Shown one piece after another: positions 1 to 64,000 of a DNA stretch of 64,000 bases. Within the stretch, counting starts at the first letter, position 1. Each line of letters starts with the position of its first letter. The DNA is from Polycladomyces zharkentensis (GTDB taxonomy: Bacteria; Bacillota; Bacilli; Thermoactinomycetales; JIR-001), in contig NZ_JAFHAP010000011.1 in the NCBI RefSeq assembly GCF_016938855.1, forward strand, positions 62,001 to 126,000, in the 5' to 3' direction. The notes below the pieces were generated by a model. It had not been told where the DNA came from. It searched no databases and saw only the letters and a list, made by a program, of their open reading frames with translations. The translations under genes were made by a program, and so were the position numbers.

Positions 1-71
1 GGGCAGGGATGAGCTGAGACCCCTGATTTATCACGAGGCACACGATTGTTTGAATCGCAACGGGAAAGGAT

Positions 72-731
72 GTGATTCCGATCGGGGTCTGCGAAAAAAT
101 ATTGCCTTCTTTGCTGCAAGGGCTTGGAATCACGGTTCAGCTGACGATCTATTCGGCGATATTGGCCTTTTTCGTCTCCTTTTTGGCAGGGTTTGGACGT
201 CTGTCGCGGTTTTATCCGCTCCGAGCGGTGTGCACTGTTTTTGTTGAAGTTTTTCGCGGAACCTCTTTGCTCGTTCAATTGTTTTGGCTTTATTTTGTCC
301 TGCCGCAGCTCGGCATCTGGTTGTCGGCGGATTTGGCGGGTTTGCTCGCTCTCGGTCTTAACGCCGGGGCGTATGGATCAGAAATCGTCCGCAGCTCGAT
401 ATTGGCCGTCCCCAAGGGGCAGATCGAAGCGGCTGTTGCGCTGAACATGACACCGGGGCAGAGGATGCGGAGTGTGATCCTGCCGCAGGCTTTCCGCATC
501 ATGTTGCCATCTTTCGGTAATCTTTTCATCGAATTGTTGAAAGGAACCTCTTTGGTTTCCTTGATTACGATTTCTGATATGACATTTCAGGCGACAACCT
601 TGCGGACCAATATGAATCAGCATACCCCTGAAATATTCGGTCTGTTGCTCATCTTGTATTTTCTCGTCGCCTATCCGCTGACGTTGGGCGTGCGTTGGTT
701 GGAGCGCAGACTTTCAACGGGGAGGTCTTAA
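72..731 (+). CDS. ehuC: Ectoine/hydroxyectoine-type ABC importer permease (EhuC-like)
   Basis: Membrane permease of a polar-amino-acid (HisMQ) type ABC importer, 219 aa with about five hydrophobic segments. The cytoplasmic coupling loop that contacts the ATPase is visible near residues 115-140 (EAAVALNMTPGQ followed by ILPQAFR). The frame is closed by a stop at 51-53, so the GTG at 72 is the first usable start, with AAAGGA directly before it. A second permease follows after one base, then an ATPase. The cluster abuts ectABCD, which is why ectoine uptake is inferred. The binding protein (EhuB) would lie upstream of the window. The family is certain; the substrate is inferred from context. Confidence 0.75.
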   Translation: MIPIGVCEKILPSLLQGLGITVQLTIYSAILAFFVSFLAGFGRLSRFYPLRAVCTVFVEVFRGTSLLVQLFWLYFVLPQLGIWLSADLAGLLALGLNAGAYGSEIVRSSILAVPKGQIEAAVALNMTPGQRMRSVILPQAFRIMLPSFGNLFIELLKGTSLVSLITISDMTFQATTLRTNMNQHTPEIFGLLLILYFLVAYPLTLGVRWLERRLSTGRS

Positions 732-732
732 C

Positions 733-1404
733 GTGGGATGGTCTTGGACGTTTACTTTGCAAATTTTACCGCAACTGCTCGATGCCGTGAAGATTACGAT
801 TGGTGCGACGATCGTCTCCTATTTGATTGCACTTGTCGGCGGTCTGTTGATCGCCTTTGCACGACGGTCTGAGGTCAAGCTTTTGTCATGGGTGACCGGC
901 GGTTTTATCGAATTTGTGCGCAGCACACCGCCATTGGTTCAGTTGTTCTTCATTTTTTATGTGGCACCTCATTTTGGATTGAGGTTGTCTCCTTTCACGG
1001 CTGGTGTACTGGGATTGGGCATTCACTATAGCACCTATCTGTCGGAGGTATACAGGGCAGGTATTGACGCGGTCCCGCGCGGGCAATGGGAAGCTGCCGT
1101 CGCCCTCAACTTTTCAAAAACGCAAACGTGGATGCGGATTATTCTCCCGCAGGCCGTCCGGCCGATTGTTCCCGTATTGGGCAACTATTTGATCGTGATG
1201 TTTAAAGAAACGCCGCTTTTATCGGCAATCACGCTGATCGAGTTGCTGGGTCAAGCGCAAATTATCGGCTCCAATTCATTCCGCTATTTGGAACCCATTA
1301 CGCTTGTCGGGGTGTTTTTCCTCATATTGAGTTACCTTTCCTCACTCCTGGTACGCCGCTTGGAATCTTGGCTCCAACTCAATCAAAAAGGATTGATAAA
1401 CTGA
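733..1404 (+). CDS. ehuD: Ectoine/hydroxyectoine-type ABC importer permease (EhuD-like)
   Basis: Second permease of the same importer, 223 aa, homologous to the preceding gene, so the two probably form the heterodimeric channel. The coupling loop is near residues 120-145 (EAAVALNFSKTQ then ILPQAVRP). The GTG start has GGAGG about seven bases upstream, inside the end of the first permease gene, so the two are translationally linked. Five or so transmembrane helices are visible. The ectoine assignment rests on the neighbouring ect operon; other PAAT substrates cannot be excluded from sequence. Confidence 0.75.
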   Translation: MGWSWTFTLQILPQLLDAVKITIGATIVSYLIALVGGLLIAFARRSEVKLLSWVTGGFIEFVRSTPPLVQLFFIFYVAPHFGLRLSPFTAGVLGLGIHYSTYLSEVYRAGIDAVPRGQWEAAVALNFSKTQTWMRIILPQAVRPIVPVLGNYLIVMFKETPLLSAITLIELLGQAQIIGSNSFRYLEPITLVGVFFLILSYLSSLLVRRLESWLQLNQKGLIN

Positions 1405-1419
1405 AGGGGTTTTGAGGTG

Positions 1420-2241
1420 ATGCATGTGAAATCGGATCGCATAAACCCAATTGTTCGTTACCGCAAGGTCAGCAAGTTCTATGGCAAAACTCAAGTGTTG
1501 CACGAAATCGATTTTGATTTGGCTCCTGCAGAAAAAGTAGCGGTAATCGGGCCGAGCGGGTCCGGCAAGACGACGTTTGCCCGTGTTTTGATGACGTTGG
1601 AAAGGCCGACGTCGGGTACGATTGAAGTTGACGGTGAGTTGCTCTGGCACAAAAAAAAGGGCGGGAAGCTTGTTCCGGCTGATGAAAAACATTTGCATCA
1701 AGTGCGCGGCAAAATCGGAATGGTGTTTCAGCAGTTTAATCTGTTTCCGCACATGAACATTTTGCGAAATGTGACGGAGGCACCGATCAAGGTATTGGGA
1801 TTGTCCAAGGAAGAAGCGATCGAGCAGGCCAAAACCATGTTGGATAAAGTAGGGTTGCTGGATAAGATCGACGCATATCCGTCACAATTATCCGGCGGTC
1901 AGCAGCAGCGGGTGGCGATTGCGCGTGCGTTGGTCATGCAACCCAAGATCATGTTGTTTGATGAGGTGACGTCTGCGTTGGACCCTGAGCTTGTCGGGGA
2001 GGTTCTCGGGGTTATCAAGGAGATTGCAGCGGAGGGCAAGATGGCGATGTTGATCATTACACATGAAATGGGTTTTGCCCGGGAAGTGGCGGATCGGGTT
2101 GTTTTCTTTGATGAAGGACGAATTATGGAAGAAGGACCGCCGGAAAAGATTTTTGGTGACAGTCCGAAGAGTCCACGTTTACGTAAGTTTTTGGGCAGTT
2201 TTTGTCAGCAGACGATAGAGTCGATGTCCAATTGGAGATGA
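1420..2241 (+). CDS. ehuA: ABC importer ATP-binding protein (EhuA-like)
   Basis: ATPase energising the adjacent permeases, 273 aa. It has Walker A (GPSGSGKTT), Q-loop ([10 protein letters not shown]), signature ([15 protein letters not shown]), Walker B ([14 protein letters not shown]) and the switch histidine (ITHEMGF), all in PAAT-type context. A GTG at 1417 and ATG at 1420 are both possible; AAGGGG about ten bases upstream favours 1420. A short insertion around [16 protein letters not shown] after the first beta sheet is slightly unusual but is seen in EhuA/HisP relatives. The C-terminal tail beyond the usual fold ([11 protein letters not shown]) is not conserved. No terminator is obvious before the ect leader. 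Confidence 0.8.
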
Positions 2242-2430
2242 ATGGCAGTGGAACGAAGCGAGAAAGGGAGAATAGATCAATTCATCCGATCTGAACATAG
2301 GAGAAAGAGTATACGAGGGGATCAACGGAATTTATAGAGGATGAATCATTATGGTAAATATGGTATTATAAGACAAAGTAAAAATATTAACAATTGATTG
2401 TAGGAAACAGTTTATATTGACAATTAAAGA
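2242..2430 (+). other. AT-rich ehu-ect intergenic region, probable ect promoter zone
   Basis: This AT-rich stretch separates ehuA from the structured leader of ectABCD. It contains several A+T blocks (for example TATTATAAG near 2360 and TTATAT near 2412), but no hexamer pair with good spacing stands out, so no promoter is called. Transcription of the leader at 2431 should start here. Confidence 0.35.
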
Positions 2431-2615
2431 CGCCTTATTTCATTTCGATGGAAACGGGGGAACCAAGCGATTGGGGTGAATTCCGGATTGACACCGGAAT
2501 AGATGTGAAGCATTTCTCATCCATCTTGCCCGCCAGCCTTGTCGGCTGAAGCAGTGAGATCCAAGGGATTTGCCAATTTTGCGCCGGACTGACTTTTCCT
2601 GTGCACGAGAAGGCG
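2431..2615 (+). promoter_or_regulatory. Candidate riboswitch in the ectABCD leader (resembles the c-di-AMP ydaO/yuaA class)
   Basis: An outer helix can form between CGCCTT at 2431-2436 and AAGGCG at 2610-2615. Inside it is the pair of blocks GGGGGAACCAA (2456-2466) and TTGGGGTGAAT (2471-2481), which is the hallmark 5' half of the ydaO/yuaA c-di-AMP aptamer as I know it. A terminator follows at 2651-2724. The 3' half is divergent: the conserved CCGAA...CAGCTAACC block is not clearly present. The class assignment is therefore a hypothesis; that this is a structured attenuated leader is better supported. c-di-AMP control of osmolyte genes is established for this class. Confidence 0.5.
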
Positions 2616-2650
2616 GATCTGAGTCTTTGACCGCGTACGGATTGCACAAG

Positions 2651-2724
2651 CACGGACCGGTACAGACTTTTTCCTTGGAATGATGGTTCCTGGGAGAAAG
2701 TTTGCACCGGTCTTGTACTTTTTT
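2651..2724 (+). terminator. Intrinsic terminator in the ect leader (attenuator)
   Basis: A long hairpin pairs GACCGGT (2655-2661) and the following bases with ACCGGTC (2706-2712) and is followed by a T-rich run. It lies ~70 bases before ectA and after the candidate aptamer, so it would stop transcription before ectABCD unless an alternative fold prevents it. Confidence 0.75.
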
Positions 2725-2793
2725 AATCGGCGATGACGCGCTGTGCGGGACATTTTGGCATGGCGTTGAGCCGTCGGTACCGGGGAGGAGGTG

Positions 2794-3309
2794 ATGAATC
2801 TGGAAACCGGGTTGATGAACAAAGTGGCGCTTCGCCAACCACAGGTAGCGGATGGAATCGGGATCTGGAGCCTGGTTCGGGACACCGGAGTGTTGGACGT
2901 CAATTCCCCTTACAGTTACCTGATGCTGTGCAAGTTCTTTTCGGATACTTGTGTGGTTGCCGAACAGGAGGGACAAATCGTCGGTTTTTTGTCCGCTTTT
3001 CGACCACCGGCAGACCAGCAAACCCTGTTTGTGTGGCAGGTGGCCGTGGCCGAGTCTCAACGGGGCAACGGGTTGGGAAAGGCGCTTCTGAAAGCGTTGA
3101 TCCGTCGGGACGCTTGCAAAAATGTCCGTTATCTTGAAGCAACCGTTTCTCCGTCGAATCTTGCATCCCAGGCTTTATTCCGGGGATTGGCACGGGATTT
3201 TGCAACGTGCTGTGAAGTTTCGGAGTGTTTTCCCGCCCATCTGTTCCCGGGGGGAACTCATGAATCGGAAATGACGTTTCGGATCGGACCGTTTCGGTAT
3301 CAAACTTAA
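2794..3309 (+). CDS. ectA: L-2,4-diaminobutyrate N4-acetyltransferase
   Basis: First step after diaminobutyrate formation in ectoine synthesis: acetyl-CoA-dependent acetylation of L-2,4-diaminobutyrate. The 171-aa protein is a single GNAT domain. The acetyl-CoA loop QRGNGLG is at residues 89-95, after the typical beta strand WQVAVAE. The early motif [14 protein letters not shown] is characteristic of EctA. ATG 2794 is chosen because GGGGAGG ends five bases upstream; a GTG lies one codon earlier. It is the first gene of an ectABCD operon whose leader carries a terminator. Length and order match the family. Confidence 0.93.
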
Positions 3310-3322
3310 CTGGGGGGATTTG

Positions 3323-4606
3323 GTGAAAGTTGCGGAGGAATTACATTCACCGTTGAAGGTTTTTGAAGCTTTGGAATCGGAGGTCCGCAGTTACTGCCGG
3401 AGTTTTCCGACTGTCTTTGCAAAAGCGAGCGGCTATCAGCTGTGGGATCGGGACGGCCGGGAATATGTCGACTTTTTTGCCGGTGCCGGCGCGTTAAACT
3501 ACGGCCACAACAATCAACGAATCAAGGCCAAGCTGATCGACTATTTGATGGAAGATGGCATTACGCACAGCCTTGATATGGCGACAGAAGCAAAAGAAAA
3601 GCTGCTGGAACGGTTCCATGAGGTCATTTTAAAGCCGCGAAATCTTCACTATAAAGTGATGTTTCCGGGACCGACAGGCACCAATTCGGTGGAAAGTGCG
3701 CTGAAGCTGGCCCGCAAAGTAACCGGGCGGGACACAATCATGAGTTTCACCAACGCGTTTCACGGCATGACAATCGGTTCGCTGTCGATTACCGGGAACG
3801 AATCCAAGCGAAAAGGCGCGGGCATTCCATTGACGAATTCGATCTCCATGCCGTTTGACGGCTATTTTGGCAGTGAGGCCGACACGGTCAGCTATATTGA
3901 GCGTTTTCTCGAAGATAATGGCAGCGGCATTTCTCTCCCTGCAGCCATTATCCTTGAGACCGTTCAGGGTGAAGGCGGCATCAATGTGGCCAGTTTTGAG
4001 TGGCTCCGCAACATGGAAGAACTGTGCCGGCGCTGGAACATTCTGTTGATTGTCGATGATGTGCAGGTGGGATGTGGACGGACGGGGCCATTTTTCAGCT
4101 TTGAACCGGCCGGGATCTATCCCGACATCGTCTGTCTGTCCAAATCAATCGGGGGATATGGCATCCCGTTGGCGATGACCTTGATCAAACCTGAGTATGA
4201 TCTGTGGGAACCGGGCGAGCATAACGGTACTTTTCGCGGCCATAACCTGGGGTTTGTCGCTGCGACCGAAGCACTCAGTTACTGGGAAGACGACCAGTTC
4301 AGCCGAGAAATCCTGGAGAAGGGAGAGAAAGTCAGACTCTTCCTGGAAATGCTTGCACAACAGTATCCCGAGATGGCAGGGGAAGTGCGGGGAAGAGGGC
4401 TTATCCAGGGAATTGAAATCGGAGTGGACGGGTTGGCCGAAAAGATTTGCGCGGCCGCGTTTGAACGGGGTTTGATTATGGAAACATCCGGTCCCAACAG
4501 TGAAGTCGTCAAAATCATGCCTCCTTTGACCATTGATGAACAGGGGCTTGAAAAGGGACTGACCGTTCTGGAGGAAAGCTTTGAGCGGTGCAAACAGATG
4601 ATGTGA
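3323..4606 (+). CDS. ectB: Diaminobutyrate-2-oxoglutarate aminotransferase
   Basis: PLP enzyme that converts L-aspartate-beta-semialdehyde and glutamate to L-2,4-diaminobutyrate, supplying ectoine synthesis. The 427-aa protein is a class III aminotransferase. The N-terminal [14 protein letters not shown] and phosphate-binding GPTGTNSVE motifs are seen, followed by [13 protein letters not shown] and the Schiff-base lysine in [10 protein letters not shown] (Lys ~274). GTG 3323 is preferred, with GGGGGG five bases upstream. It sits 13 bases after ectA and 18 before ectC, consistent with one transcript. Length is usual for EctB. Confidence 0.94.
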
Positions 4607-4624
4607 AAAAGGAGACAGGTAATC

Positions 4625-5098
4625 ATGATCGTCAAACATCTGAATGACATCATCGGAACGAAAGATGACGTGGACACTGAGACGTGGAACAGCCGCCGTC
4701 TGCTTTTGAAAAAGGACGGGATGGGCTTTTCGTTGCACGACACGATTATCAAGGCGGGAACAGAAACCACGATTTGGTACAAGCACCATGTGGAAGCGGT
4801 GTACTGCATCGAGGGAGAAGGAGAAATTGAGGTCGTGAAAGACGGCACCGTTTACCCGATTCAGCCCGGAACTTTGTATGCGCTGGACGGTCATGAAAAG
4901 CACTATTTGCGTGCAAAGTCCGATATGCGGATGGTTTGTGTGTTTCATCCGCCGTTGACAGGGCGAGAGGTACATGATGAAGAAGGGGTGTATCCCATCA
5001 TTGAAGAGGAGTCACGGGAGAATCGCCCGAATCCACACCCTGACGAAAGGGCACAAAGGGTGGAACCACAAACCGTTCGGGGGGAATTGGGGAAATGA
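4625..5098 (+). CDS. ectC: L-ectoine synthase with C-terminal extension
   Basis: Cyclises N4-acetyl-diaminobutyrate to ectoine. The cupin core occupies residues 1 to about 130, with [12 protein letters not shown] at the start, the [11 protein letters not shown] strand and the metal-site region [24 protein letters not shown] precedes the ATG. The protein is 157 aa, some 20-30 residues longer than the usual ~130. The extra tail (after VYPIIEEE) is polar and rich in Glu, Arg and Pro. The stop codon overlaps the start of the hydroxylase gene by four bases. Confidence 0.93.
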
Positions 5099-5985
5099 GC
5101 AACTTACAGGGCGGGGTGATGGATCTCTATCCTTCGCGAGTGGATGACAAACCGGTGATTTTGGAACGGAAAGATCCAGTCATTTATACCAAAGATCCCG
5201 CAGCAGGTCCGCTTGATGCCGAACAGCTGGAATTTTATCAGAAAAACGGATACCTGTTCTTCGAACGTTTCTTTTCTGAGGAAGAAGTGCGGGAATTGCG
5301 CAATGAGCTGAGACGGCTCTGGGATGCGAACCGGGATTCGGATGCGGAGGAAGTGATTCGTGAGCCGGAAAGCCGGGAAATTCGATCGATCTTTGCTGTT
5401 CACCGCAACAGCGATACTTTTAAACGGTTATCGCAAAATCAGCGGCTGACAGACATCGTCAAACAAATTCTCGGCAGTGATGTCTACATCCATCAGTCCC
5501 GAATCAATTACAAAAAGGGTTTTGCGGGAAAAGAGTTTTACTGGCACTCTGACTTCGAGACCTGGCATGTGGAGGATGGCATGCCGCGTATGCGGGCGTT
5601 GAGCTGTTCCATCTCGTTGGAAGACAATTATCACTTTAACGGGCCGTTGATGGTGATTCCGGGCTCCCATCAATATTTTCTCTCTTGTGTGGGCCGTACG
5701 CCGGAAAATCATTATCGGCAGTCGCTTCGGAGACAGGAGTACGGCGTTCCGGACCAGGACAGTTTGACCTGGTTGGTGAATCAGCACGGGATTGACGCAT
5801 TGACAGGCCCGGCCGGTTCGGTCGTGCTGTTCGACTGTAACATCATGCACGGGTCCAACGGCAATATCACCCCTTTGCCGCGGAGCAATGTGTTCTTTGT
5901 TTACAACAGTGTGGAAAACCGGTTGGTGGAACCGTTCTCCGGGCAATCACCCCGGCCGGAGTTTATAGCAAGCAGAGAGCGGTAA
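5095..5985 (+). CDS. ectD: Ectoine 5-hydroxylase
   Basis: Fe(II)/2-oxoglutarate dioxygenase that makes 5-hydroxyectoine, often linked to heat and desiccation protection. The 296-aa protein shows the facial triad: His151 and Asp153 in YWHSDFETW and His252 in NIMHGSNGN, with the 2-oxoglutarate-binding Arg shortly after (PLPRSNVFF). The ATG overlaps the ectC stop (ATGA), so the two are translationally coupled. It ends the operon; a palindromic terminator lies ~110 bases downstream. Length matches the family (~300 aa). Confidence 0.94.
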
Positions 5986-6097
5986 CCGGGAAATGCCTGT
6001 GTTAAACGCTTGATTGAGTGACTCCCCTATTACCCCAATTGCTACCTTGGCAGACATCGAGGTCTTGTTTTTGAAGAGGTGTGCCCGCAGTATATTT

Positions 6098-6127
6098 AAA
6101 AGCCGCCGTTCGAACGGCGGCTTTTTT
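6098..6127. terminator. Bidirectional terminator between ectD and the M14 peptidase gene
   Basis: Perfect palindrome AAAAGCCGCCG...CGGCGGCTTTTTT with A and T runs on both sides. It serves both convergent genes. Confidence 0.9.
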
Positions 6128-6145
6128 AGGTGATGGATCACATCA

Positions 6146-7753
6146 TTACCAATTCTTCTTCTCCATGTACCGGTAAATCGGGAGCTTTTTCCCCGCTTCT
6201 GAACGGATGAACCCAAAGGTGACGTAGCTGTCAGTGGACTCCGGTTCCATTGCCAGGGCAGCCAGGTTGGCCGCTGGCTGGTCCATCGGGATTACCCAGC
6301 TCCCTGCGGGGAAGTGGACTGTTTCTATGGTTGTGTCTGTTGTCACATGATACTGCGGGTGACCTTCGTATGATTTGTTGGAAGTCTCCTTCGACCGAAC
6401 CGTGTAGCTTTCCACGGACAAGACGATCTCTTTCTTCAGCCGTATCATTTTGACTCCGGCATTCCGCAGTCGTTCCACGGCTTCTTCCTGATCCGGGAAC
6501 AAAAGATAGGCGGTGGGGCGCTCCCGGGTGAGGCCGGGCTTTCCTTTGGTGTGGCTGAACCAGCGAACAGCGATCTCCTTCACCTTGCCCTCGGCGATGT
6601 CCACCACCGGCAGGGTGCTGTTGGGGATTTCTGTCGCCTGGCTTACCACCACGATCTCATCGTCATCCCCGACGGTGCGTCCCTTGTCGACGATCTCTTT
6701 CCGGGCTTTATCCACGAGACGTTTAATTTCGTCAGCCCGTTGAGCGGTGGTTTCCAGCAGGCTTTCATGGGTGGTCACTTGGGCGGCCACCCGTCGGGGG
6801 AAGTTTTCCCGTCCGATTCCAATGCCCCGGGTTTCCACCAAGAAGGAGAGGGAGGGTTTCAGGGCGAAACTGTTGCGGCCGATGCGGGGTTCCGGTCCAC
6901 CCTCGGTCAGCTCCAATTTTCCGTTCTTTTTTGCTGCCGTGTAGTAATCGCCACTGGAGAATCCCTTTTCCGCCAAGGCTTTCTTGGCCTTCTCGGACAT
7001 ATTATCGGCGAAGGTTCGGATCGGTTTCGGGATATTCAGGTTCTTGCCCGAGAGGATGAGAAGGTCGTGATACTTGAGGGAGCCTTCTTTGCCAATGTCC
7101 TTCAGCAGATCGGGTTCGGGGTTGTATTCGTGGGCGTCGATCGCCACTTCAGGTTGCACCCGGTTGAAAAGGGAGTGAATCGCCCGCACTTCCAGCGTGT
7201 CGAACTTCAGGTGATCCCGGTTGCCATCAAGGTCGTTCGTCATCTGTCGTTTAAAGGCGTAGGAACCGTCGGGATTGACCCTGGGTACGATGACCACATT
7301 GATCTTATCCAGCAGCTTCTTGCCGTAGGGACCAGCCAGCTTCTCGGCCATCACCAACACCGCTTCCCCGGCGGCCGGTTCATTGCCGTGGATCTGTCCC
7401 TGCAGCCAGACAGTGGGCTTCTTTTTGACGCCTCCCTTCCGGAAAAAGAGGGCAGGTATCTCCCTTCCCTCCTGGGAGTGTCCGATCACCTCCATTTTCA
7501 CCCATGGGCTTTTCGATTCCAAACCACGGAGGAAAGCCATCATCTCTTCTTGACTGGTAAACCGTTCCTTCCCTGAGGTGAAAGCGGGGGTGTCAAACCG
7601 TTCTTCCGGATCGGGATACAGTTTCAGGACCTTGTCGGGTTGGGAATAACTCTTCCCGTAATATGGCGTCGACGTCTCCGCCTGAGCCACGGCCAGGGAC
7701 GATAAGGCCAGTACAGCCGCAACGGCCAGGGACAACCACTTCTGAAGCGTCAT
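6146..7753 (-). CDS. Secreted M14-family zinc carboxypeptidase
   Basis: Probable exported peptidase, 535 aa. Residues 1-26 form a signal peptide ending AVAQA. The M14 zinc site starts with HGNE (His122, Glu125) and continues with the third ligand in AIDAHEY. A substrate-site arginine lies between them (VNPDG...DGNRDH) and the catalytic Glu appears in LVETRG. The C-terminal ~200 residues form an added region that may hold a binding or inhibitory domain. The ATG at 7753 is chosen over two upstream TTG codons because GGGAGGGG lies seven bases before it. It stands alone and converges on the ect operon. The substrate is unknown. Confidence 0.85.
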   Translation of the reverse strand: MTLQKWLSLAVAAVLALSSLAVAQAETSTPYYGKSYSQPDKVLKLYPDPEERFDTPAFTSGKERFTSQEEMMAFLRGLESKSPWVKMEVIGHSQEGREIPALFFRKGGVKKKPTVWLQGQIHGNEPAAGEAVLVMAEKLAGPYGKKLLDKINVVIVPRVNPDGSYAFKRQMTNDLDGNRDHLKFDTLEVRAIHSLFNRVQPEVAIDAHEYNPEPDLLKDIGKEGSLKYHDLLILSGKNLNIPKPIRTFADNMSEKAKKALAEKGFSSGDYYTAAKKNGKLELTEGGPEPRIGRNSFALKPSLSFLVETRGIGIGRENFPRRVAAQVTTHESLLETTAQRADEIKRLVDKARKEIVDKGRTVGDDDEIVVVSQATEIPNSTLPVVDIAEGKVKEIAVRWFSHTKGKPGLTRERPTAYLLFPDQEEAVERLRNAGVKMIRLKKEIVLSVESYTVRSKETSNKSYEGHPQYHVTTDTTIETVHFPAGSWVIPMDQPAANLAALAMEPESTDSYVTFGFIRSEAGKKLPIYRYMEKKNW

Positions 7754-8327
7754 CAACAAACCCCTCCCAGCTTCTTGCTACTAAAAAAGTCTATTTTTAC
7801 AATAATTCATTTTTTTGTATGCATTATCCTGTCGTTATACTAAAGATTTTCACGGATGCAAAACCTTTATGTGTGGGAATCAGCCAGATTTTCCCCGGCA
7901 GTTTCGACCGGCGGACGTCATATAAAACCGAGAAGAGTCTTTGATCGTATATAAAAAATGAGGAGCACACAGATGTACTCCTCTCCGGGCAATCTGCCCG
8001 GTGATAATATGCACCCACCTGTACATGAAACATCCGATGTAAAAACATCTATTCCAGCAGGAAGGTATTTCGTCGATTGGTTTTTGGAATGGTTTATCCC
8101 CAGTATTAATTTAATTGTCCCATGTTTCGATGAAGTGTATTGGGGATAAAGAATATGAATGACTCAATTACCAGATGTGCAACCGGCAAAATCCTGCGTA
8201 ATAGCAAGAAGACGTGATCAGGAAGGATTTACCGTTATCACGTGGAAGTTATTGTTTTAGAGGAGGAGTCCAGGTGCGGGTCGCGTTCCTTTCCTTCGTC
8301 ATTTGGCGAGGAAAGGAGGTGATGCGT
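7754..8327. other. Intergenic stretch without a convincing gene; contains one copy of a duplicated 110-bp segment
   Basis: The left part is AT-rich and carries a short CCGGGCA...TGCCCGG hairpin near 7986-8002 with no T run. Bases 8108-8219 match 11082-11194 (separate entry). Open frames up to ~70 codons exist on both strands, but none has a good ribosome site or recognisable motif. The end forms the 5' leader of the small hydrophobic gene at 8328. Confidence 0.5.
8108..8219 (+). repeat. Direct repeat, copy 1 (partner at 11082-11194)
   Basis: About 110 bases that recur, at ~85-90% identity by eye, at 11082-11194 in the same orientation. Shared blocks include TGTCCCATGTTTCGATGAAG and CAACCGGCAAAATCCTG. 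No coding function was found. The two copies flank the first CRISPR cassette and fit a segmental duplication of the island. Confidence 0.8.
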
Positions 8328-8432
8328 ATGACGGAAACGATCGCTTTGCTATCACTATTGTTTCAGGTGATCGGTACGATCAACTTAGTGGTGCAAGTTA
8401 TCGTTCACGTCGTCACATCACGAAAAAAGTGA
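8328..8432 (+). CDS. 34-aa hydrophobic peptide, holin-like/type I toxin candidate
   Basis: A tiny protein with a near-perfect ribosome site (GGAAAGGAGGT at 8310-8320, eight bases before ATG 8328; another ATG at 8322 is too close). It is one transmembrane helix (about residues 4-29) with an acidic start (MTETIALL) and a basic end (TSRKK), the layout of type I toxins and small holin-like toxins of Firmicutes. Its stop lies inside a strong bidirectional terminator. A promoter on the opposite strand at 8524-8553 would make an RNA antisense to its 3' end, as in txpA/ratA or bsrG/SR4. The toxin role is inferred. Confidence 0.6.
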   Translation: MTETIALLSLLFQVIGTINLVVQVIVHVVTSRKK

Positions 8433-8465
8433 CCCGTGGGCTGCCGAACCTAGGGGTCACTTTTT
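8424..8465. terminator. Bidirectional terminator shared by the peptide gene and the opposing RNA
   Basis: AAAAAGTGACCC pairs with GGGTCACTTTTT around a ~20-base loop. T runs on both strands mean it can end the peptide mRNA and the opposing transcript. Confidence 0.8.
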
Positions 8466-8517
8466 CGTGAAACTCAGTGTGTAGAACGCGGCCCATATCG
8501 AGGGCTCCTTCTCGCTT
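8424..8517 (-). ncRNA. Candidate antisense RNA antitoxin
   Basis: Predicted transcript of ~95 bases starting about seven bases after the minus-strand promoter and ending at the shared terminator. It would be complementary to the 3' untranslated end and terminator of the peptide mRNA. No open frame of note lies in it. Existence is inferred from promoter plus terminator only. Confidence 0.45.
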
Positions 8518-8523
8518 ACTCAT

Positions 8524-8553
8524 ATTATACACACTTTTTACCAAAAAAATCAA
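8524..8553 (-). promoter_or_regulatory. Minus-strand sigma-A promoter facing the small hydrophobic gene
   Basis: On the minus strand TTGATT (8553-8548), an 18-base spacer and a perfect TATAAT (8529-8524) point toward the 3' end of the peptide gene. Confidence 0.65.
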
Positions 8554-8600
8554 ACTGAATTTGGATTGCAACGTTGAAGCTCTCAATTCGATTGTGACTT

Positions 8601-8630
8601 CCCCCCACGGCTTCAGCCGTGGATGCCCGA
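8601..8630. mobile_element. IS200/IS605-type terminal hairpin remnant
   Basis: CCACGGC (8605-8611) pairs with GCCGTGG (8616-8622) around TTCA. This short hairpin next to a pyrimidine-rich ACTTCCCC is typical of IS200/IS605 ends. No transposase or TnpB gene lies nearby, so only a relic end is claimed. Confidence 0.45.
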
Positions 8631-8638
8631 GCACTCAT

Positions 8639-8791
8639 TTGTCGTCGATCAGGAATGGCGCAAAAACCCCTGGGGATCGACGACAATGTTTCTTTTGTTT
8701 GTGCATGAATTTATGATTATTGAGCATTATCACGATCAATAAAGTTGGGGATTTTGCTATAATGAAGAGGCAATGATCGTGTATCGGAGGA
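8639..8791 (+). promoter_or_regulatory. CRISPR leader of array 1
   Basis: Leader preceding the first repeat. It starts with a hairpin (GTCGTCGATC with GATCGACGAC, 8641-8683), continues through a T-rich stretch and contains an extended -10 TGCTATAAT (8756-8764) ~28 bases before the repeat. The same leader occurs at three other places in the island (10691-10842 minus, 13175-13325 plus, 14961-15112 minus). Confidence 0.75.
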
Positions 8792-8942
8792 GTTTATGAA
8801 CTACCTATGAGGAATTGAAACATGTACAAAGCGCGTCCTGTTCAAGTTTATGAACCATCTATCAAGGAATTGAAACAGGTATTCGCCGTATGGCATGTTG
8901 GTTTCATAGGTGGTTTACGAACTACCTACGAGGAATTGAAAC
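8792..8942 (+). CRISPR. CRISPR array 1: three repeats, two spacers
   Basis: Repeats at 8792-8821, 8846-8876 and 8913-8942. The first reads GTTTATGAACTACCTATGAG and ends GAATTGAAAC, a 30-base unit with the ATTGAAAC end typical of type I-B/III arrays. The second is 31 bases with changes and the third has two substitutions. Spacers are 24 and 36 bases; the first is unusually short. A hairpin with T run (8985-9011) ends the unit. No cas gene is in the window. Confidence 0.75.
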
Positions 8943-8983
8943 TCATCACCCACACCTCATTTGACGTCGAACCGGAACGGTGT

Positions 8984-9012
8984 TGGGGAGAGGGGAAATC
9001 CTCTTTTTTTGT
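8984..9012 (+). terminator. Terminator after CRISPR array 1
   Basis: AGAGG...CCTCT stem followed by TTTTTTT. An equivalent hairpin follows array 3 (13440-13464), so the trailing sequence is part of the duplicated unit. Confidence 0.7.
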
Positions 9013-9162
9013 GTCTTGTTTTGACTCAACTTCAGTATAAAGTTAAGTCTTGCAGGTATTCATCCATTCGTGAGGGTGAAATTAGAGAACTGCTAACAAG
9101 AGGTAGGGTGAGCGGATATACAGGACATCATATCATCAGTTTTGAGTAAGTGGAGCAATGTA

Positions 9163-9702
9163 ATGACCAAGAGTGGTTTTACAGTCGGTCCAACAGATGA
9201 ACATGTAATCAATGAGATAAAAAGATCACTGCATCTTAGTGAGAAACTCTTAAGTTGGTATAGAAAATGTGCACCGAGAATAGAGGAGTTGGATTTTGGA
9301 GGTAATCCCATTCATTTGTATGAACCGGAAGAGCTGGTTGATTTACAAATAAATTTTAGCCACGATTTGTATTGTATGAAGAAGAATCCTGACTGGAAAG
9401 AGGATTGGATTGTAATCGCTGATAAAGGTTTGGACCCTTTCATTTTTGATCAGAAAACAGAGAAGATTTATCATGCATTGCATGGGCAGGGACATATCCG
9501 TTTAAGAGAAATTGCACCTTGTTTGGAGGATTTTATTGAGACTTTGAGTATACTTACCGAGATTTGTTATCTCAAGTATCATGGTCAGTTTCTGAATGAT
9601 GGCTGGGAATTCGACAAAAAGATCTTGCAGGAAATTGAGGGAAAGTTGAGTACTTTCCTGCCCAAGGAATGTGTGAAAAATTGGGTAATGATTTTGGAGT
9701 GA
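9163..9702 (+). CDS. SMI1/KNR4 (SUKH) superfamily protein, orphan immunity-type gene
   Basis: A 179-aa protein with the SUKH pattern: an N-terminal helix, LDFGGNPIHLYEPEELVDLQ, then DWIVIADKGLDPFIFD and the closing helix PCLEDFIETLS. SUKH proteins commonly act as immunity proteins for nuclease toxins of polymorphic toxin systems. ATG 9163 is preferred over an upstream TTG because GGAG lies seven bases before it. It is the only intact gene between CRISPR arrays 1 and 2, and no toxin gene accompanies it. Codon use is AT-richer than in flanking housekeeping genes, as expected of acquired cargo. The protected target is unknown. Confidence 0.8.
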   Translation: MTKSGFTVGPTDEHVINEIKRSLHLSEKLLSWYRKCAPRIEELDFGGNPIHLYEPEELVDLQINFSHDLYCMKKNPDWKEDWIVIADKGLDPFIFDQKTEKIYHALHGQGHIRLREIAPCLEDFIETLSILTEICYLKYHGQFLNDGWEFDKKILQEIEGKLSTFLPKECVKNWVMILE

Positions 9703-10149
9703 AGTATGAACTGAATAGGGGACCCAATCGCAATCCTAATATTAACTGAGAGATGGCGTTTCCAATGTCAGTAACACCACACCTTTCCGGGGCAACTTTT
9801 TTCCAAAAAACATTGTAATCGGCATTCCAATAAGCGCAGGATCAAAAAACGCAGAGAAGATACGCTTTGTTGCGAAATTCGGGAAGCGTCGGCCAAAAGT
9901 AGATGAAATGGTTTCGATTGTTTATCCAAACTCGTTGCAAATTTGGCCTGCTTCTATCCAGCTCCTCAATAATGGATTCGTTTACGGCGGTTAGCCGCTT
10001 TTCCCGGATGGAGCGCTCGGTTGAGCAATGGATCATCTTCATTGGTAAGAATCTACCGCTCCTATTTTTCTCCGTTTATGGTACGTCGGATTAAAGTAAA
10101 AGGGTAGGCATCCTATTGATGTCCTACCCTTAGGTGTTTTGATATCAGT

Positions 10150-10330
10150 GGGAATAGAGTTAATTCAATTGGCTATCTGGCTTTCAAATAGTGATGGGCA
10201 CATGGATGATGCGATTCTGAACACTGTTGGTGGTTGATTGGTTATGGGGCTTTTTGGCAGTTCAAACACTTCACACAGGGTCATAAAACCAAATCGAAAC
10301 AAGATCAACCACATATCTTTTCTTGATGAC
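10150..10330 (+). pseudogene. Gene remnant A, related to remnant B at 14590-14765
   Basis: Short in-frame pieces such as GIELIQLAIWLSNS and MDDAILNTVGG correspond to VDDVTLNTVGT and LFKHFTQDQNTKLKQDQ in remnant B, with stops and frameshifts between. The shared nucleotide blocks (TTGATTGGTTATGG, GAAACAAGATCAACCACAT) show common origin. The family is not recognised. Each remnant ends at a GCCGCC-GGCGGC terminator just before a CRISPR array. Confidence 0.4.
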
Positions 10331-10332
10331 AG

Positions 10333-10356
10333 GCCGCCTTTAGGCGGCTTTCTTTT
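10333..10356 (+). terminator. Terminator after remnant A
   Basis: GCCGCC (10333-10338) pairs with GGCGGC (10343-10348), followed by TTTCTTTT. The same hairpin lies at ~14771-14793. Confidence 0.75.
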
Positions 10357-10384
10357 ATGAAACGACATTCTAATAGAGTTGGAA

Positions 10385-10690
10385 GATTTCGATACTTCAT
10401 ATCATAGGTAGTTCATAAAGTTGTAGACGACGCGTTTCGGTGTCACGTCGGAATCTTTGGGTTTCAATACCTCTAGGTATCTTAGAAACTCGTAGGGTGG
10501 TCAAACATCGCTGGAACAGTTGGTTAGTTTCAATACTTCATAGGGATCTCAGAAACGTTTTGGCCGCGTATACATTTGGTTCATCATGTGGTGTTTCAAT
10601 ACCTTATAGGGTAGCTCAGAAACGATATGCCGATGAGTAGGACGTGCGAAAATCATATGGGCTTCAATTCCTCATAGGTAGTTTATAAAC
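10385..10690 (-). CRISPR. CRISPR array 2: five repeats, four spacers, minus orientation
   Basis: Leader-proximal repeat at 10661-10690, then 10593-10623, 10527-10556, 10461-10489 and a degenerate distal one near 10385-10420. On the plus strand the units begin GTTTCAATACC and end AGAAAC or TAAAC, the reverse complement of array 1 repeats. Spacers are 37, 36, 37 and ~40 bases, normal for type I-B. Repeats decay away from the leader. The leader lies to the right, so arrays 1 and 2 converge on the SUKH gene. Confidence 0.85.
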
Positions 10691-10842
10691 CCCTCAGATG
10701 CACGTTAATTGCCTCTTCATTATAGCAGAATTTCCATCTTTATTGATCGATAACACCCGATAACCATAAATTCATGCACAAACAAAAGAATGATTGTCGT
10801 CGATCCCCAGGGGTTTTTGCACCACTCCTGATCGACGACAAA
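10691..10842 (-). promoter_or_regulatory. CRISPR leader of array 2
   Basis: Reverse-complement copy of the array 1 leader, including the extended -10 (TGCTATAAT on the minus strand, near 10716-10726) and the GTCGTCGATC hairpin at its outer end (10796-10839). Confidence 0.75.
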
Positions 10843-11081
10843 AGAAACTCTACACACAAGAGGAACGGTTGTTATGTTTATCAGGAGTACTGTTATGAAA
10901 GGCGGGATTGCTTTCAGAGATCAATAGCATTTTGAAGGATGAAGCTGCTCTGCGTTAGGCTTGGTATATTCTTTTTGATTCGTTGGATATCATGAAATGC
11001 ACATAAACATCCGATGCAAATCTACATGTTTACTTCTACTCAAGCCGGATAATGGCATCAATCGGTTTTTTTCCAGCTATT

Positions 11082-11194
11082 GATTTATTTGTCCCATGTT
11101 TCGATGAAGTGTGTTGAGGATAAGGAATATGAATTACTTCAATTACCAGATGTGCAACCGGCAAAATCCTGTGTAAGACAAGAAGACATGATAA
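11082..11194 (+). repeat. Direct repeat, copy 2 (partner at 8108-8219)
   Basis: Same-orientation duplicate of 8108-8219 with scattered substitutions and small indels. Confidence 0.8.
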
Positions 11195-11356
11195 AGCCAT
11201 TTGTGTATATTTATCAGACGATCCGCGAAATCCACTTCCAATGGGAGCATTAGCAACGCCCCCGTGCTGATCATCACAATGAGTTGTCCGATGGAACCTG
11301 TTCAGATACGACTTGTCTTCACCGGAAAACAAATGAAGCCGATCGTTTATATCTTT

Positions 11357-11365
11357 TGATATAAT
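11357..11365 (+). promoter_or_regulatory. Extended -10 promoter of the DUF1963 gene
   Basis: TGATATAAT (TGn plus a perfect TATAAT) lies 25 bases before the GTG start. No good -35 is seen, as is common with extended -10 promoters. Confidence 0.5.
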
Positions 11366-11389
11366 AACATGTCGGGAGGAGGATAGAAC

Positions 11390-12196
11390 GTGGGAAAAAT
11401 AATGAATTATCTAACTGAGATAATGAATATGAAACAAAAAGCATTGGATGTCATTGATCGAAGCGGGCTTCCCGCAGATGTTTGCTCTGTTTTGAAAAAA
11501 GATCTTAGGTATTCCATTCAAATCAAAACCGAACGTGTGAAAAACGGTGAAAGTCTTCCGATTGGCCAAACGAAATTTGGAGGGGTTCCGCATTTACCTG
11601 ATCATATCGAGTGGCCGATGTATCATGATCAATACATTCCGTTCTTCTGTCAGCTTAATTTAGCAGAAATTGCGCCTTGGGATTTTGAAAATCGGTTGCC
11701 CAAAAAGGGCTTGTTATATTTCTTTGATACCCAAGAACCCGGTGAAGGGTATAACGTCATTTACTATGATGGGGATATCCAAAACCTGAAACCCCGTTAT
11801 CTGAAAGATGAATCTATGATATTTGAATGGGGCGAACCTTACCATGAGTGTAAAGTTTCTTTCGCTCCGGCATGGATGTTAGCAACATATCCTTCCGCCG
11901 AATTTGATCTCGCATTGGAAAGACATGGTATTGATGACTCGCTTGATGTATATTGGAAAGCAACGGATGAACTGGATCATTTAACCCCGGATTTTGAACA
12001 TCGAATTTTTGGCTATCCGTACATGGGTTATTCCGGTACTGATGACAGAGAAACACTGCTGCTGGAAGTAAGTTCGAATGATGAGATGGATTTGACCATT
12101 TGGGATGCTGGATTGGCTCAATATTTTATGCCTGTTACGGACCAAAAACCTTTCTGTGAGTTTGATAAGGTAGAACGAGGTATTTACTCCTCATAA
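11390..12196 (+). CDS. YwqG/DUF1963 family protein, orphan immunity-type gene
   Basis: A 268-aa protein with DUF1963 landmarks: KFGGVPHLPDHIEWP, FFCQLNLAEIAPW, LPKKGLLYFFD and the late acidic strand TLLLEVSSNDEMDL. Members such as YwqG lie in polymorphic-toxin loci and are predicted immunity proteins. GTG 11390 has GGGAGGAGG seven bases upstream. The C-terminus (AQYFMPVTDQKPFCEFDKVE) matches the family's closing strands, so it is full length. It is followed by a SUKH gene, with no toxin between. Function as immunity is inferred from family and neighbours. Confidence 0.82.
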   Translation: MGKIMNYLTEIMNMKQKALDVIDRSGLPADVCSVLKKDLRYSIQIKTERVKNGESLPIGQTKFGGVPHLPDHIEWPMYHDQYIPFFCQLNLAEIAPWDFENRLPKKGLLYFFDTQEPGEGYNVIYYDGDIQNLKPRYLKDESMIFEWGEPYHECKVSFAPAWMLATYPSAEFDLALERHGIDDSLDVYWKATDELDHLTPDFEHRIFGYPYMGYSGTDDRETLLLEVSSNDEMDLTIWDAGLAQYFMPVTDQKPFCEFDKVERGIYSS

Positions 12197-12322
12197 GAGG
12201 TTAAATAAGGGACCAGGGTACATGCCCATCAGGCTTAGAAAAAAGTGATCCCAAAACGAAAAGGGGCAATGTTACAGATCCGTAATCACTTTGATTGGTT
12301 GATTAGAGGAAGGAGCCCGCCG

Positions 12323-12754
12323 TTGAAAATCGGAGTACTCAAAAATATGCTGGAAAAACGTGGGGTTTTGCAAAAACTTTCTCCCTTAACCGGTCAAGAG
12401 ATTGAGGGGATTCGTAGAAATTTTCCTGGTATTCCGGAGGACTATCTGTCTTTTTTGGCAGAGTGTGGATATGGAGAGTTGGGAGTGTTTCTCTATAGTG
12501 GCCCGATAAAAGCAAACGAGATGTATGATTATGAAGAGTTGAAAGAAGAAGATCCCATCGAGTATGAAAAGTGGGAGCAAACATGGTTGATTGGAGACTA
12601 TGGAATGGGGGATGCTTTCGGATACTGCATTCAAAATGGAAAGTATCATCTCGTAGATGTAGATCATGTCTCCTTGGAGATACAGGAACGATCGACCGAT
12701 TTCTGTACGTTTCTGACTTCTTTCGTATCCTCAGACAATGCAGACGCAAAATGA
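12323..12754 (+). CDS. SMI1/KNR4 (SUKH) family protein, orphan immunity-type gene
   Basis: A 143-aa SUKH protein. The fold entry LTGQEIEGIRRNFPGIPEDY and FLAECGYGELG are classic SMI1/KNR4 motifs, followed by GDYGMGDAFGY and the closing helix DFCTFLTSF. TTG 12323 is chosen because GGAAGGAG lies about eight bases upstream; an ATG far upstream has no ribosome site and would add an unrelated N-terminus. It is about 125 bases after the DUF1963 gene, probably co-transcribed. With that gene and the SUKH gene at 9163 it makes a set of solitary immunity genes. Confidence 0.83.
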   Translation: MKIGVLKNMLEKRGVLQKLSPLTGQEIEGIRRNFPGIPEDYLSFLAECGYGELGVFLYSGPIKANEMYDYEELKEEDPIEYEKWEQTWLIGDYGMGDAFGYCIQNGKYHLVDVDHVSLEIQERSTDFCTFLTSFVSSDNADAK

Positions 12755-12760
12755 TCGGGA

Positions 12761-13103
12761 ATGAAACAAAATAACGCTGATCGAAGTAAGAAGACTTTCC
12801 CACAAGATGGAGTTAGCTACCAGATAAAAATGATGATTACGTCGGAACACACGAACAGGCCGACAAAGTATGTATCCTCCGTCGCTTCATTCTTGGGAAA
12901 TTCTCTTGATGAAGAAACGGAAAACCGGATTCTTCGGTTCGACAGACACGATTGATTTGATGATATATTTTTCTGGTGATCATAGAGAACGGGTTAAGAT
13001 TACGCTGGCATCTCATTTGGATATGGATGAGCTCACATTGTACGAGCGCGAGATAAGAGTGGATAAATATATATCAGAAAATATGAAGAGGGCGCGTATG
13101 TGA
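12761..13103 (+). pseudogene. Frameshifted remnant of a small gene
   Basis: Two overlapping frames together look like one protein broken near 12940. The first covers 12761-12955 (ending ETENRILRFDRHD); the second ends DELTLYEREIRVDKYISE at 13103. Neither has a good ribosome site. Composition resembles the neighbouring immunity genes, but no family is recognised. A real short gene in the second frame cannot be excluded. Confidence 0.3.
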
Positions 13104-13174
13104 TGGAGGAAGTACTCCTTCAGCCACCCATTTTCAATGGTGGATCAGGTGATGCGGTTTTTCCGCAAGATTGT

Positions 13175-13325
13175 CTGTCGTCGATCAGGAATGGTGCAAA
13201 AACCCCTGGGGATCGACAACAATCATTCTTCTGTTTGGGCATGAATTTATGGTTATTGGGCATTATCGATCGATAAAGATGGGAATTCTGCTATAATTAA
13301 AAGGCAATGATCGTGTATCGGAGGG
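13175..13325 (+). promoter_or_regulatory. CRISPR leader of array 3
   Basis: Third copy of the leader: GTCGTCGATC hairpin at 13177-13219, T-rich centre, extended -10 TGCTATAAT at 13289-13297, first repeat at 13326. Confidence 0.75.
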
Positions 13326-13419
13326 GTTTTTGAACTACCTATAAGGAATTGAAACTCCAAGAACCGAACGTCGTCGGCCACAACCTCCGTGACGTTTATG
13401 AACTACCTATAAGGAATTG
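13326..13419 (+). CRISPR. CRISPR array 3: one full and one truncated repeat, one 38-base spacer
   Basis: Repeat 13326-13355 begins GTTTTTGAACTACC and ends GAATTGAAAC. After a 38-base spacer (13356-13393) a second repeat begins GTTTATGAACTACC but is cut after GGAATTG at 13419, where it joins the trailing sequence also seen after array 1. A terminator follows at 13440-13464. Confidence 0.7.
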
Positions 13420-13439
13420 TAGAACCGGAAAAATGTTGA

Positions 13440-13464
13440 GGGAGAGGGGTACCCTCTCTTTTTT
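13440..13464 (+). terminator. Terminator after CRISPR array 3
   Basis: GGGAGAGGG pairs with CCCTCTC and is followed by TTTTTT; counterpart of the hairpin at 8984. Confidence 0.8.
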
Positions 13465-13834
13465 GTGTGGATGTTTTGACTCGAGTCAGTATAACTCTGG
13501 ATCAGGTTGATAGGCGGGGAGAAAAAATAGATGCCTAAAAAGGTAAATTTCTGGAGCTGAGAGGGTGATAGAAACAGAAAAAGCCCAGCAATACACTGGG
13601 CAAGTAAAATTCACACGTGGTGTTTATTTCCTTTTGCTATCTTAAACATTGTAACATGCAGTGTCTGTATCCTACTGAAGCGGTGTCTCCGGGGAGGTTT
13701 ACCGTTTTTCCAGCGTCATATGTTTGGATAGGAGCTTTGTCTCAAATAAGAGAAAATTGCCATCCGCTTGGTCTGACTTGTCACCGCTCACCGTTCACCG
13801 AGAAAACATTCCAGCCTCACGGTTTTACTTGCCC
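13465..13834. other. Intergenic stretch inside the second CRISPR cassette
   Basis: No gene with a usable start or recognisable motif. The bases next to the array (GTTTTGACTC...GTCAGTATAA) match the corresponding place after array 1. CCCAGCAATACACTGGG (13586-13602) is a small hairpin. Confidence 0.4.
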
Positions 13835-14290
13835 CTAGGAACGGGCTTCTCTTGCAATCTCTTCCCAGGTGATACCTTTTTTTCGCTGAAGATTGCTGAT
13901 CACTTCCTCATCAAAGTTCAGGAGACAAACAGTGAAATCCTCTATCCGGAGAAGTGGTTTCTCGTTTTTCAAAAGCTCAAAGCTCCATAGTAACGGTCGA
14001 TACCCTTCGGATGGATCATCCAAATACTTGTAGAACAAATTTCTGTTTTTTTGGTTGATGGGTCCGTCCACCTGAATACTGTTCTCCATCCCTTCCCACG
14101 GTCGAATGGTGACTTCAGACAGGCTTGCAAACTCATTTTTTCCCGTCATCAGGGGATTGTTCGGATCATATTCATTTTGAGCGCCCGGAAAAAAAACACG
14201 GAACCTCGTACACTCCTCCAAGTAGAAGTCAAAGATTTGAATCCAGTTTTCATAACTTGGGATATGGGAAATGACCAAACGATCGCTCAT
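13835..14290 (-). CDS. Putative immunity protein, 151 aa, family not recognised
   Basis: Acidic soluble protein with an aromatic-rich start (SYENWIQIFDFYLEE), a middle rich in Asp/Asn and Gly, and the C-terminal part EEVISNLQRKKGITWEEIA. It lies 27 bases downstream, on the same strand, of a fragment resembling a toxin C-terminus (14318-14521), the usual toxin-immunity order. The ATG at 14290 has only a weak ribosome site, consistent with an original coupling to the toxin gene. It sits between CRISPR arrays 3 and 4, the position held by the SUKH gene in the first cassette. The role is inferred from context. Confidence 0.55.
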   Translation of the reverse strand: MSDRLVISHIPSYENWIQIFDFYLEECTRFRVFFPGAQNEYDPNNPLMTGKNEFASLSEVTIRPWEGMENSIQVDGPINQKNRNLFYKYLDDPSEGYRPLLWSFELLKNEKPLLRIEDFTVCLLNFDEEVISNLQRKKGITWEEIAREARS

Positions 14291-14317
14291 TCAGTTTCAC
14301 CCGGCTTTTCAATGGAG

Positions 14318-14521
14318 TTAGTTAACAGTCGGGAGATCTTGAATCTTGTTCAAGTCTAATTGAAAATGCTTTTTCAGATATTTTTCAAATTTATCTTTCT
14401 TTTTACAATCTTTATGATTGGCGTGGCTCTCGTCGAAAGGTATGACTGGAACAGAATCGCCTGGCACGATGAGATCAGCAACGATGATCGCAATAACCCC
14501 CCCTACGTTCACGAGGAGTTT
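14318..14521 (-). pseudogene. Probable toxin C-terminal fragment upstream of the putative immunity gene
   Basis: About 67 codons open from a stop at 14524-14522. The segment is a short hydrophobic stretch (GGVIAIIVADLIVPGD) followed by a Lys-rich, His-containing end (DESHANHKDCKKKDKFEKY). This layout is common in tips of polymorphic toxins left as orphan cassettes. A GTG at 14512 exists but without a ribosome site. Nothing upstream in frame continues the protein, so a delivery domain is lost. The toxin class is not recognised. Confidence 0.35.
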
Positions 14522-14579
14522 TCAACTCTCAAGTTCAACTATACTTGCGACCGTCCGTTAGGAGTAGAAGGAGCGAAAA

Positions 14580-14793
14580 CCGATTTTGGTGGGGATGGAG
14601 TTAATTCAAGTGGCAGTTAGCTATCAATGGAACATTAAGGAGTATCGACGTGGATGATGTGACCCTGAATACTGTAGGTACATTGATTGGTTATGGATCT
14701 TTTCGGCTGTTCAAACACTTTACACAGGATCAAAATACGAAACTGAAACAAGATCAACCACATAGGACAGGCCGCCTTAGGCGGCTTTCTTTT
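14580..14793 (+). pseudogene. Gene remnant B with terminator, related to remnant A
   Basis: One frame reads SIDVDDVTLNTVGTLIGYG and then FRLFKHFTQDQNTKLKQDQ without a start. The upstream piece GGDGVNSSG is in another frame, so a frameshift separates them. It ends at GCCGCC...GGCGGC (14771-14787) with TTTCTTTT. Nucleotide blocks match 10150-10356. Confidence 0.4.
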
Positions 14794-14795
14794 AT

Positions 14796-14960
14796 ACCTC
14801 GTACCTTATAGGTAGCTTAGAAACGTGGGAACAACAGGGAGAAAGTAGCGTACATTAACAAATTTTAATGCCTAATATAGGTAGCTCAGAAACTCGACAA
14901 TTTCCGAAAACAGTGGAGGAAGAAGAGTCTGTTTCAATACCTTATAGGTAGCTCAGAAAC
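14796..14960 (-). CRISPR. CRISPR array 4: three repeats, two spacers, minus orientation
   Basis: Leader-proximal repeat 14931-14960 (plus strand begins GTTTCAATACC and ends CTCAGAAAC), then 14863-14893 and a decayed one at ~14796-14824. Spacers are 37 and 38 bases. The leader is on the right (14961-15112), so arrays 3 and 4 converge on the putative immunity gene, just as arrays 1 and 2 converge on the SUKH gene. Confidence 0.8.
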
Positions 14961-15112
14961 CCCTCCGATGCACTATAATTGCCTCTTCATTATAACAGAT
15001 TCCCCATCTTTATTGATCAACGATGCTCGAAAAACATAAAATCATGCACAAATAAAAGAATCGTTGTTGTCGATCCCCGAGGGTTTTTGCACCACTCCTG
15101 ATCGACGACAAA
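14961..15112 (-). promoter_or_regulatory. CRISPR leader of array 4
   Basis: Fourth leader copy, minus orientation, with TGTTATAAT near 14988-14996 and the outer hairpin at 15068-15110 (slightly altered: CCGAGGG instead of CCAGGGG). Confidence 0.75.
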
Positions 15113-15252
15113 AGAGACTCCCAAAACAAAAGGAACGGTTGCTATGTTCATCAGGGATTCCGTTATTATAATTTTATGAAATGAGGGAGATGAAATTGCT
15201 GTAAGCAATCGATGGCACCCGGAAGGGATGAAATGCTCCGTGTTAAAAAATT
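15113..15252. other. Flank of the second CRISPR cassette
   Basis: AAAGGAACGGTTGCTATGTT and following bases resemble the flank outside array 2 (10855-10890), marking the right edge of the duplicated unit. No gene seen. Confidence 0.4.
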
Positions 15253-15288
15253 GTATATAAAAAATAACGGGACGCTCAAGCTCCCGTT
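15253..15288 (-). terminator. Terminator of the receptor-peptide operon
   Basis: On the minus strand AACGGGAGC pairs with the complementary GCGTCCCGTT and is followed by ATTTTTTATAT. It lies 13 bases after the peptide gene stop. Confidence 0.85.
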
Positions 15289-15301
15289 AATTCAAAAAAT
15301 C

Positions 15302-15433
15302 TTATCCGCTTCTTGGGTCTCCCATGGTTGGAGAAACATCAGCAATAGTTGATGGGTTTTTGGGGATGGAAGAGAATGTTAGCCCTAAACTTAGTAGTAG
15401 GGCTATGGTGAGGATTATTTTACAAAATCTCAT
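15302..15433 (-). CDS. 43-aa secreted pro-peptide, probable quorum-sensing signal (Phr/PapR-like)
   Basis: Short gene, easily missed. The ATG at 15433 overlaps the last codons of the upstream HTH-TPR gene (its stop TAA is at 15422-15420) in the +1 frame, a coupling typical of rap-phr and plcR-papR style pairs. The protein starts MRFCKIILTIALLLSLG, a basic residue plus hydrophobic signal segment, then a small-residue region and a polar end ...SPTMGDPRSG. In such pairs the C-terminal 5-10 residues are released outside, re-imported by an oligopeptide permease, and bind the receptor. A terminator follows directly. The mature peptide is not predictable with certainty. Confidence 0.75.
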   Translation of the reverse strand: MRFCKIILTIALLLSLGLTFSSIPKNPSTIADVSPTMGDPRSG

Positions 15434-16748
15434 GGTAACCTTCCTCCTCACTACGCTCTTCTAGAGTGGCTGCTACTTCATACATATTTTGCAAGTAGTT
15501 GACGAATTCCTCTTTGTTTTGGTCTTTTTTCAAACTCGTGAGGCGGAAGAGAGCTTTGTACTCAAGAACTTTATTACGATGGTTTCTGGTCAGCTTCAAA
15601 GCCTGACTATAAAATTTATTTGCTCCTTCCATTCTTTCCTGTTTTTTTAGATAATCTCCCATTACTAATAATGCGAAAAATCGAGGGATAACAGTAGCCT
15701 TTTCACTTAAATTTACCGCCTTATTGAGTATTTCTTCAGCTTTTTGTGACGCTTGTTTGTTGATATAGACCAAGCCCAGCATTGTATATGCAGGGACCAG
15801 CACGTTGATGGAGGAATAGTTTTCTAAGTTTAATGCGGTTAGGAGACAAGTCTCGGCTTTGTCCCAGTCTTTTTGATACAAATAGATGCTGCCCAATATT
15901 GCCCAAAAATTAAATAGGACATCTACTTTTCCATTGAGTCTGGCCTTCTCAATTCCCTCTTTTGCAAATTTGATTGCTTGATCATACACTTTCATCCGCT
16001 TTAATAAATTTGACTGAAGTTCATAAAGATGAAGAGCGGGGGAGGTGTCCATTCGATCAATATGCTCCCACATATTTTGCACAATTTGCATTGCTTCCCC
16101 CAGACGTCCCATCTTCTCGAGGTAGGTGGCTTGGTTTAAGGCGATGGTAAATTTGAGCTGAGGACGCTCACCCTTTTCTTCATAGGCATCTGCGGCTGAC
16201 TCAGTGTAATGGAGGGCTTGGTTTAGATCACCTTGATGATAGTAACAAATTCCCAGTTCGTTAAAACTGAGTGCTTCAAAGTTTTTCTTTTTGTTTAGTC
16301 CTCTGCTGGAAAGTCGGATGGCGTTAAACAGAGAACGTTCCGCTTTTGAAAACTGGGATTGTTGAATCAGACATCTTCCCCTTATGTAGTGTACATAGGG
16401 AGCGTACGGGTGGTCATCCTCTACTTCAATCGTATTCAGCACTTGCATAATCTTGTGTGTGTCGACATATCCGATTTGGGACTCCAGTGAAAGTAATCGG
16501 AGATATAAATGCTCTGCTTTCTCATCTTCCCCCGCCAACAACTCCGGAATTTGGTCCAATGACAGCCCCAGCTTCTTCAACAGATACATCACTTTCTCTG
16601 CATTCACATGCGGGACCCCACGCTCGATGTTACTGACGGTTGCCGGAGAGATGTTTTCGTCAGCGAGATCTTCCAAACGCAACCCCTTTCCTTTTCTTAC
16701 TTTTCGGATAATAGAACCGATTTGAATGAGATCAAGTTCTGGCATCAT
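15420..16748 (-). CDS. HTH-TPR regulator, RRNPPA-type peptide receptor
   Basis: A 442-aa cytoplasmic protein. Residues ~9-62 are an XRE-type helix-turn-helix (IGSIIRKVRKGKGLRLEDLA, then TVSNIERG). The rest is TPR repeats, with clear units such as FNELGICYYHQGDLNQALHY and AILGSIYLYQKDWDKAETC and LGLVYINKQASQKAEEILNK. This layout is that of PlcR/NprR/AimR-like receptors controlled by re-imported peptides. The RBS AGGAGGAGA precedes tandem ATGs. Directly downstream and overlapping is a 43-codon signal-peptide gene, which supports a receptor-pheromone pair. Targets are unknown; candidates include its own promoter region at 16750-17100. Confidence 0.85.
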   Translation of the reverse strand: MMPELDLIQIGSIIRKVRKGKGLRLEDLADENISPATVSNIERGVPHVNAEKVMYLLKKLGLSLDQIPELLAGEDEKAEHLYLRLLSLESQIGYVDTHKIMQVLNTIEVEDDHPYAPYVHYIRGRCLIQQSQFSKAERSLFNAIRLSSRGLNKKKNFEALSFNELGICYYHQGDLNQALHYTESAADAYEEKGERPQLKFTIALNQATYLEKMGRLGEAMQIVQNMWEHIDRMDTSPALHLYELQSNLLKRMKVYDQAIKFAKEGIEKARLNGKVDVLFNFWAILGSIYLYQKDWDKAETCLLTALNLENYSSINVLVPAYTMLGLVYINKQASQKAEEILNKAVNLSEKATVIPRFFALLVMGDYLKKQERMEGANKFYSQALKLTRNHRNKVLEYKALFRLTSLKKDQNKEEFVNYLQNMYEVAATLEERSEEEGYHEIL

Positions 16749-17267
16749 TTTCTCCTCCTGTCATTTTCCTCTATATCCTGACGTGTTTATCATACTATGA
16801 ATGGACATTGATTGGAATATGTAATTTAGACTAATTTATTTAATTTCAGTGTGATCGGATGTAAAATCATAAAAAATGAGCCGAATTACGATTGGTCCGT
16901 CGTAATGATTCAATCGGGCAGGCACAATTTTAGTTGGGAAAGTGTGGAGTGAACGGGACAAGACAAATCCGTTAATTCATTCATGTGGAGAGAACCATTT
17001 TGTGATCAATCAATCTTGGACCTGTGGGAAACCTGTATAATTGTCAAAGATGCAACTCCGCCAGGACGATCCTACAAAAGGATCATGATACACACAATGA
17101 CCTCTTTTTTTGTCCCTAACGGATCATGGGCACAAAACACACGCGGTTGATTCCACTTTTTCAAAGGTATACACTCAGGGTGATCGCGATCGAGTCTTTC
17201 GGGCCATGTGTTGTCCGAGCTGGATTGCCTTTTTTGATACCCGTATCACTGGGATCATTCTACCGGG
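16749..17267. other. AT-rich non-coding stretch upstream of the HTH-TPR regulator
   Basis: Contains the regulator's promoter region (minus strand) and no gene with a good start. The imperfect repeats of TAATTT near 16826-16846 could be operator material, but nothing is definite. GC content rises sharply at ~17110 as the repeat-rich block begins. Confidence 0.35.
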
Positions 17268-17736
17268 GTGTGTCTGGTCATTTGATCATGTTCCCGGGTG
17301 AGCGATTGCCCCGGTTTGGCCGAGCGAAGGCCCGGAAAGAACGCAGGGATGGTTTCGCGGGCAATCCCACCAGGCGTGTCAGGTCATTCCGTAAGGGAGC
17401 AATGTTTTCCCAGGCGAGCGACTGACCAAGCCCTGACTGAGCGAAGACACGGGAAGCGCAGGATGGAAATCGCGGGCCATTTCCGCAAAGCGAAGCGTAC
17501 TTTGCCCGCGACCTGCGCTGACCGGGTCGGAGCGGTCATCATCTGCATCCCTGCAGGGCGCAGGTGGAGTGAGCCGGGAAAGCAATGTGGACAACACCAG
17601 ACACACTCTAGGCAAAGCGTACTTTGCCTGCCCGTGTCCCGCGCTCGGGATCGGAGTGATCATGATCTTCTTCCTTGCAAGGTGCAGATGAAACGAACCG
17701 GGAAAACAATGTGGACTGTATTCACCAGACACGCCC
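17268..17736 (+). repeat. Composite of dispersed GTGTGTCTGG-type elements; left copy of a ~415-bp direct repeat
   Basis: Bases 17291-17710 recur at 18628-19040 with roughly 90% identity by eye. Within them are at least two nested elements: ends GTGTGTCTGGT (17268), GGCGTGTCAGGT (17373), ACCAGACACACTC (~17596) and ACCAGACACGCCC (17724). Internal blocks such as GCGAAGCGTACTTTGCC and GAGCCGGGAAAGCAATG recur at 41.2 and 48.9 kb. No transposase is encoded; the structure is MITE-like. Confidence 0.75.
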
Positions 17737-17760
17737 TGATACATCTGGGAGGTGGAGCAT

Positions 17761-18594
17761 TTGTCGATCCAATCGCTTTCTGATGCGGCAATCCTGTACA
17801 ACGGGGTGAAGATGCCGTGGTTGGGACTGGGCGTCTGGCGGGCGCAAGAAGGCGGGGAAGTGGAGAACGCGGTGAAGACGGCGATTCGGATTGGTTACCG
17901 CAGTATTGACACGGCGGCGATGTACGGCAATGAGGCGGGCGTGGGCCGAGCCGTCCGGGAGTCGGGTGTGCGGCGCGAGGAGTTGTTTATCACCACCAAG
18001 GTGTGGAACACCGATCAAGGGTATGATTCGACATTGGCCGCGTTTGAGGCCAGCCTCCAGCGGCTGGGGATAGACTACGTCGATCTCTACCTGATTCACT
18101 GGCCGGTGGCGGGCAAGTACAAGGAGACGTGGAAAGCGCTGGAGAAGATTTACCGTGATGGGCGCGCACGGGCGATTGGGGTGAGCAACTTCCAAGTTCA
18201 CCATTTGGAGGATTTGATGGCGGATGCCGAGATCAAGCCAATGGTCAATCAGGTGGAGTTTCATCCGTATCTGACCCAGGTGGAACTGCGCGAATACTGT
18301 TCTCAACACGGCATTCAGGTGGAAGCATGGCGTCCGCTGATGAAGGGCGAAGTGGCCAATGTGCCGGAAATCCGCGAGTTGGCCGTCAAATACGGCAAGA
18401 CACCTGCGCAGATCGTACTTCGTTGGAACCTGCAACACGGGGTGGTCACGATTCCTAAGTCGGTAAGTGAGTCCCGCATCCGTGAAAACGCGAATCTGTT
18501 TGATTTTGAACTGTCCCAGGAGGACATGGCCAAGCTGGATGGACTGAACCGGAATCAACGCTTCGGTCCCGACCCGGACAATTTTGATTTCTAG
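17761..18594 (+). CDS. Aldo-keto reductase (YvgN/AKR5 type)
   Basis: NADPH-dependent carbonyl reductase, 277 aa. The catalytic tetrad is visible: Asp50 and Tyr55 in SIDTAAMYGNE, Lys80 in FITTKVWN and His113 in LIHWPV. The C-terminal cofactor motif IPKSVSESRIRENA is also present. TTG 17761 is chosen: GGGAGGTG lies eight bases upstream and the resulting N-terminus matches YvgN-type proteins. The gene is bracketed by two long direct repeats, one ending ~25 bases before the start and the other starting at its stop codon. Physiological substrate unknown (methylglyoxal-like aldehydes are typical). Confidence 0.9.
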   Translation: MSIQSLSDAAILYNGVKMPWLGLGVWRAQEGGEVENAVKTAIRIGYRSIDTAAMYGNEAGVGRAVRESGVRREELFITTKVWNTDQGYDSTLAAFEASLQRLGIDYVDLYLIHWPVAGKYKETWKALEKIYRDGRARAIGVSNFQVHHLEDLMADAEIKPMVNQVEFHPYLTQVELREYCSQHGIQVEAWRPLMKGEVANVPEIRELAVKYGKTPAQIVLRWNLQHGVVTIPKSVSESRIRENANLFDFELSQEDMAKLDGLNRNQRFGPDPDNFDF

Positions 18595-19045
18595 AGCGTG
18601 TGAGGTAAATCCGTGAGAGATAAAGCTTTCCCGGGTGAGCGATTGCCCCGGTTTGGCCGAGAAAGGCCCGGAAAGAACGCATGGATGGTTTCGCGGGCAA
18701 TCCCACTAGGCGTGTCTGGTCATTCCGTAAGGGAGTAATGTTTTCCCAGACGAGCGACTGACCAAGCCCTGACTGAGCGAAGACTCGGAAGCGCAGGATG
18801 GAAATCGCGGGCCATTTCCTCAAAGCGAAGCGTACTTTGCCCGCAACCTGCGCTGACCGGGTCGGAGCGGTCATCATCTGCATCCCTGCAGGGCGCAGGT
18901 GGAACGAACCGGGAAAGCACCGTGAACAACACCAGACACACTCTAGGCAAAGCGTACTTTTCCTGCCCGCATCCTGCGCTCCGGATCGGCCATGATCGAC
19001 TTTCTGAGAGGGTGCAGGTGGAGCGAACCGGGAAAGCGATAGGGG
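18595..19045 (+). repeat. Right copy of the ~415-bp direct repeat (dispersed element composite)
   Basis: Begins at the reductase stop codon with AGCGTGTGAGGT, and from 18628 follows the left copy base by base with scattered changes to ~19040. It again holds GGCGTGTCTGGT and ACCAGACACACTC ends internally (18714 and ~18935). The two copies in the same orientation frame the reductase gene. Confidence 0.8.
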
Positions 19046-19102
19046 AAATGTTGATCAGCCCATGCATGCACTGGGTTATCCCAGACGGGGTTGGTTGGGC
19101 GA

Positions 19103-19141
19103 GCCGTTGGCCTGATCTGGAGCCAACGGCGTTTTATTTTT
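19103..19141 (+). terminator. Terminator downstream of the reductase-repeat block
   Basis: GCCGTTGGC (19103-19111) pairs with GCCAACGGC (19122-19130), followed by GTTTTATTTTT. Confidence 0.85.
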
Positions 19142-19218
19142 GATTGAAAATTGATATTTCCCTGTGTTGTGTAATGCAAATATCAAAATGTAAAAATCAT
19201 ACCGACCAGGCGCGGTTT

Positions 19219-19232
19219 TGATAGCGTTTACA
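19219..19232. promoter_or_regulatory. Candidate CcpA cre site before the FAD protein-MFS operon
   Basis: TGATAGCGTTTACA fits the cre pattern TGWNANCGNTNWCA at every fixed position. It lies ~160 bases before the GTG of the next gene, so catabolite control is possible. Promoter hexamers near it are not clear. Confidence 0.5.
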
Positions 19233-19391
19233 ATCATTGCAACCCATCAGGTGTAAAGGTTTTTGTATGATTCGTTTATGTTTTATTAAAGGGGTTGATT
19301 GTCGTCTGGGGATGATTTACAAACAGAATGTGGATGGAATGGTCTTCCATCTCAGACGGAAAGAAACAATCGAATCGTGGAGGAGAGAACC

Positions 19392-20903
19392 GTGGGAGAA
19401 AATCGGTTTGGTGTTTCCATCGGGGTGGTGGGTGGCGGTGCCGCCTGCGTTTCATTGGTTCATTACCTGGTGGACAAAGGGGTTCCCGGTTCATTTGATG
19501 TGACCGTTTTTGAAGCAAACCGACCTGTCGGCCCCGGACTGGCGTACCAGCAGGATACCGATATATTGCGGATGAACCGGATGGCTCGGACCATGTCCGT
19601 TTTGGCGGAAGATCCGGAGCATTTCTGGAAGTGGTTGTCTTCCCACCCGTATTATGCCCCGTTGTATGAGGGAACAGACGATTACCTGCCGCGCAGTTTA
19701 TTCGGCGCCTATTTGCAAGACGTATTTGAACAAACCCGTCGGGTGGGGCTGAAAAAGTCCATATCTGTGGAAGTGGTCAAAAAGGAAGTCATTCACCTGT
19801 ACAAACGGGATCGGTACCGCTTGATGACCCGTGACGGGGAAACCCATGAGTTTGACATTGTTATCCTCTGCATCGGCCATCCCTCGTCCATTGATCATTT
19901 CAATCTTCGCGGAAACGATCGTTATGTGCATCACCCCTATCCGTTGTCCCCTGCAATCTCCGTAATCTTCCGAAATGACCGTGTAGCCGTTCTGGGTTCC
20001 AGCTTGACGGCCGTGGACGTTGCCATCGCTTTGCAAAAACAGGGTCATGCCGGCGAAATCCATCTGCTGTCGCGAACGGGCGAGCTGCCTTCCGTCAGAA
20101 GTGAATTTGCGCCTTGTCAGTTGAGATATCTGACACGGGAAGCCATGGTCGGTATCCTTCAAAAACGGGGTGTTATCCGATTGCGGGATATCATCCGTCT
20201 CTTTCGCAGGGAGCTTCGTCCATACGGGGAAGATTGGCGCGATGTACTTTTTCCGCACTCCCGGAAACGCTCCCCGGTAGAATGGTTGAAACGGGAATTG
20301 GATGCCGCCCGGAACAAGCGGAGATGGCAATCGGTATTGGCGGCAGCCAATGAGATCATCGAGGAGTTTTGGCTGTATCTGGATGAGGCGGACAAAAACC
20401 GGTTCATGCGGGATTATCACCGGTTGTTCATGGCGCGCAGGAACCCCATGCCTGTTCGGAATGCGGTAAAAATCCACCAAATGATGCAACAGCGTCAGCT
20501 GACCGTCAAAGGCGGGTTGAAACACATGGACGCATTGAGTGACGGCACTTTTTTCGCCCAGTTCGACGGGGGAGAGATCAAGCGGTACGACTGGGTGATC
20601 AATGCGACCGGTTCAAGCCGAAATCTGGAGCTGGCCAGTTGTTCCGGTTTGTTGTTGTCCTTGCTGCACAACGGCTATGCCCGCCGGCATGCTCACGGCG
20701 GGATCGACGTCGATTTCCAAACGGGGGCCGTCGTGGATCAGCAAGGGCGGGCGGATCTTCGACTGCGGGCCGTGGGACACATCACATGCGGCACTTACTA
20801 CTATACCGGTTCGCTTGAGCTGATCGCCAAACGGGCGGAGCAGATGGCGGCGGAAATTGTCGATCTGTTGGCGCGCTCGGGAAAAATCGCAGAACTCGTG
20901 TAG
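19392..20903 (+). CDS. FAD/NAD(P)-binding oxidoreductase-like protein
   Basis: A 503-aa soluble flavoprotein-like protein. The N-terminal dinucleotide fold GVVGGGAACVSL (residues ~11-22) is followed by the family motif GPGLAYQQDTDILRMNR, which with VILCIGHPSS and VAVLGSSLTAVD marks the FAD-NAD(P)-binding group PF13454. GTG 19392 is chosen with GGAGGAG six to seven bases upstream. It is followed after 15 bases by an MFS exporter, so a product-plus-export role (for example a small-molecule oxidation) is conceivable but not shown. The reaction is unknown. Confidence 0.75.
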   Translation: MGENRFGVSIGVVGGGAACVSLVHYLVDKGVPGSFDVTVFEANRPVGPGLAYQQDTDILRMNRMARTMSVLAEDPEHFWKWLSSHPYYAPLYEGTDDYLPRSLFGAYLQDVFEQTRRVGLKKSISVEVVKKEVIHLYKRDRYRLMTRDGETHEFDIVILCIGHPSSIDHFNLRGNDRYVHHPYPLSPAISVIFRNDRVAVLGSSLTAVDVAIALQKQGHAGEIHLLSRTGELPSVRSEFAPCQLRYLTREAMVGILQKRGVIRLRDIIRLFRRELRPYGEDWRDVLFPHSRKRSPVEWLKRELDAARNKRRWQSVLAAANEIIEEFWLYLDEADKNRFMRDYHRLFMARRNPMPVRNAVKIHQMMQQRQLTVKGGLKHMDALSDGTFFAQFDGGEIKRYDWVINATGSSRNLELASCSGLLLSLLHNGYARRHAHGGIDVDFQTGAVVDQQGRADLRLRAVGHITCGTYYYTGSLELIAKRAEQMAAEIVDLLARSGKIAELV

Positions 20904-20918
20904 GAAAGGGAAAACATC

Positions 20919-22133
20919 ATGAACCGAACGAAAACTCGTCCCCAACCGCTGATGTTGATGTTGTTGATCGCGCTGGTTTGTCTGCCCCAGGCGTCAATCG
21001 GTTTGTATACGCCGTCGTTGCCCAAGATGACGGCTTTCTTTCATACGACCCAGTCTCAGGTTCAGCTGACGATCAGCCTGTACGCCGTGGGTTACGCCGT
21101 TTCGGTGCTGGTCTGCGGCATCTTGTCGGACCGATTCGGGAGAAAGCCGATTCTGATCGTCGGCATGACGATGTATACGGTGGCCACGGGCGTGGCGCTG
21201 TTTGCCCAATCGATCGTGACCTTGATCGTCTGCCGATTTTTCCAGGCGCTCGGTGGCTGTTGCGGTACGGTGATCGCTCGCCTGATCACCAAGGATGTGT
21301 ACCAAGATCATGACCAGATCCGCGTGCTGACCTGCCTGTCGACGGCAATTGCCGTGACACCCGCGGTTGCCCCGGTGGTGGGGGGAGCGTTGGAAACTTT
21401 GTACGGTTGGCATCTCTCCTTCGCTGTGTTGTTGGTTCTCTCCGTCTGTATGTTGGTCGTGATGTGCTTCGGTTTTTCGGAGACACATTTGAATCGTAAC
21501 CATCAGATCAACCTGCGAACCGTTTTTCGATCCTACGGTTATCTCCTGACCAACCGTTACTTTTTGGCATACTGTTTGGCCCTCAGTCTGGCTTGGTGCG
21601 CCTATTTTTCTTTTATCAGCTATTCCCCGCATGTTTTGCAGCATTTGTTGGGGGTAAGCCCTGTTTTTTACGGTGTGTGCTTTGCTTTGGTGGTTGTCGG
21701 CTATATCACCGGTACCACGTTGACCCGAAAATTGTCGGGAAAATGGGGACTGGACAGGATGATTCTGTATGGCAGCATTTTGAGCGTGGTTGCTTCCCTG
21801 TTTCTGTTCGTGGTCAACACCTTTGTCGGATTGTCTGTCGCCGGCATTGTGCTGCCCATGATGGTGGTGATGATCGGGGTGGGGGCGATTTTTCCGGCTT
21901 GCCATGCAGCCGTCATGCGACCGTTTCCTGCGATTGTCGGTACGGCATCCGGTTTGTTTTTTTTCATACAGATGATCTCCGGTGCTTTGTGCAGTTTCAT
22001 CGTGGATCAATTTGAAGGTCGAACCCAGTTGCCCATGGTATCGGCGATTTTGCTCTCCAGCTGTTTGTTGTTTGTCAGTTTTTATTGGTTGGGTTGGAGA
22101 AAACAGGATTCGGAGGTTCGTACGGCCGCATGA
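20919..22133 (+). CDS. MFS multidrug efflux protein (Bcr/CflA type)
   Basis: A 404-aa, 12-helix transporter. The motif A sequence GILSDRFGRKPIL follows helix 2. The N-terminal LYTPSLPKM of helix 1 and the motif C-like stretch TPAVAPVVGG of helix 5 are typical of the Bcr/CflA drug-proton antiporters. ATG with GAAAGGG upstream; gap of 15 bases to the flavoprotein gene indicates an operon. Its 3' end meets a convergent minus-strand open frame at a shared terminator. The exported compound is not known. Confidence 0.88.
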   Translation: MNRTKTRPQPLMLMLLIALVCLPQASIGLYTPSLPKMTAFFHTTQSQVQLTISLYAVGYAVSVLVCGILSDRFGRKPILIVGMTMYTVATGVALFAQSIVTLIVCRFFQALGGCCGTVIARLITKDVYQDHDQIRVLTCLSTAIAVTPAVAPVVGGALETLYGWHLSFAVLLVLSVCMLVVMCFGFSETHLNRNHQINLRTVFRSYGYLLTNRYFLAYCLALSLAWCAYFSFISYSPHVLQHLLGVSPVFYGVCFALVVVGYITGTTLTRKLSGKWGLDRMILYGSILSVVASLFLFVVNTFVGLSVAGIVLPMMVVMIGVGAIFPACHAAVMRPFPAIVGTASGLFFFIQMISGALCSFIVDQFEGRTQLPMVSAILLSSCLLFVSFYWLGWRKQDSEVRTAA

Positions 22134-22816
22134 AAACGCTCCACGGCATCGCAGTGGAAGTTTGATGTGGAAAAAAGGCCCGGTTCCCTGTCTGGGAGCC
22201 GGGGTATTTTTGTACGGTATTTTGGAGGGACAGAAGGAGCAACGATCGACCAAGCTGACAAGCTGATTTTTTCTTTGGAGAGGAAAATCGTTTTTGACAT
22301 TCCGCTTGCGTCCCTGGAAAGCGGACGTACGGGAGGGACCGGTTCGTCCCAGCCCGATTTGACTTCAGCGTTCGTCACGGTAAAAAAGATCAGCTCCAGA
22401 TCTCCCCATCGCTCGAATTCATTTTGTCGGGATAACGCTTGAATCACCATTTTATACTGTCCGGGTTCCAGTTCGCTGAAGTTGTGTTGAAACCGCTTCG
22501 TTTCTCCTTTGGTCAGCTTCCCTTTGAATAATGGTGTTTTCTCCCATTCTTCCATCGTTGCATCAACCGGATTACGCAGTCGGTTCAATTGATAAGTGAG
22601 CGTTACATCCTTGTCTGTTTGTTTGGTTAGCAAGAGGTTGACCGTCACGGTACCGGCGGCTTTCTTGTTATGTACTTTGACATTTTCCAATTTTGCCGTT
22701 ATGCGGATGTTCTCCGGAGGATGGGGGTGAATTTCCCGTGGAGATCCTGCGAGAAATGCAAGTCCGTATATCAACGGAATCATGATGGAAAAAAGAATGA
22801 TCATCAACTTTTTCAT
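22082..22816 (-). CDS. Secreted or membrane-anchored protein of unknown function
   Basis: A 244-aa open frame. Residues 1-22 form a signal peptide or anchor (MKKLMIILFSIMIPLIYG). The next ~140 residues resemble a beta-sandwich domain with strands such as AAGTVTVNLLLTK and LEPGQYKMVIQAL. ATG 22816 has AGGAGGAAT just upstream. The final ~45 codons read through a strong terminator and overlap the MFS gene by 52 bases, so the natural stop may have been lost and the true end is probably near 22210-22260. No family was recognised. Confidence 0.6.
   Translation of the reverse strand: MKKLMIILFSIMIPLIYGLAFLAGSPREIHPHPPENIRITAKLENVKVHNKKAAGTVTVNLLLTKQTDKDVTLTYQLNRLRNPVDATMEEWEKTPLFKGKLTKGETKRFQHNFSELEPGQYKMVIQALSRQNEFERWGDLELIFFTVTNAEVKSGWDEPVPPVRPLSRDASGMSKTIFLSKEKISLSAWSIVAPSVPPKYRTKIPRLPDREPGLFSTSNFHCDAVERFHAAVRTSESCFLQPNQ
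22172..22210. terminator. Bidirectional terminator after the MFS gene
   Basis: CCCGGTTCCC pairs with GGGAGCCGGG (22179-22203), flanked by an A run on the left and a T run on the right. It lies inside the last codons of the opposing open frame. Confidence 0.8.
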
Positions 22817-22996
22817 ATGATTCCTCCTGTAAATGTCAAATCCGCTCTTTTCCGTCATGATAAAGTGGTTCAAATCCATTGTAAATCATCAGCTCATTTT
22901 CACCGGCTCTTTCCTCGAAAAACAGGAAGTGGGAACCTGTGGGTGGAAATATATTGAAAGAAGAGGATCAAGGTGAAAGGGAGCGGAGATGTGCCG

Positions 22997-23293
22997 ATGA
23001 ACAAGCGCGATTGGTTGGCCGTTTTCTGCGGATCGGCGATGTTCATGCTGATCATTGCAGGGATATTTCTTTTGGTGATCGGGTTGGTTCCTGCGTTGGT
23101 CCTGCATGAGCAGACGGTGGCAGGCGGTATGAAGGAAGCATCCGAGGATATGGTGCAGTTGTTGTGGAATTCACCGGGAAGCGTCGTCTGGCAGATCGGC
23201 ACTTTGCACGTGGTAATCGGGGTCGTGGGTTTATGGTGGGTTCGCCGGGTCCTGGGTGTTGATCGGCAGCAGGACAGGGACCAGAAGATGTGA
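22997..23293 (+). CDS. Small two-helix membrane protein
   Basis: A 98-aa protein with two hydrophobic segments (AVFCGSAMFMLIIAGIFLLV and QIGTLHVVIGVVGLWWVRRV) separated by a polar loop, and a charged end. ATG 22997 has GGAG eight bases upstream; a GTG at 22973 with AGAGGA is an alternative. It is divergent from the secreted protein gene and convergent with the OpuC operon. No family recognised. Confidence 0.55.
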   Translation: MNKRDWLAVFCGSAMFMLIIAGIFLLVIGLVPALVLHEQTVAGGMKEASEDMVQLLWNSPGSVVWQIGTLHVVIGVVGLWWVRRVLGVDRQQDRDQKM

Positions 23294-23384
23294 ACGGAAG
23301 TACATGCGATGGGTTCGATCACCACATGGGGAACCAAGATCGGAAAGCCACGGGTTATGTTGGGCGGTCGGTCAGGCTGAAAAG

Positions 23385-23420
23385 GAAGAAAGGAAATCCC
23401 CCGAACATGATGTCCGGGGG
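23385..23420 (-). terminator. Terminator of the opuC-type operon
   Basis: CCCCCG...CGGGGG stem (23398-23420) with, on the minus strand, a following TTTCCTTTC run. Confidence 0.75.
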
Positions 23421-23482
23421 ACGAGACATCAAACCCGCGGAATTTGTCAAAACGACTTGAGGACGTTTTCCGGTTTTCCCTG

Positions 23483-24118
23483 TCAGCTCTGCGTGCCATG
23501 GGGAGTCACTTTTCGCTCCAGCAAACGGAACATCAGATCGAATGCCATGGCCAACAATGCGGCGGGAATGGCGCCGGCCAAGATGAGATTGTTGTCATTC
23601 ATGCTCATGCCACGGACGATCAGATCACCCAATCCACCGCCGCCGATAAAGGCGGCCAGTGCTGCCAAGCCGACGGTGAATACGGATGCGGTGCGGATTC
23701 CGGCCATGATAATCGGGAGCGAAAGCGGTAATTCCACCATCCACAGGATCTGCCGGGAGGTCATGCCCATCCCTTTGCCCGCATCGATGACGGAGCGATC
23801 GACTCCGAGGATGCCGGTGTAGGTGTTCCGGATGATGGGCAGGAGCGCGTACAGGGTCAAGGCGACGATGGCCGGAGTTTTTCCGATCCCGAACAACGGA
23901 AGCATGAAGGCCAGCAGCGCAAGACCCGGAACCGTCTGAATCAGTGCGGCCAACCCGATAATCGGTTCCGCGATCCACCGGTAGCGGGTAAGGATGATAC
24001 CCAGCGGTACCGCAACCAGGATGGCGATCAGCATCGCCACACCGGACAGGTAAAGATGATCAATGAAGGCCACCCAGATGTCCGTTTTCCGACTGATGAT
24101 CGTTTCCCACAGGCTCAT
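23483..24118 (-). CDS. opuCB: Glycine betaine/carnitine/choline-type ABC importer permease
   Basis: A 211-aa permease of the OpuCB/OpuCD class with five to six helices. It has the class motif (FMLPLFGIGKTPAIVALTLY) and the coupling loop DAGKGMGMTSRQI then VELPLSLPII. Its start overlaps the ATPase gene end by four bases. Only one permease is encoded, whereas Bacillus opuC has two (CB and CD), so it probably forms a homodimer, as in related three-gene systems. Osmoprotectant is the likely substrate class; the exact compound is not deducible. Confidence 0.85.
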   Translation of the reverse strand: MSLWETIISRKTDIWVAFIDHLYLSGVAMLIAILVAVPLGIILTRYRWIAEPIIGLAALIQTVPGLALLAFMLPLFGIGKTPAIVALTLYALLPIIRNTYTGILGVDRSVIDAGKGMGMTSRQILWMVELPLSLPIIMAGIRTASVFTVGLAALAAFIGGGGLGDLIVRGMSMNDNNLILAGAIPAALLAMAFDLMFRLLERKVTPHGTQS

Positions 24119-25254
24119 GTTGTCACGCTCCCTTCCGATTGATGATGTGTCCAGTCGGCCAGTCCGCGCATCATACTGCTGCGGGTGACGACGCCGATCA
24201 GCCGTTTCCCCTCCACTACGGGTATGGCGTTTTGTTTACCGTCCCGGAACACTTCGGCCACCTCGTTCACCGGGGTGTCGATCGTGAGGATGGGAATCTC
24301 CGTTTCCATGATGTCTGCTACCGTGCAATCTTCCTGTTCGTAGTGCTGATCCACCCGTTCCAGGGTGACGCTGCCCAGCAGTTGTCGTTGGTTGTCAATG
24401 ACGAACAAGCTGTCCACTTTTTTCTCTTTCATGATGCGGAACGCTTCGGCCAATCCCCGTTTGGGCGAAACGGTAACCGGAGACTGATGCATCAGGTCCC
24501 GTGCCGTCGGAACGACCGACCCTCCGTTCAACCGTTCCTCACCGATAAATCCGCGTACGAAGTCGTTGGCCGGTCGACGCAGGATGCGGTCGGGGCTGTC
24601 CACTTGCACCAGCTTGCCGTTATTCATGATGGCGATCCGACTGGCGATCCGGATCGCTTCGTCCATGTCGTGGGTGACGAACACGATGGTTTTGCGGATC
24701 GACTCCTGCAGGTTCACCAATTCCTCCTGCAATTGTTCCCGACTGATCGGGTCGAGCGCGCTGAACGGCTCATCCATCAGGATAATGTCCGGCTCACCCG
24801 CCAGTGCCCGGATGACGCCGACGCGTTGTTGTTGCCCCCCGCTCAGCTCCGACGGGTACCGGTCCTTGTATGTTTCAGGGTCCAGACCGACCAAGTCCAG
24901 CAATTCGTTTACCCGTTTTTCGTAACGATCGGGATGCCATTTTTTCAGCTTGGGCACCAAGGCGATATTTTCTTCGATGGTCATGTGGGGAAACAGGCCG
25001 ATCTCTTGGATCACGTACCCGATATTGCGTCTGAGTTCAACCGGGTCGATCCGGGAGATGTCCTCCCCGTCGATCGTGATCGTACCGCTCGTCGGTTCGA
25101 TCAGCCGGTTGATCATGCGCATGGTCGTCGTTTTCCCGCATCCGCTGGGGCCAATCAGGACGAGTAATTCCCCTTTTTGGATTTCCAGATTCAGATTGTC
25201 GATGGCAACCGTTCCATCCTTGTATCGTTTGCTTACATGTTCAAAACGAATCAT
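24115..25254 (-). CDS. opuCA: Osmoprotectant ABC importer ATPase with tandem CBS domains
   Basis: A 379-aa ATPase. Walker A GPSGCGKTT (~residues 37-45), signature [11 protein letters not shown], Walker B IILMDEPFSALDP and switch FVTHDMDEA are all present. After ~residue 250 come two CBS repeats (MHQSPVTVSPKRGLAEAF; VADIMETEIPILTIDTPV). In OpuCA of Firmicutes such CBS domains sense ionic strength or bind c-di-AMP, which shuts uptake. Located between the binding protein and permease genes. The CBS role here is inferred from family. Confidence 0.9.
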   Translation of the reverse strand: MIRFEHVSKRYKDGTVAIDNLNLEIQKGELLVLIGPSGCGKTTTMRMINRLIEPTSGTITIDGEDISRIDPVELRRNIGYVIQEIGLFPHMTIEENIALVPKLKKWHPDRYEKRVNELLDLVGLDPETYKDRYPSELSGGQQQRVGVIRALAGEPDIILMDEPFSALDPISREQLQEELVNLQESIRKTIVFVTHDMDEAIRIASRIAIMNNGKLVQVDSPDRILRRPANDFVRGFIGEERLNGGSVVPTARDLMHQSPVTVSPKRGLAEAFRIMKEKKVDSLFVIDNQRQLLGSVTLERVDQHYEQEDCTVADIMETEIPILTIDTPVNEVAEVFRDGKQNAIPVVEGKRLIGVVTRSSMMRGLADWTHHQSEGSVTT

Positions 25255-25333
25255 GTTTTCCTCTCCTTTCCAATTCCCTCTCCTTTCCAGGCGATTCGCA
25301 CCGTCATCCCCATTTCAGCGGATGCCTGTACGA

Positions 25334-26242
25334 TCAACGGGGAATCAGTCCCTTGGATTTCAGAAAATCCCGTGCCGCCTCCTGCGGCGTTTTTCGTTTG
25401 CTGTTCACTTCGTCGTTCATTTTCATCATGTCGGGAATGGTGATTTTGCCGGCCAAGCCGTTCAATGTTTTTTCCAGGCCCGGGTTGGCGCGCAACACTG
25501 CTTGACGCACTACCGGCGCCGCGTCGTAAGGAGGAAAATATTTCATGTCGTCCTCGAGAATCTTCAAGTTCATCTGCTTGATCCGCGGATCGGTGGTGAA
25601 AGCGGTGATCACGTCGACATTCCCGTTGGCAACCGCTTTGTACATCAGATCCTCATTCAGCGTCACCTTTTTGCCGAAGGACAGACCGTACATTTTGGTC
25701 ATACCGTCATACCCGTCTTTGCGCTCGAAAAAAGTGGCCGGTGCACCGAAGGAGAGTTGGGGGGCCAACCGTTTCAGGTCGCTTACTTTGGTGATGTGCA
25801 GTTGTTTTGCTTTGTCCGCCCGCAGCGCCAAGGCATACGTGTTGTAAAAGCCCAACGGTTTCAGCCAGATGCTGCCGAATTGGGTTTCGTAACCTGATTT
25901 GGTTTGCCGGTAGATATACTGGGGAGTCATTCCCGGCTTGTAAGGCTTTTTGAGGATCGCCTGGTAGCCAGTGCCGGTATACTCTACAATCGCGTCGATT
26001 TCCCCTTGCTTGAGGGCTTGGACCAGGATCGCTTCCGTGCCCAAACCTTCGCGTACTTGTACGTTCATATCGGTGTGGGCTTTCAAATATTCGCCCAAGA
26101 TGTGGGCCAAGATCCATTGCTCCGTCCAGTTTTTCCCCGAGATGACGATTTCGCCGGGTTCGGCGGTCTTCCCGTCCTTGCAGGCGGTGAGACTGATCAA
26201 CAGAATGAGACAAATGGATAACAGCCAACTTCTTTTGAACAT
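25334..26242 (-). CDS. opuCC: Osmoprotectant-binding lipoprotein
   Basis: A 302-aa substrate-binding lipoprotein. The signal segment ends in the lipobox LTAC (Cys ~22). The fold matches OpuCC/ProX-like proteins: ISGKNWTEQWILAHILGEYL, EYTGTGYQAILKKPY and the late motif ARDFLKSKGLI. ATG 26242 has GGAGGGGATT upstream; a longer frame from 26314 lacks support. First gene of a three-gene operon followed by the ATPase and permease. Specificity is unknown. Confidence 0.88.
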   Translation of the reverse strand: MFKRSWLLSICLILLISLTACKDGKTAEPGEIVISGKNWTEQWILAHILGEYLKAHTDMNVQVREGLGTEAILVQALKQGEIDAIVEYTGTGYQAILKKPYKPGMTPQYIYRQTKSGYETQFGSIWLKPLGFYNTYALALRADKAKQLHITKVSDLKRLAPQLSFGAPATFFERKDGYDGMTKMYGLSFGKKVTLNEDLMYKAVANGNVDVITAFTTDPRIKQMNLKILEDDMKYFPPYDAAPVVRQAVLRANPGLEKTLNGLAGKITIPDMMKMNDEVNSKRKTPQEAARDFLKSKGLIPR

Positions 26243-26439
26243 CCAATCCCCTCCATAGATACTACCTTTCAAAACGTTCCCTTTATCCGACGGGGATAAA
26301 CGGCTTTTTTTCAACTATGCTTGTAAATTTTTTCCGAACAAGCGAAAAGATGCTTTTCATAAGTCCTCATTTTTCTTGTTTTATGCGATAATAGAAAGCA
26401 AATCCGACTGGAACGGATCACATGGGAAGGAGAACTTTG

Positions 26440-27165
26440 ATGGGGAAAAAGAACCGAACGAAGAAAAAGCAGACCGTGTCATATCAGGCAAAAAGGAAGA
26501 AAAAGGACATGCGGATGTTGACGATGGTAACGGTGGGACTGGTTGTGCTGATATTGGCCATCTTCGGCATTGCGCAACTGGCCGCTGACGGTCAAAAAGA
26601 GGAGATCAACCGGTTGGCGCAGGGTCAACCCGTCCTGGGCGATCCGAAAGCACCGGTGACACTGATCGAGTTCGGGGATTTCAAGTGCCCGGTGTGCAAA
26701 CGGTTTGAGGAGACCGTCTTTCCTTTGCTGAAAAAGGAATATATCGACACCGGCAAGGTAAAAATGGCCTTTCTCAACATGCAGTTCATCGGGCCGGATT
26801 CCGTGACGGCCGGCATTGCGGGTGAGTCGATTTACCGTCAAAATCCACAGGCGTTCTGGCAGTTCTATGACGCGATCTACCGGAATCAACAGGACGAATA
26901 TGTCATCTGGGCCACGCCGGAGTTTCTGGTGCAATTGGCCAAGCAGCACGTTTCCGGTATTGACGTGAAACGTCTGGAACAGGACATCCGCACCCGGAAA
27001 TACGAGGCCGATGTACAGCGGGATATGGACAGCGGAAAGAAACTGGGCATCAATTCGGTTCCGACGATCTACGTCAACGGGAAAAAAGTGGACAATCCGC
27101 TGGACTACAATCAATTGAAACAAGCGTTGGATCAAGCGCTTCAGGAATCGGGCAAGAAAGGATAA
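26440..27165 (+). CDS. bdbD: Membrane-anchored DsbA-like thiol-disulfide oxidoreductase
   Basis: Oxidises cysteines of exported proteins. The 241-aa protein has a very basic N-terminus (MGKKNRTKKKQ), one membrane anchor (residues ~27-48) and a thioredoxin-fold domain with the active site CPVC (Cys83, Cys86) after IEFGDFK, plus cis-Pro in INSVPTIYVNG. ATG 26440 is supported by AAGGAG seven bases upstream. The DsbB-like partner follows after six bases, as in BdbC-BdbD pairs, which reoxidises this protein. Confidence 0.88.
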   Translation: MGKKNRTKKKQTVSYQAKRKKKDMRMLTMVTVGLVVLILAIFGIAQLAADGQKEEINRLAQGQPVLGDPKAPVTLIEFGDFKCPVCKRFEETVFPLLKKEYIDTGKVKMAFLNMQFIGPDSVTAGIAGESIYRQNPQAFWQFYDAIYRNQQDEYVIWATPEFLVQLAKQHVSGIDVKRLEQDIRTRKYEADVQRDMDSGKKLGINSVPTIYVNGKKVDNPLDYNQLKQALDQALQESGKKG

Positions 27166-27171
27166 TCCGGT

Positions 27172-27627
27172 ATGATGGGGTGGATTCGGCAATACGGAAT
27201 GTATTTCGCATGGGTGGTGTCATTGGTTGCGACGGGGGGCAGTTTGTATTTCAGCGAGATCGCGATGTTTGAACCGTGCAAGTTGTGCTGGTTCCAGCGG
27301 ATTTTTATGTATCCGTTGACGGTGTTGCTGGGAATCGCCAGTTATCGGGATGACCGGGGGATCATTTCCTACACGCTTCCGCTCAGTGTGATCGGCGGTT
27401 CCATTTCGCTTTATCATTATCTGCTGCAAAAGGTACCGGCGATGAAGTCGTTCACTCCCTGCACGCGCGGGGTGCCGTGCACGGGCGAATACATCAACTG
27501 GTTCGGATTTGTCACCATTCCCTTTTTGGCACTGACGGCGTTTGTATTGATCACTTGGTTCCTGATGGCGGCCCGGAAGGGAGCAACGGACGAGGCTGTT
27601 GAAACGGTGACGGAACGGGATGCATAA
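27172..27627 (+). CDS. bdbC: DsbB/BdbC-like quinone-dependent disulfide oxidoreductase
   Basis: A 151-aa four-helix membrane protein that reoxidises the DsbA-like partner using quinone. The first cysteine pair is CKLC (Cys36, Cys39) followed by WFQR, a hallmark of the family. The second pair is Cys97 and Cys103 in FTPCTRGVPC. AAAGGA precedes two consecutive ATGs. The C-terminal tail is charged. Gene order and spacing support co-function with the upstream oxidoreductase. Confidence 0.9.
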   Translation: MMGWIRQYGMYFAWVVSLVATGGSLYFSEIAMFEPCKLCWFQRIFMYPLTVLLGIASYRDDRGIISYTLPLSVIGGSISLYHYLLQKVPAMKSFTPCTRGVPCTGEYINWFGFVTIPFLALTAFVLITWFLMAARKGATDEAVETVTERDA

Positions 27628-27802
27628 CGGTTGCGATCGGTTGACCGTTGCTCAGGCGGTGGCAACGATCTGCCGGCGGCAGAACGGGACGAAGGAGCGT
27701 GTGGGCACCTGAGAAGTAAAAACGGGCGGCCCGGTCGGACAAACACGGAGAAAAGTTTCTTTCAAAGCGCATATAGTATGGTGAAAGAGAGGATGGAGGA
27801 GG

Positions 27803-28008
27803 GTGTGTCTGGTTAGTCAGGGAGGCATCCTTTCCGGGTTGACGGCAGAACGAAGCGTCGGAGGAACCCCATTGCGAGCATCCCTGAGCGAAGCGCACTT
27901 GGCTTGGTTCTTTCGCCCAACGGTTCGAAGCGGACATGATCCGTTTTTCGGGAGGTTCTGGGGAGAAAGCCGGGAAAACAATGCGGACCATATGGACCAG
28001 ACACGCTC
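27803..28008 (+). repeat. Dispersed MITE-like element (copy at 27.8 kb)
   Basis: About 206 bases with ends GTGTGTCTGGT (27803-27813) and ACCAGACACGCTC (~27996-28008). Internal blocks GAGCGAAGCGCACTT and AAAGCCGGGAAAACAATG match the family seen at 17.3 and 48.9 kb. It lies between bdbC and the metH promoter. No coding capacity. Confidence 0.75.
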
Positions 28009-28059
28009 GAGTCGGAGCGGGAGGAAAAAGGTTCACCCGAATCAAAGATCTGAAATCAA

Positions 28060-28089
28060 TTGACAGGTGCCCCGTTCTTTTTGTATATT
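28060..28089 (+). promoter_or_regulatory. Promoter of the metH-yitJ operon
   Basis: TTGACA (28060-28065), 18-base spacer, TATATT (28084-28089), ~60 bases before the SAM riboswitch. Confidence 0.65.
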
Positions 28090-28150
28090 TATCTCCAAAT
28101 CCTTTTCGTTCGTCTGTTCCGAAAAAATCACATAATCCGATTAGCGGAAC

Positions 28151-28265
28151 TCTTATCCAGAGTGGCGGAGGGACTGGCCCGATGAAGCCCGGCAACCTAT
28201 TTGAGAGGGATTGCCTTTCAAATGTGGTGCCAATTCCTGCAGAGGGTATCTCTGGGAGATGAGAG
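28151..28265 (+). promoter_or_regulatory. SAM-I (S-box) riboswitch
   Basis: Classical S-box landmarks are in order: CTCTTATCCAGAG closing helix, GGCGGAGGGACTGGCCC, GATGAAGCCCGGCAACC, GTGGTGCCAATTCC and the returning GGGAGATGAGAG. A terminator follows at 28285. Binding of SAM stabilises the terminator and turns off the downstream methionine genes. Confidence 0.95.
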
Positions 28266-28284
28266 TTTGCGCGTTTACGACGCC

Positions 28285-28320
28285 AACCTTTCATCCGATC
28301 AGAGATGAAAGGTTTTTTAT
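28285..28320 (+). terminator. Riboswitch-controlled terminator
   Basis: AACCTTTCATC (28285-28295) pairs with GATGAAAGGTT (28304-28314), followed by TTTTAT; expression platform of the S-box. Confidence 0.92.
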
Positions 28321-28341
28321 TTGATGGAAGGAAAGAGGATG

Positions 28342-31300
28342 ATGGCCATGGGTATTCAACCGTTGGCAGAACGGATGAGAGAAAAAATCCTGATTCTGGA
28401 CGGCGCGATGGGAACGATGCTGCAAAATGCCCGTTTGACGGCGGAGGATTTTGGTGGTGAAGAGTATGAGGGATGTAACGAAATACTCAACCTGACACGC
28501 CCCGACCTGATCCAATCCATTCATGAAGCGTATCTGGAAGCGGGAGCAGACATTGTGGAGACCAACACGTTCGGTGCCACGTCGGTGGTGCTGGCCGAGT
28601 ACGGACTGGAAAACCGTGTGGAAGAGATCAACCGCGCAGCGGTGGCCTGCGCCCGCAAAGCCGTTGACAAATGGAAGCGGGACGGTTCTCCCCGGTATGT
28701 GGCCGGGGCGATGGGACCGACAACCAAGACGCTCTCGGTGACGGGCGGTGTCACGTTCGACCAACTGGTGGATGCGTATTACGAACAGGCGCGTGCACTG
28801 TTGTTGGGCGGCGTGGATGCGTTGCTGCTGGAGACATCCCAGGACACGCTGAATGTGAAAGCGGGCGGAATCGGAATCCGGCGGGCATTTGCGGAGTTGG
28901 GAACCGAAGTGCCGATTCTGATTTCCGGCACGATCGAACCGATGGGCACGATGTTGGCCGGGCAAAATGTGGAGGCCTTTTACGTGTCCATCTCCCATCT
29001 CCGCCCCTTGTCCGTGGGGTTGAACTGTGCGACCGGCCCGGAATTTATGCGTGACCACTTGCGGACGCTGGCTTCGATGGCCGGTTGTGGGGTAAGCTGT
29101 TATCCCAACGCCGGTCTTCCGGACGAAGAGGGAAGGTATCATGAAACGCCGGAGGGACTGGCCGCCAAGTTGGCTGCCTTTGCCGAAGCCGGGTGGCTCA
29201 ATATGGCGGGCGGATGTTGCGGTACGACACCGGATCACATCCGTGCGCTGGCGGAGGCGCTGAAGGACAAACGCCCCCGTCCCGTACCGGAACGGCGCAT
29301 CCCGGCGGTATCCGGCATCGAACCCGTTTATGTGGAAGCGGACAATCGACCGATTCTCGTCGGTGAGCGGACCAACGTGATCGGGTCGCGCAAATTCCGA
29401 AACCTGATCCAGGAAGGGGAATATGAAGCCGCTGCGGAAATCGCCCGAAAACAGGTGAAAAACGGCGCTCAGGTGATTGACGTGTGCCTGGCTGATCCCG
29501 ACAGGGACGAACTGGAGGATATGCGGCGGTTTTTGACCTATGCCGTCAAGGTGATCAAAGCGCCGCTGATGATCGACTCCACATCGCCCGAGGTAATGGA
29601 GGAGGCGTTGAAGTTTTCGCAGGGCAAAGCCATTCTCAATTCGATCAACCTGGAAGACGGGGAAGAGCGCTTTGAAAGGGTGGTGCCCCTGATTCACCGC
29701 TACGGCGCGGCGGTCGTCGTGGGCACGATCGACGAACGGGGCATGGCCGTCGACCGCGAACGGAAGTGGGAGGTGGCTGAACGCTCCTACCGCTTGTTGA
29801 CGGAAAAGTACGGCATTCCGGAAGAGGACATCATTTTCGACCCGCTGGTTTTCCCCGTCGGGACGGGTGATGAAGCGTACATCGGATCGGCCAAGGAAAC
29901 CGTGGAGGGCATTCGTCTCATCAAGGAACGTTTGCCGCGTTGCCAGACGATCCTGGGCATCTCCAACGTGTCGTTCGGATTGCCGCCGGCGGGACGGGAA
30001 GTGTTAAACGCCGTCTTTTTGTATCACTGTACCAAGACGGGATTGGACTACGCCATCGTCAATACCGAAAAACTGGAGCGTTATGCGTCCATCCCGCAGG
30101 AAGAAGTCCGTTTGGCGGAGCGGTTGCTGTTTGAGACCAACCATGAAAACTATGAGGCAGTGTTGGCCGAGTTTGTCCAGTTTTACCGCGCCAAAAAAAC
30201 GGAGACGAAGTCATCGGGAGAAACGTTGCCGTTGGAAGAGCGGCTGGCGCAATATATCGTGGAGGGAACCAAGGACGGATTGATCGATGATCTCAAGCTG
30301 GCGCTGGAGAAGTACAGCCCGCTGGAGATCATCAACGGTCCGCTGATGGCCGGGATGGACGAAGTGGGACGGTTGTTCAACGACAATCAACTGATCGTGG
30401 CCGAAGTGCTGCAAAGTGCCGAAGTGATGAAGGCGGCTGTCGCGTTTCTGGAGCCGTTTATGGAGAAAACAGAGTCGAACATCAAAGGCAAGATTCTGTT
30501 GGCCACGGTCAAGGGAGATGTGCACGACATCGGCAAAAACCTGGTGGAAATCATCCTGTCCAACAACGGATTTGAAGTGGTCAACCTGGGGATCAAGGTG
30601 CCGCCGGAGCAACTGATTGCCGCCTGCCGCAAGGAACAGCCGGACGCCATCGGTTTGTCCGGGCTGTTGGTCAAATCGGCACAACAGATGGTCATTACCG
30701 CACAGGATTTGAAAACGGCAGGAATCAACGTTCCCTTGTTGGTGGGAGGGGCTGCTTTGACCCGAAAGTTCACGGAAACCCGTATCCGCCCCGAATACGA
30801 CGGGCTGGTTCTGTACGCCAAAGATGCGATGGACGGATTGGAATTGGCCAACCGGCTGACTGACCCCGACAAACGGAAACAGTTGGAGCGTCAGTGGCAG
30901 GAGCAGCTCACGGCGGCGACCGCTGTGGAGGTTCGACCGAGCGAAGAAACGGTGTCAGAGGCACCGCGACGGTCTGATGTTTCCCGCGAAGCACCGGTAT
31001 TTATCCCGCCGGATTTCGAACGGCACGTTTTGCGGAACTATCCGCTGTCCCACCTGCGTCCGTACATCAACGAACAGATGCTCTTGGGCAAACATCTGGG
31101 ACTCAAAGGCAATGTGGAGCAGCTGTTGGCAAGCGGCGACGAAAAAGCGTTGCGGTTGAGGGAAGAGGTGGACCGTCTGCTGGCGGAGGCGCGGGAAAAC
31201 GGGATTTTGCAGGCGCACGGGATGTATCGGTTTTTCCCCGCACAGGCGGATGGAGATGCCGTGCTCGTGTTTGACCCGAATGACACGAACCGTGTGTTGC

Positions 31301-31794
31301 AACGGTTTGATTTCCCCCGCCAGAAGAAGCCGCCCTACCTGTGTCTGGCCGATTTCCTGCGGCCGAAAGAGTCCGGCGTGATGGATGTGGTCGGGTTTCT
31401 GGTCGTGACGGCGGGCGCGGGTGTCCGGGAGCTGGCCGAGGAGTGGAAGCAACGGGGCGATTATTTCCGTTCCCACCTCCTGCAGGCGACGGCGTTGGAA
31501 TTGGCGGAGGCGTTTGCGGAGCGGCTGCATCAGGTGATGCGCGACGTGTGGGGATTCCCCGATCCGCCGGAAATGACGATGAAGGAACGCTTCGGCGCCC
31601 GTTATCAGGGGATTCGCGTCTCGTTCGGTTATCCCGCGTGTCCCCGTCTGGAAGATCAGGAAAAGTTGTTTGCTTTGATGGAACCGGAGGACATCGGTGT
31701 TCACCTGACGGACGGGTGGATGATGGAACCGGAGGCATCAGTGTCCGCGATGGTGTTCGCCCATCCGGAAGCACGATATTTCAATGCGGAATAA
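28342..31794 (+). CDS. metH: Cobalamin-dependent methionine synthase
   Basis: Transfers a methyl group from methyltetrahydrofolate to homocysteine via methylcobalamin. About 1150 aa in the four-module order. The homocysteine domain has the zinc-thiolate GGCCGT at ~290-295. The pterin domain begins at RPILVGERTNVIGSR. The cobalamin module carries DVHDIGKN with the Co-ligand His728. The SAM-binding activation domain contains SFGYPACP near the end. Several ATGs cluster at 28339-28348; AGGAAAGAGG favours 28342 or 28348. It is governed by the SAM-I riboswitch and lies 12 bases before the reductase fusion that makes its folate substrate. Confidence 0.96.
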   Translation: MAMGIQPLAERMREKILILDGAMGTMLQNARLTAEDFGGEEYEGCNEILNLTRPDLIQSIHEAYLEAGADIVETNTFGATSVVLAEYGLENRVEEINRAAVACARKAVDKWKRDGSPRYVAGAMGPTTKTLSVTGGVTFDQLVDAYYEQARALLLGGVDALLLETSQDTLNVKAGGIGIRRAFAELGTEVPILISGTIEPMGTMLAGQNVEAFYVSISHLRPLSVGLNCATGPEFMRDHLRTLASMAGCGVSCYPNAGLPDEEGRYHETPEGLAAKLAAFAEAGWLNMAGGCCGTTPDHIRALAEALKDKRPRPVPERRIPAVSGIEPVYVEADNRPILVGERTNVIGSRKFRNLIQEGEYEAAAEIARKQVKNGAQVIDVCLADPDRDELEDMRRFLTYAVKVIKAPLMIDSTSPEVMEEALKFSQGKAILNSINLEDGEERFERVVPLIHRYGAAVVVGTIDERGMAVDRERKWEVAERSYRLLTEKYGIPEEDIIFDPLVFPVGTGDEAYIGSAKETVEGIRLIKERLPRCQTILGISNVSFGLPPAGREVLNAVFLYHCTKTGLDYAIVNTEKLERYASIPQEEVRLAERLLFETNHENYEAVLAEFVQFYRAKKTETKSSGETLPLEERLAQYIVEGTKDGLIDDLKLALEKYSPLEIINGPLMAGMDEVGRLFNDNQLIVAEVLQSAEVMKAAVAFLEPFMEKTESNIKGKILLATVKGDVHDIGKNLVEIILSNNGFEVVNLGIKVPPEQLIAACRKEQPDAIGLSGLLVKSAQQMVITAQDLKTAGINVPLLVGGAALTRKFTETRIRPEYDGLVLYAKDAMDGLELANRLTDPDKRKQLERQWQEQLTAATAVEVRPSEETVSEAPRRSDVSREAPVFIPPDFERHVLRNYPLSHLRPYINEQMLLGKHLGLKGNVEQLLASGDEKALRLREEVDRLLAEARENGILQAHGMYRFFPAQADGDAVLVFDPNDTNRVLQRFDFPRQKKPPYLCLADFLRPKESGVMDVVGFLVVTAGAGVRELAEEWKQRGDYFRSHLLQATALELAEAFAERLHQVMRDVWGFPDPPEMTMKERFGARYQGIRVSFGYPACPRLEDQEKLFALMEPEDIGVHLTDGWMMEPEASVSAMVFAHPEARYFNAE

Positions 31795-31806
31795 GGGGGG
31801 AGAAAG

Positions 31807-33678
31807 GTGTCCGGACGAGATTTGCGCCAGTGTTTGCAAAACGGTTTGCTCGTCGGCGACGGGGCGATGGCCACGTACCTGTACCAACAGGGCATACCGG
31901 TGGGAATTTGTTATGAGGAGCTGTCACTGACGCAGCCGGATGTGATCCGTTCGGTCCATCGCGCCTATTATGAAGCAGGTGCGCGCCTGATCGAAACCAA
32001 TACGTACGGTGCCAACCGGGAGCGATTGGAGCGCTACGGACTGGAGGGGAAAGTGACGCGGATCAACCGTGAGGCGGTGTCGGTGGCCCGTTCGTCCGTC
32101 GGTGACGATGCGTTTGTCGTCGGATCGATCGGATCGATTTTGGCCGGGAGAGTGCCGCATTACGACACGGAAGAGTACCGCGACATGTATGAGGAACAGG
32201 CCACGGCGCTGTTGCACGCCGGGGTGGACGGGATCGTGTTGGAGACGTTTCTCGATTTGGAAGAGCTTCTTTTGGCCGTGGAGGTGATCCGTCCGCTGAC
32301 GGACCGGCCGGTCATCGCCCAGTTGGCTTTGATGGAAGTGGCGCGGACACGGGATGCCTATACGTTGGATGAGGCATTCGCCCATTTGGCCAAAAGCGGG
32401 GTGGACGGTGTCGGATTCAACTGCCGATTGGGGCCGACCGAATTGTTGCGCGCGTTGGAACAGACCGTGATTCCCTCTCACGTGTGGATTTCGGTTTTCC
32501 CCAACGCGGGACGGTTGGGATTGGTTGACGGAAATTATGAATATCAGACATCGCCTGCCTATTTCGGTGAGTCCGCATTGCGGTTGCGTGAGCAGGGGGT
32601 GCGCATCATCGGCGGTTGTTGCGGCACTACGCCGGCGCACATTCGGGCAATGGCCGAATCGCTTCGGGATTTGTCCCCTCTGCCGCGGGTGAACCCGAAA
32701 AACAAGACAGAAACGTCCGCCCGCCGCGTGCCGATCCATTTGCGCCAACGAACCAAACCGACGATCGTCGAGCGGGTGCAGCGGGAATACACCGTCATCG
32801 TGGAGCTGGACCCGCCCAAGGATCTGGAAATTTCCTCGTTCCTGGAAGGAGCCGCACGCCTCCATGCGGCGGGAGCGGCAGCGATCACCATGGCGGACAA
32901 TTCATTGGCCACCACGCGGATGAGCAACATGGCGCTGGGGGCGATCGTCAAATCGCAATTGGGCATTGACCCGTTGGTTCACATCACTTGCCGGGACCGC
33001 AACCTGATTGGGCAACAATCCCACGTGATGGGGCTGCATGCGCTGGGGATCGACCAAGTGCTGGTCATCACGGGGGACCCGACGCGGATCGGTGATTTGC
33101 CCGGGGCCAGTTCCATCTACGACGTCACGTCGTTTGAGTTGATCCGTATGCTCAAACAGCTCAACGAAGGTATTTCCTTCTCCGGCAAACCGCTGAAGCA
33201 ACGGGCACAATTCGTGGTCGGTGCCGCGTTCAACCCGCACGTGCGCCATTTGGATGCGGCCGTTCGCCGACTGGAGAAAAAAGTGGAGGCCGGAGCCGAT
33301 TTCATCATGACCCAGCCCGTATACGACGCCGATGGAATCCGCCAGATCGCCCAGGCAACCGCCCATTTGGACATCCCGGTGTTTATCGGTATCATGCCGT
33401 TGACCGGTTACCGCAATGCGCTCTTTTTACACAATGAGGTACCCGGGATTAAAATTCCGGCGGACGTGTTGGAGCGGATGAAAGACCTGAAAGGGGAAGA
33501 GGGAAGAAAAATGGGCGTGGCGATCGCCCGGGAGCTGTTGGATGTGGCGATGGCCCATTTCCGCGGTATTTATCTGATCACGCCGTTCGCTTATTGGCAA
33601 ATGACGGAGGAGCTGACCCACTACGTACTCCGGTCGAAGCAGAACGCATGGGTTCAGAGTGTCGGCGGGCAGGGATGA
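31807..33678 (+). CDS. yitJ: Homocysteine S-methyltransferase / methylenetetrahydrofolate reductase fusion (YitJ-like)
   Basis: A 623-aa two-domain protein. Residues ~1-290 are a homocysteine methyltransferase domain with the zinc cysteines in GGCCGTTPAH (~269-278). Residues ~320-610 are the FAD methylenetetrahydrofolate reductase domain, with YTVIVELDPPK, VLVITGDPTR and DFIMTQPVYD. It supplies 5-methyl-THF to MetH and may itself methylate homocysteine. GTG start with GGGGAGAAAG upstream. Organisation matches Bacillus YitJ, which is also S-box regulated. Confidence 0.93.
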   Translation: MSGRDLRQCLQNGLLVGDGAMATYLYQQGIPVGICYEELSLTQPDVIRSVHRAYYEAGARLIETNTYGANRERLERYGLEGKVTRINREAVSVARSSVGDDAFVVGSIGSILAGRVPHYDTEEYRDMYEEQATALLHAGVDGIVLETFLDLEELLLAVEVIRPLTDRPVIAQLALMEVARTRDAYTLDEAFAHLAKSGVDGVGFNCRLGPTELLRALEQTVIPSHVWISVFPNAGRLGLVDGNYEYQTSPAYFGESALRLREQGVRIIGGCCGTTPAHIRAMAESLRDLSPLPRVNPKNKTETSARRVPIHLRQRTKPTIVERVQREYTVIVELDPPKDLEISSFLEGAARLHAAGAAAITMADNSLATTRMSNMALGAIVKSQLGIDPLVHITCRDRNLIGQQSHVMGLHALGIDQVLVITGDPTRIGDLPGASSIYDVTSFELIRMLKQLNEGISFSGKPLKQRAQFVVGAAFNPHVRHLDAAVRRLEKKVEAGADFIMTQPVYDADGIRQIAQATAHLDIPVFIGIMPLTGYRNALFLHNEVPGIKIPADVLERMKDLKGEEGRKMGVAIARELLDVAMAHFRGIYLITPFAYWQMTEELTHYVLRSKQNAWVQSVGGQG

Positions 33679-33750
33679 TGTCCTTAAGGTTTGCGATCCC
33701 TCTTTTGGGGAGTACCTTAAATGTACACCAAGGTGTTTGATTGTCAAAAG

Positions 33751-33795
33751 AATCCCGGCAACCTGTACGCTTAGGAAGCCGGGATTTGTTTTTTC
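33751..33795 (+). terminator. Terminator of the metH-yitJ operon
   Basis: AATCCCGGC (33751-33759) pairs with GCCGGGATT (33778-33786), then TGTTTTTTC. Confidence 0.85.
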
Positions 33796-34053
33796 AATTT
33801 TTGAATGAAGGATTGCCGGTACCTTTATCATAACTCAACCATGGGCGCGGCCTTTAAACTTGGTGAAAGAGGAGAGAGAGAAACAGCTTACCCGAAATCG
33901 CCTTTTCAATCTCTCCTTTCTGTAAGGTCCGGTTTTATGTATTTCAATGAGGAATTCATTTGTTCACGGTTCTTTTCCTTGCCGGATTGATCGGCTTAGG
34001 CTATATTGAAACGTGTTTCGACAATTCCCATATTATCCGTAAGGAGTGGGTCC
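33796..34053. other. Intergenic region upstream of the binding lipoprotein
   Basis: No gene or repeat recognised. It should hold the promoter of the lipoprotein gene; a GAAACGTGTTTC palindrome at 34009-34020, just before the ribosome site, could be an operator but is not assigned. Confidence 0.35.
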
Positions 34054-35070
34054 ATGTTCAATCACCGTACCGTGAAGTTGACGGTTGGGCGGTCATGGAT
34101 GATCTGGAGTTTGTGTCTGTGTTTGCTCCTCACCGGCTGTCTGTCGCAAAAGGCGGTCTCTGCTTCGCAATCGCCGGTGACGGTGTATCACGAGATGGGG
34201 GAGACAACGTTGAAATCACCGCCCAAACGGGTGGTGCTGACGGATCCCTATCTGTTGGAAATCACGTCGGCCATGGGGATTCATCCGATCGGCGTGGCCA
34301 GGGAGAATGAAAAACAAACAAACATTCCAAGCTATTTGAAAGGACGTGTACAGCCCGACTTCAAGTGGGTCGGTACCAAACAGCAACCGGATTTGAACGC
34401 CATTCTCAAATTGAAACCCGATCTGATCATCGCCGATGTCAATCAAAAGCAATGGTATCCTCAATTGTCATCCATGGCGCCGACCCTGGTGGTTCGGGGA
34501 TCAGGAGCGGATCATTGGCAGAAGGTGGCCAATCTCCTGGGCGTGGTGTTCCAAAAAACGGGACAAGCTCAGGCATTGCTGAAGCGGAATCAGCAGACGG
34601 CCGATCGTGTCCGCGCATTGTCATCCCGGTATCAGGGAATGAAAGTATTACCGGTGGAATTGATGGGTTCCCACCGCGTGCGGGTGTACACGAAAATGTC
34701 GGATTTGGCCGTTTTGTTGGACGATGTGGGATTGAGCGTTTCCTTTTCCAGGAAAAAACAACCGTACGTGGATCTGGACGGTGCCAAATTAGCGGGCCTT
34801 CCCGCAGATACGTTGATCGTCGTGCGCCAGGCATCGGATTCACCGGGGCAAATCAAAAAGGACCCGGTTCTGCGGAAACTTCCGGCAGTCAAAGCCGGGC
34901 GGGTGGTGGAAGTGACGGCGGAATGGGCGTTGCAGCGGAATGGACCACTTTCCGACGAAAAACTGATGAACGAACTGTACGGACAATTGTCCAAAGGTCT
35001 GAGCTGGAAAAATCCAGAACCCACTCATCATATGCAACCGGCCAAGCCCGCACCGTCGAAAGTGGAATAA
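34054..35070 (+). CDS. Siderophore/iron-type ABC substrate-binding lipoprotein
   Basis: A 338-aa extracellular binding protein of the cluster A-II (FhuD/FeuA/BtuF) fold. The lipobox LLTGC gives Cys29. Two lobes are joined by a long helix: the N-lobe has PPKRVVLTDPYLLE and PDLNAILKLKPDLII, the C-lobe has VDLDGAKLAGLPADTLIVV and WALQRNGPLS. AAGGAG lies eight bases before ATG 34054. No permease or ATPase gene is adjacent, so it must use a transporter elsewhere. The ligand (ferric siderophore, heme or cobalamin) cannot be told. The C-terminal tail is Pro/Lys-rich. Confidence 0.82.
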   Translation: MFNHRTVKLTVGRSWMIWSLCLCLLLTGCLSQKAVSASQSPVTVYHEMGETTLKSPPKRVVLTDPYLLEITSAMGIHPIGVARENEKQTNIPSYLKGRVQPDFKWVGTKQQPDLNAILKLKPDLIIADVNQKQWYPQLSSMAPTLVVRGSGADHWQKVANLLGVVFQKTGQAQALLKRNQQTADRVRALSSRYQGMKVLPVELMGSHRVRVYTKMSDLAVLLDDVGLSVSFSRKKQPYVDLDGAKLAGLPADTLIVVRQASDSPGQIKKDPVLRKLPAVKAGRVVEVTAEWALQRNGPLSDEKLMNELYGQLSKGLSWKNPEPTHHMQPAKPAPSKVE

Positions 35071-35102
35071 ACGGCATGCAGATCAGGTGAAGGAGCTTGG
35101 GG

Positions 35103-36395
35103 ATGAAGTACGATGTGATCGTGATTGGCGGTGGCCCGGCCGGATTGATGGCAAGTGCGTCAGCCGGTATGCACGGTGCCAAAGTGCTGCTGCTGGAGAA
35201 GGGTGAAAAACTGGGGAGAAAGCTGGCCATATCCGGTGGCGGCCGGTGTAATGTCACCAACATCAAGGAAATCGATGAACTGATCCGGAACATCCCGGGA
35301 AACGGCCGCTTTCTCTACAGCGTGTTTTCCATTTTCAACAACCGGGATTTGGTTCGTTTTTTTGAACAAGCGGGTGTCCCGTTGAAGGAAGAGGACAATG
35401 GGCGCATGTTTCCCGTATCCGACAGCGCGCAATCGGTGGTGCGCGCGTTGGTGAAAAGGGTGAAATCGGTGGGAACCGATATTCGCCTTAACATGCCGGT
35501 TCAGCGTGTTTTGTATGAAAACGGGAAAGTCAAGGGTGTCTTATGCCGAAACGGCGACGTGTGGGAGGCACCGGCCGTCGTCGTGGCGGTGGGAGGAAAA
35601 GCGGTTCCCCAGACCGGTTCCACCGGGGACGGTTATGCTTGGGCGGAAGAAGCGGGACATACCATCACCGAACTGTTCCCGACAGAGGTGCCGCTGACGT
35701 CGTCCGATCCCTTGATTCAAAACAGAGTGTTGCAAGGCCTTTCCTTGCGCGATGTTGTTGTTACCGTCTACAGTCCCAAGGGAAAAAAGCTGGTCCAACA
35801 TCGCGGGGACATGATTTTTACCCATTTCGGTCTTTCAGGTCCGGCGGCATTGAGATGCAGTCAGTTTGTCGTCAAAGCACTGAAAAAATCAGGTGCATCT
35901 TCGACACCGCTGGCCATTGACCTCTTTCCCGATGATTCACAGGGGCAACTGGAACAACGATGGTGGGAAGTAAGGCAACAACATCCCAAAAAAGCGGTGC
36001 GCAACGCATTGCGAGCATTTCTGCCTGAACGGCTGATCCCGGTTTTGATGGAACGGGCTCATCTTCCCGAAGATCTGACCGTATCCCATCTCTCCCGCGA
36101 GTGGCTTCATCGCCTTTGTCGGGAGTCCAAACACTTGACAGTCATGATTGACGGGACATTGCCGCTGGAAAAAGCGTTTGTGACCGGTGGCGGTGTTCAT
36201 GTGAAGGAGATCGACCCCAAAACCATGCAGTCCAAAATCATGCGCGGATTGTATTTTTGTGGCGAAATCCTGGACATTCACGGCTATACGGGCGGTTACA
36301 ACATTACCGCTGCCTCTTGCACCGGTTTTGTGGCCGGCAAGAGTGCGGCTGAACTGGCCCTCGCACAACCTTTGCGGGAACGAAACGCGCTTTGA
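35103..36395 (+). CDS. HI0933/BaiN-family FAD-dependent oxidoreductase
   Basis: A 430-aa flavoprotein. It has the N-terminal FAD motif VIVIGGGPAGLMAS, the family signature LAISGGGRCNVTN, the middle GGKAVPQTGSTGDGY and the C-terminal FAD contact YTGGYNITAASCTG. ATG 35103 with AAGGAG upstream. It follows the binding lipoprotein by ~30 bases and may share its transcript. Most members have no assigned reaction (one acts on bile-acid precursors), so no specific role is claimed. Confidence 0.88.
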   Translation: MKYDVIVIGGGPAGLMASASAGMHGAKVLLLEKGEKLGRKLAISGGGRCNVTNIKEIDELIRNIPGNGRFLYSVFSIFNNRDLVRFFEQAGVPLKEEDNGRMFPVSDSAQSVVRALVKRVKSVGTDIRLNMPVQRVLYENGKVKGVLCRNGDVWEAPAVVVAVGGKAVPQTGSTGDGYAWAEEAGHTITELFPTEVPLTSSDPLIQNRVLQGLSLRDVVVTVYSPKGKKLVQHRGDMIFTHFGLSGPAALRCSQFVVKALKKSGASSTPLAIDLFPDDSQGQLEQRWWEVRQQHPKKAVRNALRAFLPERLIPVLMERAHLPEDLTVSHLSREWLHRLCRESKHLTVMIDGTLPLEKAFVTGGGVHVKEIDPKTMQSKIMRGLYFCGEILDIHGYTGGYNITAASCTGFVAGKSAAELALAQPLRERNAL

Positions 36396-36585
36396 GTAAG
36401 AAGCGGCTTTTTTCCTGCACTGTAACGGAATCCGTCAAAGATACGCCAATCTTTCACAAAATAGGGATGTCCAAAACAACGCACGGACGGTAAAATAAAG
36501 GCGAATCAGTCTGTGGAATCAACGCAACTTCATGATTCGCGGGAACGACCGACCGGGCGGTCGGAGGCGTTGAGGAGGGATTCCA

Positions 36586-36693
36586 GTGTTGAAGCAAGAA
36601 GTTGCGACGACGGTCATTATCACATTTTTGATTATCATTATTTTGGTGTTGACGGCTCTGTATATACGCGAACGTGGTAAGAACAGCAAATGA
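36586..36693 (+). CDS. 35-aa single-pass membrane peptide
   Basis: Starts GTG (or TTG one codon later) six bases after a strong GGAGGG. The sequence is a short polar start (MLKQEVATTV), one hydrophobic helix (IITFLIIIILVLTALYI) and a basic end (RERGKNSK). The clear ribosome site and neat topology make translation likely. It stands alone between the flavoprotein and the coat-like gene; a CCGACCG-CGGTCGG palindrome (~36548-36563) lies upstream. Function unknown. Confidence 0.6.
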   Translation: MLKQEVATTVIITFLIIIILVLTALYIRERGKNSK

Positions 36694-36788
36694 AGATCAG
36701 ATGGATAAGCTCCATATCCAAAGCCGGATCTTGGCCTTGCACCCTGACCGAAAGGTCGTGGGAGTCGGGGCGGATGCGGCTTTCTTTT

Positions 36789-36821
36789 CGCAAAATAAAA
36801 AGCCTCCCAACATCGGGGAGG
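36789..36821 (-). terminator. Terminator of the His-rich coat-like gene
   Basis: On the minus strand CCTCCCC pairs with GGGAGG (36803-36821), followed by CTTTTTATTTTG. Confidence 0.85.
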
Positions 36822-36870
36822 AAAGGAGATGGCTGTTGTGTTGTGAGGTTTGATCCATCAAGGTGAAATC

Positions 36871-37248
36871 TCAGGTGGCGCCGCCCCATGTGCGGGAAGA
36901 ACTGTCCCATCTTCGGGAAGAACTGTCCCATCTTCGGGAGGAACTGTCCCATTTGCGGGAAGAACTGTCCCAGCGATGATGACCCCAGTAATGTCTCATC
37001 CAGTGCCTCATCATCCTCTTTTCCATCTTGTGGCACATTCTCATGTGGCGATACCAATAGCGCATCATCGCCGGGTCTACATAGTGGTGGTGCATATGAT
37101 GGTAGGGATCGTACGGCATATGATGCGGATGACAAGGCCATTTGTGATGGGGCCATCTGGGTTTGTGAGGTTTGTGGGGTTTGGGGTATTTGTGGGAATC
37201 TTTCGGCGGCGGCGCCGGCGGCATCGGATATGTCGGTTTTTCACCCAT
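36871..37248 (-). CDS. His/Pro-rich repeat protein, probable spore coat protein
   Basis: A 125-aa low-complexity basic protein: a Pro/Lys/His N-terminal half (PMPPAPPPKDSHKY, KPHKPHKPRWPHHKW), a Met/His/Tyr/Arg-rich middle (YDPYHHMHHHY) and a C-terminal array of RWDSSSR heptads. Such composition is typical of spore outer-coat proteins. ATG 37248 has GGAGTG seven bases upstream. A SigK-type promoter lies at 37291-37318, which would place expression in the late mother cell. The frame lies wholly between good expression signals, so it is called although other frames are open here. Confidence 0.7.
   Translation of the reverse strand: MGEKPTYPMPPAPPPKDSHKYPKPHKPHKPRWPHHKWPCHPHHMPYDPYHHMHHHYVDPAMMRYWYRHMRMCHKMEKRMMRHWMRHYWGHHRWDSSSRKWDSSSRRWDSSSRRWDSSSRTWGGAT
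36885..36968 (+). repeat. Four 21-bp tandem repeats within the coat-like gene
   Basis: Four consecutive units of 21 bases, each containing CGGGA(A/G)GAACTGTCCCAT, at 36885, 36906, 36927 and 36948. They encode, on the minus strand, repeats of the heptad RWDSSSR near the C-terminus. Confidence 0.9.
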
Positions 37249-37290
37249 ATGATTTCACTCCTTGCGTCTTTTTTTGTGCACATCACAATG

Positions 37291-37318
37291 TATCGTATGA
37301 ATGTCCAGCCGCGGATGT
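37291..37318 (-). promoter_or_regulatory. Candidate SigK promoter of the coat-like gene
   Basis: Minus strand ACA (37318-37316), 16-base spacer, CATACGATA (37299-37291), matching the SigK pattern AC-N16/17-CATANNNTA. The expected start is ~35 bases before the ATG. Confidence 0.6.
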
Positions 37319-37379
37319 ACCGGGTGTAAATGCCCAACTTTGCGGTCAAACACGTCCAGTGCATCGGAGGATGGGTCGC

Positions 37380-37408
37380 TTGGTTCCACCACCGAAAAAG
37401 GATATAAT
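37380..37408 (+). promoter_or_regulatory. Promoter of ispH
   Basis: TTGGTT (37380-37385), 17-base spacer, TATAAT (37403-37408), 45 bases before the ATG. Confidence 0.7.
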
Positions 37409-37453
37409 AGAGGCGGCCCTGACTGGATAAACAGGGCAGGAGGGAATGGGTTT

Positions 37454-38404
37454 ATGGAAGTGAGAAAAATCACCCCGCGAGGGTATTGTTACGGTGTGGT
37501 TGATGCCATGGTTTTGGCACGGCAGGCGGCAAAAAACCTGGATTTGCCGCGGCCGATTTACATCTTGGGCATGATCGTGCACAACCGTCATGTGGTGAAG
37601 GCGTTTGAAGAGGAAGGCATCATCACATTGGACGGGGCCAATCGGTTGGAACTTTTGGAGAAAGTGGACAAAGGAACCGTCATTTTCACCGCTCACGGTG
37701 TATCTCCGGAAGTGCGGCGACGGGCACGAGAAAAAGGTCTCACGATTGTGGACGCCACTTGTCCGGATGTGACCCGCACGCATGAATTGATCAAGGAAAA
37801 AGTGGCGGAAGGCTATGAAGTGGTTTATATCGGCAAAAGCGGCCATCCTGAGCCGGAGGGAGCGATGGGGGTGGCCAAGGGTCACGTGCATCTGGTGGAA
37901 ACGGAAGAGGACGTGGAAAAGTTGGATCTCAAAACGGACAAGGTGCTGGTGACCAACCAAACCACCATGAGCCAGTGGGACACAGCGCATCTGATGAACA
38001 AAGTGCGGGAGAAATATCCGACTGCCGAGATCCACAACGAGATCTGCCTGGCCACCCAAGAGCGGCAGGAAGCGGTAGCCGAGCAAGCCAAGGGAACGGA
38101 TCTGGTCATTGTGGTCGGAGATCCCCGCAGTAACAATTCCAACCGTTTGGCGCAGGTGGCGAAGGAAATCGCCGGTGTTGACGCGGTTCGCGTCAGTGAT
38201 GTGACGGAAATTCAGCCGGAGTGGTTGTTTGGCAAAAAGTTGGTCGGAGTGACGGCGGGGGCTTCGACACCCACGCCGATTACGCGCGAAGTGATTCAGT
38301 ATCTGGAGCAGTTCGACGAAAACGATCCGTCTACTTGGAAACCGAAACGGACGGTCAACATGAAAAAGCTGTTGCCCCCCGTACGGGAGAAAAAAGTGCG
38401 GTGA
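37454..38404 (+). CDS. ispH: 4-hydroxy-3-methylbut-2-enyl diphosphate reductase
   Basis: Last enzyme of the MEP isoprenoid pathway, producing IPP and DMAPP with a [4Fe-4S] cluster. The 316-aa protein has the three cluster cysteines: Cys12 (RGYCYGV), Cys103 (DATCPDVT) and Cys198 (NEICLATQ). It also carries the substrate histidines in IVHNRHVV and FTAHGVSPE and the GHPEPEG loop. AGGAGGG lies nine bases before the ATG. It has its own promoter and terminator. Confidence 0.96.
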
Positions 38405-38407
38405 AAC

Positions 38408-38438
38408 GGTCAACCGGGGTAATCCCCGGTTGACTTTT
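38408..38438 (+). terminator. Terminator of ispH
   Basis: GTCAACCGGGG pairs with CCCCGGTTGAC, then TTTT. Confidence 0.85.
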
Positions 38439-38491
38439 CGTGCGGAACTTTCTGATAATTCAACCCGAGACACCCATATGTTTGCGAGCGG

Positions 38492-38662
38492 TTACATACG
38501 CGTGTCGGAATACCGGGTCAGGATGTAATCGTAGCATTCGTTCATGCTTCCGCGAAATTCCACCCGATGATCTTTTTTCATTGGATTGTACCATTGGAAA
38601 TAATCATCTTCCTTCAGGATGGAAGGCGGATATTTTTCAGAATCCCGGATGACGTAATACAT
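38492..38662 (-). CDS. 56-aa hypothetical protein
   Basis: Small acidic-aromatic soluble protein (MYYVIRDSEKYPPSILKE at the start, YDYILTRYSDTRM at the end). ATG 38662 has AGGAGGTG eight bases upstream, one of the best ribosome sites in the window, which is the main reason for calling it. No motif or family recognised; it stands alone and converges on ispH. Confidence 0.65.
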   Translation of the reverse strand: MYYVIRDSEKYPPSILKEDDYFQWYNPMKKDHRVEFRGSMNECYDYILTRYSDTRM

Positions 38663-38884
38663 GGCTGACACCTCCTGATTCCTATTATGTTCAAAAAACT
38701 TACAACATAATCATTTTGGGTAGCGACAGGCATCAGGTGTCAAAACCGCGAAGACCCTTCACGTCAGAGTCGAGAACCGTTATCATGGAAAGGAAATCAT
38801 TTTTCTCAGACATCGATTGTATGACAGACTGCCCCTCCGCTCCGGGGGGACATCGGTTGACCCTGTAGTGAAGGAGCTGAAAGG

Positions 38885-39115
38885 ATGCGATGCAGCAGTT
38901 GCGAACACGCTGTAGCGGTCAGCGGCAAAGTGCTTGTCTGGGTGATCGGTTTGGAGGTTGGAGGCCTGTTGGAAATCGGGCTTCTTAACTTTCCCTTGCT
39001 GCCGACCGGCCTGAGGGAAGGTGTTGCCGCGGGGATCGGATTGGTTGTGGGTGGAATTCTGTTTCTTAAATTGATCAATCAACCTTGTGTTTCTTGTCCG
39101 GTCAATGGTAGATAA
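38885..39115 (+). CDS. Small membrane protein with terminal cysteine pairs
   Basis: A 76-aa protein: CSSC near the N-terminus (MRCSSCEH), two hydrophobic segments (VLVWVIGLEVGGLLEIG; GVAAGIGLVVGGILFL) and CVSC near the C-terminus. The paired CxxC motifs suggest metal or redox function, but no family is recognised. ATG 38885 follows AAGGAGCTGAAAGG. Confidence 0.6.
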   Translation: MRCSSCEHAVAVSGKVLVWVIGLEVGGLLEIGLLNFPLLPTGLREGVAAGIGLVVGGILFLKLINQPCVSCPVNGR

Positions 39116-39144
39116 GGTATGCCGAATCATCTGTTTGTTCTCGA

Positions 39145-39466
39145 TCAGCGGTCATCTTCTTCGGGAATGCGGATGAGACTGATTGGAATCGCGACGGTTT
39201 CCCATCTGCCTTCCCATTTGCCCCATGCCATGACGCCATTGATTTTTTCGACGTGGAAACGGTTGGGATGATCCTCCACCTCGTACACGTCACCGGTCCG
39301 GATGCGCTTAGCGTCCGTCAAATAGGAGCGGGCCAATGCCCGGCGTTGACGCAGAACTTCGGCTTCACTCGTCATGCCGAAACGGCGGGCGCGTGCTTCT
39401 TCCAATTGCAGGCGCTCGATTTCCAAACGAAGCTCTTCTTCGCTCATTTGACTGAACAGTTTCATA
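39145..39466 (-). CDS. yfhH: YfhH/DUF1811 family protein
   Basis: A 106-aa protein with the family's N-terminal helical half (MSEEELRLEIERLQLEEARA) and C-terminal SH3-like half (GDVYEVEDHPNRFHVEKING, WGKWEG, PISLI). ATG 39466 is preferred; AGGAG lies nine bases upstream. Conserved in Bacillales; function unknown. Divergent from the phosphatase-fold gene. Confidence 0.82.
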
Positions 39467-39622
39467 TCGTTCAATCTCCTTGTCGAATCTGGTCCGGTTG
39501 ATGAAATGATGATAACAGATTTCCTTTTCCCTGTCACTGCCGGGTGACCGGATCAATTGCCGTCACGTTCCGCTTGTCTCTGTGATACAATAAAAATCGA
39601 ATATTGGATGGAGTGAGCAAGG

Positions 39623-40546
39623 TTGGCGGTGATTCTGTTATTTATCGACGGAGTCGGTTTGGGGGAGGAGTCCGATCACAATCCATGGTATGTTCGGCCG
39701 ACTCCGCATATCGACCGGTTGCTGGGCGGTCGTTCATTGGTCAGGGGAGCTGTCGGACAGATCGGTTCGGACATGGTGTTGCTGGAAACGGACGCTACTT
39801 TGGGTGTGCCCGGGTTACCGCAGAGTGCGACGGGTCAGGCCACGATCTTCACCGGACGGAATGCGCCGAAAGCGATGGGGGCCCATCAGAGCGGCCTTCC
39901 TTTTCAACGTCTGCGAAAATGGGTGCAGGCAGACAATATTTATCTGCAGATGGAGCGGCGGGGATGGCGTGCGACCTTTCTCAATTGTTACACGCCGGAG
40001 TACTTTCAACGTCCGGCCACCCGCAGGGGATGGGTGTCCGTCTCCACTGCCGCCCTGTTGAGTTCCCGCGAGCCCGTTCGTATGTTATCCGAATTGCTGG
40101 CCGGGAAAGGAGTATATCATGATTTGACCCGGTGGACGTTGGCCCGAAAAATTCCCGATGTACCCGTGATTGAACCGGAAACAGCCGTCGATCATCTGCT
40201 GGATGTGGCACGGCAATACGATCTGGTCATTCATGAGTATTTTTTGTCCGATCTGGCTGGTCACAAACAGGACGAGGAGTTGATGCGAACCGTCATTGAC
40301 CATTATGACCGATGGCTCGGTGCATTGGTCGACCGCAAACAAACGGATGATGTGATTGTACTGGTAAGCGATCATGGTAACAGTGAGGATATTCGTGTGA
40401 GCACCCATACGGACAACCCGGTTCCCACATGGATCATTGGCGATGCTCATACGTGGCGGGAGATACCGCATCAGAAATGGGACTTGACATGCATTGTACC
40501 TCTTTTGTTGCGTTTGGTGGAAAAAAGACATATCACCACATCATGA
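39623..40546 (+). CDS. Alkaline-phosphatase-superfamily metalloenzyme
   Basis: A 307-aa protein of the PF01676 metalloenzyme group (phosphopentomutase/phosphoglycerate mutase relatives). Metal motifs are LLFIDGVGLGE at the start and IVLVSDHGNSEDI plus HTDNPVPTW near the end. The nucleophile region is GLPQSATGQATIFTG. TTG start with GGAG upstream. The protein is shorter than true mutases and lacks their cap domain, so the substrate is uncertain. It is followed after 12 bases by a small hypothetical gene. Confidence 0.82.
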   Translation: MAVILLFIDGVGLGEESDHNPWYVRPTPHIDRLLGGRSLVRGAVGQIGSDMVLLETDATLGVPGLPQSATGQATIFTGRNAPKAMGAHQSGLPFQRLRKWVQADNIYLQMERRGWRATFLNCYTPEYFQRPATRRGWVSVSTAALLSSREPVRMLSELLAGKGVYHDLTRWTLARKIPDVPVIEPETAVDHLLDVARQYDLVIHEYFLSDLAGHKQDEELMRTVIDHYDRWLGALVDRKQTDDVIVLVSDHGNSEDIRVSTHTDNPVPTWIIGDAHTWREIPHQKWDLTCIVPLLLRLVEKRHITTS

Positions 40547-40558
40547 GGGGGAATCGGA

Positions 40559-40945
40559 ATGACGCGGCGATACATACCGCAAGTGCGCTCGGCCGTCTTG
40601 CCGGACGATGGGGCATGGACCGAGTTGAATGGTGAGGATGTACTGATTTTGTCCGTTCCGGAATGGCAGGGTCAATTGGAAGCATCGAGCCGAGGATACG
40701 AATATGTTTGGTTGTATGATCGTCAATCCAAAGCGTATATTTTCTGCATCCGGATGTCCAACGGCGAAGAGCGGGCGATCGCGTTTCCTCGTGAGCATGC
40801 GGGAACCTTGCTTCAGGACGGACGGGCATATGAGCCGTTTACGATTTTGGTGACCGATCAGCCGTTGGATGAAATCGGGGAACAGTCGAAATTTCTGCTG
40901 TTCCGGGATGTCAAACTGAAGCGGCATCCGGATGCAGGCTGGTAA
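40559..40945 (+). CDS. Conserved-looking hypothetical protein, 128 aa
   Basis: Soluble protein with a mixed alpha/beta composition (ELNGEDVLILSVPEWQ, YVWLYDRQSKAYIF, EQSKFLLFRDVKL). ATG follows GAGGGGGAATCGG. It lies 12 bases after the metalloenzyme gene and is probably co-transcribed. No family recognised. Confidence 0.6.
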   Translation: MTRRYIPQVRSAVLPDDGAWTELNGEDVLILSVPEWQGQLEASSRGYEYVWLYDRQSKAYIFCIRMSNGEERAIAFPREHAGTLLQDGRAYEPFTILVTDQPLDEIGEQSKFLLFRDVKLKRHPDAGW

Positions 40946-41065
40946 AGCATATGAGGCTTCAATCCATCGAATGGACTTTGGGCGAAAGCAAAACGGGCGT
41001 GCGAGGGGATAAAGCTTCACCCTGCAAAAGCTGTATGGATGGGACATGCTCTGGAGCCGTATCCG

Positions 41066-41285
41066 GGGCGTGTTTGCTAAATTCCGCAAGAGGGAAATGT
41101 TTTCCCTGATAAGCGACGAGACCCAAGCCCTGACGAGCGGAGAACCGGATCAGCGCAAGGATCGAATCAGGGCGATTTCCTCTGAAAGAAGCAACTTTGC
41201 CCGCGTCCTTCGCTCCCCGGTTCGGAGCTGCTGTTTCCTTGCAGGTCGCCGGTGGAGCGAGCCGGGAAAGCAATGCAGACAATAT
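41066..41285 (+). repeat. Dispersed MITE-like element (copy at 41.1 kb)
   Basis: Starts GGCGTGTTTGCTAAATTCCG and ends near GAGCGAGCCGGGAAAGCAATG with a decayed right terminus. Internal parts match the 17.3- and 48.9-kb copies (ATGTTTTCCCTGA, AAGCCCTGACGAGCG). Confidence 0.65.
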
Positions 41286-41345
41286 TGGACAATATTGATC
41301 AAATCGCTTTGAATATGGAGGCGGATTCACGGTCGTATGCCGTTG

Positions 41346-41702
41346 TCACCGTCCTTCATTTTTTTTGCCGTGCCGATACCGAAGTATGTATCGGTGCATC
41401 ACCCATTCCACCGCGCCCATTATCAGACCGATGATGACGGCAGAGGACAAAGAGATCCACCAATAGGGCAACTCAATCGATCCGACGATGATGACGGTCA
41501 TCATAAAAATGGTTCCTGCCACGGTGGAAGGACCGTTCCCCAACCGGGGCAAAATCCATCGGTCGGCAAAATGGCCGACGACCGCAAAAAATAAAGCCAG
41601 AATGAACGGAACAGCGGCATGTTGGTAGTGTACACCGGGCAGCAAATAAAGGGCCGATTCCAGAATGGCGGCGTAAATGATGAATTTGATGAATCCGTTC
41701 AT
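41346..41702 (-). CDS. DUF2512/YndM-like membrane protein
   Basis: A 118-aa protein with four hydrophobic helices (IKFIIYAAILESALYLLPG, VPFILALFFAVVGHFADRW, VAGTIFMMTVIIVGSIELPY, SSAVIIGLIMGAVEW) and a basic tail, matching the small YndM/DUF2512 family of spore formers. ATG 41702 has GGAGG six bases upstream; a longer frame is unsupported. Function unknown. Confidence 0.7.
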   Translation of the reverse strand: MNGFIKFIIYAAILESALYLLPGVHYQHAAVPFILALFFAVVGHFADRWILPRLGNGPSTVAGTIFMMTVIIVGSIELPYWWISLSSAVIIGLIMGAVEWVMHRYILRYRHGKKNEGR

Positions 41703-41802
41703 CTGTTTCCTCCAATTGGCGACGGTTGAATCCTCCATTCGGGGTTAATCGATGCAACCGGGGGAATCCTATCAATGGAAGGGAATGAAGGAGGGAGCCG
41801 CC

Positions 41803-41994
41803 GTGTATTTGACTGACAAGGAGCGCCCCATCATTATCCGGGCGTTGGAAAAAGTGCTGGAAACGGAACCTGCTTATGCACGCGCTGATGAATACAAAAA
41901 GTTGCTGGATCGCCTCAAAGCGGAGGATCTGGCTCATTATGAGGCATCTCTGGGTGAAATTCACAGTCATGACTATTATGTGGATGAAGTGTGA
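41803..41994 (+). CDS. 63-aa hypothetical protein
   Basis: Small charged helical protein (TDKERPIIIRALEKVLETEP; KKLLDRLKAEDLAHYEASLG; end HSHDYYVDEV). GTG 41803 is preferred because GAAGGAGGGAG lies seven to eight bases upstream. It has its own terminator at 42008. No function recognised. Confidence 0.6.
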   Translation: MYLTDKERPIIIRALEKVLETEPAYARADEYKKLLDRLKAEDLAHYEASLGEIHSHDYYVDEV

Positions 41995-42007
41995 GGAATA
42001 TGAATGA

Positions 42008-42039
42008 CCGGCCGCGCGAACGGGTGCGGCCGGTTTTTT
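42008..42039 (+). terminator. Terminator after the 63-aa gene
   Basis: CCGGCCGC (42008-42015) pairs with GCGGCCGG (42026-42033), then TTTTTT. Confidence 0.9.
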
Positions 42040-42047
42040 ATGCGGAT

Positions 42048-43751
42048 CTAATCAATTTTGGCGCCAACCACTTTCCAGTTTCCATCCGTCTCCGCCTGCA
42101 CCGTCCCGTGTTCGCGGATGTAGTTGGTGATCAATTCGGAGACCTCCACATTGACCTCCCGTACCACCGGTTTCCCGGCAAACATGTCATATCCGCCGCC
42201 TCCACCGGCACGGTAATTGTTCAGCACGATCTCATATTCCTTGTTCATGTCCAAAGGTTGCCCGTTCAGATCGGTCAGCTCGGTGATCCGCTGCCCTTCC
42301 GGCTTGGAGACGTCGATGGTGTAACGAATGCCTTCCCACATGTCGTAATTGTAATGTTGCGGTTTCGGATATTCGAAAGCTGGATTGACCGCAATCGGGT
42401 CCGAACCGTTGTTTTGCTGAAAGTAGGTGGCCGATCGTTCCAATGCGTCTTTGATGTCCTTGCCGGTCACTTTGATTACTTTCAGTGTGTTGGGATAAAT
42501 GTAGGTTCCCAAAATATCGCGCATGGTCACATCGGACGGCAGTCCGCGAATATCGTTGCTGAACAGCGCCGTGGAGGAGATCGGAGCACCGCTTGCCTCC
42601 ATCTGCACCTTGTTGATGAACTGGATCAACGCTGTGTCGTGAGTACGTGTATACATCGGGTCCTTTACCGTCATGTCACCTTGGATCTTACCGACGGGTT
42701 TGTCCAGAAACTCCTGCGTTTGTTTCTCGTAGGATTCGATCAGTTTGAGCACTTCGGGGTCGGGTTGGACTCGGGACGCTTCGAGCAGTTGCGCTTTTTT
42801 CTCCTGTACGATCCATTTGCCGTGAGATTGGATCAGTTTCATATCGACCACTGACAGGTGGGAGCCCCATTTGTTGGGTTCGGTGATCAGGACACCGTTC
42901 ACGCGGACATCGGCGATGGGAACATGCATGTGACCGGCCAAAATGACGTCAATCCCCGGCACTTGCGTGGCCAATTGATACACCTGATTCTCCCCGTCGC
43001 TTTCCGGTACGGGGATGATCTCGCCGTTCGGTCCGGTTTTGTGTTCCAACCCGCCGTGGTAGGAGACGAAGATCACGTCCGCTTTCTCTTTTTTCTTCAT
43101 GATCGGCACCCATTTTTTCGCTGCCTGCACCACATCCACGAACTCCAAATGCTGAATGTTTTTGGGATCTTCCCAGCGCGGCACAAACTGCGTGGTCAGG
43201 CCGAGGACGCCGACGCGCAGACCGTTGGGCATTTTGATGATTTTGTACGGTTTGGTGTAAACCCGATCGGTCCCTCTCATCAGGGTGTTGGCTGACAACC
43301 AGGGGAATTTCGCTTCACCCCGTGCTTTTTCAAACACCTGCGGACCGTAGTTGTACTCATGGTTCCCGATGGCCATGGCATCGTATCGCAGACGGTTCAT
43401 CACCAGCATCATCGGATCAATCGGACGGTTGTCCACCCGTGCGTGGTAGTAGGCCATCGGCGAACCCTGGATCGTGTCACCGCTGTCCAGAAGCAGGGCA
43501 TGCGGATTGCGCTGACGAACTTGTTTGACCAGTGTGGCAATCTTGGCCAGACCGTGGTCTTTCGGTGCATTGTTGGTGTAATCCAGCGGCATGATGTATC
43601 CGTGGAGGTCGCTGGTGGACATGATGGTTAACAGCATGCGTCGGGGCGGAGTATCCCGGGTGGCATGGGCGACGGGATAGGATGCGAGGATGTGGGCAAA
43701 ACAAAAGATGAGAATGATGGTTGCCACCCAGCGCGGGTGTTGCAGATTCAC
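42048..43751 (-). CDS. Secreted 5'-nucleotidase/2',3'-cyclic phosphodiesterase family protein
   Basis: A 567-aa exported metallophosphoesterase. A signal peptide (about residues 1-33, ...ILASYPVAHA) precedes the catalytic domain: STSDLHGY, LLDSGDTIQG, IGNHEYNYG, FVSYHGG and VILAGHMHVPI carry the two-metal ligands. The C-terminal substrate domain includes the family's LNNYRAGGGGGYDMF loop. GTG 43751 is chosen because GAGGAGGAG lies six to eight bases upstream and it gives a clean signal peptide. The frame stays open to 44006, but that part lies in a dispersed repeat. It salvages phosphate or nucleosides outside the cell. Confidence 0.9.
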   Translation of the reverse strand: MNLQHPRWVATIILIFCFAHILASYPVAHATRDTPPRRMLLTIMSTSDLHGYIMPLDYTNNAPKDHGLAKIATLVKQVRQRNPHALLLDSGDTIQGSPMAYYHARVDNRPIDPMMLVMNRLRYDAMAIGNHEYNYGPQVFEKARGEAKFPWLSANTLMRGTDRVYTKPYKIIKMPNGLRVGVLGLTTQFVPRWEDPKNIQHLEFVDVVQAAKKWVPIMKKKEKADVIFVSYHGGLEHKTGPNGEIIPVPESDGENQVYQLATQVPGIDVILAGHMHVPIADVRVNGVLITEPNKWGSHLSVVDMKLIQSHGKWIVQEKKAQLLEASRVQPDPEVLKLIESYEKQTQEFLDKPVGKIQGDMTVKDPMYTRTHDTALIQFINKVQMEASGAPISSTALFSNDIRGLPSDVTMRDILGTYIYPNTLKVIKVTGKDIKDALERSATYFQQNNGSDPIAVNPAFEYPKPQHYNYDMWEGIRYTIDVSKPEGQRITELTDLNGQPLDMNKEYEIVLNNYRAGGGGGYDMFAGKPVVREVNVEVSELITNYIREHGTVQAETDGNWKVVGAKID

Positions 43752-43871
43752 GCGATTCTCCTCCTCTGGACGGAAAAGTTTCTGACGATTCATTTCCAGT
43801 CTACCCATTTTGGGACAAAAAGGAAAGATCTCTTTGCGACTGCTGATCAAGTTTCCACAGATCGTCGACAG

Positions 43872-44009
43872 AGAGTGTCTGACACCACCTGCGCCCTTCG
43901 AACCGGGAGTCAGGATGCGGGCAAGGTGCACTTTGCTTAAGAGGAAATTGCCCGAGGTTCCATCCTCACGCTTTTCCGGTTCTCGTTCACGAACATTGAC
44001 AGGCACTCT
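43872..44009 (-). repeat. Dispersed MITE-like element (copy at 43.9 kb, inverted)
   Basis: Ends AGAGTGTCTGACA (43872) and TGACAGGCACTCT (~43997-44009). Reading the minus strand, internal blocks match the family (GGGCAATTTCCTC, CCGGTTCGAAGG). It fills the gap between the nucleotidase and fabI, and its right end supplies TTGACA of a possible fabI promoter. Confidence 0.65.
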
Positions 44010-44024
44010 GTTTTTCGTTACGCT
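43996..44024 (+). promoter_or_regulatory. Possible fabI promoter
   Basis: TTGACA (43996-44001), 17-base spacer, TACGCT (44019-44024). The -35 is perfect, the -10 weak. It lies directly before the FapR-like site. Confidence 0.45.
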
Positions 44025-44034
44025 GTTAGTTGGA

Positions 44035-44053
44035 ATTAGGAGCAGGTACTAAA
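44035..44053. promoter_or_regulatory. FapR-type operator before fabI
   Basis: ATTAGGAGCAGGTACTAAA resembles the FapR box (reverse complement form ATTA-GA-CAGGTACTAAT). FapR represses fatty-acid genes until malonyl-CoA binds, and fabI is a known target in Bacillus. It lies where it would block the promoter above. Confidence 0.7.
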
Positions 44054-44108
44054 CGCAGAGTGTGAGACCGCATCGAAGGCATAGATCCTTATGGAAGGGG
44101 AATGAAAG

Positions 44109-44882
44109 ATGGCTAAATTGATGGAAGGCAAGCGTGTGCTGATTATGGGTGTGGCCAACAAGCGGAGCATCGCTTGGGCGATCGCCAAATCCCTGCACAA
44201 TCACGGAGCAGAACTGGCGTTTACATACCAAGGTGAACGGTTGGAACGCAAAGTGCGCGAACTGGTGGATGCCGAAATGCCGGGATCGATGTTGATTGAA
44301 TGCGACGTCACATCGGATGAACAAATTCAGTCCGCTTTTCATAAGATTGAAGAAGAATGGGGAAGCTTGGACGGATTGGTGCACAGTATCGCGTTTGCCA
44401 AGAGCGAAGACCTGGACGCCCCGTTCTACCAAACTTCGCGCGACGGATACGCCCTGGCGCAGGATATCAGTGCATACTCTCTGGTCGCCTGTGCCAAAGC
44501 GGCCAAACCGCTGATGAAAAACGGCGGCAGCATCATCACCATGACGTATCTGGGATCGGAGCGTGTCCTCCCCAACTACAACGTGATGGGCGTGGCCAAA
44601 GCTGCGTTGGAGGCAAGCGTCCGCTATCTGGCTTCTGAACTGGGACCGGAAGGAATCCGGGTGAACGCCATTTCGGCCGGACCGATCCGCACGTTGGCGG
44701 CCAAAGGGGTAAAGGACTTCAACTCCATTCTGCATGTCGTGGAAGAACGCGCGCCGTTGCGTCGGACGACAGACCCCGCGGAAGTGGGGGATACGGCCCT
44801 GTTCTTGTGCAGTGACTTGTCCCGCGGCATCACTGGTGAAGTTATCTTTGTGGACGGCGGATTCAACATTATGGGAATGTAA
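44109..44882 (+). CDS. fabI: Enoyl-[acyl-carrier-protein] reductase
   Basis: NADH-dependent last step of each fatty-acid elongation cycle. The 257-aa SDR protein has the FabI-specific GVANKRSIAWAIA cofactor motif and catalytic Tyr147, Tyr157 and Lys164 (TYLGSERVLPNYNVMGVAKA), matching FabI spacing. GGAAGGGGAATGAAAG precedes the ATG. It is monocistronic with its own FapR-like operator. This is the target class of triclosan-type inhibitors. Confidence 0.96.
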   Translation: MAKLMEGKRVLIMGVANKRSIAWAIAKSLHNHGAELAFTYQGERLERKVRELVDAEMPGSMLIECDVTSDEQIQSAFHKIEEEWGSLDGLVHSIAFAKSEDLDAPFYQTSRDGYALAQDISAYSLVACAKAAKPLMKNGGSIITMTYLGSERVLPNYNVMGVAKAALEASVRYLASELGPEGIRVNAISAGPIRTLAAKGVKDFNSILHVVEERAPLRRTTDPAEVGDTALFLCSDLSRGITGEVIFVDGGFNIMGM

Positions 44883-45089
44883 GGGATTTGTCAAAATCTC
44901 TCGTTTGGGGTATTGAACTCCCTGTCAAAATGTGATACGTTTGTACTCGTGAAATTGAGCTAGTAGGATCCAGGATTCACTTAAAGGGTTGGGACCTCAC
45001 AGGACTAACCTTCCCCCGTGGTGAACGAGCAGATCCTAGCGGAATATTGGCTCAAGACCAAATATTTCCTAGGAAGGGGGCCGAAAGGT

Positions 45090-45494
45090 ATGGAATACTC
45101 CACTTTCGGAAGACATGTGGCCATGGATGCGTGGGGCGTTGATTTTGATCTGCTCAACGACGCCTCCTGGTTGGAACGCCAAATGGTGGATGCGGCCAAG
45201 AAGTGTGGAGCGACGGTATTATCCGTTCAATCCAAACAATTCGAGCCTCAGGGCGCTACGGTTTTGGTATTGCTTTCAGAAAGTCACATTTCTATCCATA
45301 CCTATCCTGAAAAAGGGTTTGCAGCGTTGGACTGCTATACCTGTGGCCACACGGTTGATCCGATGCTGGCGATCCAGCACATGCTGGAAGTCCTGAAGCC
45401 GACGCAAGCGTTCCCGAAAATGCTGAAGCGCGGCGAAGGTCCGATCGAGGTCGTTCAACCTATTTTAACTGAGAAAAAAGAAGTTACGGTTTAA
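45090..45494 (+). CDS. speD: S-adenosylmethionine decarboxylase proenzyme
   Basis: Makes decarboxylated SAM for spermidine synthesis. The 134-aa class 1b proenzyme has the self-cleavage site in LLSESHISIHTYPE (between Glu64 and Ser65, giving the pyruvoyl group) and the catalytic Cys in DCYTCG. ATG 45090 follows AGGAAGGGGG. Length fits the family. No spermidine synthase gene lies nearby. Confidence 0.93.
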   Translation: MEYSTFGRHVAMDAWGVDFDLLNDASWLERQMVDAAKKCGATVLSVQSKQFEPQGATVLVLLSESHISIHTYPEKGFAALDCYTCGHTVDPMLAIQHMLEVLKPTQAFPKMLKRGEGPIEVVQPILTEKKEVTV

Positions 45495-45515
45495 AACGGT
45501 GTCGGATGAAAATAC

Positions 45516-45550
45516 ACGCCCCTTGACGATCATCATCATGGGGCGTCTTT
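45516..45550 (+). terminator. Terminator of speD
   Basis: ACGCCCC pairs with GGGGCGT across an 18-base loop, then CTTTC; moderate. Confidence 0.6.
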
Positions 45551-45627
45551 CAACGCAATCATATCTCCGTTGATACCAAGGAATAGCAGTCCACAGTTGT
45601 CAAGCCTGAGTTGATTGGGAAAATAAC

Positions 45628-45656
45628 AAACCCACCCGTTAACGGGTGGGTTTTTT
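45628..45656. terminator. Terminator at the end of ptsI (bidirectional)
   Basis: AAACCCACCCGTTAACGGGT...TTTTTT palindrome, placed immediately after the ptsI stop. Confidence 0.9.
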
Positions 45657-45658
45657 CA

Positions 45659-47368
45659 TCATTCCTGTGCGATGCGGCGTACCGCGTCGGGATCGGATTG
45701 AGCGAGAGCCCGTTCGGACTTGGCTTCGGCTGCGCCGGTTTGTACGCTTCTGATCCGTTCTTTCACTTCCGGAATGGCACCGGCGCTCATGGACAGCTCA
45801 TCCAGACCCAGTCCGACGAGGATTTCCGTCATGTTCGCATCACCGGCCAGTTCGCCGCACATACCCACGGGGATACCCGCTTTTTTTCCGGCAAGGCAGG
45901 TTTGACGAACCAAACGGAGTACCGCGGGATGGGCCGCGTCGTAGAGATGAGCCACTTGTTCGTTGCCACGGTCGGCAGCCAAGGTGTATTGGGTCAGGTC
46001 GTTGGTGCCGATACTCATAAAGTCGACTTCCGGTGCCAGCAAATCGGCTGTTACCGCTGCGGCCGGCACTTCGATCATGATGCCGACGGGAATCTCTTCG
46101 GCGACTTGAACGCCTTCCTTCGCCAGCTCTGCCCGGCATTCCGCCAGCAGTTCCTTGGCTTGGCGGATTTCCGAGACATTCTCGATCATCGGGAACATGA
46201 TCCACAATGTTCCGTGGACGCTGGCACGGAGCAGGGCGCGCAGCTGGGTTTTGAAGATCTCCGGATGGGAGAAACAGAAACGGATGGCGCGATGGCCGAG
46301 GAACGGGTTTTCTTCCTTGGGCAGGTCCGCGTACGGAAGATCCTTGTCTCCCCCGATATCCAGGGTACGAATGATGACCGGATTCGGATTGAACGCTTCC
46401 AGGACCCGGCGATATGCTTCGTATTGCTCTTCTTCCGTCGGCCAATGATCGTTCTCCAGATAGAGAAACTCGGTTCGGAACAATCCAACCCCTTCTGCAC
46501 CGCTTTGCAGGGCCAGTTCGATATCATTCAGGCTGCCGATGTTGGCAAACACCTGAACCCGTTTGCCGTCGGCCGTGCGGGCATCCTCTTTGGCCGCCGC
46601 CAGGGCTTGTTCACGCCGTTCCCGTTGCCGGCGCATTTCTTCCCGTGCCGCTTGTTCGGCCTGCGGAGCAGGATTGCGGGTTACGTCACCCGTCGTTCCG
46701 TCCAGAATCAATGTGTCGCCGTCCTGGATCTGATCAATTGCTTGTCCGAGTCCCAAGACGGCCGGAATCCCCAGTGTGCGGGCCATGATGGCGGCGTGTG
46801 CCGTCTTGCTCCCACGGGCGGTGATCATGCCGGCGATACCTTGCGGGAATTGCGCGGTATCCGACGGGGTCAGCTCTTCTGCGACGACGACGGAACCGGG
46901 TTCCAACAATGATGGGTCAAACGGCTGACGCCCTGTGAGAATCAACAGCAAACGGTCACCTACGTCACGGATGTCATCTGCCCGAGCCTGCATGTATTCG
47001 TCAGGCAAAGCGGCCAACATGTCGCTCATTTCCTGTGTAACGGCGGCACAAATCGCTTCGGCGTTTTTCGCTTCATCGCGGATGCGCCGTTCCATCTCCC
47101 CGGTGTAGGCAGGGTCGCTCAGAAATGCCAAGTGAGCGTCAAAAACGGCCGCTTCGCTTTCGCCCATCCGTTTGGCTGCGGTTTCCCGCAAACGGCTGAT
47201 TTGCTCTTGAGCCTGCTCGATCGCTTGCTTCAGACGTGTCACTTCACGTTCCGGATCTTCGACCGTATGAACGGTAAACTCAGGCCGCTCCTTACGCCAC
47301 CACACGGCACGGCCGATGGCCAAACCGGGGGCCGCGCCGATGCCTTTCAACAGTTGGTCGGTTTGCAT
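45659..47368 (-). CDS. ptsI: PTS enzyme I
   Basis: Phosphoenolpyruvate-protein phosphotransferase, 569 aa, first energy-coupling protein of the sugar PTS. It autophosphorylates at the His in GSKTAHAAIMAR (~His189) and passes phosphate to HPr. PEP-site motifs GVGLFRTEFLY, MFPMIENVSEI and SIGTNDLTQYTLAADR are present, with catalytic Cys in GMCGELAGD. ATG 47368 has GAGGG upstream. It is the last gene of a IIB-IIA-HPr-EI series; a dispersed element separates it from ptsH. Confidence 0.95.
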   Translation of the reverse strand: MQTDQLLKGIGAAPGLAIGRAVWWRKERPEFTVHTVEDPEREVTRLKQAIEQAQEQISRLRETAAKRMGESEAAVFDAHLAFLSDPAYTGEMERRIRDEAKNAEAICAAVTQEMSDMLAALPDEYMQARADDIRDVGDRLLLILTGRQPFDPSLLEPGSVVVAEELTPSDTAQFPQGIAGMITARGSKTAHAAIMARTLGIPAVLGLGQAIDQIQDGDTLILDGTTGDVTRNPAPQAEQAAREEMRRQRERREQALAAAKEDARTADGKRVQVFANIGSLNDIELALQSGAEGVGLFRTEFLYLENDHWPTEEEQYEAYRRVLEAFNPNPVIIRTLDIGGDKDLPYADLPKEENPFLGHRAIRFCFSHPEIFKTQLRALLRASVHGTLWIMFPMIENVSEIRQAKELLAECRAELAKEGVQVAEEIPVGIMIEVPAAAVTADLLAPEVDFMSIGTNDLTQYTLAADRGNEQVAHLYDAAHPAVLRLVRQTCLAGKKAGIPVGMCGELAGDANMTEILVGLGLDELSMSAGAIPEVKERIRSVQTGAAEAKSERALAQSDPDAVRRIAQE

Positions 47369-47481
47369 GCCAATCCCTCTTTTCGTCGACAATCCCGTTT
47401 TTGCGTATAGCTGTCCGTATTTTGCTCAGTTGAAGGCGGTTTCGCTTCCTTCATCCTGTTTGTCAGTAAGCCGGAAGTTTA

Positions 47482-47610
47482 GGACGTGTCAGGTAAATGG
47501 ATCAGATCAAAGCGGCGATCCGGAAACCCTTTCCCCGACTGGTTCCTCTCATGGTGGAGTCACTTTCGGGGAACGGGTTCCCTTTATCTGACCACTTGAC
47601 AGACACGCCC
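47482..47610 (-). repeat. Dispersed MITE-like element (copy between ptsH and ptsI)
   Basis: A compact ~129-base copy with long imperfect inverted ends: GGACGTGTCAGGTAAATGG on the left and the complement of GGGCGTGTCTGTCAAGTGG on the right. Internal sequence differs from the longer copies, so it may be a separate subtype. Confidence 0.65.
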
Positions 47611-47644
47611 ACGAACCTGGAGGTGATCCCCCTCCATCGGCTTG

Positions 47645-47905
47645 TTACTCTCCCAGGTTTTCCAGGCGATCCACCAGCGCGGACACAGCTTGTTCGGCAT
47701 CCGCTCCTTCGGCGCGAATCGTGATTTCGTCTCCTTGTTTCACGGCCAAGGACATTACGCCGAGCAAGCTTTTGGCATCAACTTCTTTTTCGGCTTTCAC
47801 CAGGGTGATTTTGCTTTCGAATTTGCTCGCTTCTTGCACCAGCAACGAAGCCGGACGCGCGTGCAAACCACTGGGATGTTGAATGGTCAGTGTTTTTTCC
47901 GTCAT
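47645..47905 (-). CDS. ptsH: PTS phosphocarrier protein HPr
   Basis: An 86-aa phosphocarrier. The active His15 lies in PSGLHARPAS and the regulatory Ser46 in DAKSLLGVMSL, so it can be a target of HPr kinase and take part in CcpA control. Located six bases after the IIA gene. Normal length for HPr. Confidence 0.95.
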   Translation of the reverse strand: MTEKTLTIQHPSGLHARPASLLVQEASKFESKITLVKAEKEVDAKSLLGVMSLAVKQGDEITIRAEGADAEQAVSALVDRLENLGE

Positions 47906-47911
47906 GTGCCA

Positions 47912-48259
47912 TCACTCCGCTTGTTCCAATTTTTCTACTCGCGTTTTGAGATCCGCGATCACTCGATAGTTGTTCACCAATCGCTTGATCAGGTTCAATT
48001 CCGCCATGGCGGTCATCAAGTGGTCCTGTGCATGGATGACGAGAAACGGGGTGGCGGTGTCAAGGGTGTTATCGGAGTCGGTTTGCACCAATTCCGTTTG
48101 ATACCGGTGACCGGCGGCCAACTCTTCTTCCGCATTTTTCAGGTGGTGTTCTGCAGTGTCGAAATCGAAGTTTTCAGCTGCATCCAGTGCTTCGTAGGCT
48201 TCTTCGCGAGCATTGCCGCCGTGAAGGACGATTTGAAAGATGATTTCCTCCAGAGTCAA
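47912..48259 (-). CDS. PTS lactose/cellobiose-family IIA component
   Basis: A 115-aa helical IIA protein. The phospho-accepting His76 is in FLVIHAQDHLM, and IVLHGGNAREEAYEAL at the N-terminus is typical. TTG 48259 is preferred, since AAGGAG lies nine bases upstream and the N-terminus then matches family members; an ATG 33 bases earlier has no ribosome site. It sits between IIB and HPr. No IIC membrane protein is encoded nearby, so its sugar is unknown. Confidence 0.88.
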   Translation of the reverse strand: MTLEEIIFQIVLHGGNAREEAYEALDAAENFDFDTAEHHLKNAEEELAAGHRYQTELVQTDSDNTLDTATPFLVIHAQDHLMTAMAELNLIKRLVNNYRVIADLKTRVEKLEQAE

Positions 48260-48353
48260 CGCTTTCACTCCTTCGGTGGCGGGATCCGCCATTTGCGACC
48301 CAGTCCGAACGGCGGAGGGACATGGTCAGGTATCGCGCGGGATTCGGGGAAGT

Positions 48354-48674
48354 TTAATCCTTTTGAATCAAGCGCAACACCTGTTCCAATACCCGGTCAC
48401 CGTCCATGGTGGCGAAAGCGACCGGATCGACCAGATCCCAAGGGATGCCGCGTTCATTTGCCGCTTTGGACACCTCTTTTTTCAAGTGGCGCACCTGCGG
48501 CTCCAGCAGGGCGACATCACACGGCTTTTTCCCTTGTTTAAAAGCGCTGATGCCGTCTGCATCCGCTATCAAAGATATCCCGCGGCGGTCGGCGGCTTCC
48601 TGCACCTGCTTGGCCAATCGGCTGGATGTCGCACCCCAACTGCACAAGATCAGCAATCGGATCGGTTCTTTCAT
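48354..48674 (-). CDS. PTS lactose/cellobiose-family IIB component
   Basis: A 106-aa IIB protein. The phospho-cysteine is Cys11 in LLILCSWGATSS, at the end of the first strand as usual. The stretch DVALLEPQVRHLKKEV and the late VDPVAFATMDG are also typical of the family. ATG 48674 has GGAGGG upstream. It is the first gene after a sigma-54 promoter at 48815-48829. The four-gene set encodes only soluble PTS proteins. Confidence 0.85.
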   Translation of the reverse strand: MKEPIRLLILCSWGATSSRLAKQVQEAADRRGISLIADADGISAFKQGKKPCDVALLEPQVRHLKKEVSKAANERGIPWDLVDPVAFATMDGDRVLEQVLRLIQKD

Positions 48675-48814
48675 GAAAATCCCTCCGCGTGTTGAATGGG
48701 TTGTGTGAGACAACTGCGCGACAACCGGAACCAGCACCGGATCACTTGATGTGAAGGAATGAACCCGTCTGCGGTATTGGGAACAACAAAGTCATAATCT
48801 CCCCTTATTTTAAC

Positions 48815-48829
48815 GCAAATTTCATGCCA
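48815..48829 (-). promoter_or_regulatory. Sigma-54 promoter of the PTS operon
   Basis: Minus strand TGGCAT-GAAAT-TTGC, with GG and GC dinucleotides exactly at the -24/-12 distance. It lies ~140 bases before the IIB gene; an activator palindrome lies ~40 bases upstream. Confidence 0.85.
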
Positions 48830-48866
48830 ATTATCAATAGAAGCTCGCCAATTTGCAAACAACAAA

Positions 48867-48893
48867 TAGTGTGCAATCTTTCATTGCACACTA
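48867..48893. promoter_or_regulatory. Palindromic activator site (probable LevR-type UAS)
   Basis: Perfect 11-base inverted repeat TAGTGTGCAAT / ATTGCACACTA around CTTTC. A half site TTTGCACACTATA occurs at ~51957-51969 upstream of the activator gene, which links the site to that regulator. The dispersed element starts one base after it. Confidence 0.75.
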
Positions 48894-49100
48894 GGGTGTG
48901 TCTGGTTATGCCGTAAGGAGGAAATGTTTCAAAGCGAAGACCGAAGCGCAGTCATCAAATCGCGGGCAATTTCCTCGAAGCGAAGCATACTCTGCGAAGT
49001 GTCCTGCGCTCCGGGTCTGACGTGGTCATATCTGCTTCATTGCAGGGCGCGGGCGGAGCGAGCCGGGAAAGCAATGGAGCGGTATTCACCAGACACACCC
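48894..49100 (+). repeat. Dispersed MITE-like element (best-preserved copy)
   Basis: 207 bases bounded by perfect 13-base inverted ends GGGTGTGTCTGGT and ACCAGACACACCC. No open frame of note. No clear target duplication (CTA left, TGG right). It separates the PTS control region from the activator gene and is the reference copy for the family. Confidence 0.85.
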
Positions 49101-49185
49101 TGGTACCAAGCCCCATTTGGGAATAACTTCCGTTCCATTACATCAAAGCCATGACCATTATTCGGTTCGGTTGTGTGCGGTTTGG

Positions 49186-51921
49186 TCAAAAACGTGATGT
49201 TGTCGGACGGCATGACAATCTGCACAGGTGTACGGCCATATGTTCCGGAATGTCCACGGAGAAAGTTTGGGACAATGCTTCCAATACCCGCTGCCACGCA
49301 CGGATGTTGGAGGAGGACACCGCAGGCGGGCAATCGTCCGATTCCGGCGGACATTCCGGAATTTGTCCGTCCAGTTGGGCACCAATCCACTGGTCAATCC
49401 AGGTGCCGACGTGCATCCACAACCCCAATTCCCTGTCCGCCGACAGGTCAAACTGCTCTCGCACCGCGTCCATCTCTTTCTGCATGATTCGGCAGAACAG
49501 TCTCGGATTGAGATGGCGGGCCGTTTCCGACAAACCTTGTTCCACCAAGGACGGAATCCGGTCATAAGTCAAACGGTCGGACCGGGAAGGGGAGACGGGA
49601 GAAGTACGCGTGGCTGAAAGCAATTGTTTCAGCCGACCCACACCTTCCGGCCGCAACAGTTCCCATGCGGGAAGATAAGGCACACCCGGCAGTTCCGGTG
49701 CAACGGTGCCGACGACTGCGATCAGTCGGTTCGTACGGGCGAGGTGTTCCAACAGAGGGGAACGTCGACTTTCCGGATCGATCCGTACGGAACGAACGGT
49801 TACGTCGTGATCCGTATCCGGCAGATGTTCCCTCAACCAGTTTTCCAATGTGACGGCAGCCCCTTCACCGGTATAACAAACCGTGGCGATAATGCGGTTT
49901 GGAGGCCGATTCGACAGGGTGGGCAATTGCGCCGCCCGGCGAACGGCATCTGCGATTTCCTCCAGTCGGTTTTCCGTATACAATGCCTTTCGTCCGGCTT
50001 CGATCACCATTGGCAGGCTGACGTGAGGAACGGTTTCCACCGCAATCCCCAAATCACGGCTGATCGCTTCCCCCATGGTGGTCAAGGAGCCGATATCCAC
50101 CAACAACAACACACCGGCCCCTTGATCAATCTGTCGCACGGTTTGCGTGATCCGTTCAAATGCGACCGATGAAGGTTGATCAAGCGGCATATCAACGGCA
50201 TGAATGACAGGACATCCCAGCAGACTGTTGGTCACATCGGCCATCGAACGCGCGGCGGATTCTCCGTGCATGGCCACCAGGACGGCCACCCGTCGTTCCG
50301 GGGATTGTTCCTGATCCCGGGGCGAGAGGATCAGTGCGATCAATCTGATTTCCCTTGCAGGTAAATCCAATCCCCAGCGCGTCTTGACACGGGTGGCGAT
50401 ACATTCTGCAGCACGGGTATACGGAGCGGGGGCCGATGGAATCTCCGGCAGGGAGGACAGTTTTTTACTCCGCTCGGGGTCGTTCAGCCAAGCTTGCATG
50501 TGCAATCCCACAGCGGCCAACTGATGGGCACTTACCGGAGAAGGCAAGAACGCCTCCGCTTCGGAAACGGCTTCGTGAAGAAGCTTGTACAATTCGGGTT
50601 CAATCAGACGTGCGCTCCCCGACAGATCGGCCAAATCCTGACGGGAAGTTTGCATCAATACCCGGACATATTGATCCACCACTTCCTCCAGAGATTGCGT
50701 CATCCGGGCATGGTCCGCTCCACTTTCCTGCAATGACTGTTTGCGGTGAACCAGTTGTTCATAAATATTGGGGATCTGATCGATCTTCCCTTGTTTGCGG
50801 GGAAGCGGTTTTCCGACGGTTGTGGCCGCCGTTTTCTCCGGAGCTTCACGCAATACCGTTTGCGGCAAATCTTCGATCGTGACGGTGACATGTTGCCCGG
50901 GCTGTTGAAGGTGGCGAAGAAAAGCGCGGGCACAGGCGATTTGTATGTCGGATTGCAATTGACCGATATTCCCTTTGCAGGGATAAGTCAACAGCATCTG
51001 TCGGCATTCGTCGCTCATGATAAGCGGAACGCCCATCTTCTCTTCTTCTCGCTCCAAAAACCGGCGCAACAAAATTTCCCGTTCTTCACGTGTGCGTTCG
51101 CGCAACGGCGGCAGGGCCACTTTGACGGAAAAGCGCCGGTAGAGCGTTGGCAACAGCACGGTTTCCGGCGTTTCGGTGGTGGCACCGATCAACAGGACGC
51201 GGGCGTGGCGTTCCATGGATGTTTCTCCCAAACGGCGAAATACGCCCTGATCGATGAGATAAAACAGCATTTCCTGGCCCGCGGGAGGAAGACGGTGGAT
51301 TTCGTCCAGGAACAGGACGCCCCCGTCAGCACGTTCCACCAGACCCGGCCGATCATGGGCGGCACCTGTGAAAGCCCCCTTCTTGATACCGAACAATTGT
51401 CCCATGAGCAATTCGGGATTTTGGGCGTACTCGGCACAGTTAAAAGCGACAAACGGGGCGTTGTACCGCAATCTGCCCCTGTCCGCGGCGATCCGATACA
51501 GGGTGTGGGCCAAATGGCTCTTCCCGGTTCCGGTCTCGCCGGTTATCAACATGGGCAATCCGTGCGGAGGGTACATCACGGCAGCGAGTGCTTCCTCCAA
51601 AACTGAGCGCAGACTGTGTTTGGCCCCAACAATATCGGCAAACAGTTCACCGACCAACGCTTGACGGGAAGAGGGAGGCATGGAATTGGCCGCCTCTTTG
51701 CCGGGGTTTTCCTCTGTTTTCGCGGGAGGATGAGGGAGATATCTCACCGGTCGTCCAGGAATCTTGCGTGCTTTTCCCTCTCTGACCAATTCATTGAGAT
51801 AACGGCTGGCTGTGGATCGATCCAGATACAACTCCCGCCCCATCTGTTCCGCGCTGATCCCTCGGGGGTATTGTTCACTTAATGATCGCAACGCGTTTTC
51901 GACCAGATCCGTTTTTTTCAT
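49186..51921 (-). CDS. Sigma-54-dependent LevR/ManR-type PTS activator
   Basis: A 911-aa enhancer-binding protein. Residues 1-65 form a winged HTH (SAEQMGRELYLDRSTASRYL). The AAA+ domain has Walker A GETGTGKS (128-135), the sigma-54 contact GAFTGA (182-187) and Walker B GVLFLDEIHR. A PRD follows (~400-530), then an EIIA-Man-like domain (~545-670, AMHGESAAR), an EIIB-like domain (CYTGEGAAV) and a second PRD at the end. Phosphorylation of PRDs and EII domains by HPr and IIB sets activity. The adjacent sigma-54 promoter and palindrome make the PTS operon its evident target. Confidence 0.92.
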   Translation of the reverse strand: MKKTDLVENALRSLSEQYPRGISAEQMGRELYLDRSTASRYLNELVREGKARKIPGRPVRYLPHPPAKTEENPGKEAANSMPPSSRQALVGELFADIVGAKHSLRSVLEEALAAVMYPPHGLPMLITGETGTGKSHLAHTLYRIAADRGRLRYNAPFVAFNCAEYAQNPELLMGQLFGIKKGAFTGAAHDRPGLVERADGGVLFLDEIHRLPPAGQEMLFYLIDQGVFRRLGETSMERHARVLLIGATTETPETVLLPTLYRRFSVKVALPPLRERTREEREILLRRFLEREEEKMGVPLIMSDECRQMLLTYPCKGNIGQLQSDIQIACARAFLRHLQQPGQHVTVTIEDLPQTVLREAPEKTAATTVGKPLPRKQGKIDQIPNIYEQLVHRKQSLQESGADHARMTQSLEEVVDQYVRVLMQTSRQDLADLSGSARLIEPELYKLLHEAVSEAEAFLPSPVSAHQLAAVGLHMQAWLNDPERSKKLSSLPEIPSAPAPYTRAAECIATRVKTRWGLDLPAREIRLIALILSPRDQEQSPERRVAVLVAMHGESAARSMADVTNSLLGCPVIHAVDMPLDQPSSVAFERITQTVRQIDQGAGVLLLVDIGSLTTMGEAISRDLGIAVETVPHVSLPMVIEAGRKALYTENRLEEIADAVRRAAQLPTLSNRPPNRIIATVCYTGEGAAVTLENWLREHLPDTDHDVTVRSVRIDPESRRSPLLEHLARTNRLIAVVGTVAPELPGVPYLPAWELLRPEGVGRLKQLLSATRTSPVSPSRSDRLTYDRIPSLVEQGLSETARHLNPRLFCRIMQKEMDAVREQFDLSADRELGLWMHVGTWIDQWIGAQLDGQIPECPPESDDCPPAVSSSNIRAWQRVLEALSQTFSVDIPEHMAVHLCRLSCRPTTSRF

Positions 51922-52209
51922 GGATCATTCCTCCCGTTCCTTCTTATCATACACACTTTGCACACTATAAGCCAAGCCTGATCATATGGAAATGATTGGG
52001 ATGTGTCGGAGAGGGGGACCGGGGAGCCGCTGTGATCCATTGATGATCCCGTTGCGCCCTGGGCAAAACGGGAACGAGAAAGGCCTTTTGAGGGAAGGGA
52101 TGAGACGGTTTCAACGTAGTTTTCCGATTTTTTATGTCATTGTTTGTTGATGACCATCATGACCAAAGATAGAATCAGGGGAGGACAACAAAAGAAAAGG
52201 GTGAAGGGC

Positions 52210-52773
52210 ATGCGATTGTTGGAAGCGGTGTTGCAACACAACGCGTCGTTCGTGGAAGGCAAAGGGTATGAGCCGTATCGGACAAGTAAATACCCGGACA
52301 AAAAAATGGCGGTTCTCTCTTGTATGGATACGCGTTTGACGGAATTGTTGCCCAAAGCGATGAATCTCAAAAACGGCGATGCGAAGATCGTCAAAAATGC
52401 GGGAGCGGTCATCACCGATCCGTTTGACAGTGTCGTGCGCAGTCTGTTGGTCGCCGTCTTTGAACTGGGAGCGGAAGAAGTATTTATCGTTGCCCACCAC
52501 GGTTGTGGTATGGCTGCCATTCAGCCGGAAAAAACACTGGAGAAAATGGTGAACCGCGGAGTATCCGCCGACGCGGTCCTGACACTGCAAGGAGCGGGAG
52601 TGGATTTGCATCAATGGCTGGAAGGGTTTGAATCAGTGGAGGAAAGCGTGAAAAAAAGTGTGCAAATGTTGCGGCAACATCCGTTGTTCCCGCCGGATGT
52701 GCCTGTTCACGGTCTGATCATCGATCCGGAGACGGGCAAGCTGGATCTGGTGGTGGATGGATACAAAGAATGA
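52210..52773 (+). CDS. Beta-class carbonic anhydrase (YtiB-like)
   Basis: Interconverts CO2 and bicarbonate. The 187-aa protein has zinc ligands Cys38 (LSCMDTR, with Asp40), His97 and Cys99 (AHHGCGM). This is the short Bacillus-type beta class, which lacks the C-terminal part of the larger enzymes. ATG 52210 is preferred with GGGTGAAGGG before it; earlier ATGs at 52150-52160 would add an unconserved tail. Single gene. Confidence 0.87.
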   Translation: MRLLEAVLQHNASFVEGKGYEPYRTSKYPDKKMAVLSCMDTRLTELLPKAMNLKNGDAKIVKNAGAVITDPFDSVVRSLLVAVFELGAEEVFIVAHHGCGMAAIQPEKTLEKMVNRGVSADAVLTLQGAGVDLHQWLEGFESVEESVKKSVQMLRQHPLFPPDVPVHGLIIDPETGKLDLVVDGYKE

Positions 52774-52890
52774 CCGTCAAAGGACCTGATCAAAAAGCGT
52801 GTACCGCTTTTCCACGGGCGACCTTTGGGCTGAAAACAACAGGAGCGAGAGAACATGAGCACCCGGCATCATGTGTGGATGGCTGTTGCC

Positions 52891-52928
52891 AAACAAATGC
52901 CCAGCGGTTTGTGCCGCTGGGCATTTTA
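52891..52928. terminator. Bidirectional terminator between carbonic anhydrase and the PBP gene
   Basis: ATGCCCAGCGG (52897-52907) pairs with CCGCTGGGCAT (52914-52924), then TTTATC. Confidence 0.8.
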
Positions 52929-52934
52929 TCATGT

Positions 52935-55199
52935 TTATGGCGTGGTGGGCGGGGAGGTGTTGTTACCGGTTGAACCGGTGTCGCCGCCCGGTTGCCCGGT
53001 ATCACCGCCCGGCTGCCCGGTGTCGCCCGGTTGCCCGGTATCGCCGCCCGGTTGTCCGGTATCGCCACCCGTTTGCCCGGTGTCGCCCGGTTGCCCGGTA
53101 TCTCCCGGCTGCCCGGTATCGCCACCCGTTTGCCCGGTGTCGCCCGGTTGCCCGGTGTCACCCGGTTGATCCTTGCCGGGTTGGTCAGTATTCCCTGGTT
53201 GTTCTGTCGGCGGCTCTTGATGCCGGTCATCCGTATTCTGATCTTGATTTTGGTCCTCATCCGGCTCGTCGTCCGTCACCGGAGGCGTCCAAGATGATCC
53301 GCCGCCTCCGCCCAAGGCGTCATATTTGAAGTGGGAAGCTTTTCTACCGGCCAGCGCCTTGCTCATCACGACGGAAAAGAATTTGGCCGGATACTTGCCG
53401 CCCGACAATTCCACCATATCGGCCTGTTTGCCGTTGTTGAAAATCGTCACCGCCATGACGTATTCCGGAGTGTAACCGACAAACCAAGCCTCTTTTCCGT
53501 GTTGGGTGGTTCCCGTTTTGCCGGCCACATCACGCCCATCAGGCAGTTGGGCCGCTTTGGCCGTTCCGTTCTCCACCACGTATTCCAGGATTTTTGTCAT
53601 CAATTGTGCCGTTCGTTTGCTGTACACCTGTTTGACTTCGACCGGACGGTCGAGGTCCTTTTCATCGTTGTCCCGGCTGACGATTTTGGTAATGGCGTGC
53701 GCTTCGTACATCCGGCCGTTATTGGCGAAAGCGGAATACGCTTGCGCCATTTGCACCGTGTTGACACCGTGGTTCATTCCGCCCAGTGCCATCGCCGCCA
53801 ATGAGCGGTCCTCCTTGTCCGGATTCAATCCCAACTTTTGGGCGTATTCATATGCCGTTTTCAATCCCACTTTTTCATTGAGAAGCCAGACCGTCGCCAC
53901 GTTGAGCGATTTGGCGGCCACTGTTTTCAGCGGCACATAACCGTGAAACTGGTGATCGTAGTTGTCGGGTGAATATCCACCGACAGAGTAGGGTTCATCC
54001 CGCACGGGTGTATTCGGCCCGTATCCTTTTTTCTCAATGGCCGGAGCATACACGGTCAGGGGCTTGATCGACGACCCGGGTTGCATAGGCTGGGTGGCGA
54101 AGTTGATGTACCCCGGCAGGTAGTTGCGTCCGCCGGCCATCGCCACGATCTGTCCATTGTGCGGGTTGACGATCGTTGCCCCGGCTTCCAGTTGATCGTG
54201 GTTTTTGAAAAGCGACGGATCTTTCATCGCTTGCTCCAGCGCATCCTGTGCTTTGGTGTCCAGGCCCGTGTATACCTTGTAGCCGCCGCTGGTCAGTTCC
54301 TGTTCACTGATGTGATACAGCCGTTTCGCCTCTTCGATGACGTACCGTTTGTAAGCGGCGTATTTGTCTTTCTTGATGTACTTTTTAAGGTAGGCCCGAT
54401 TGACGGACAATGGTTTCTTGGAGTAGAGTTCCCGTTCTTTTTCGGAAATCAGTCCCGCATCCTGCATCTTGTTCAACACGATGTTGCGCCGTTTTTTAGC
54501 CAGATCCGGGTTGTAATACGGGTTGTACCCCTCGGGTGATTGCGGCAGACCGGCCAGCAGGGCAATCTCGTCAATACTCAGATTTTCTTTGGTGATATCT
54601 TTGTCGAAATAGATCTTGGCAGCCATTTTGACACCGCGGACGTTGTTGCCCAAGTAGATGTAGTTGATATACGCTTCCAGAATTTCGTCCTTTTTATATT
54701 TGCGCTCCAGGTTCCACGCAATGGCGATTTCGTTCAACTTCCGCCAGATCGTTTTGTCCCGGTTGTCCAAAATGGCGTTTCGCGCCACCTGCATCGTGAT
54801 CGTACTGCCGCCCTCAGCATGGCTCATCGTCAGGATATCCTTGACCAATGCCCGGGCCAAACCTTTATAGTCAACACCGCTGTGGTCATAGAAGCGGCGA
54901 TCCTCCACGGCGACGAACGCTTTCGCCAGCATGGGCGATTTGATGTCTTTCAGCTTCACGTATTCCAGAGGGGCGTCGCCTAATGTGGCAAAGCGTTTAC
55001 CGCTGCGGTCGTAAAGGCCGGAGGCGAACTCCATCTTTTTCAGGTCGTCCAGGTCATATACCGTCGTTACCATCAAGACCGCGATAGTAGATATAATGAC
55101 CAATAAAAAAGAAGTAAGGAAGACCAGAAGCCACCATTTTTTGCTTGCTTTGAAGTTAAGAAGATATTTTAAATAAAACTTCGGAAATCGCGCATTCAT
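52935..55199 (-). CDS. Class A penicillin-binding protein with repetitive Gly-Asp-Thr tail
   Basis: Bifunctional peptidoglycan synthase, 754 aa. Order: cytoplasmic basic start, one transmembrane helix (~24-46), GT51 glycosyltransferase domain (VEDRRFYDHSGVDYKGLARA; GGSTITMQVARN) and transpeptidase domain with SSIK, SLN and KTGTT motifs. The last ~110 residues are an extracellular acidic linker then a tail of QPGDTG/QTGGDTG units, encoded by tandem repeats at ~52970-53165. ATG 55199 has AGGAGG nine bases upstream. The catalytic part fits PBP1A-type; the repeat tail is unusual in length. Confidence 0.92.
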   Translation of the reverse strand: MNARFPKFYLKYLLNFKASKKWWLLVFLTSFLLVIISTIAVLMVTTVYDLDDLKKMEFASGLYDRSGKRFATLGDAPLEYVKLKDIKSPMLAKAFVAVEDRRFYDHSGVDYKGLARALVKDILTMSHAEGGSTITMQVARNAILDNRDKTIWRKLNEIAIAWNLERKYKKDEILEAYINYIYLGNNVRGVKMAAKIYFDKDITKENLSIDEIALLAGLPQSPEGYNPYYNPDLAKKRRNIVLNKMQDAGLISEKERELYSKKPLSVNRAYLKKYIKKDKYAAYKRYVIEEAKRLYHISEQELTSGGYKVYTGLDTKAQDALEQAMKDPSLFKNHDQLEAGATIVNPHNGQIVAMAGGRNYLPGYINFATQPMQPGSSIKPLTVYAPAIEKKGYGPNTPVRDEPYSVGGYSPDNYDHQFHGYVPLKTVAAKSLNVATVWLLNEKVGLKTAYEYAQKLGLNPDKEDRSLAAMALGGMNHGVNTVQMAQAYSAFANNGRMYEAHAITKIVSRDNDEKDLDRPVEVKQVYSKRTAQLMTKILEYVVENGTAKAAQLPDGRDVAGKTGTTQHGKEAWFVGYTPEYVMAVTIFNNGKQADMVELSGGKYPAKFFSVVMSKALAGRKASHFKYDALGGGGGSSWTPPVTDDEPDEDQNQDQNTDDRHQEPPTEQPGNTDQPGKDQPGDTGQPGDTGQTGGDTGQPGDTGQPGDTGQTGGDTGQPGGDTGQPGDTGQPGGDTGQPGGDTGSTGNNTSPPTTP
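52970..53165 (-). repeat. Tandem 9- to 21-bp repeats encoding the PBP tail
   Basis: On the plus strand, repeated CCCGGTTGCCCGGTRTC and close variants (each 12-21 bases), some carrying CACCCGTTTG. They encode PGDTGQPG-like units and likely vary in number between strains. Confidence 0.85.
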
Positions 55200-55412
55200 C
55201 CCATCACCCCTCCTAAACAATATATAACATAACTGGTAGATCGGGAATTTGAAACTTGTATAACATTCATGGCCGTCTCATTCCGTGACGGACGATATGT
55301 GCACGTTATCTCCCGATTCCTCATTTTTTTCTCCACATATACATATATTCGTAAGCGTGTGTTTTTTTCCGCCCAGTTGTTCCCGGAATAAAGAAAGCGC
55401 CGGACGGATGGC
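55200..55412. other. AT-rich non-coding region between the PBP and bio operons
   Basis: No gene or repeat recognised. It should hold the PBP promoter (minus strand), but no clear hexamer pair was found. Confidence 0.4.
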
Positions 55413-55441
55413 TGGACGCAAGTGTTTGCCCGTGCTATACT
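55413..55441 (+). promoter_or_regulatory. Promoter of the biotin operon
   Basis: TGGACG (55413-55418), 17-base spacer, TATACT (55436-55441) with extended TGC before it. The BirA-like operator follows at 55455. Confidence 0.65.
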
Positions 55442-55454
55442 CGAAAAGGGTGAT

Positions 55455-55486
55455 ATGTTAACCATCTATCATCAATAAGTTTACAT
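55455..55486. promoter_or_regulatory. BirA-type biotin operator
   Basis: ATGTTAACC (55455-55463), a 15-base spacer, then GTTTACAT (55479-55486), matching the BirA half-sites TTGTTAACC and GGTTTACAA. It overlaps the start of transcription. Biotinyl-BirA would repress here when biotin is plentiful. Confidence 0.85.
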
Positions 55487-55500
55487 TGGAGGGGCAAGCA

Positions 55501-57584
<2,084 letters not shown>

Positions 57585-58072
57585 TATGATTAAATTTGTT
57601 TCCATTTAACAATGTGCGGGGGAATCATTGGGCGGGACAGCATCAATGCCAGTTTGGCAAACGATGTTCCCAAGCTGCTGATCCTCGCCGTTTCCGGTTC
57701 GCTCGTAATCAGTGGCAATAAGGAAATGGTATCGATTTTTCATCTTTTCTGCCGGAGTGTATTATCTGGTTGCGGTTCCCGGAAACGCTTTATGTCTTGG
57801 ATGGTTGCAGGGAACCGGACAGCGCAGGAGAAAGAACGCGGGCAATCGTGAAGCGTTCTCTGCCCGCGTCCATCGCCCCGGTTCGAAGAGGTCTTTCTTT
57901 ACATCTTTGCTGGGTGCAGATGGAGCGAACCGTTAAAGTTATGCACGTGATTTTAAATGCCCTGAGTGAACAGGAGCAAAAAGAACATGGTGCAACCGGA
58001 TGAAAATGGACGGGACAACTGAGACGGGTTGCGAATCGCATACATTTCAGATTGGAAAGGGGCGGTTTTCAC
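57585..58072 (+). repeat. Gap between bioD and bioB with a decayed dispersed element
   Basis: From ~57750 to 57935, pieces of the dispersed family are recognisable: GTGTATTATCTGGT, GAAGCGTTCTCTGCCCGCG, and GGGTGCAGATGGAGCGAACCG. No gene with a good start is seen. Whether bioBFHC still depend on the bioA promoter is open; no clear second BirA box was found. An AT-rich hairpin lies near 57592-57611. Confidence 0.55.
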
Positions 58073-59074
58073 ATGTGGGAACAACAAACCGTCGGGACCC
58101 GTTGGGAAACACTGGCGGATAAGGCGTTGGCCGGACAATGCCTGACGCGTGAGGAGGCGTTGTCGGTCCTGCGGGCGGACGATGACGAATTGTTGCCGCT
58201 GTTGCATGCTGCCTTTCGCGTTCGCCGTCATTATTTCGGAAAAAAAGTGAAACTGAACATGATCATCAACGCCAAAAGCGGTTTGTGCCCCGAGGATTGC
58301 GGGTACTGCTCACAGTCCATTGTGTCGCAGGCTCCGATCGAAAAATACACCTTTCTGAAAAAGGATGTACTCGTGCAGGGGGCCCGCCAAGCCTGGGAGC
58401 GAAAAGCGGGTACCTACTGTATCGTCGCCAGCGGCCGCGGCCCGACGGAGCGGGAACTGGAAGAAGTGATCGCGGCTGTTCGCGAAATCAAGCAGGAGTT
58501 GCCGATGAAAATTTGCGCCTGTTTGGGCATTCTGACGGAGGATCAGGCGCGGCGGCTGAAGGAGGCCGGTGTCGACCGTTACAACCACAACTTGAACACC
58601 AGTGCCGATCATTATGCCAATATCACCACCACGCATACGTACGAGGACAGGGTGCAAACGGTGGAGACAGCCAAACAGGCGGGCATTTCCCCTTGCTCCG
58701 GATGCATTGTGGGAATGGGAGAGACGGATGAGCAGATTGTGGATGTGGCATACGCGTTGCGCGAATTGGATGCCGATTCGATCCCGGTCAACTTTTTGAA
58801 CGCCATCCCCGGCACGCCGCTGGAGGGAATGGATGAACTCAACCCGCGGCGCTGTCTGAAAGTGCTCTGTCTGTTCCGCTTCATCTGCCCCAGCAAGGAG
58901 ATCCGCATTTCCGGCGGTCGGGAGGTCAACTTGCGTTCGTTGCAGCCGTTTGCCTTGTATCCGGGCAATGCCATCTTCATCGGGGATTATCTCACCACAC
59001 CGGGACAACAGGCGGAGCTGGATCACCAAATGATCCGGGACTTGGGATTTGAGATCGAGGAGTGTGCACTGTGA
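58073..59074 (+). CDS. bioB: Biotin synthase
   Basis: Radical-SAM enzyme inserting sulfur into dethiobiotin. The 333-aa protein has the cluster motif Cys72-x3-Cys76-x2-Cys79 (CPEDCGYC). Cysteines for the [2Fe-2S] cluster are in KICACLG and ISPCSGCIVG, and the fourth ligand region is IRISGGREVNLR. ATG 58073 is preferred over an upstream TTG, with AAAGGGG before it. bioF overlaps its stop codon. Confidence 0.95.
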   Translation: MWEQQTVGTRWETLADKALAGQCLTREEALSVLRADDDELLPLLHAAFRVRRHYFGKKVKLNMIINAKSGLCPEDCGYCSQSIVSQAPIEKYTFLKKDVLVQGARQAWERKAGTYCIVASGRGPTERELEEVIAAVREIKQELPMKICACLGILTEDQARRLKEAGVDRYNHNLNTSADHYANITTTHTYEDRVQTVETAKQAGISPCSGCIVGMGETDEQIVDVAYALRELDADSIPVNFLNAIPGTPLEGMDELNPRRCLKVLCLFRFICPSKEIRISGGREVNLRSLQPFALYPGNAIFIGDYLTTPGQQAELDHQMIRDLGFEIEECAL

Positions 59075-60261
59075 GTCTCTGGGAGGCAACGTTGCGCGGA
59101 CGATTGGCCCGTTTGGAGCAGGAAGGCCGTCTTCGTTCCCTGGTGCCGGTTGCACGCGCGGTGGACCCGGTGTTGGAACGGGACGGACGATCGCTGATCA
59201 ATTTCTCCTCCAACAATTATCTGGGACTGGCGAATCATCCGGAACTGATGGAAGCGGCCCGGAAAGGGGTGCAACGGGGAGCGGGAGCGACCGCTTCCCG
59301 TTTGATTGTGGGCCATGACGAGGAGACGGAACGGTTGGAACAAGAGATCGCCGCTTTTAAAGGAACGGAAGCCGCACTCGTTTTCGGATCGGGATACATG
59401 GCCAATGTGGGGGTTTTGTCGGCTTTGTTGCAACGGGGCGATGCGGTGTTCAGCGACAAGTGGAACCATGCGAGCATTGTTGACGGTATTCGCCTGAGTG
59501 GGGCGACGCTGTTCCGGTATCGGCACCAGGACATGGATCATCTGGAAGCGCAATTGCGTCAGGCGGAGAAAAAAGGCATTCGACGCAAGTTGATCGTGAC
59601 CGACACGGTGTTCAGCATGGATGGGGATGTGGCTCGTTTACACGACCTCGTCGCACTGAAGGAGCGTTACGATGCGGCATTGATGGTGGATGAGGCCCAT
59701 GGCGGAGGGGTGTTCGGTTCCAGCGGAGAAGGGGCCGCTCACCATATGGGATTGGCCGATCAGGTGGATCTGCATATGGGCACGTTCAGCAAGGCGTTCG
59801 GGGTTGTGGGGGCATATGTGGCCGGCAACCGGACATGGATCTCTTATCTCGTCAATACGTGTCGGTCCTTCATCTATACCACGGCATTGCCACCCGTCGT
59901 GATCGAGATGATTCGCACTTCCCTCCGGTTGGTGCGGGAGGCGGGAGACAGGCGAACCGCGCTCCGTCAAAAAGCGGCCCGCTTTCGCAACCGGTTGAAA
60001 ATGTCAGGCTTGAATATCGGCCCCTCCGAAACACAAATCGTCCCGTTGATCGTCGGCGACGTGCACGCTACCGTCAAATTGAGTCAATCTCTGATGGAAA
60101 GCGGGGTGCTGGCCGTTCCCATCCGTCCGCCCACCGTCCCGGAAGGAACTGCCCGGCTGCGGTTTTCCCTGATGGCGACCCATACGGATGAGCATCTGGA
60201 AACGGCGATTGCCGCAATTGAGCGGGCGGTTCGAACGGGGGGAGTGACCATTTATGACTGA
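59071..60261 (+). CDS. bioF: 8-amino-7-oxononanoate synthase
   Basis: Condenses pimeloyl-ACP with alanine to KAPA. The 396-aa alpha-oxoamine synthase shows FSSNNYLGLANHP, the stacking-His region SDKWNHASIVDGI, VDEAHGGGVFG, and the PLP lysine in GTFSKAFGV. GTG 59071 overlaps the bioB stop, with GAGGAG about ten bases upstream. Normal length. Confidence 0.94.
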   Translation: MSLWEATLRGRLARLEQEGRLRSLVPVARAVDPVLERDGRSLINFSSNNYLGLANHPELMEAARKGVQRGAGATASRLIVGHDEETERLEQEIAAFKGTEAALVFGSGYMANVGVLSALLQRGDAVFSDKWNHASIVDGIRLSGATLFRYRHQDMDHLEAQLRQAEKKGIRRKLIVTDTVFSMDGDVARLHDLVALKERYDAALMVDEAHGGGVFGSSGEGAAHHMGLADQVDLHMGTFSKAFGVVGAYVAGNRTWISYLVNTCRSFIYTTALPPVVIEMIRTSLRLVREAGDRRTALRQKAARFRNRLKMSGLNIGPSETQIVPLIVGDVHATVKLSQSLMESGVLAVPIRPPTVPEGTARLRFSLMATHTDEHLETAIAAIERAVRTGGVTIYD

Positions 60262-61009
60262 AGCATTATCTGTTTTGTGGTTGACGGGTTGGAGCGCCCC
60301 GCCCTCCGTTTGGCAGCCGGTCATCGATCGTTTTTCCCGTGACCATCCCCGTGCCCGTCACCAACTGGTGGATGTTCACACCTTACTGAAAGAGGATAGC
60401 GGAATGTCCCCGCACGACTGGCTGACGGATGGTTCCTGGTGGCTGGTGGGCTGGTCCATGGGCGGGATGTTGGCGTTGGAATGGGCACGTACGGTTCCCG
60501 GCCGTGTACGGGGGGTTTTGGCGATCGGCGTGACGGATCAGTTCGTCCGGTCACCCCGCTCGCCCGACGGTTGGGACGAACGCGTGCTGCGGCGAATGAT
60601 ACGGTTGTTGTCGATTGATCCGGAACAGGTGCTTGCCGATTTCGACCGTCGGATGTTCTCCTCCGCCGAGAAGAAAGCAGGATGGCTGGATCAGTGGTGT
60701 CAGTCCTGCCGGAATCAGCAGAAACCGGATGTTTCCGGGCTGTTGGTCGGTTTGGACTTTCTTCGGCGTTTTTCGTTCCTGGATTCACCGTTGTCCGTTC
60801 CCGTTTTTCTGCTGCACGGCGAAGACGACGCGATTTGTCCCGTCTCAGGTGCCGGGCGTTTGGCCCGAACGCTGCCGAAGGCGGAATTGACGGTGTGGAA
60901 AGATGCAGGACATTTGCCGTTTTGGACCCAACCCGAACGTTTTCATTTCTGGCTGAAGGAGCGGATCAACTGTGATACTGGACAAAAACCGGGTGGCCCG
61001 TCAATTTAA
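60254..61009 (+). CDS. bioH: Alpha/beta hydrolase, probable pimeloyl-ACP methyl ester esterase (BioH-like)
   Basis: A 251-aa hydrolase. The oxyanion region LWLTGWSAPPSVWQ is followed by the nucleophile in VGWSMGGMLALEW (Ser ~69). The Asp is in LLHGEDDAICP and the His in DAGHLPFW. In the BioC-BioH route it removes the methyl ester that BioC adds, releasing pimeloyl-ACP. Overlaps bioF by eight bases and bioC by 38. Sequence is divergent from enteric BioH, so the function is inferred from position between bioF and bioC. Confidence 0.8.
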   Translation: MTEALSVLWLTGWSAPPSVWQPVIDRFSRDHPRARHQLVDVHTLLKEDSGMSPHDWLTDGSWWLVGWSMGGMLALEWARTVPGRVRGVLAIGVTDQFVRSPRSPDGWDERVLRRMIRLLSIDPEQVLADFDRRMFSSAEKKAGWLDQWCQSCRNQQKPDVSGLLVGLDFLRRFSFLDSPLSVPVFLLHGEDDAICPVSGAGRLARTLPKAELTVWKDAGHLPFWTQPERFHFWLKERINCDTGQKPGGPSI

Positions 61010-61781
61010 TCGCCATGTATCCACATACGACGAATACGCGATTGTGCAGAAGCGCATGGCCCATCACATCATGCAAACGCTGTCGGAGCGCGATGTCAGG
61101 GCGGAGCGGATTTTGGAGATCGGGTGCGGGACGGGGTATCTGACGCAATTATTGGCGGAACGGTATCCTTCGGCGGCGATCACGGCGGTGGATTTGGCCG
61201 AAAACATGGTGCAAGCCGCCAAAGATCGATTGGGCGATTCGGCGACCATTCGTTTTTTGATCGGAGATGCGGAAACGATGGAATGGGATGAGACATTTGA
61301 TCTGATCGTTTCCAATGCCACCGTGCAATGGTTTGGTGCTCCCGAGCGTTCGTTTTGCACATTGACCGACCATTTGCAACCCGGAGGCTGGATCGTGTTC
61401 TCCACATTCGGTCCCGACACCTTCCGGGAGCTGCACCGGCAATTTCAAGAGGTGGAGCGTGATCTTCATCTGCCTTCGGGCATGCACGGATTGCGCCTGC
61501 GCTGTGCGGAGGAGTGGGAACACATCCTTCGACATGCCGGATTGAAGCATGTGGGGTCGAGAGATTGCCGGTACCGGTTGGAATATCCGGACTGTTACGC
61601 TTTTTTGCAATCCATCAAGCAAACGGGGGCCAGTTACAGCGCTTCCCCCGCGGTTTCCCTTTCCGCCCAACGCTCCTTGCTGCGCGAAGTGGTTCGCCGT
61701 TACAACCACGTGTACCGTTCCCGGGAAGGTGTATATGCCACGTATCAGCTCGTTCAGGCATGGGGGAGAAAAGAGGGATAA
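60972..61781 (+). CDS. bioC: Malonyl-ACP O-methyltransferase
   Basis: Starts pimelate synthesis by methylating malonyl-ACP with SAM. The 269-aa class I methyltransferase begins LDKNRVARQFNRHVSTYDEY, a BioC signature, with the SAM motif ILEIGCGTGYLTQLL, VDLAENMVQ and SNATVQWF. GTG 60972 has GGAG about nine bases upstream and lies 38 bases inside bioH. It closes the operon. With bioH this shows use of the BioC-BioH route; no bioW or bioI is present. Confidence 0.93.
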   Translation: MILDKNRVARQFNRHVSTYDEYAIVQKRMAHHIMQTLSERDVRAERILEIGCGTGYLTQLLAERYPSAAITAVDLAENMVQAAKDRLGDSATIRFLIGDAETMEWDETFDLIVSNATVQWFGAPERSFCTLTDHLQPGGWIVFSTFGPDTFRELHRQFQEVERDLHLPSGMHGLRLRCAEEWEHILRHAGLKHVGSRDCRYRLEYPDCYAFLQSIKQTGASYSASPAVSLSAQRSLLREVVRRYNHVYRSREGVYATYQLVQAWGRKEG

Positions 61782-62422
61782 ACCATCACACAGAGGTACT
61801 AAACGATTTGATATCTCTCACGGCTGAAGCCGCGGGATTCTTGGGTCGTTACCGTTCGCAGTCTGTGTCCGCTTTGGACAACGCCCAAGTTCCCCGATTC
61901 GACCGTGGGCTTCTGCAAACTGATCAAGCCGGCTTGTTCAAGTGGGATTCCATTGTCGTTCGAAAGGGGGTGCCACATGATCGTGGGACCGACGGAACGA
62001 GCGGCACTCCGGTTGGAATCTTCGTTCCACTCACCAGACATCCTTATGCCGAAAGCCTCAATATACCATGAACTGACCAGAAACGTTCAAAGGATGAAGG
62101 GCAGACACGATATTCCCGGGAAAAACTGAAAAAAGGGCATGTGCCAATCTCTGGGATGGGAGAATTGGCGCGCTGATCAGTTGGTTCATGATCTGGCGGA
62201 GGAGAGAAAGCATGCAGATCCGGGCAAATTCGGGAATCGGATGCGGCAGCGTGGAAACAACCGTTTTGTGAGACTTCGTTCGTGCCGTTCGTACCGTGAG
62301 AACGGCAGGAATTTTTATCGAAGAAGCCCAAGATGGAATCCGGGAAATGTTGTCAAGGGACAATCATACGATACGGGTGGCGGGTGCATAGGTGGATGCA
62401 TGTTGGGTGGACATGCTGTATA
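61782..62422. other. Non-coding region with an IS200/IS605-like remnant
   Basis: CACGGCTGAAGCCGCGGGATTC at 61819-61840 resembles the end hairpin and cleavage-site region of IS200/IS605 or TnpB elements. The following ~150 bases (GTTACCGTTCGCAGTC...GTGGGCTTCTGCAAAC) resemble sequence next to tnpB 3' ends. No transposase or TnpB frame remains. The rest holds no gene with a good start. Confidence 0.45.
61815..61990 (+). mobile_element. Probable IS200/IS605-TnpB end relic
   Basis: Hairpin GGCT-GA-AGCC with flanking GGGATTC, followed by a stretch with several short stems of the kind seen in right ends and guide-like RNAs of TnpB elements. The assignment is by resemblance only. Confidence 0.35.
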
Positions 62423-62452
62423 TAAAAAAATCCCCGCACGTAATGGGGGATT
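62423..62452 (-). terminator. Terminator of the amino-acid permease gene
   Basis: Minus strand AATCCCCCATTACGTGCGGG then GATTTTTTT. Confidence 0.85.
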
Positions 62453-62485
62453 CAGGCTGATGATATCGTGGTTCTGTTTATTGCG

Positions 62486-63898
62486 TTATTGTGCTTTGGA
62501 TGCATTCAGTGCGGAATGCTTGCGGGAATAGGAGAAGTAGACGATCAGCCCGATCGTCAACCAGATCAGAAACGCCACCCATGTGATCCACAGCAATTGG
62601 GTCATCAGGAAAGCGCACAGCACGATGGACCCGATCGGAATGAACGGAACGGCGGGACAGCGGAATCCCCGCGGAAGATCGGGCTGGGTTTTGCGCAGAA
62701 TGATCACACTGACGGAAACCATGATGAATGCGAACAAGGTTCCGATGTTGACCAATTCTGCGATTTGGGTGATCGGTAACAACGCACCGATCAGTCCGGC
62801 GATGATGCCCAACACCCAGGTGACACTGTAAGGGGTACGATATTTCTCGTGCACGCGGGAAAACCATCCGGGCAACAGACCGTCTCGCGACATGGCGAAC
62901 GCCACGCGGGTTTGGGCGTAAAGTATCACCAGCATCACCGTCGTCATGCCCACGATGGCACCGACGTCGATAAACGCGGCGAACCAGTTTTGACCGGCGA
63001 TCTGCAGGGCCAGCGAGACTGGATGGTCCTCATGTCCACGGATTTGCTGGTACGGGATGATCCCTGTCATAATGGCGGAAACCACCATGTACAACAATGT
63101 GCAAATTCCCAGTGAATACAATAATCCCCGTGGCAACGTGCGTGCCGGATCACGCGCTTCCTCGGCCGCAGCACTCACCGCGTCAAATCCCAGGTAAGCC
63201 GAAAAGACTATCGCCGCAGCGGTAAAGATGCCCTGGGTCCCAAAAGGTGCGAACGGTTGCCAGTTGGCCGGCTTCACGTAAAACACGCCGATCAGGATAA
63301 ACAGCAGGACCACGCCGACTTTAACCAAAACCATCACGTTGTTGACCCGTTTGGACTCTTTGATGCCCCGGGATAACAAAAACGTGATCAGCATGACGAT
63401 CAAAAAGGCGGGCAGGTTGAACAGCGTTGTCTTGTCGGGTACGGCCCCGGGGGCTGCCGTCAGGGCGTCAGGCAATTTCAGTCCGAATCCGCTGAGAAGA
63501 GACTGGAAGTAACCGGACCAGCCGGATGAAACAGCGCTGACAGCGAGCAAATATTCCAACACCAAATCCCAACCGATGATCCAGGCGGCCAGCTCACCCA
63601 AAGTGACATAGCTGTATGTGTACACCGAGCCGGATACGGGCACCGTGGAAGCGAACTCCGCGTACGCCAGAGCGGAAAGGGCACAGGCCAGTCCGGCGAT
63701 GGCAAATGACACCATCAATCCGGGACCTGCTTTTAACGCACCGGTGCCGGTAAACACAAAAATACCGGTGCCGATGATGGCGCCGATGCCGAGCATGGTG
63801 AGATCCCATACACCCAGTTCCCTTTTTAGTCCTGTGCTTTGTCGACTGTTATCAATCAGTGAACGAACACTTTTTTTTCGAAACAGATCCAATTCCAA
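62486..63898 (-). CDS. APC-family amino-acid permease (YfnA/CAT type)
   Basis: A 470-aa transporter with 12 hydrophobic helices. Helix 1 carries GIGAIIGTGIFVFTG, the unwound substrate-binding motif of APC proteins. CALSALAYAEFASTVPVSGS and GFDAVSAAAEEARDPARTLPRG are hallmarks of the CAT/YfnA branch. TTG 63898 is the best start, with GGGGGT shortly upstream; a weak ribosome site. Likely substrate is a neutral or cationic amino acid. Confidence 0.85.
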   Translation of the reverse strand: MELDLFRKKSVRSLIDNSRQSTGLKRELGVWDLTMLGIGAIIGTGIFVFTGTGALKAGPGLMVSFAIAGLACALSALAYAEFASTVPVSGSVYTYSYVTLGELAAWIIGWDLVLEYLLAVSAVSSGWSGYFQSLLSGFGLKLPDALTAAPGAVPDKTTLFNLPAFLIVMLITFLLSRGIKESKRVNNVMVLVKVGVVLLFILIGVFYVKPANWQPFAPFGTQGIFTAAAIVFSAYLGFDAVSAAAEEARDPARTLPRGLLYSLGICTLLYMVVSAIMTGIIPYQQIRGHEDHPVSLALQIAGQNWFAAFIDVGAIVGMTTVMLVILYAQTRVAFAMSRDGLLPGWFSRVHEKYRTPYSVTWVLGIIAGLIGALLPITQIAELVNIGTLFAFIMVSVSVIILRKTQPDLPRGFRCPAVPFIPIGSIVLCAFLMTQLLWITWVAFLIWLTIGLIVYFSYSRKHSALNASKAQ

Positions 63899-63949
63899 TA
63901 CCCCCAGGAAACATTGTCTCCACTTCGCAAATAGTCACGCAATTCTGTT

Positions 63950-63977
63950 CGGAGAGGCCATCTCTCCGCATGTTTTT
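63950..63977 (+). other. Hairpin upstream of the permease gene
   Basis: CGGAGAG pairs with CTCTCCG (63950-63968), then CATGTTTTTTAT on the plus strand. It looks like a terminator, but no plus-strand gene ends here, so it may be a leader structure or belong to a gene beyond the window. Confidence 0.4.
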
Positions 63978-64000
63978 TATATTAACGCGTTGGGGGAATA

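Follow-up and report, generated by a model that had tools for sequence, protein, structure and literature searches.

The leader between the ectoine importer genes and ectABCD in this genome was found to be homologous to the c-di-AMP riboswitch of the ydaO/yuaA family, and on the sequence comparisons made here this homology is regarded as secure. It is considered probable that the leader descends from an osmolyte-type c-di-AMP OFF riboswitch, that the response of its sensor has most likely gone, for the greater part or entirely, and that the terminator and predicted antiterminator still set the transcription of ectABCD. Control of the ehu-ect genes by c-di-AMP in the ancestor is a strong inference, and present-day c-di-AMP sensing by this copy appears doubtful.

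Locus and aptamer domain

The window, i.e., the whole analysed stretch of 64,000 nucleotides, carries the leader in the gap between the end of ehuA (2241) and the start of ectA (2791). The flanking ehu and ect genes were named by the NCBIfam curated cut-offs (Table), which bore out the position before ectABCD given in the original prediction. The upstream ehuC-ehuD-ehuA genes of the ectoine/hydroxyectoine importer had been absent from it; the start of ehuB lies just outside the window on the upstream side (locus L151). The OpuCA-like frame mentioned in the same prediction is present at 24115-25254 on the minus strand. A promoter scan found no plus-strand promoter for the leader, and a possible extended -10 element was noted by inspection. 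Besides the ect aptamer, the genome contains three canonical ydaO aptamers of 86-115 bits, which according to the frames read precede a KimA-like transporter, a SleB-like hydrolase and an ABC ATPase, and it encodes two diadenylate cyclases. Elsewhere in the window a SAM riboswitch was recorded at 28150-28265 (89.4 bits, cut-off 44.4), as was a single CRISPR direct-repeat (RF01315) match just over the cut-off at 13326-13355 on the minus strand.

Table. Features of the ehu-ect locus and of the miniature element family; positions are those of the window unless a genome or locus is named.
Feature	Position	Strand	Basis
ehuC, ectoine/hydroxyectoine ABC permease	72..731	+	NCBIfam TIGR03004, 256 bits, cut-off 197
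ehuD, ectoine/hydroxyectoine ABC permease	733..1404	+	NCBIfam TIGR03003, 308 bits, cut-off 205
ehuA, ectoine/hydroxyectoine ABC ATPase	1417..2241	+	NCBIfam TIGR03005, 371 bits, cut-off 345
Possible extended -10 element TGGTATTAT	2361..2369	+	Inspection only; stretch AATATGGTAnTATAA conserved in three species
Divergent aptamer region, RF00379 homologue, osmolyte/ect subtype	2421..2563	+	RF00379 39.9 bits; R1 133 bits at 2427-2554, the window's own sequence being one of the five used to build R1
5' core ACGGGGGAACCAA; ACGGGG (2454-2459) is the 5' strand of P2	2454..2466	+	Same sequence in the window and both sister species
Second conserved block TTGGGGTGAAT, P3 5' strand and junction	2471..2481	+	RF00379 alignment
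P4 hairpin TTCCGG/CCGGAA	2481..2499	+	4 of 4 modelled pairs changed on both sides across 15 homologues
P5 hairpin AGATG/CATCT	2501..2526	+	Compensatory G-C to A-U change relative to two sister species
Rewritten 3' core CCCGCCAGCCTTGTCGGCT	2529..2547	+	Lacks 4 nt (one CCAG) relative to sister species
P2 3' strand CCTTGT	2537-2542	+	Within the rewritten 3' core
New hairpin CAGCC/GGCTG	2534-2538 / 2544-2548	+	Predicted fold
Candidate antiterminator strand UCCAAGG	2560..2566	+	Complementary to CCUUGGA 2673-2679
Intrinsic terminator, hairpin and TTTTTT (2719-2724)	2650..2724	+	-40.8 kcal/mol, z -8.4; 93-97% identical in the genus
ectA, diaminobutyrate acetyltransferase	2791..3309	+	TIGR02406, 206 bits, cut-off 121
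ectB, diaminobutyrate transaminase	3320..4606	+	TIGR02407, 687 bits, cut-off 552
ectC, ectoine synthase	4625..5098	+	NF009806 (PRK13290), 208 bits, cut-off 128
ectD, ectoine hydroxylase	5095..5985	+	TIGR02408, 399 bits, cut-off 337
Miniature element copies	17438-17608, 18774-18943 (G000:C11:79438-79608, 80774-80943); L017:4922-5133		

The resemblance to the ydaO/yuaA aptamer had been claimed from two blocks of the 5' core, GGGGGAACCAA at 2456-2466 and the block at 2471-2481, and both were located. The covariance-model scan that had been suggested as a check gave a full-model RF00379 (ydaO/yuaA, c-di-AMP) match on the plus strand with 39.9 bits (E 8e-6 for the 64-kb window), above the gathering score of 38 bits. 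The same locus in the two sister genomes scored 41.7 and 44.0 bits, so that all three genomes of the genus exceed the cut-off. The match is followed by a terminator and then by ectABCD, an osmotic operon; in the family such a platform is expected before an osmotic or a cell-wall gene.

Covariation was observed among the relatives, and the leader therefore escapes the refutation that had been foreseen from its lack together with the lack of any riboswitch score. In an alignment of 15 aptamers fitted to the ect-type model R1 (alignment A3), 96.9% of the cells were paired, two-sided changes were recorded at 10 pairs, and the covariation score was reached by none of 500 shuffles. Covariation thus extends over P1-P5 among the homologues and is weak for P1 within the genus. 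In the aptamer of the window 25 of the 26 modelled pairs can form. By eye, a putative loop-tail pseudoknot, in which the P5 loop would pair with the 3' tail, comprises 8 bp (UUCUCUGC/GCAGAGAA) in L148-L150; only a shifted UCUCA/UGAGA pairing seems possible in the window, and the pseudoknot appears weak in the first sister species (G001) and broken up by an insertion in the second (G002).

Homologues in other Bacilli

Clear homologues were found in ten Bacilli outside the genus. Two of them (L095 and L103) are RF00379 matches of 68.8 and 69.5 bits directly before ectA. In the other eight genomes the element lies on the same contig and strand as ectA, 3.3-4 kb upstream, and where frames were read it is followed by an EhuB-like gene and then by ehuC-D-A-like genes and ectA. 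Model R1 was built from five aptamers, namely those of the window, the two sister species, L095 and L103, and a search of 398 Bacilli genomes with it revealed a widespread subtype. According to the frames read, the same subtype also stands before ProV/OpuCA-like ATPases, a betaine-type carrier, a KtrB-like protein and an AblB-like acetyltransferase, and for this reason it looks like an osmolyte and potassium class of ydaO aptamers. One locus bearing the subtype marks (L059/L110) was set aside, as it precedes a LysM/3D-domain-like protein by the frame read.

The idea of a general ect leader of the order was rejected: no RF00379 match was detected near twelve other ectA loci of the order or near five further ectA loci on genome contigs. 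At seven loci from other genera of the order (L066, L068, L070 and L072-L075), where RF00379 is absent, a motif TTTGGACGAC-N-GACGTTAgcATA was observed about 100-170 bases before ectA; it is perhaps a common promoter.

The probability that an unrelated structured leader passed the cut-off by accident is considered negligible. The score exceeds the cut-off by only 1.9 bits; however, the same locus passes it in both sister species, homologues of about 69 bits stand before ect genes, and a homologue of the terminator occurs in a distant genome. A chance match was rejected because homologues with intact cores precede ehu-ect operons, and because of the sister loci.

In several families of Bacilli the homologues would link the uptake and synthesis of ectoine, at the level of RNA, with the osmotic second messenger c-di-AMP. 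Such a link was stated nowhere in the open literature searched, the scope of which did not include the gene tables of Block 2010 and Nelson 2013. Moreover, the locus offers a natural experiment: relatives have the leader with its core intact, three sister species have it with the core rewritten, and the comparison lets one study how a ligand is lost by a riboswitch, or exchanged for another, with the terminator unchanged.

The rewritten core and the expression platform

The divergent 3' core that had been predicted proved to be real and, by the sequences compared, genus-specific: GCCCGCCAGCCTTGTCGGC occupies the place where the family has CCCGUCAGCUAACCUCG. The near-invariant 3' core GUCAGCUAACC is missing from the ect leader in the genus. 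Both sister species carry GCCAGCCAGCC there, a tandem from which one CCAG has been lost in the window. The family form CAGCUAAC, or one close to it, is kept by all ten homologues and by essentially every other aptamer examined; 68 aptamers had the core or a close form when checked by pattern. Outside the ect locus the exceptions were a decayed copy at L022 (AUCAACUAAC), one empty locus and three cores that were intact by eye. Among about 70 other aptamers examined, essentially all keep the UAAC core, and it is absent only at the ect locus of the genus.

The extent of the change was counted over 39 columns with a conservation of at least 95% among 56 aptamers; ligand contacts were judged by conservation only. 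Departures numbered 9 in the window (a count that depends partly on how the deletion is aligned), 7 in G001 and 4 in G002, against a mean of 0.29 and a maximum of 4 in the 56 aptamers. The rewritten core is predicted to pair with the 3' strand of P1 (CAGCC/GGCUG in the window). Between the predicted minimum and the family fold there is a gap of 10.0, 21.1 and 22.1 kcal/mol in the genus and of 1.6-6.8 kcal/mol in the ten homologues, under energy models that leave out the pseudoknot, tertiary contacts and the ligand. The measure is imperfect, as the intact-core aptamers L110 and L152 also gave gaps of 13-14 kcal/mol.

Each of the three species bears a lesion of its own. The window has a 4-nt deletion in the core, and G001 has lost the U of GGGGUGAAU with the two preceding bases. 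G002 carries an insertion at TA, directly after the GGCTA of P1; the inserted element measures 212 bp and has terminal inverted repeats, and the sequence beyond it resumes with TAAAGCAG, like the tails of the homologues. The insertion is one copy of a family of miniature transposable elements that measure about 170-235 bp, carry GCGTGTCTGGTAAAT as terminal inverted repeats and target TA; each of the three genomes gave more than 40 matches to the family.

Two weak RF00379 matches, L022 at 2677-2854 (G002:C21; 46.9 bits) and L023 at 2601-2734 (G026:C15; 29.9 bits), were tried as variants like that of the window. They were rejected, because in them the 5' half is broken and the 3' core is intact or nearly so; they are probably decaying ydaO copies and are treated as separate cases.

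The strong terminator that had been predicted downstream was recovered, although a simple terminator scan did not pick up a hairpin of this length; none of 200 shuffles reached its energy. The 315-nt leader folded at z -4.8, but the minimum-energy fold of the whole leader is no guide to the aptamer, since pseudoknots are outside the model. In comparisons that rest on three species, the terminator was more conserved (see Table) than the fourfold sites of ehuA and ectA-D (73-79% identical; about 84% for ectA alone). The 5' core segment was 91-97% identical in the genus, and most of the remaining leader 74-91%. The ect aptamer as a whole was 83-86% identical with 3-4 indel events; the canonical aptamers of the same species were 98% (kimA), 94-95% (ABC) and 82-88% (sleB) identical. 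As a test of decay, overall identity did not separate decay from function, because the sleB aptamer, with its intact core, is hardly more conserved than the ect aptamer. The position of the changes, rather than identity alone, is taken from these alignments as decisive.

In the nascent RNA, the strand predicted to pair best with the terminator 5' arm starts with UCCAAGG, a sequence that all three species keep. In most ehu/ect homologues the P1/tail strand of the aptamer can likewise pair with the terminator 5' arm, and such pairing has been published for c-di-AMP OFF switches (PMC9337991; PMC6488665). In the genome G091 (L147) a terminator AGACCGGTGCAGACTTTTTCTTGGAAC...GTTCC...CAGCACCGGTCT, plainly the same sequence as that of the window, lies behind an intact aptamer 3.4 kb upstream of ectA. 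By eye, CCGGACTGACTTTTCC within 2571-2650 resembles the terminator 5' arm CCGGTACAGACTTTTTCC and is possibly a partial duplication within the expression platform.

Function of the leader and comparison with known systems

We propose the following sequence of events. In the ancestral form, as judged from the homologues and published ydaO switches, c-di-AMP would close P1/P2 and the loop-tail pseudoknot, and the closed aptamer would keep the tail off the terminator 5' arm, leading to termination in osmotically unstressed cells. In the genus the 3' sensing core would then have been rewritten from the near-invariant form to that of the sister species, the new core folding into a local hairpin that captures the 3' strands of P1 and P2, and in this genome one CCAG would additionally have been lost. 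Since the core is rewritten, its hairpin is predicted to capture these strands and the CCAG is missing, the response to c-di-AMP has most likely been lost, largely or wholly. The conserved terminator and the UCCAAGG/CCUUGGA antiterminator may still fix the transcription that enters ectABCD. The sensor is probably impaired, since the genus departs from the family at near-invariant positions and this genome has also lost 4 nt, and the earlier claim that c-di-AMP represses ectoine synthesis is for the same reasons unsupported as it was stated. Two observations speak against decay: the identity of the 5' core lies above the neutral proxy, the fourfold sites of ehuA and ectA-D (although those of ectA alone come closer to it), and this may reflect some constraint that still acts on the aptamer; and the P5 change in the window is compensatory.

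The same two observations favour a still working c-di-AMP OFF riboswitch that tolerates a divergent core and terminates before ectABCD, perhaps with weak or one-of-two-site binding, as do the score above the cut-off, the number of pairs that can form, the possible UCUCA/UGAGA pseudoknot, and the fact that the genome encodes c-di-AMP synthases and has further ydaO switches. This is nevertheless rather unlikely, as a core kept in essentially all other aptamers is changed in three of three species, and the window has in addition the deletion and a strong competing hairpin. A somewhat better, still tentative case can be made for a plain ligand-free attenuator or insulator, in which the terminator blocks read-through from ehu and gives a fixed ect level, and the aptamer is a relic. 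The terminator is the most conserved part, and the 212-bp repeat in G002 separates the aptamer from the platform; however, UCCAAGG and its partner are kept in three species, and a simple terminator needs neither. This reading overlaps with the decayed sensor that we prefer, being its end state.

A retuned riboswitch, the genus-specific core of which recognises another osmoprotection-linked small molecule and acts on the same terminator, is thought very improbable. The altered core is partly common to the three species, the 5' core and the terminator are conserved, and variants of known aptamers with a new ligand have precedents, such as a spermidine riboswitch derived from a SAM aptamer (PMC10853860). 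On the other hand, the altered core varies between the species at or beside further lesions, it folds on itself, and no second locus with an altered core was seen among the loci fetched from the 398-genome search. No positive evidence was obtained for the new ligand class that had been suggested, and the species-specific lesions (deletions and a mobile-element insertion) favour decay over retuning. Only slightly less improbable is a change of trigger in the genus, by which the core hairpin of the former ehu-ect c-di-AMP riboswitch would compete with P1/P2, and another ligand, an ion, temperature or a protein would govern the terminator.

The leader may be compared with three known systems. The ydaO/yuaA riboswitches (RF00379) before kimA/ydaO of Bacillus subtilis and kdpFABC of Bacillus thuringiensis (PMC6488665) share with the window the helix plan P1-P5, the GGGGGAACC and GGGGUGAAU blocks, a downstream terminator and an osmotic or ion gene context. 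In contrast, the leader lacks two GAA elements of the family, the 5' one beside P1 and the one that separates P5 from P3, and the family 3' core is replaced in the genus by CCAGCCAGCC (GCCAGCC in the window), for which a competing hairpin is predicted. The tandem Na+ and c-di-AMP riboswitch before lysine 2,3-aminomutase in Dehalobacter (PMC9337991) is likewise a c-di-AMP OFF system before a gene of compatible-solute synthesis, and its antiterminator is formed by the aptamer P1/pseudoknot strand and the terminator 5' arm, as in the scheme proposed for the window; however, it has two tandem aptamers, and the window has one that is damaged. The osmolyte/ect-type aptamers found here before ehu-ect operons or ectA (L095, L103 and L143-L150) carry the subtype marks GGGAUG/CAUCC followed by U-ACCCG, a GGCUAAAGCAG-like tail and the same genes as the window. 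Unlike the genus, all ten keep GUCAGCUAAC or GACAGCUAAC, and in eight of them the element stands before the ehu genes, whereas in the genus it stands between ehuA and ectA; one of the eight, L147, shares its terminator sequence with the window.

Follow-up and report, generated by a model that had tools for sequence, protein, structure and literature searches.

A putative RRNPPA-type receptor-pheromone pair in Polycladomyces zharkentensis, from a family probably restricted to one bacterial order

Does a small open reading frame that begins inside the end of an HTH-TPR regulator gene encode the peptide signal of that regulator, or does it have another meaning? The locus that raises this question lies in a 64,000-nt stretch of Polycladomyces zharkentensis DNA, the whole of which is called the window here. 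The original prediction had read it as a new receptor-pheromone pair that could control the neighbouring accessory island. RRNPPA systems with the features discussed below are already well established, and we consider it likely (probability of roughly 0.88) that the window locus is an RRNPPA-type quorum-sensing pair, with a peptide that, as we infer from sequence, would be exported, taken up again and bound by the receptor. The features of the locus, and one of a related genome (G002), are as follows.

15420-16748, minus strand: receptor/regulator gene (442 aa), an open reading frame with an HTH at residues ~8-66 and nine predicted TPR helix pairs at residues 64-432
16617-16649, minus strand: DNA-reading segment SPATVSNIERG, residues 34-44, nearly invariant in 143 aligned paralogs
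16134-16136, minus strand: codon of Asn205, proposed pheromone-backbone anchor, based on conservation and comparison with Rap
15443-15449, minus strand: Shine-Dalgarno sequence GAGGAGG for the peptide gene, within the 3' end of the receptor gene
15302-15433, minus strand: propeptide gene, ATG start, 43 aa, overlapping the receptor stop by 14 nt
15305-15322, minus strand: predicted mature pheromone region, C-terminal GDPRSG, suggested by the family motif and by tandem copies in relatives
about 15261-15293, minus strand: terminator-like hairpin with a U-rich tail, 3' of the peptide stop, from folding against shuffles
L264:8457-8822 (G002): truncated receptor remnant, with the receptor end and the peptide deleted

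The receptor starts with an HTH_3 domain (Pfam, residues 14-66, E 2.9e-7, above the cut-off), followed over residues ~111-412 by matches to many TPR families, which are canonical and strong. In the AlphaFold2 model, built with 62 homologs (mean pLDDT 92.8), the HTH is joined to paired helices at residues 64-432 that were counted as nine TPRs; open reading frame, Pfam domains and model all agree with the HTH-TPR regulator as it had been located and described beforehand. Among the 50 PDB matches listed by Foldseek for this model, apo NprR (5dbk_A) has the best TM-scores (TMq 0.61, TMt 0.75) and the Rap of phage Phi3T is also present. In the order of E-values, eukaryotic TPR proteins (LGN) come first, with Rap and NprR lower, as expected for canonical TPRs. 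When the PDB was searched with the receptor sequence, the TPR parts of the named RRNPPA receptors were not matched and only Rgg/MutR-type proteins were found, through the HTH, while the viral structure library returned only generic repeat proteins for the model. The N-terminal HTH of RRNPPA transcription factors (HTH_3, PDB matches to the Rgg-type HTH) and the C-terminal set of 5-9 TPRs forming a concave groove (Pfam, AlphaFold2 model, NprR TM-score) are both present.

The last 14 nt of the receptor gene are shared with the propeptide open reading frame, so that the receptor stop codon falls inside it. The encoded 43-aa sequence is MRFCKIILTIALLLSLGLTFSSIPKNPSTIADVSPTMGDPRSG. An AGGAGG (15443-15448) stands 9 nt ahead of the ATG, a placement that counters the alternative start at a GTG at 15451 (49 aa). 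Open reading frames were called signal-like when they had a charged N-terminus and a hydrophobic core by Kyte-Doolittle score; a small propeptide gene with a secretion signal, adjacent to the receptor and on the same strand, as in RRNPPA systems, is present when the signal is judged by this hydropathy only. As predicted from sequence, the mature window pheromone is probably 5-8 aa long. The stop codon is followed by a GC hairpin (z = -3.9; 0/200 shuffles fold as well), which a simple terminator scan did not list. The overlapping 43-aa peptide with a signal segment, closed by a terminator, had been proposed before this analysis, and its parts were recovered here: the ATG frame, its Shine-Dalgarno sequence, the signal-like N-terminus (by hydropathy), the GDPRSG tail, and the hairpin with its U-rich tail.

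Homologous receptors were fetched from 38 genomes of the same order, which gave 144 distinct ones with enough downstream DNA. A signal-like open reading frame was found at the receptor stop in 75/144 cases; dinucleotide shuffles yielded 2.6 +/- 1.7, the antisense strand 8 and control positions within the receptor 2-3. Without four weak cases 71 remained, of which 66 have a Shine-Dalgarno sequence before the in-frame start (8 at the control point); with four more found by eye, 75 peptides were used for the motif work. Among the starts preceded by such a sequence, 46 begin precisely 14 or 17 nt upstream of where the receptor stop ends; these offsets (-14 and -17) are the two commonest in the family, and the window peptide has the former. 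For the peptide frame, pN was 0.21 and pS 0.42 (pooled over seven ortholog pairs), and since pN is half of pS the frame is under coding constraint. The distances of receptors and peptides co-vary (Mantel rho 0.26, 0/500 permutations). Peptide-linked receptors were present in 25/38 genomes, a count based on the part of each genome's receptors that was fetched, and about half of the receptor homologs are without a peptide gene. On the tree, the pattern of peptide presence and absence requires 28 changes or more, which means that gain or loss of peptide genes is frequent.

The C-terminal ends of the propeptides share a motif. In 57/75 peptides, proline occupies precisely the fourth position from the C-terminal end, often within [E/D/N]-P-G; the residue preceding it is usually E, D or N, and the next one is often G (SEPGGL, SSNPGSG). 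A [DENQ]P pair occurs in the last seven residues of 60/75 peptides, vs. 14% with shuffled C-terminal parts. The commonest form of the motif in the family is [E/D/N/Q]-P-G, and the window tail reads GDPRSG. Around ten propeptides carry tandem copies of their terminal 5-8 residues (QSEPGGL four times, NSEPGGL three times, GNPGEY four times, SEDPGMS three times, and a run of SAFPGPT-type units), and a tail that is repeated in an otherwise drifting frame points to a processed signal. At the sequence level, the conserved motif and the tandem copies support a putative short mature peptide at or near the C-terminus, as known from RRNPPA systems. The longest pheromone-like arrays of this set, with ~6-7 tandem SAFPGPT-type units, are found in the propeptides of L071 and L072. 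Outside the order, a genome from another family of the class (G054) encodes a TPR-matching protein of ~474 aa with an overlapping propeptide that contains three IAGDDVGLSL copies (L280), a similar system with a different motif.

In the receptor model, Asn205 occupies position 6 of helix A in the third clear TPR pair. Asparagine is found here in 73/74 peptide-linked receptors vs. 47/69 receptors without a peptide, 22/69 having lost it (Fisher p 2e-7, kinship ignored), and the independent-pairs test of this link went in the expected direction (1.5 vs. 0.1) with too few events. In Rap, Asn225-227 anchors the peptide backbone, and in the structures of Rap, PlcR and PrgX a key TPR asparagine anchors the peptide (PMC3601992, PMC11343458). 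By analogy, we propose that Asn205 is the counterpart, within the TPRs, of the asparagine with which Rap anchors its pheromone. Glu414 is not relied on here as a tracker of peptide presence, because its median p of 0.02 (sign test on independent pairs) came from a set of 16 tested sites.

The small frame could have arisen by chance in the 3' part of the transcript, next to an ordinary HTH-TPR regulator; a short open reading frame proves nothing by itself, and roughly every second homolog lacks one. This explanation has to face the excess over shuffled sequences (75/144 vs. 2.6), the Shine-Dalgarno sequences (66/71), the common C-terminal motif and an ortholog frame that stays intact despite strong divergence. 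As far as sequence comparisons go, it is refuted at the family level, where the pair originally predicted recurs beyond chance, and we give it practically no credence for the window. Type I-like toxins are also 30-50 aa long and often unannotated, and the short frame, with its hydrophobic N-terminal half, might encode a membrane-inserted small protein (a type I-like toxin or a membrane modulator) under the control of the regulator instead of a pheromone. However, conservation falls on the polar C-terminal tail and not on the hydrophobic segment, the tails repeat in tandem as expected for a processed signal, and many genomes have several such frames, each with translational coupling to a TPR receptor of its own, which makes a membrane protein very improbable.

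A further reading is that each cell senses the peptide it has itself produced, for self-sensing or timing, in which case the peptide would not be a population signal. Known Phr peptides are discussed as timing devices, and the window shows no dedicated exporter or protease gene next to the pair. On the other hand, the N-terminus resembles a Sec signal and the genome has import proteins of the right family, namely four oligopeptide-binding proteins (SBP_bac_5), and we regard pure self-sensing as unlikely.

As the quorum-sensing pair that we favour, the locus would give rise to one transcript, from which the receptor and, via a second ribosome start in the receptor's end, the 43-aa propeptide would be produced (co-transcription is presumed). 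The N-terminal signal would direct export of the propeptide, and extracellular cleavage would release a short C-terminal peptide ending in DPRSG, which an oligopeptide permease would re-import. Inside the cell, the peptide would sit in the concave TPR groove, where Asn205, judging by its conservation, would hold the backbone, and its binding would change DNA binding by the N-terminal HTH. Gene order, order-wide recurrence, the C-terminal motif, tandem copies, the TPRs and the anchor asparagine together lend strong support to the RRNPPA reading with which the original prediction began.

Gapped-dyad counts upstream of the receptors gave the ribosome-binding site and A/T runs only, and no shared operator. 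A shared neighbour gene as target was rejected, the neighbours being diverse except for one conserved setting, with a BrkB-type protein (8/44) and DapH (4/44), which in our reading is mostly that of the SEPGGL clade. The HTH segment (SPATISNIERG at the family level) hardly varies across the 143 aligned paralogs, and for this reason the paralogs of one genome may share their DNA sites; while the DNA-reading helix stays nearly the same among paralogs, their sensor halves and peptides differ. A many-to-one network, in which up to 25 receptors per genome with their own [E/D/N]-P-x pheromones would act on the same DNA sites and exchange of a cassette of C-terminal TPRs and peptide would give new specificities, is put forward here as a tentative and rather doubtful possibility.

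In the nearest relative, from the same genus (G001), the pair has the same flanks on either side and is encoded on the opposite strand of the contig. The flanking DNA is for the most part ~90-94% identical to the window and the aldo/keto reductase neighbour is 96% identical in protein; the receptor is 81% identical and the peptide far less. A broken peptide frame in close relatives would have spoken against the pair from the outset, and the frame is intact in G001 at the same place (MKSCKIVAMLSIVLALFCGVLLYQPTPSFISSNIIPNTGDPTSG). A downstream hairpin is likewise in the same place, with a sequence unlike that of the window (z = -1.6 when folded within a longer stretch). It had been suggested that only the C-terminus of the peptide might vary between orthologs, and the opposite was observed, as ..GDPxSG is the best conserved part and the signal and linker segments differ most. 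Receptor codons 1-238 are ~93% identical between the two genomes and codons 239-442 ~66%, with diverged four-fold sites at 31/87 vs. 31/44 (p 0.0002), and the peptide falls below both values. Recombinational exchange of a specificity cassette is one explanation for this break, proposed from these two sequences. The third genome of the genus, G002, keeps only the first ~80-120 receptor codons at the syntenic place, and the receptor-peptide locus can therefore be lost.

Neither same-genus relative has the accessory island of the window (~7850-15300), and the pair is accordingly independent of it; in place of the island, G001 has ~1.1 kb with an IS605-type fragment. The suggestion that the pair could control the island did not hold up well: G001 keeps the pair and the flanks without the island, G002 has neither, and in the window the terminator hairpin separates the two. 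Control of the island was therefore rejected as the main role, and the island is probably not a direct target of the regulator. Island genes at 9142-9702, 11390-12196 and 12245-12754 are immunity-type genes without an obvious toxin partner (one DUF1963 and two SMI1/KNR4 SUKH-1, of which one scores slightly under the Pfam cut-off). A leader-like element (~90-180 nt) occurs in four copies and in both orientations (8635-8944, 10467-10845, 13176-13425, 14802-15110) and carries degenerate CRISPR-like 30-nt repeats (GTTTCTGAGCTACCTATAAGGTATTGAAAC, period ~67); no Cas1 was found in the genome. Because these elements flank the SUKH and DUF1963 genes, the decayed arrays may have served as recombination sites. 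Elsewhere in the window, the gene run at 2791-5985 looks like ectoine/hydroxyectoine biosynthesis (ectA, ectB, ectC, ectD in this order, from reading the proteins) and is conserved near the locus in relatives. A dispersed GC-rich REP-like repeat (~150-180 nt) lies beside the receptor upstream region (17438-17737, 18774-19043) and elsewhere, and is also present in G001 and G002.

Receptor homologs at E <= 1e-30 were found in 41/41 searched relatives of the order (up to 25 each) and in 0/19 genomes of other orders; a wider genome draw gave one partial receptor match outside the order. No full-length match at E <= 1e-20 was found in the sampled Bacilli genomes outside the order, and the family profile, used on 10 of such genomes, gave weak partial matches only (E <= 1e-6, best 1.5e-11). 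A single-protein search of named genome contigs had no match, and an alignment-based search of them recovered 79 loci, all from genera of Thermoactinomycetaceae (Marinithermofilum, Melghirimyces, Marininema, Paludifilum, Kroppenstedtia, Thermoactinomyces, Laceyella, Shimazuella, and others) or from MAGs filed under that family or under Bacillota. As receptor copies were not found in IMG/VR or in phage and plasmid collections, a phage or plasmid origin of the pair was rejected.

In AloR-AloP of Paenibacillaceae, the closest known system in lifestyle, an HTH-TPR receptor likewise stands directly before a propeptide of 32-50 aa, genomes carry many paralogs (16 in P. polymyxa, > 25 in some species) and some receptors have no peptide (Voichek et al. 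2020, PMC7425212). The mature AloP peptide is at the extreme C-terminus, e.g., SHGRGG (PMC7425212). AloR-AloP belongs to another bacterial order and the AloR TPRs are divergent, whereas the TPRs here have strong Pfam matches and the motif is [E/D/N]P-G. NprR-NprX of the Bacillus cereus group also combines an HTH with nine non-degenerate TPRs and gave the best listed TM-score, but has another pheromone motif, while the family here is multi-copy; in large NprR-associated propeptides the pheromone is often repeated (PMC9765709). The NprR subfamily is defined by an identity >= 30% over 80% to NprR (PMC10075063), and the window receptor probably lies outside it, because NprR is absent from its 46 PDB sequence matches at E <= 1 (single-sequence search). 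Mature peptides with a DPG motif are reported to be widespread in AimR-AimP (arbitrium) and in the Paenibacillaceae RRNPP subfamily 08 (PMC12700828), both of which resemble the present family in their P-G motif. AimR, however, belongs to a clan with degenerate TPRs and is carried by phages; since the TPRs here are canonical and the collections searched held no phage copies, membership in AimR/arbitrium was rejected.

With regard to novelty, RRNPP_detector has already counted four candidate Thermoactinomycetaceae pairs within biosynthetic clusters, as stated in the available part of PMC10075063, and these are probably in part the same family. That portion of the main text gives no description, motif or name for them, and a literature search combining Thermoactinomyces, pheromone and quorum sensing found no paper. 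The claim of a new pair is thus right only in part. The pair probably represents a distinct, order-restricted RRNPPA subfamily, apparently known so far only as unnamed candidates.

The family, large and little described, is present across a single order of heat-loving bacteria from soil and sediment. For Thermoactinomycetaceae, a concrete and testable set of predicted pheromones is now available (e.g., GDPRSG, GEPSHG, SEPGGL, SDQPGG, SEDPGMS). The combination of NprR-type nine-TPR receptors with P-G peptides, the motif of arbitrium and subfamily 08, bears on the origin of the arbitrium peptides, and the near-invariant HTH over many paralogs makes signal integration vs. isolation directly testable.
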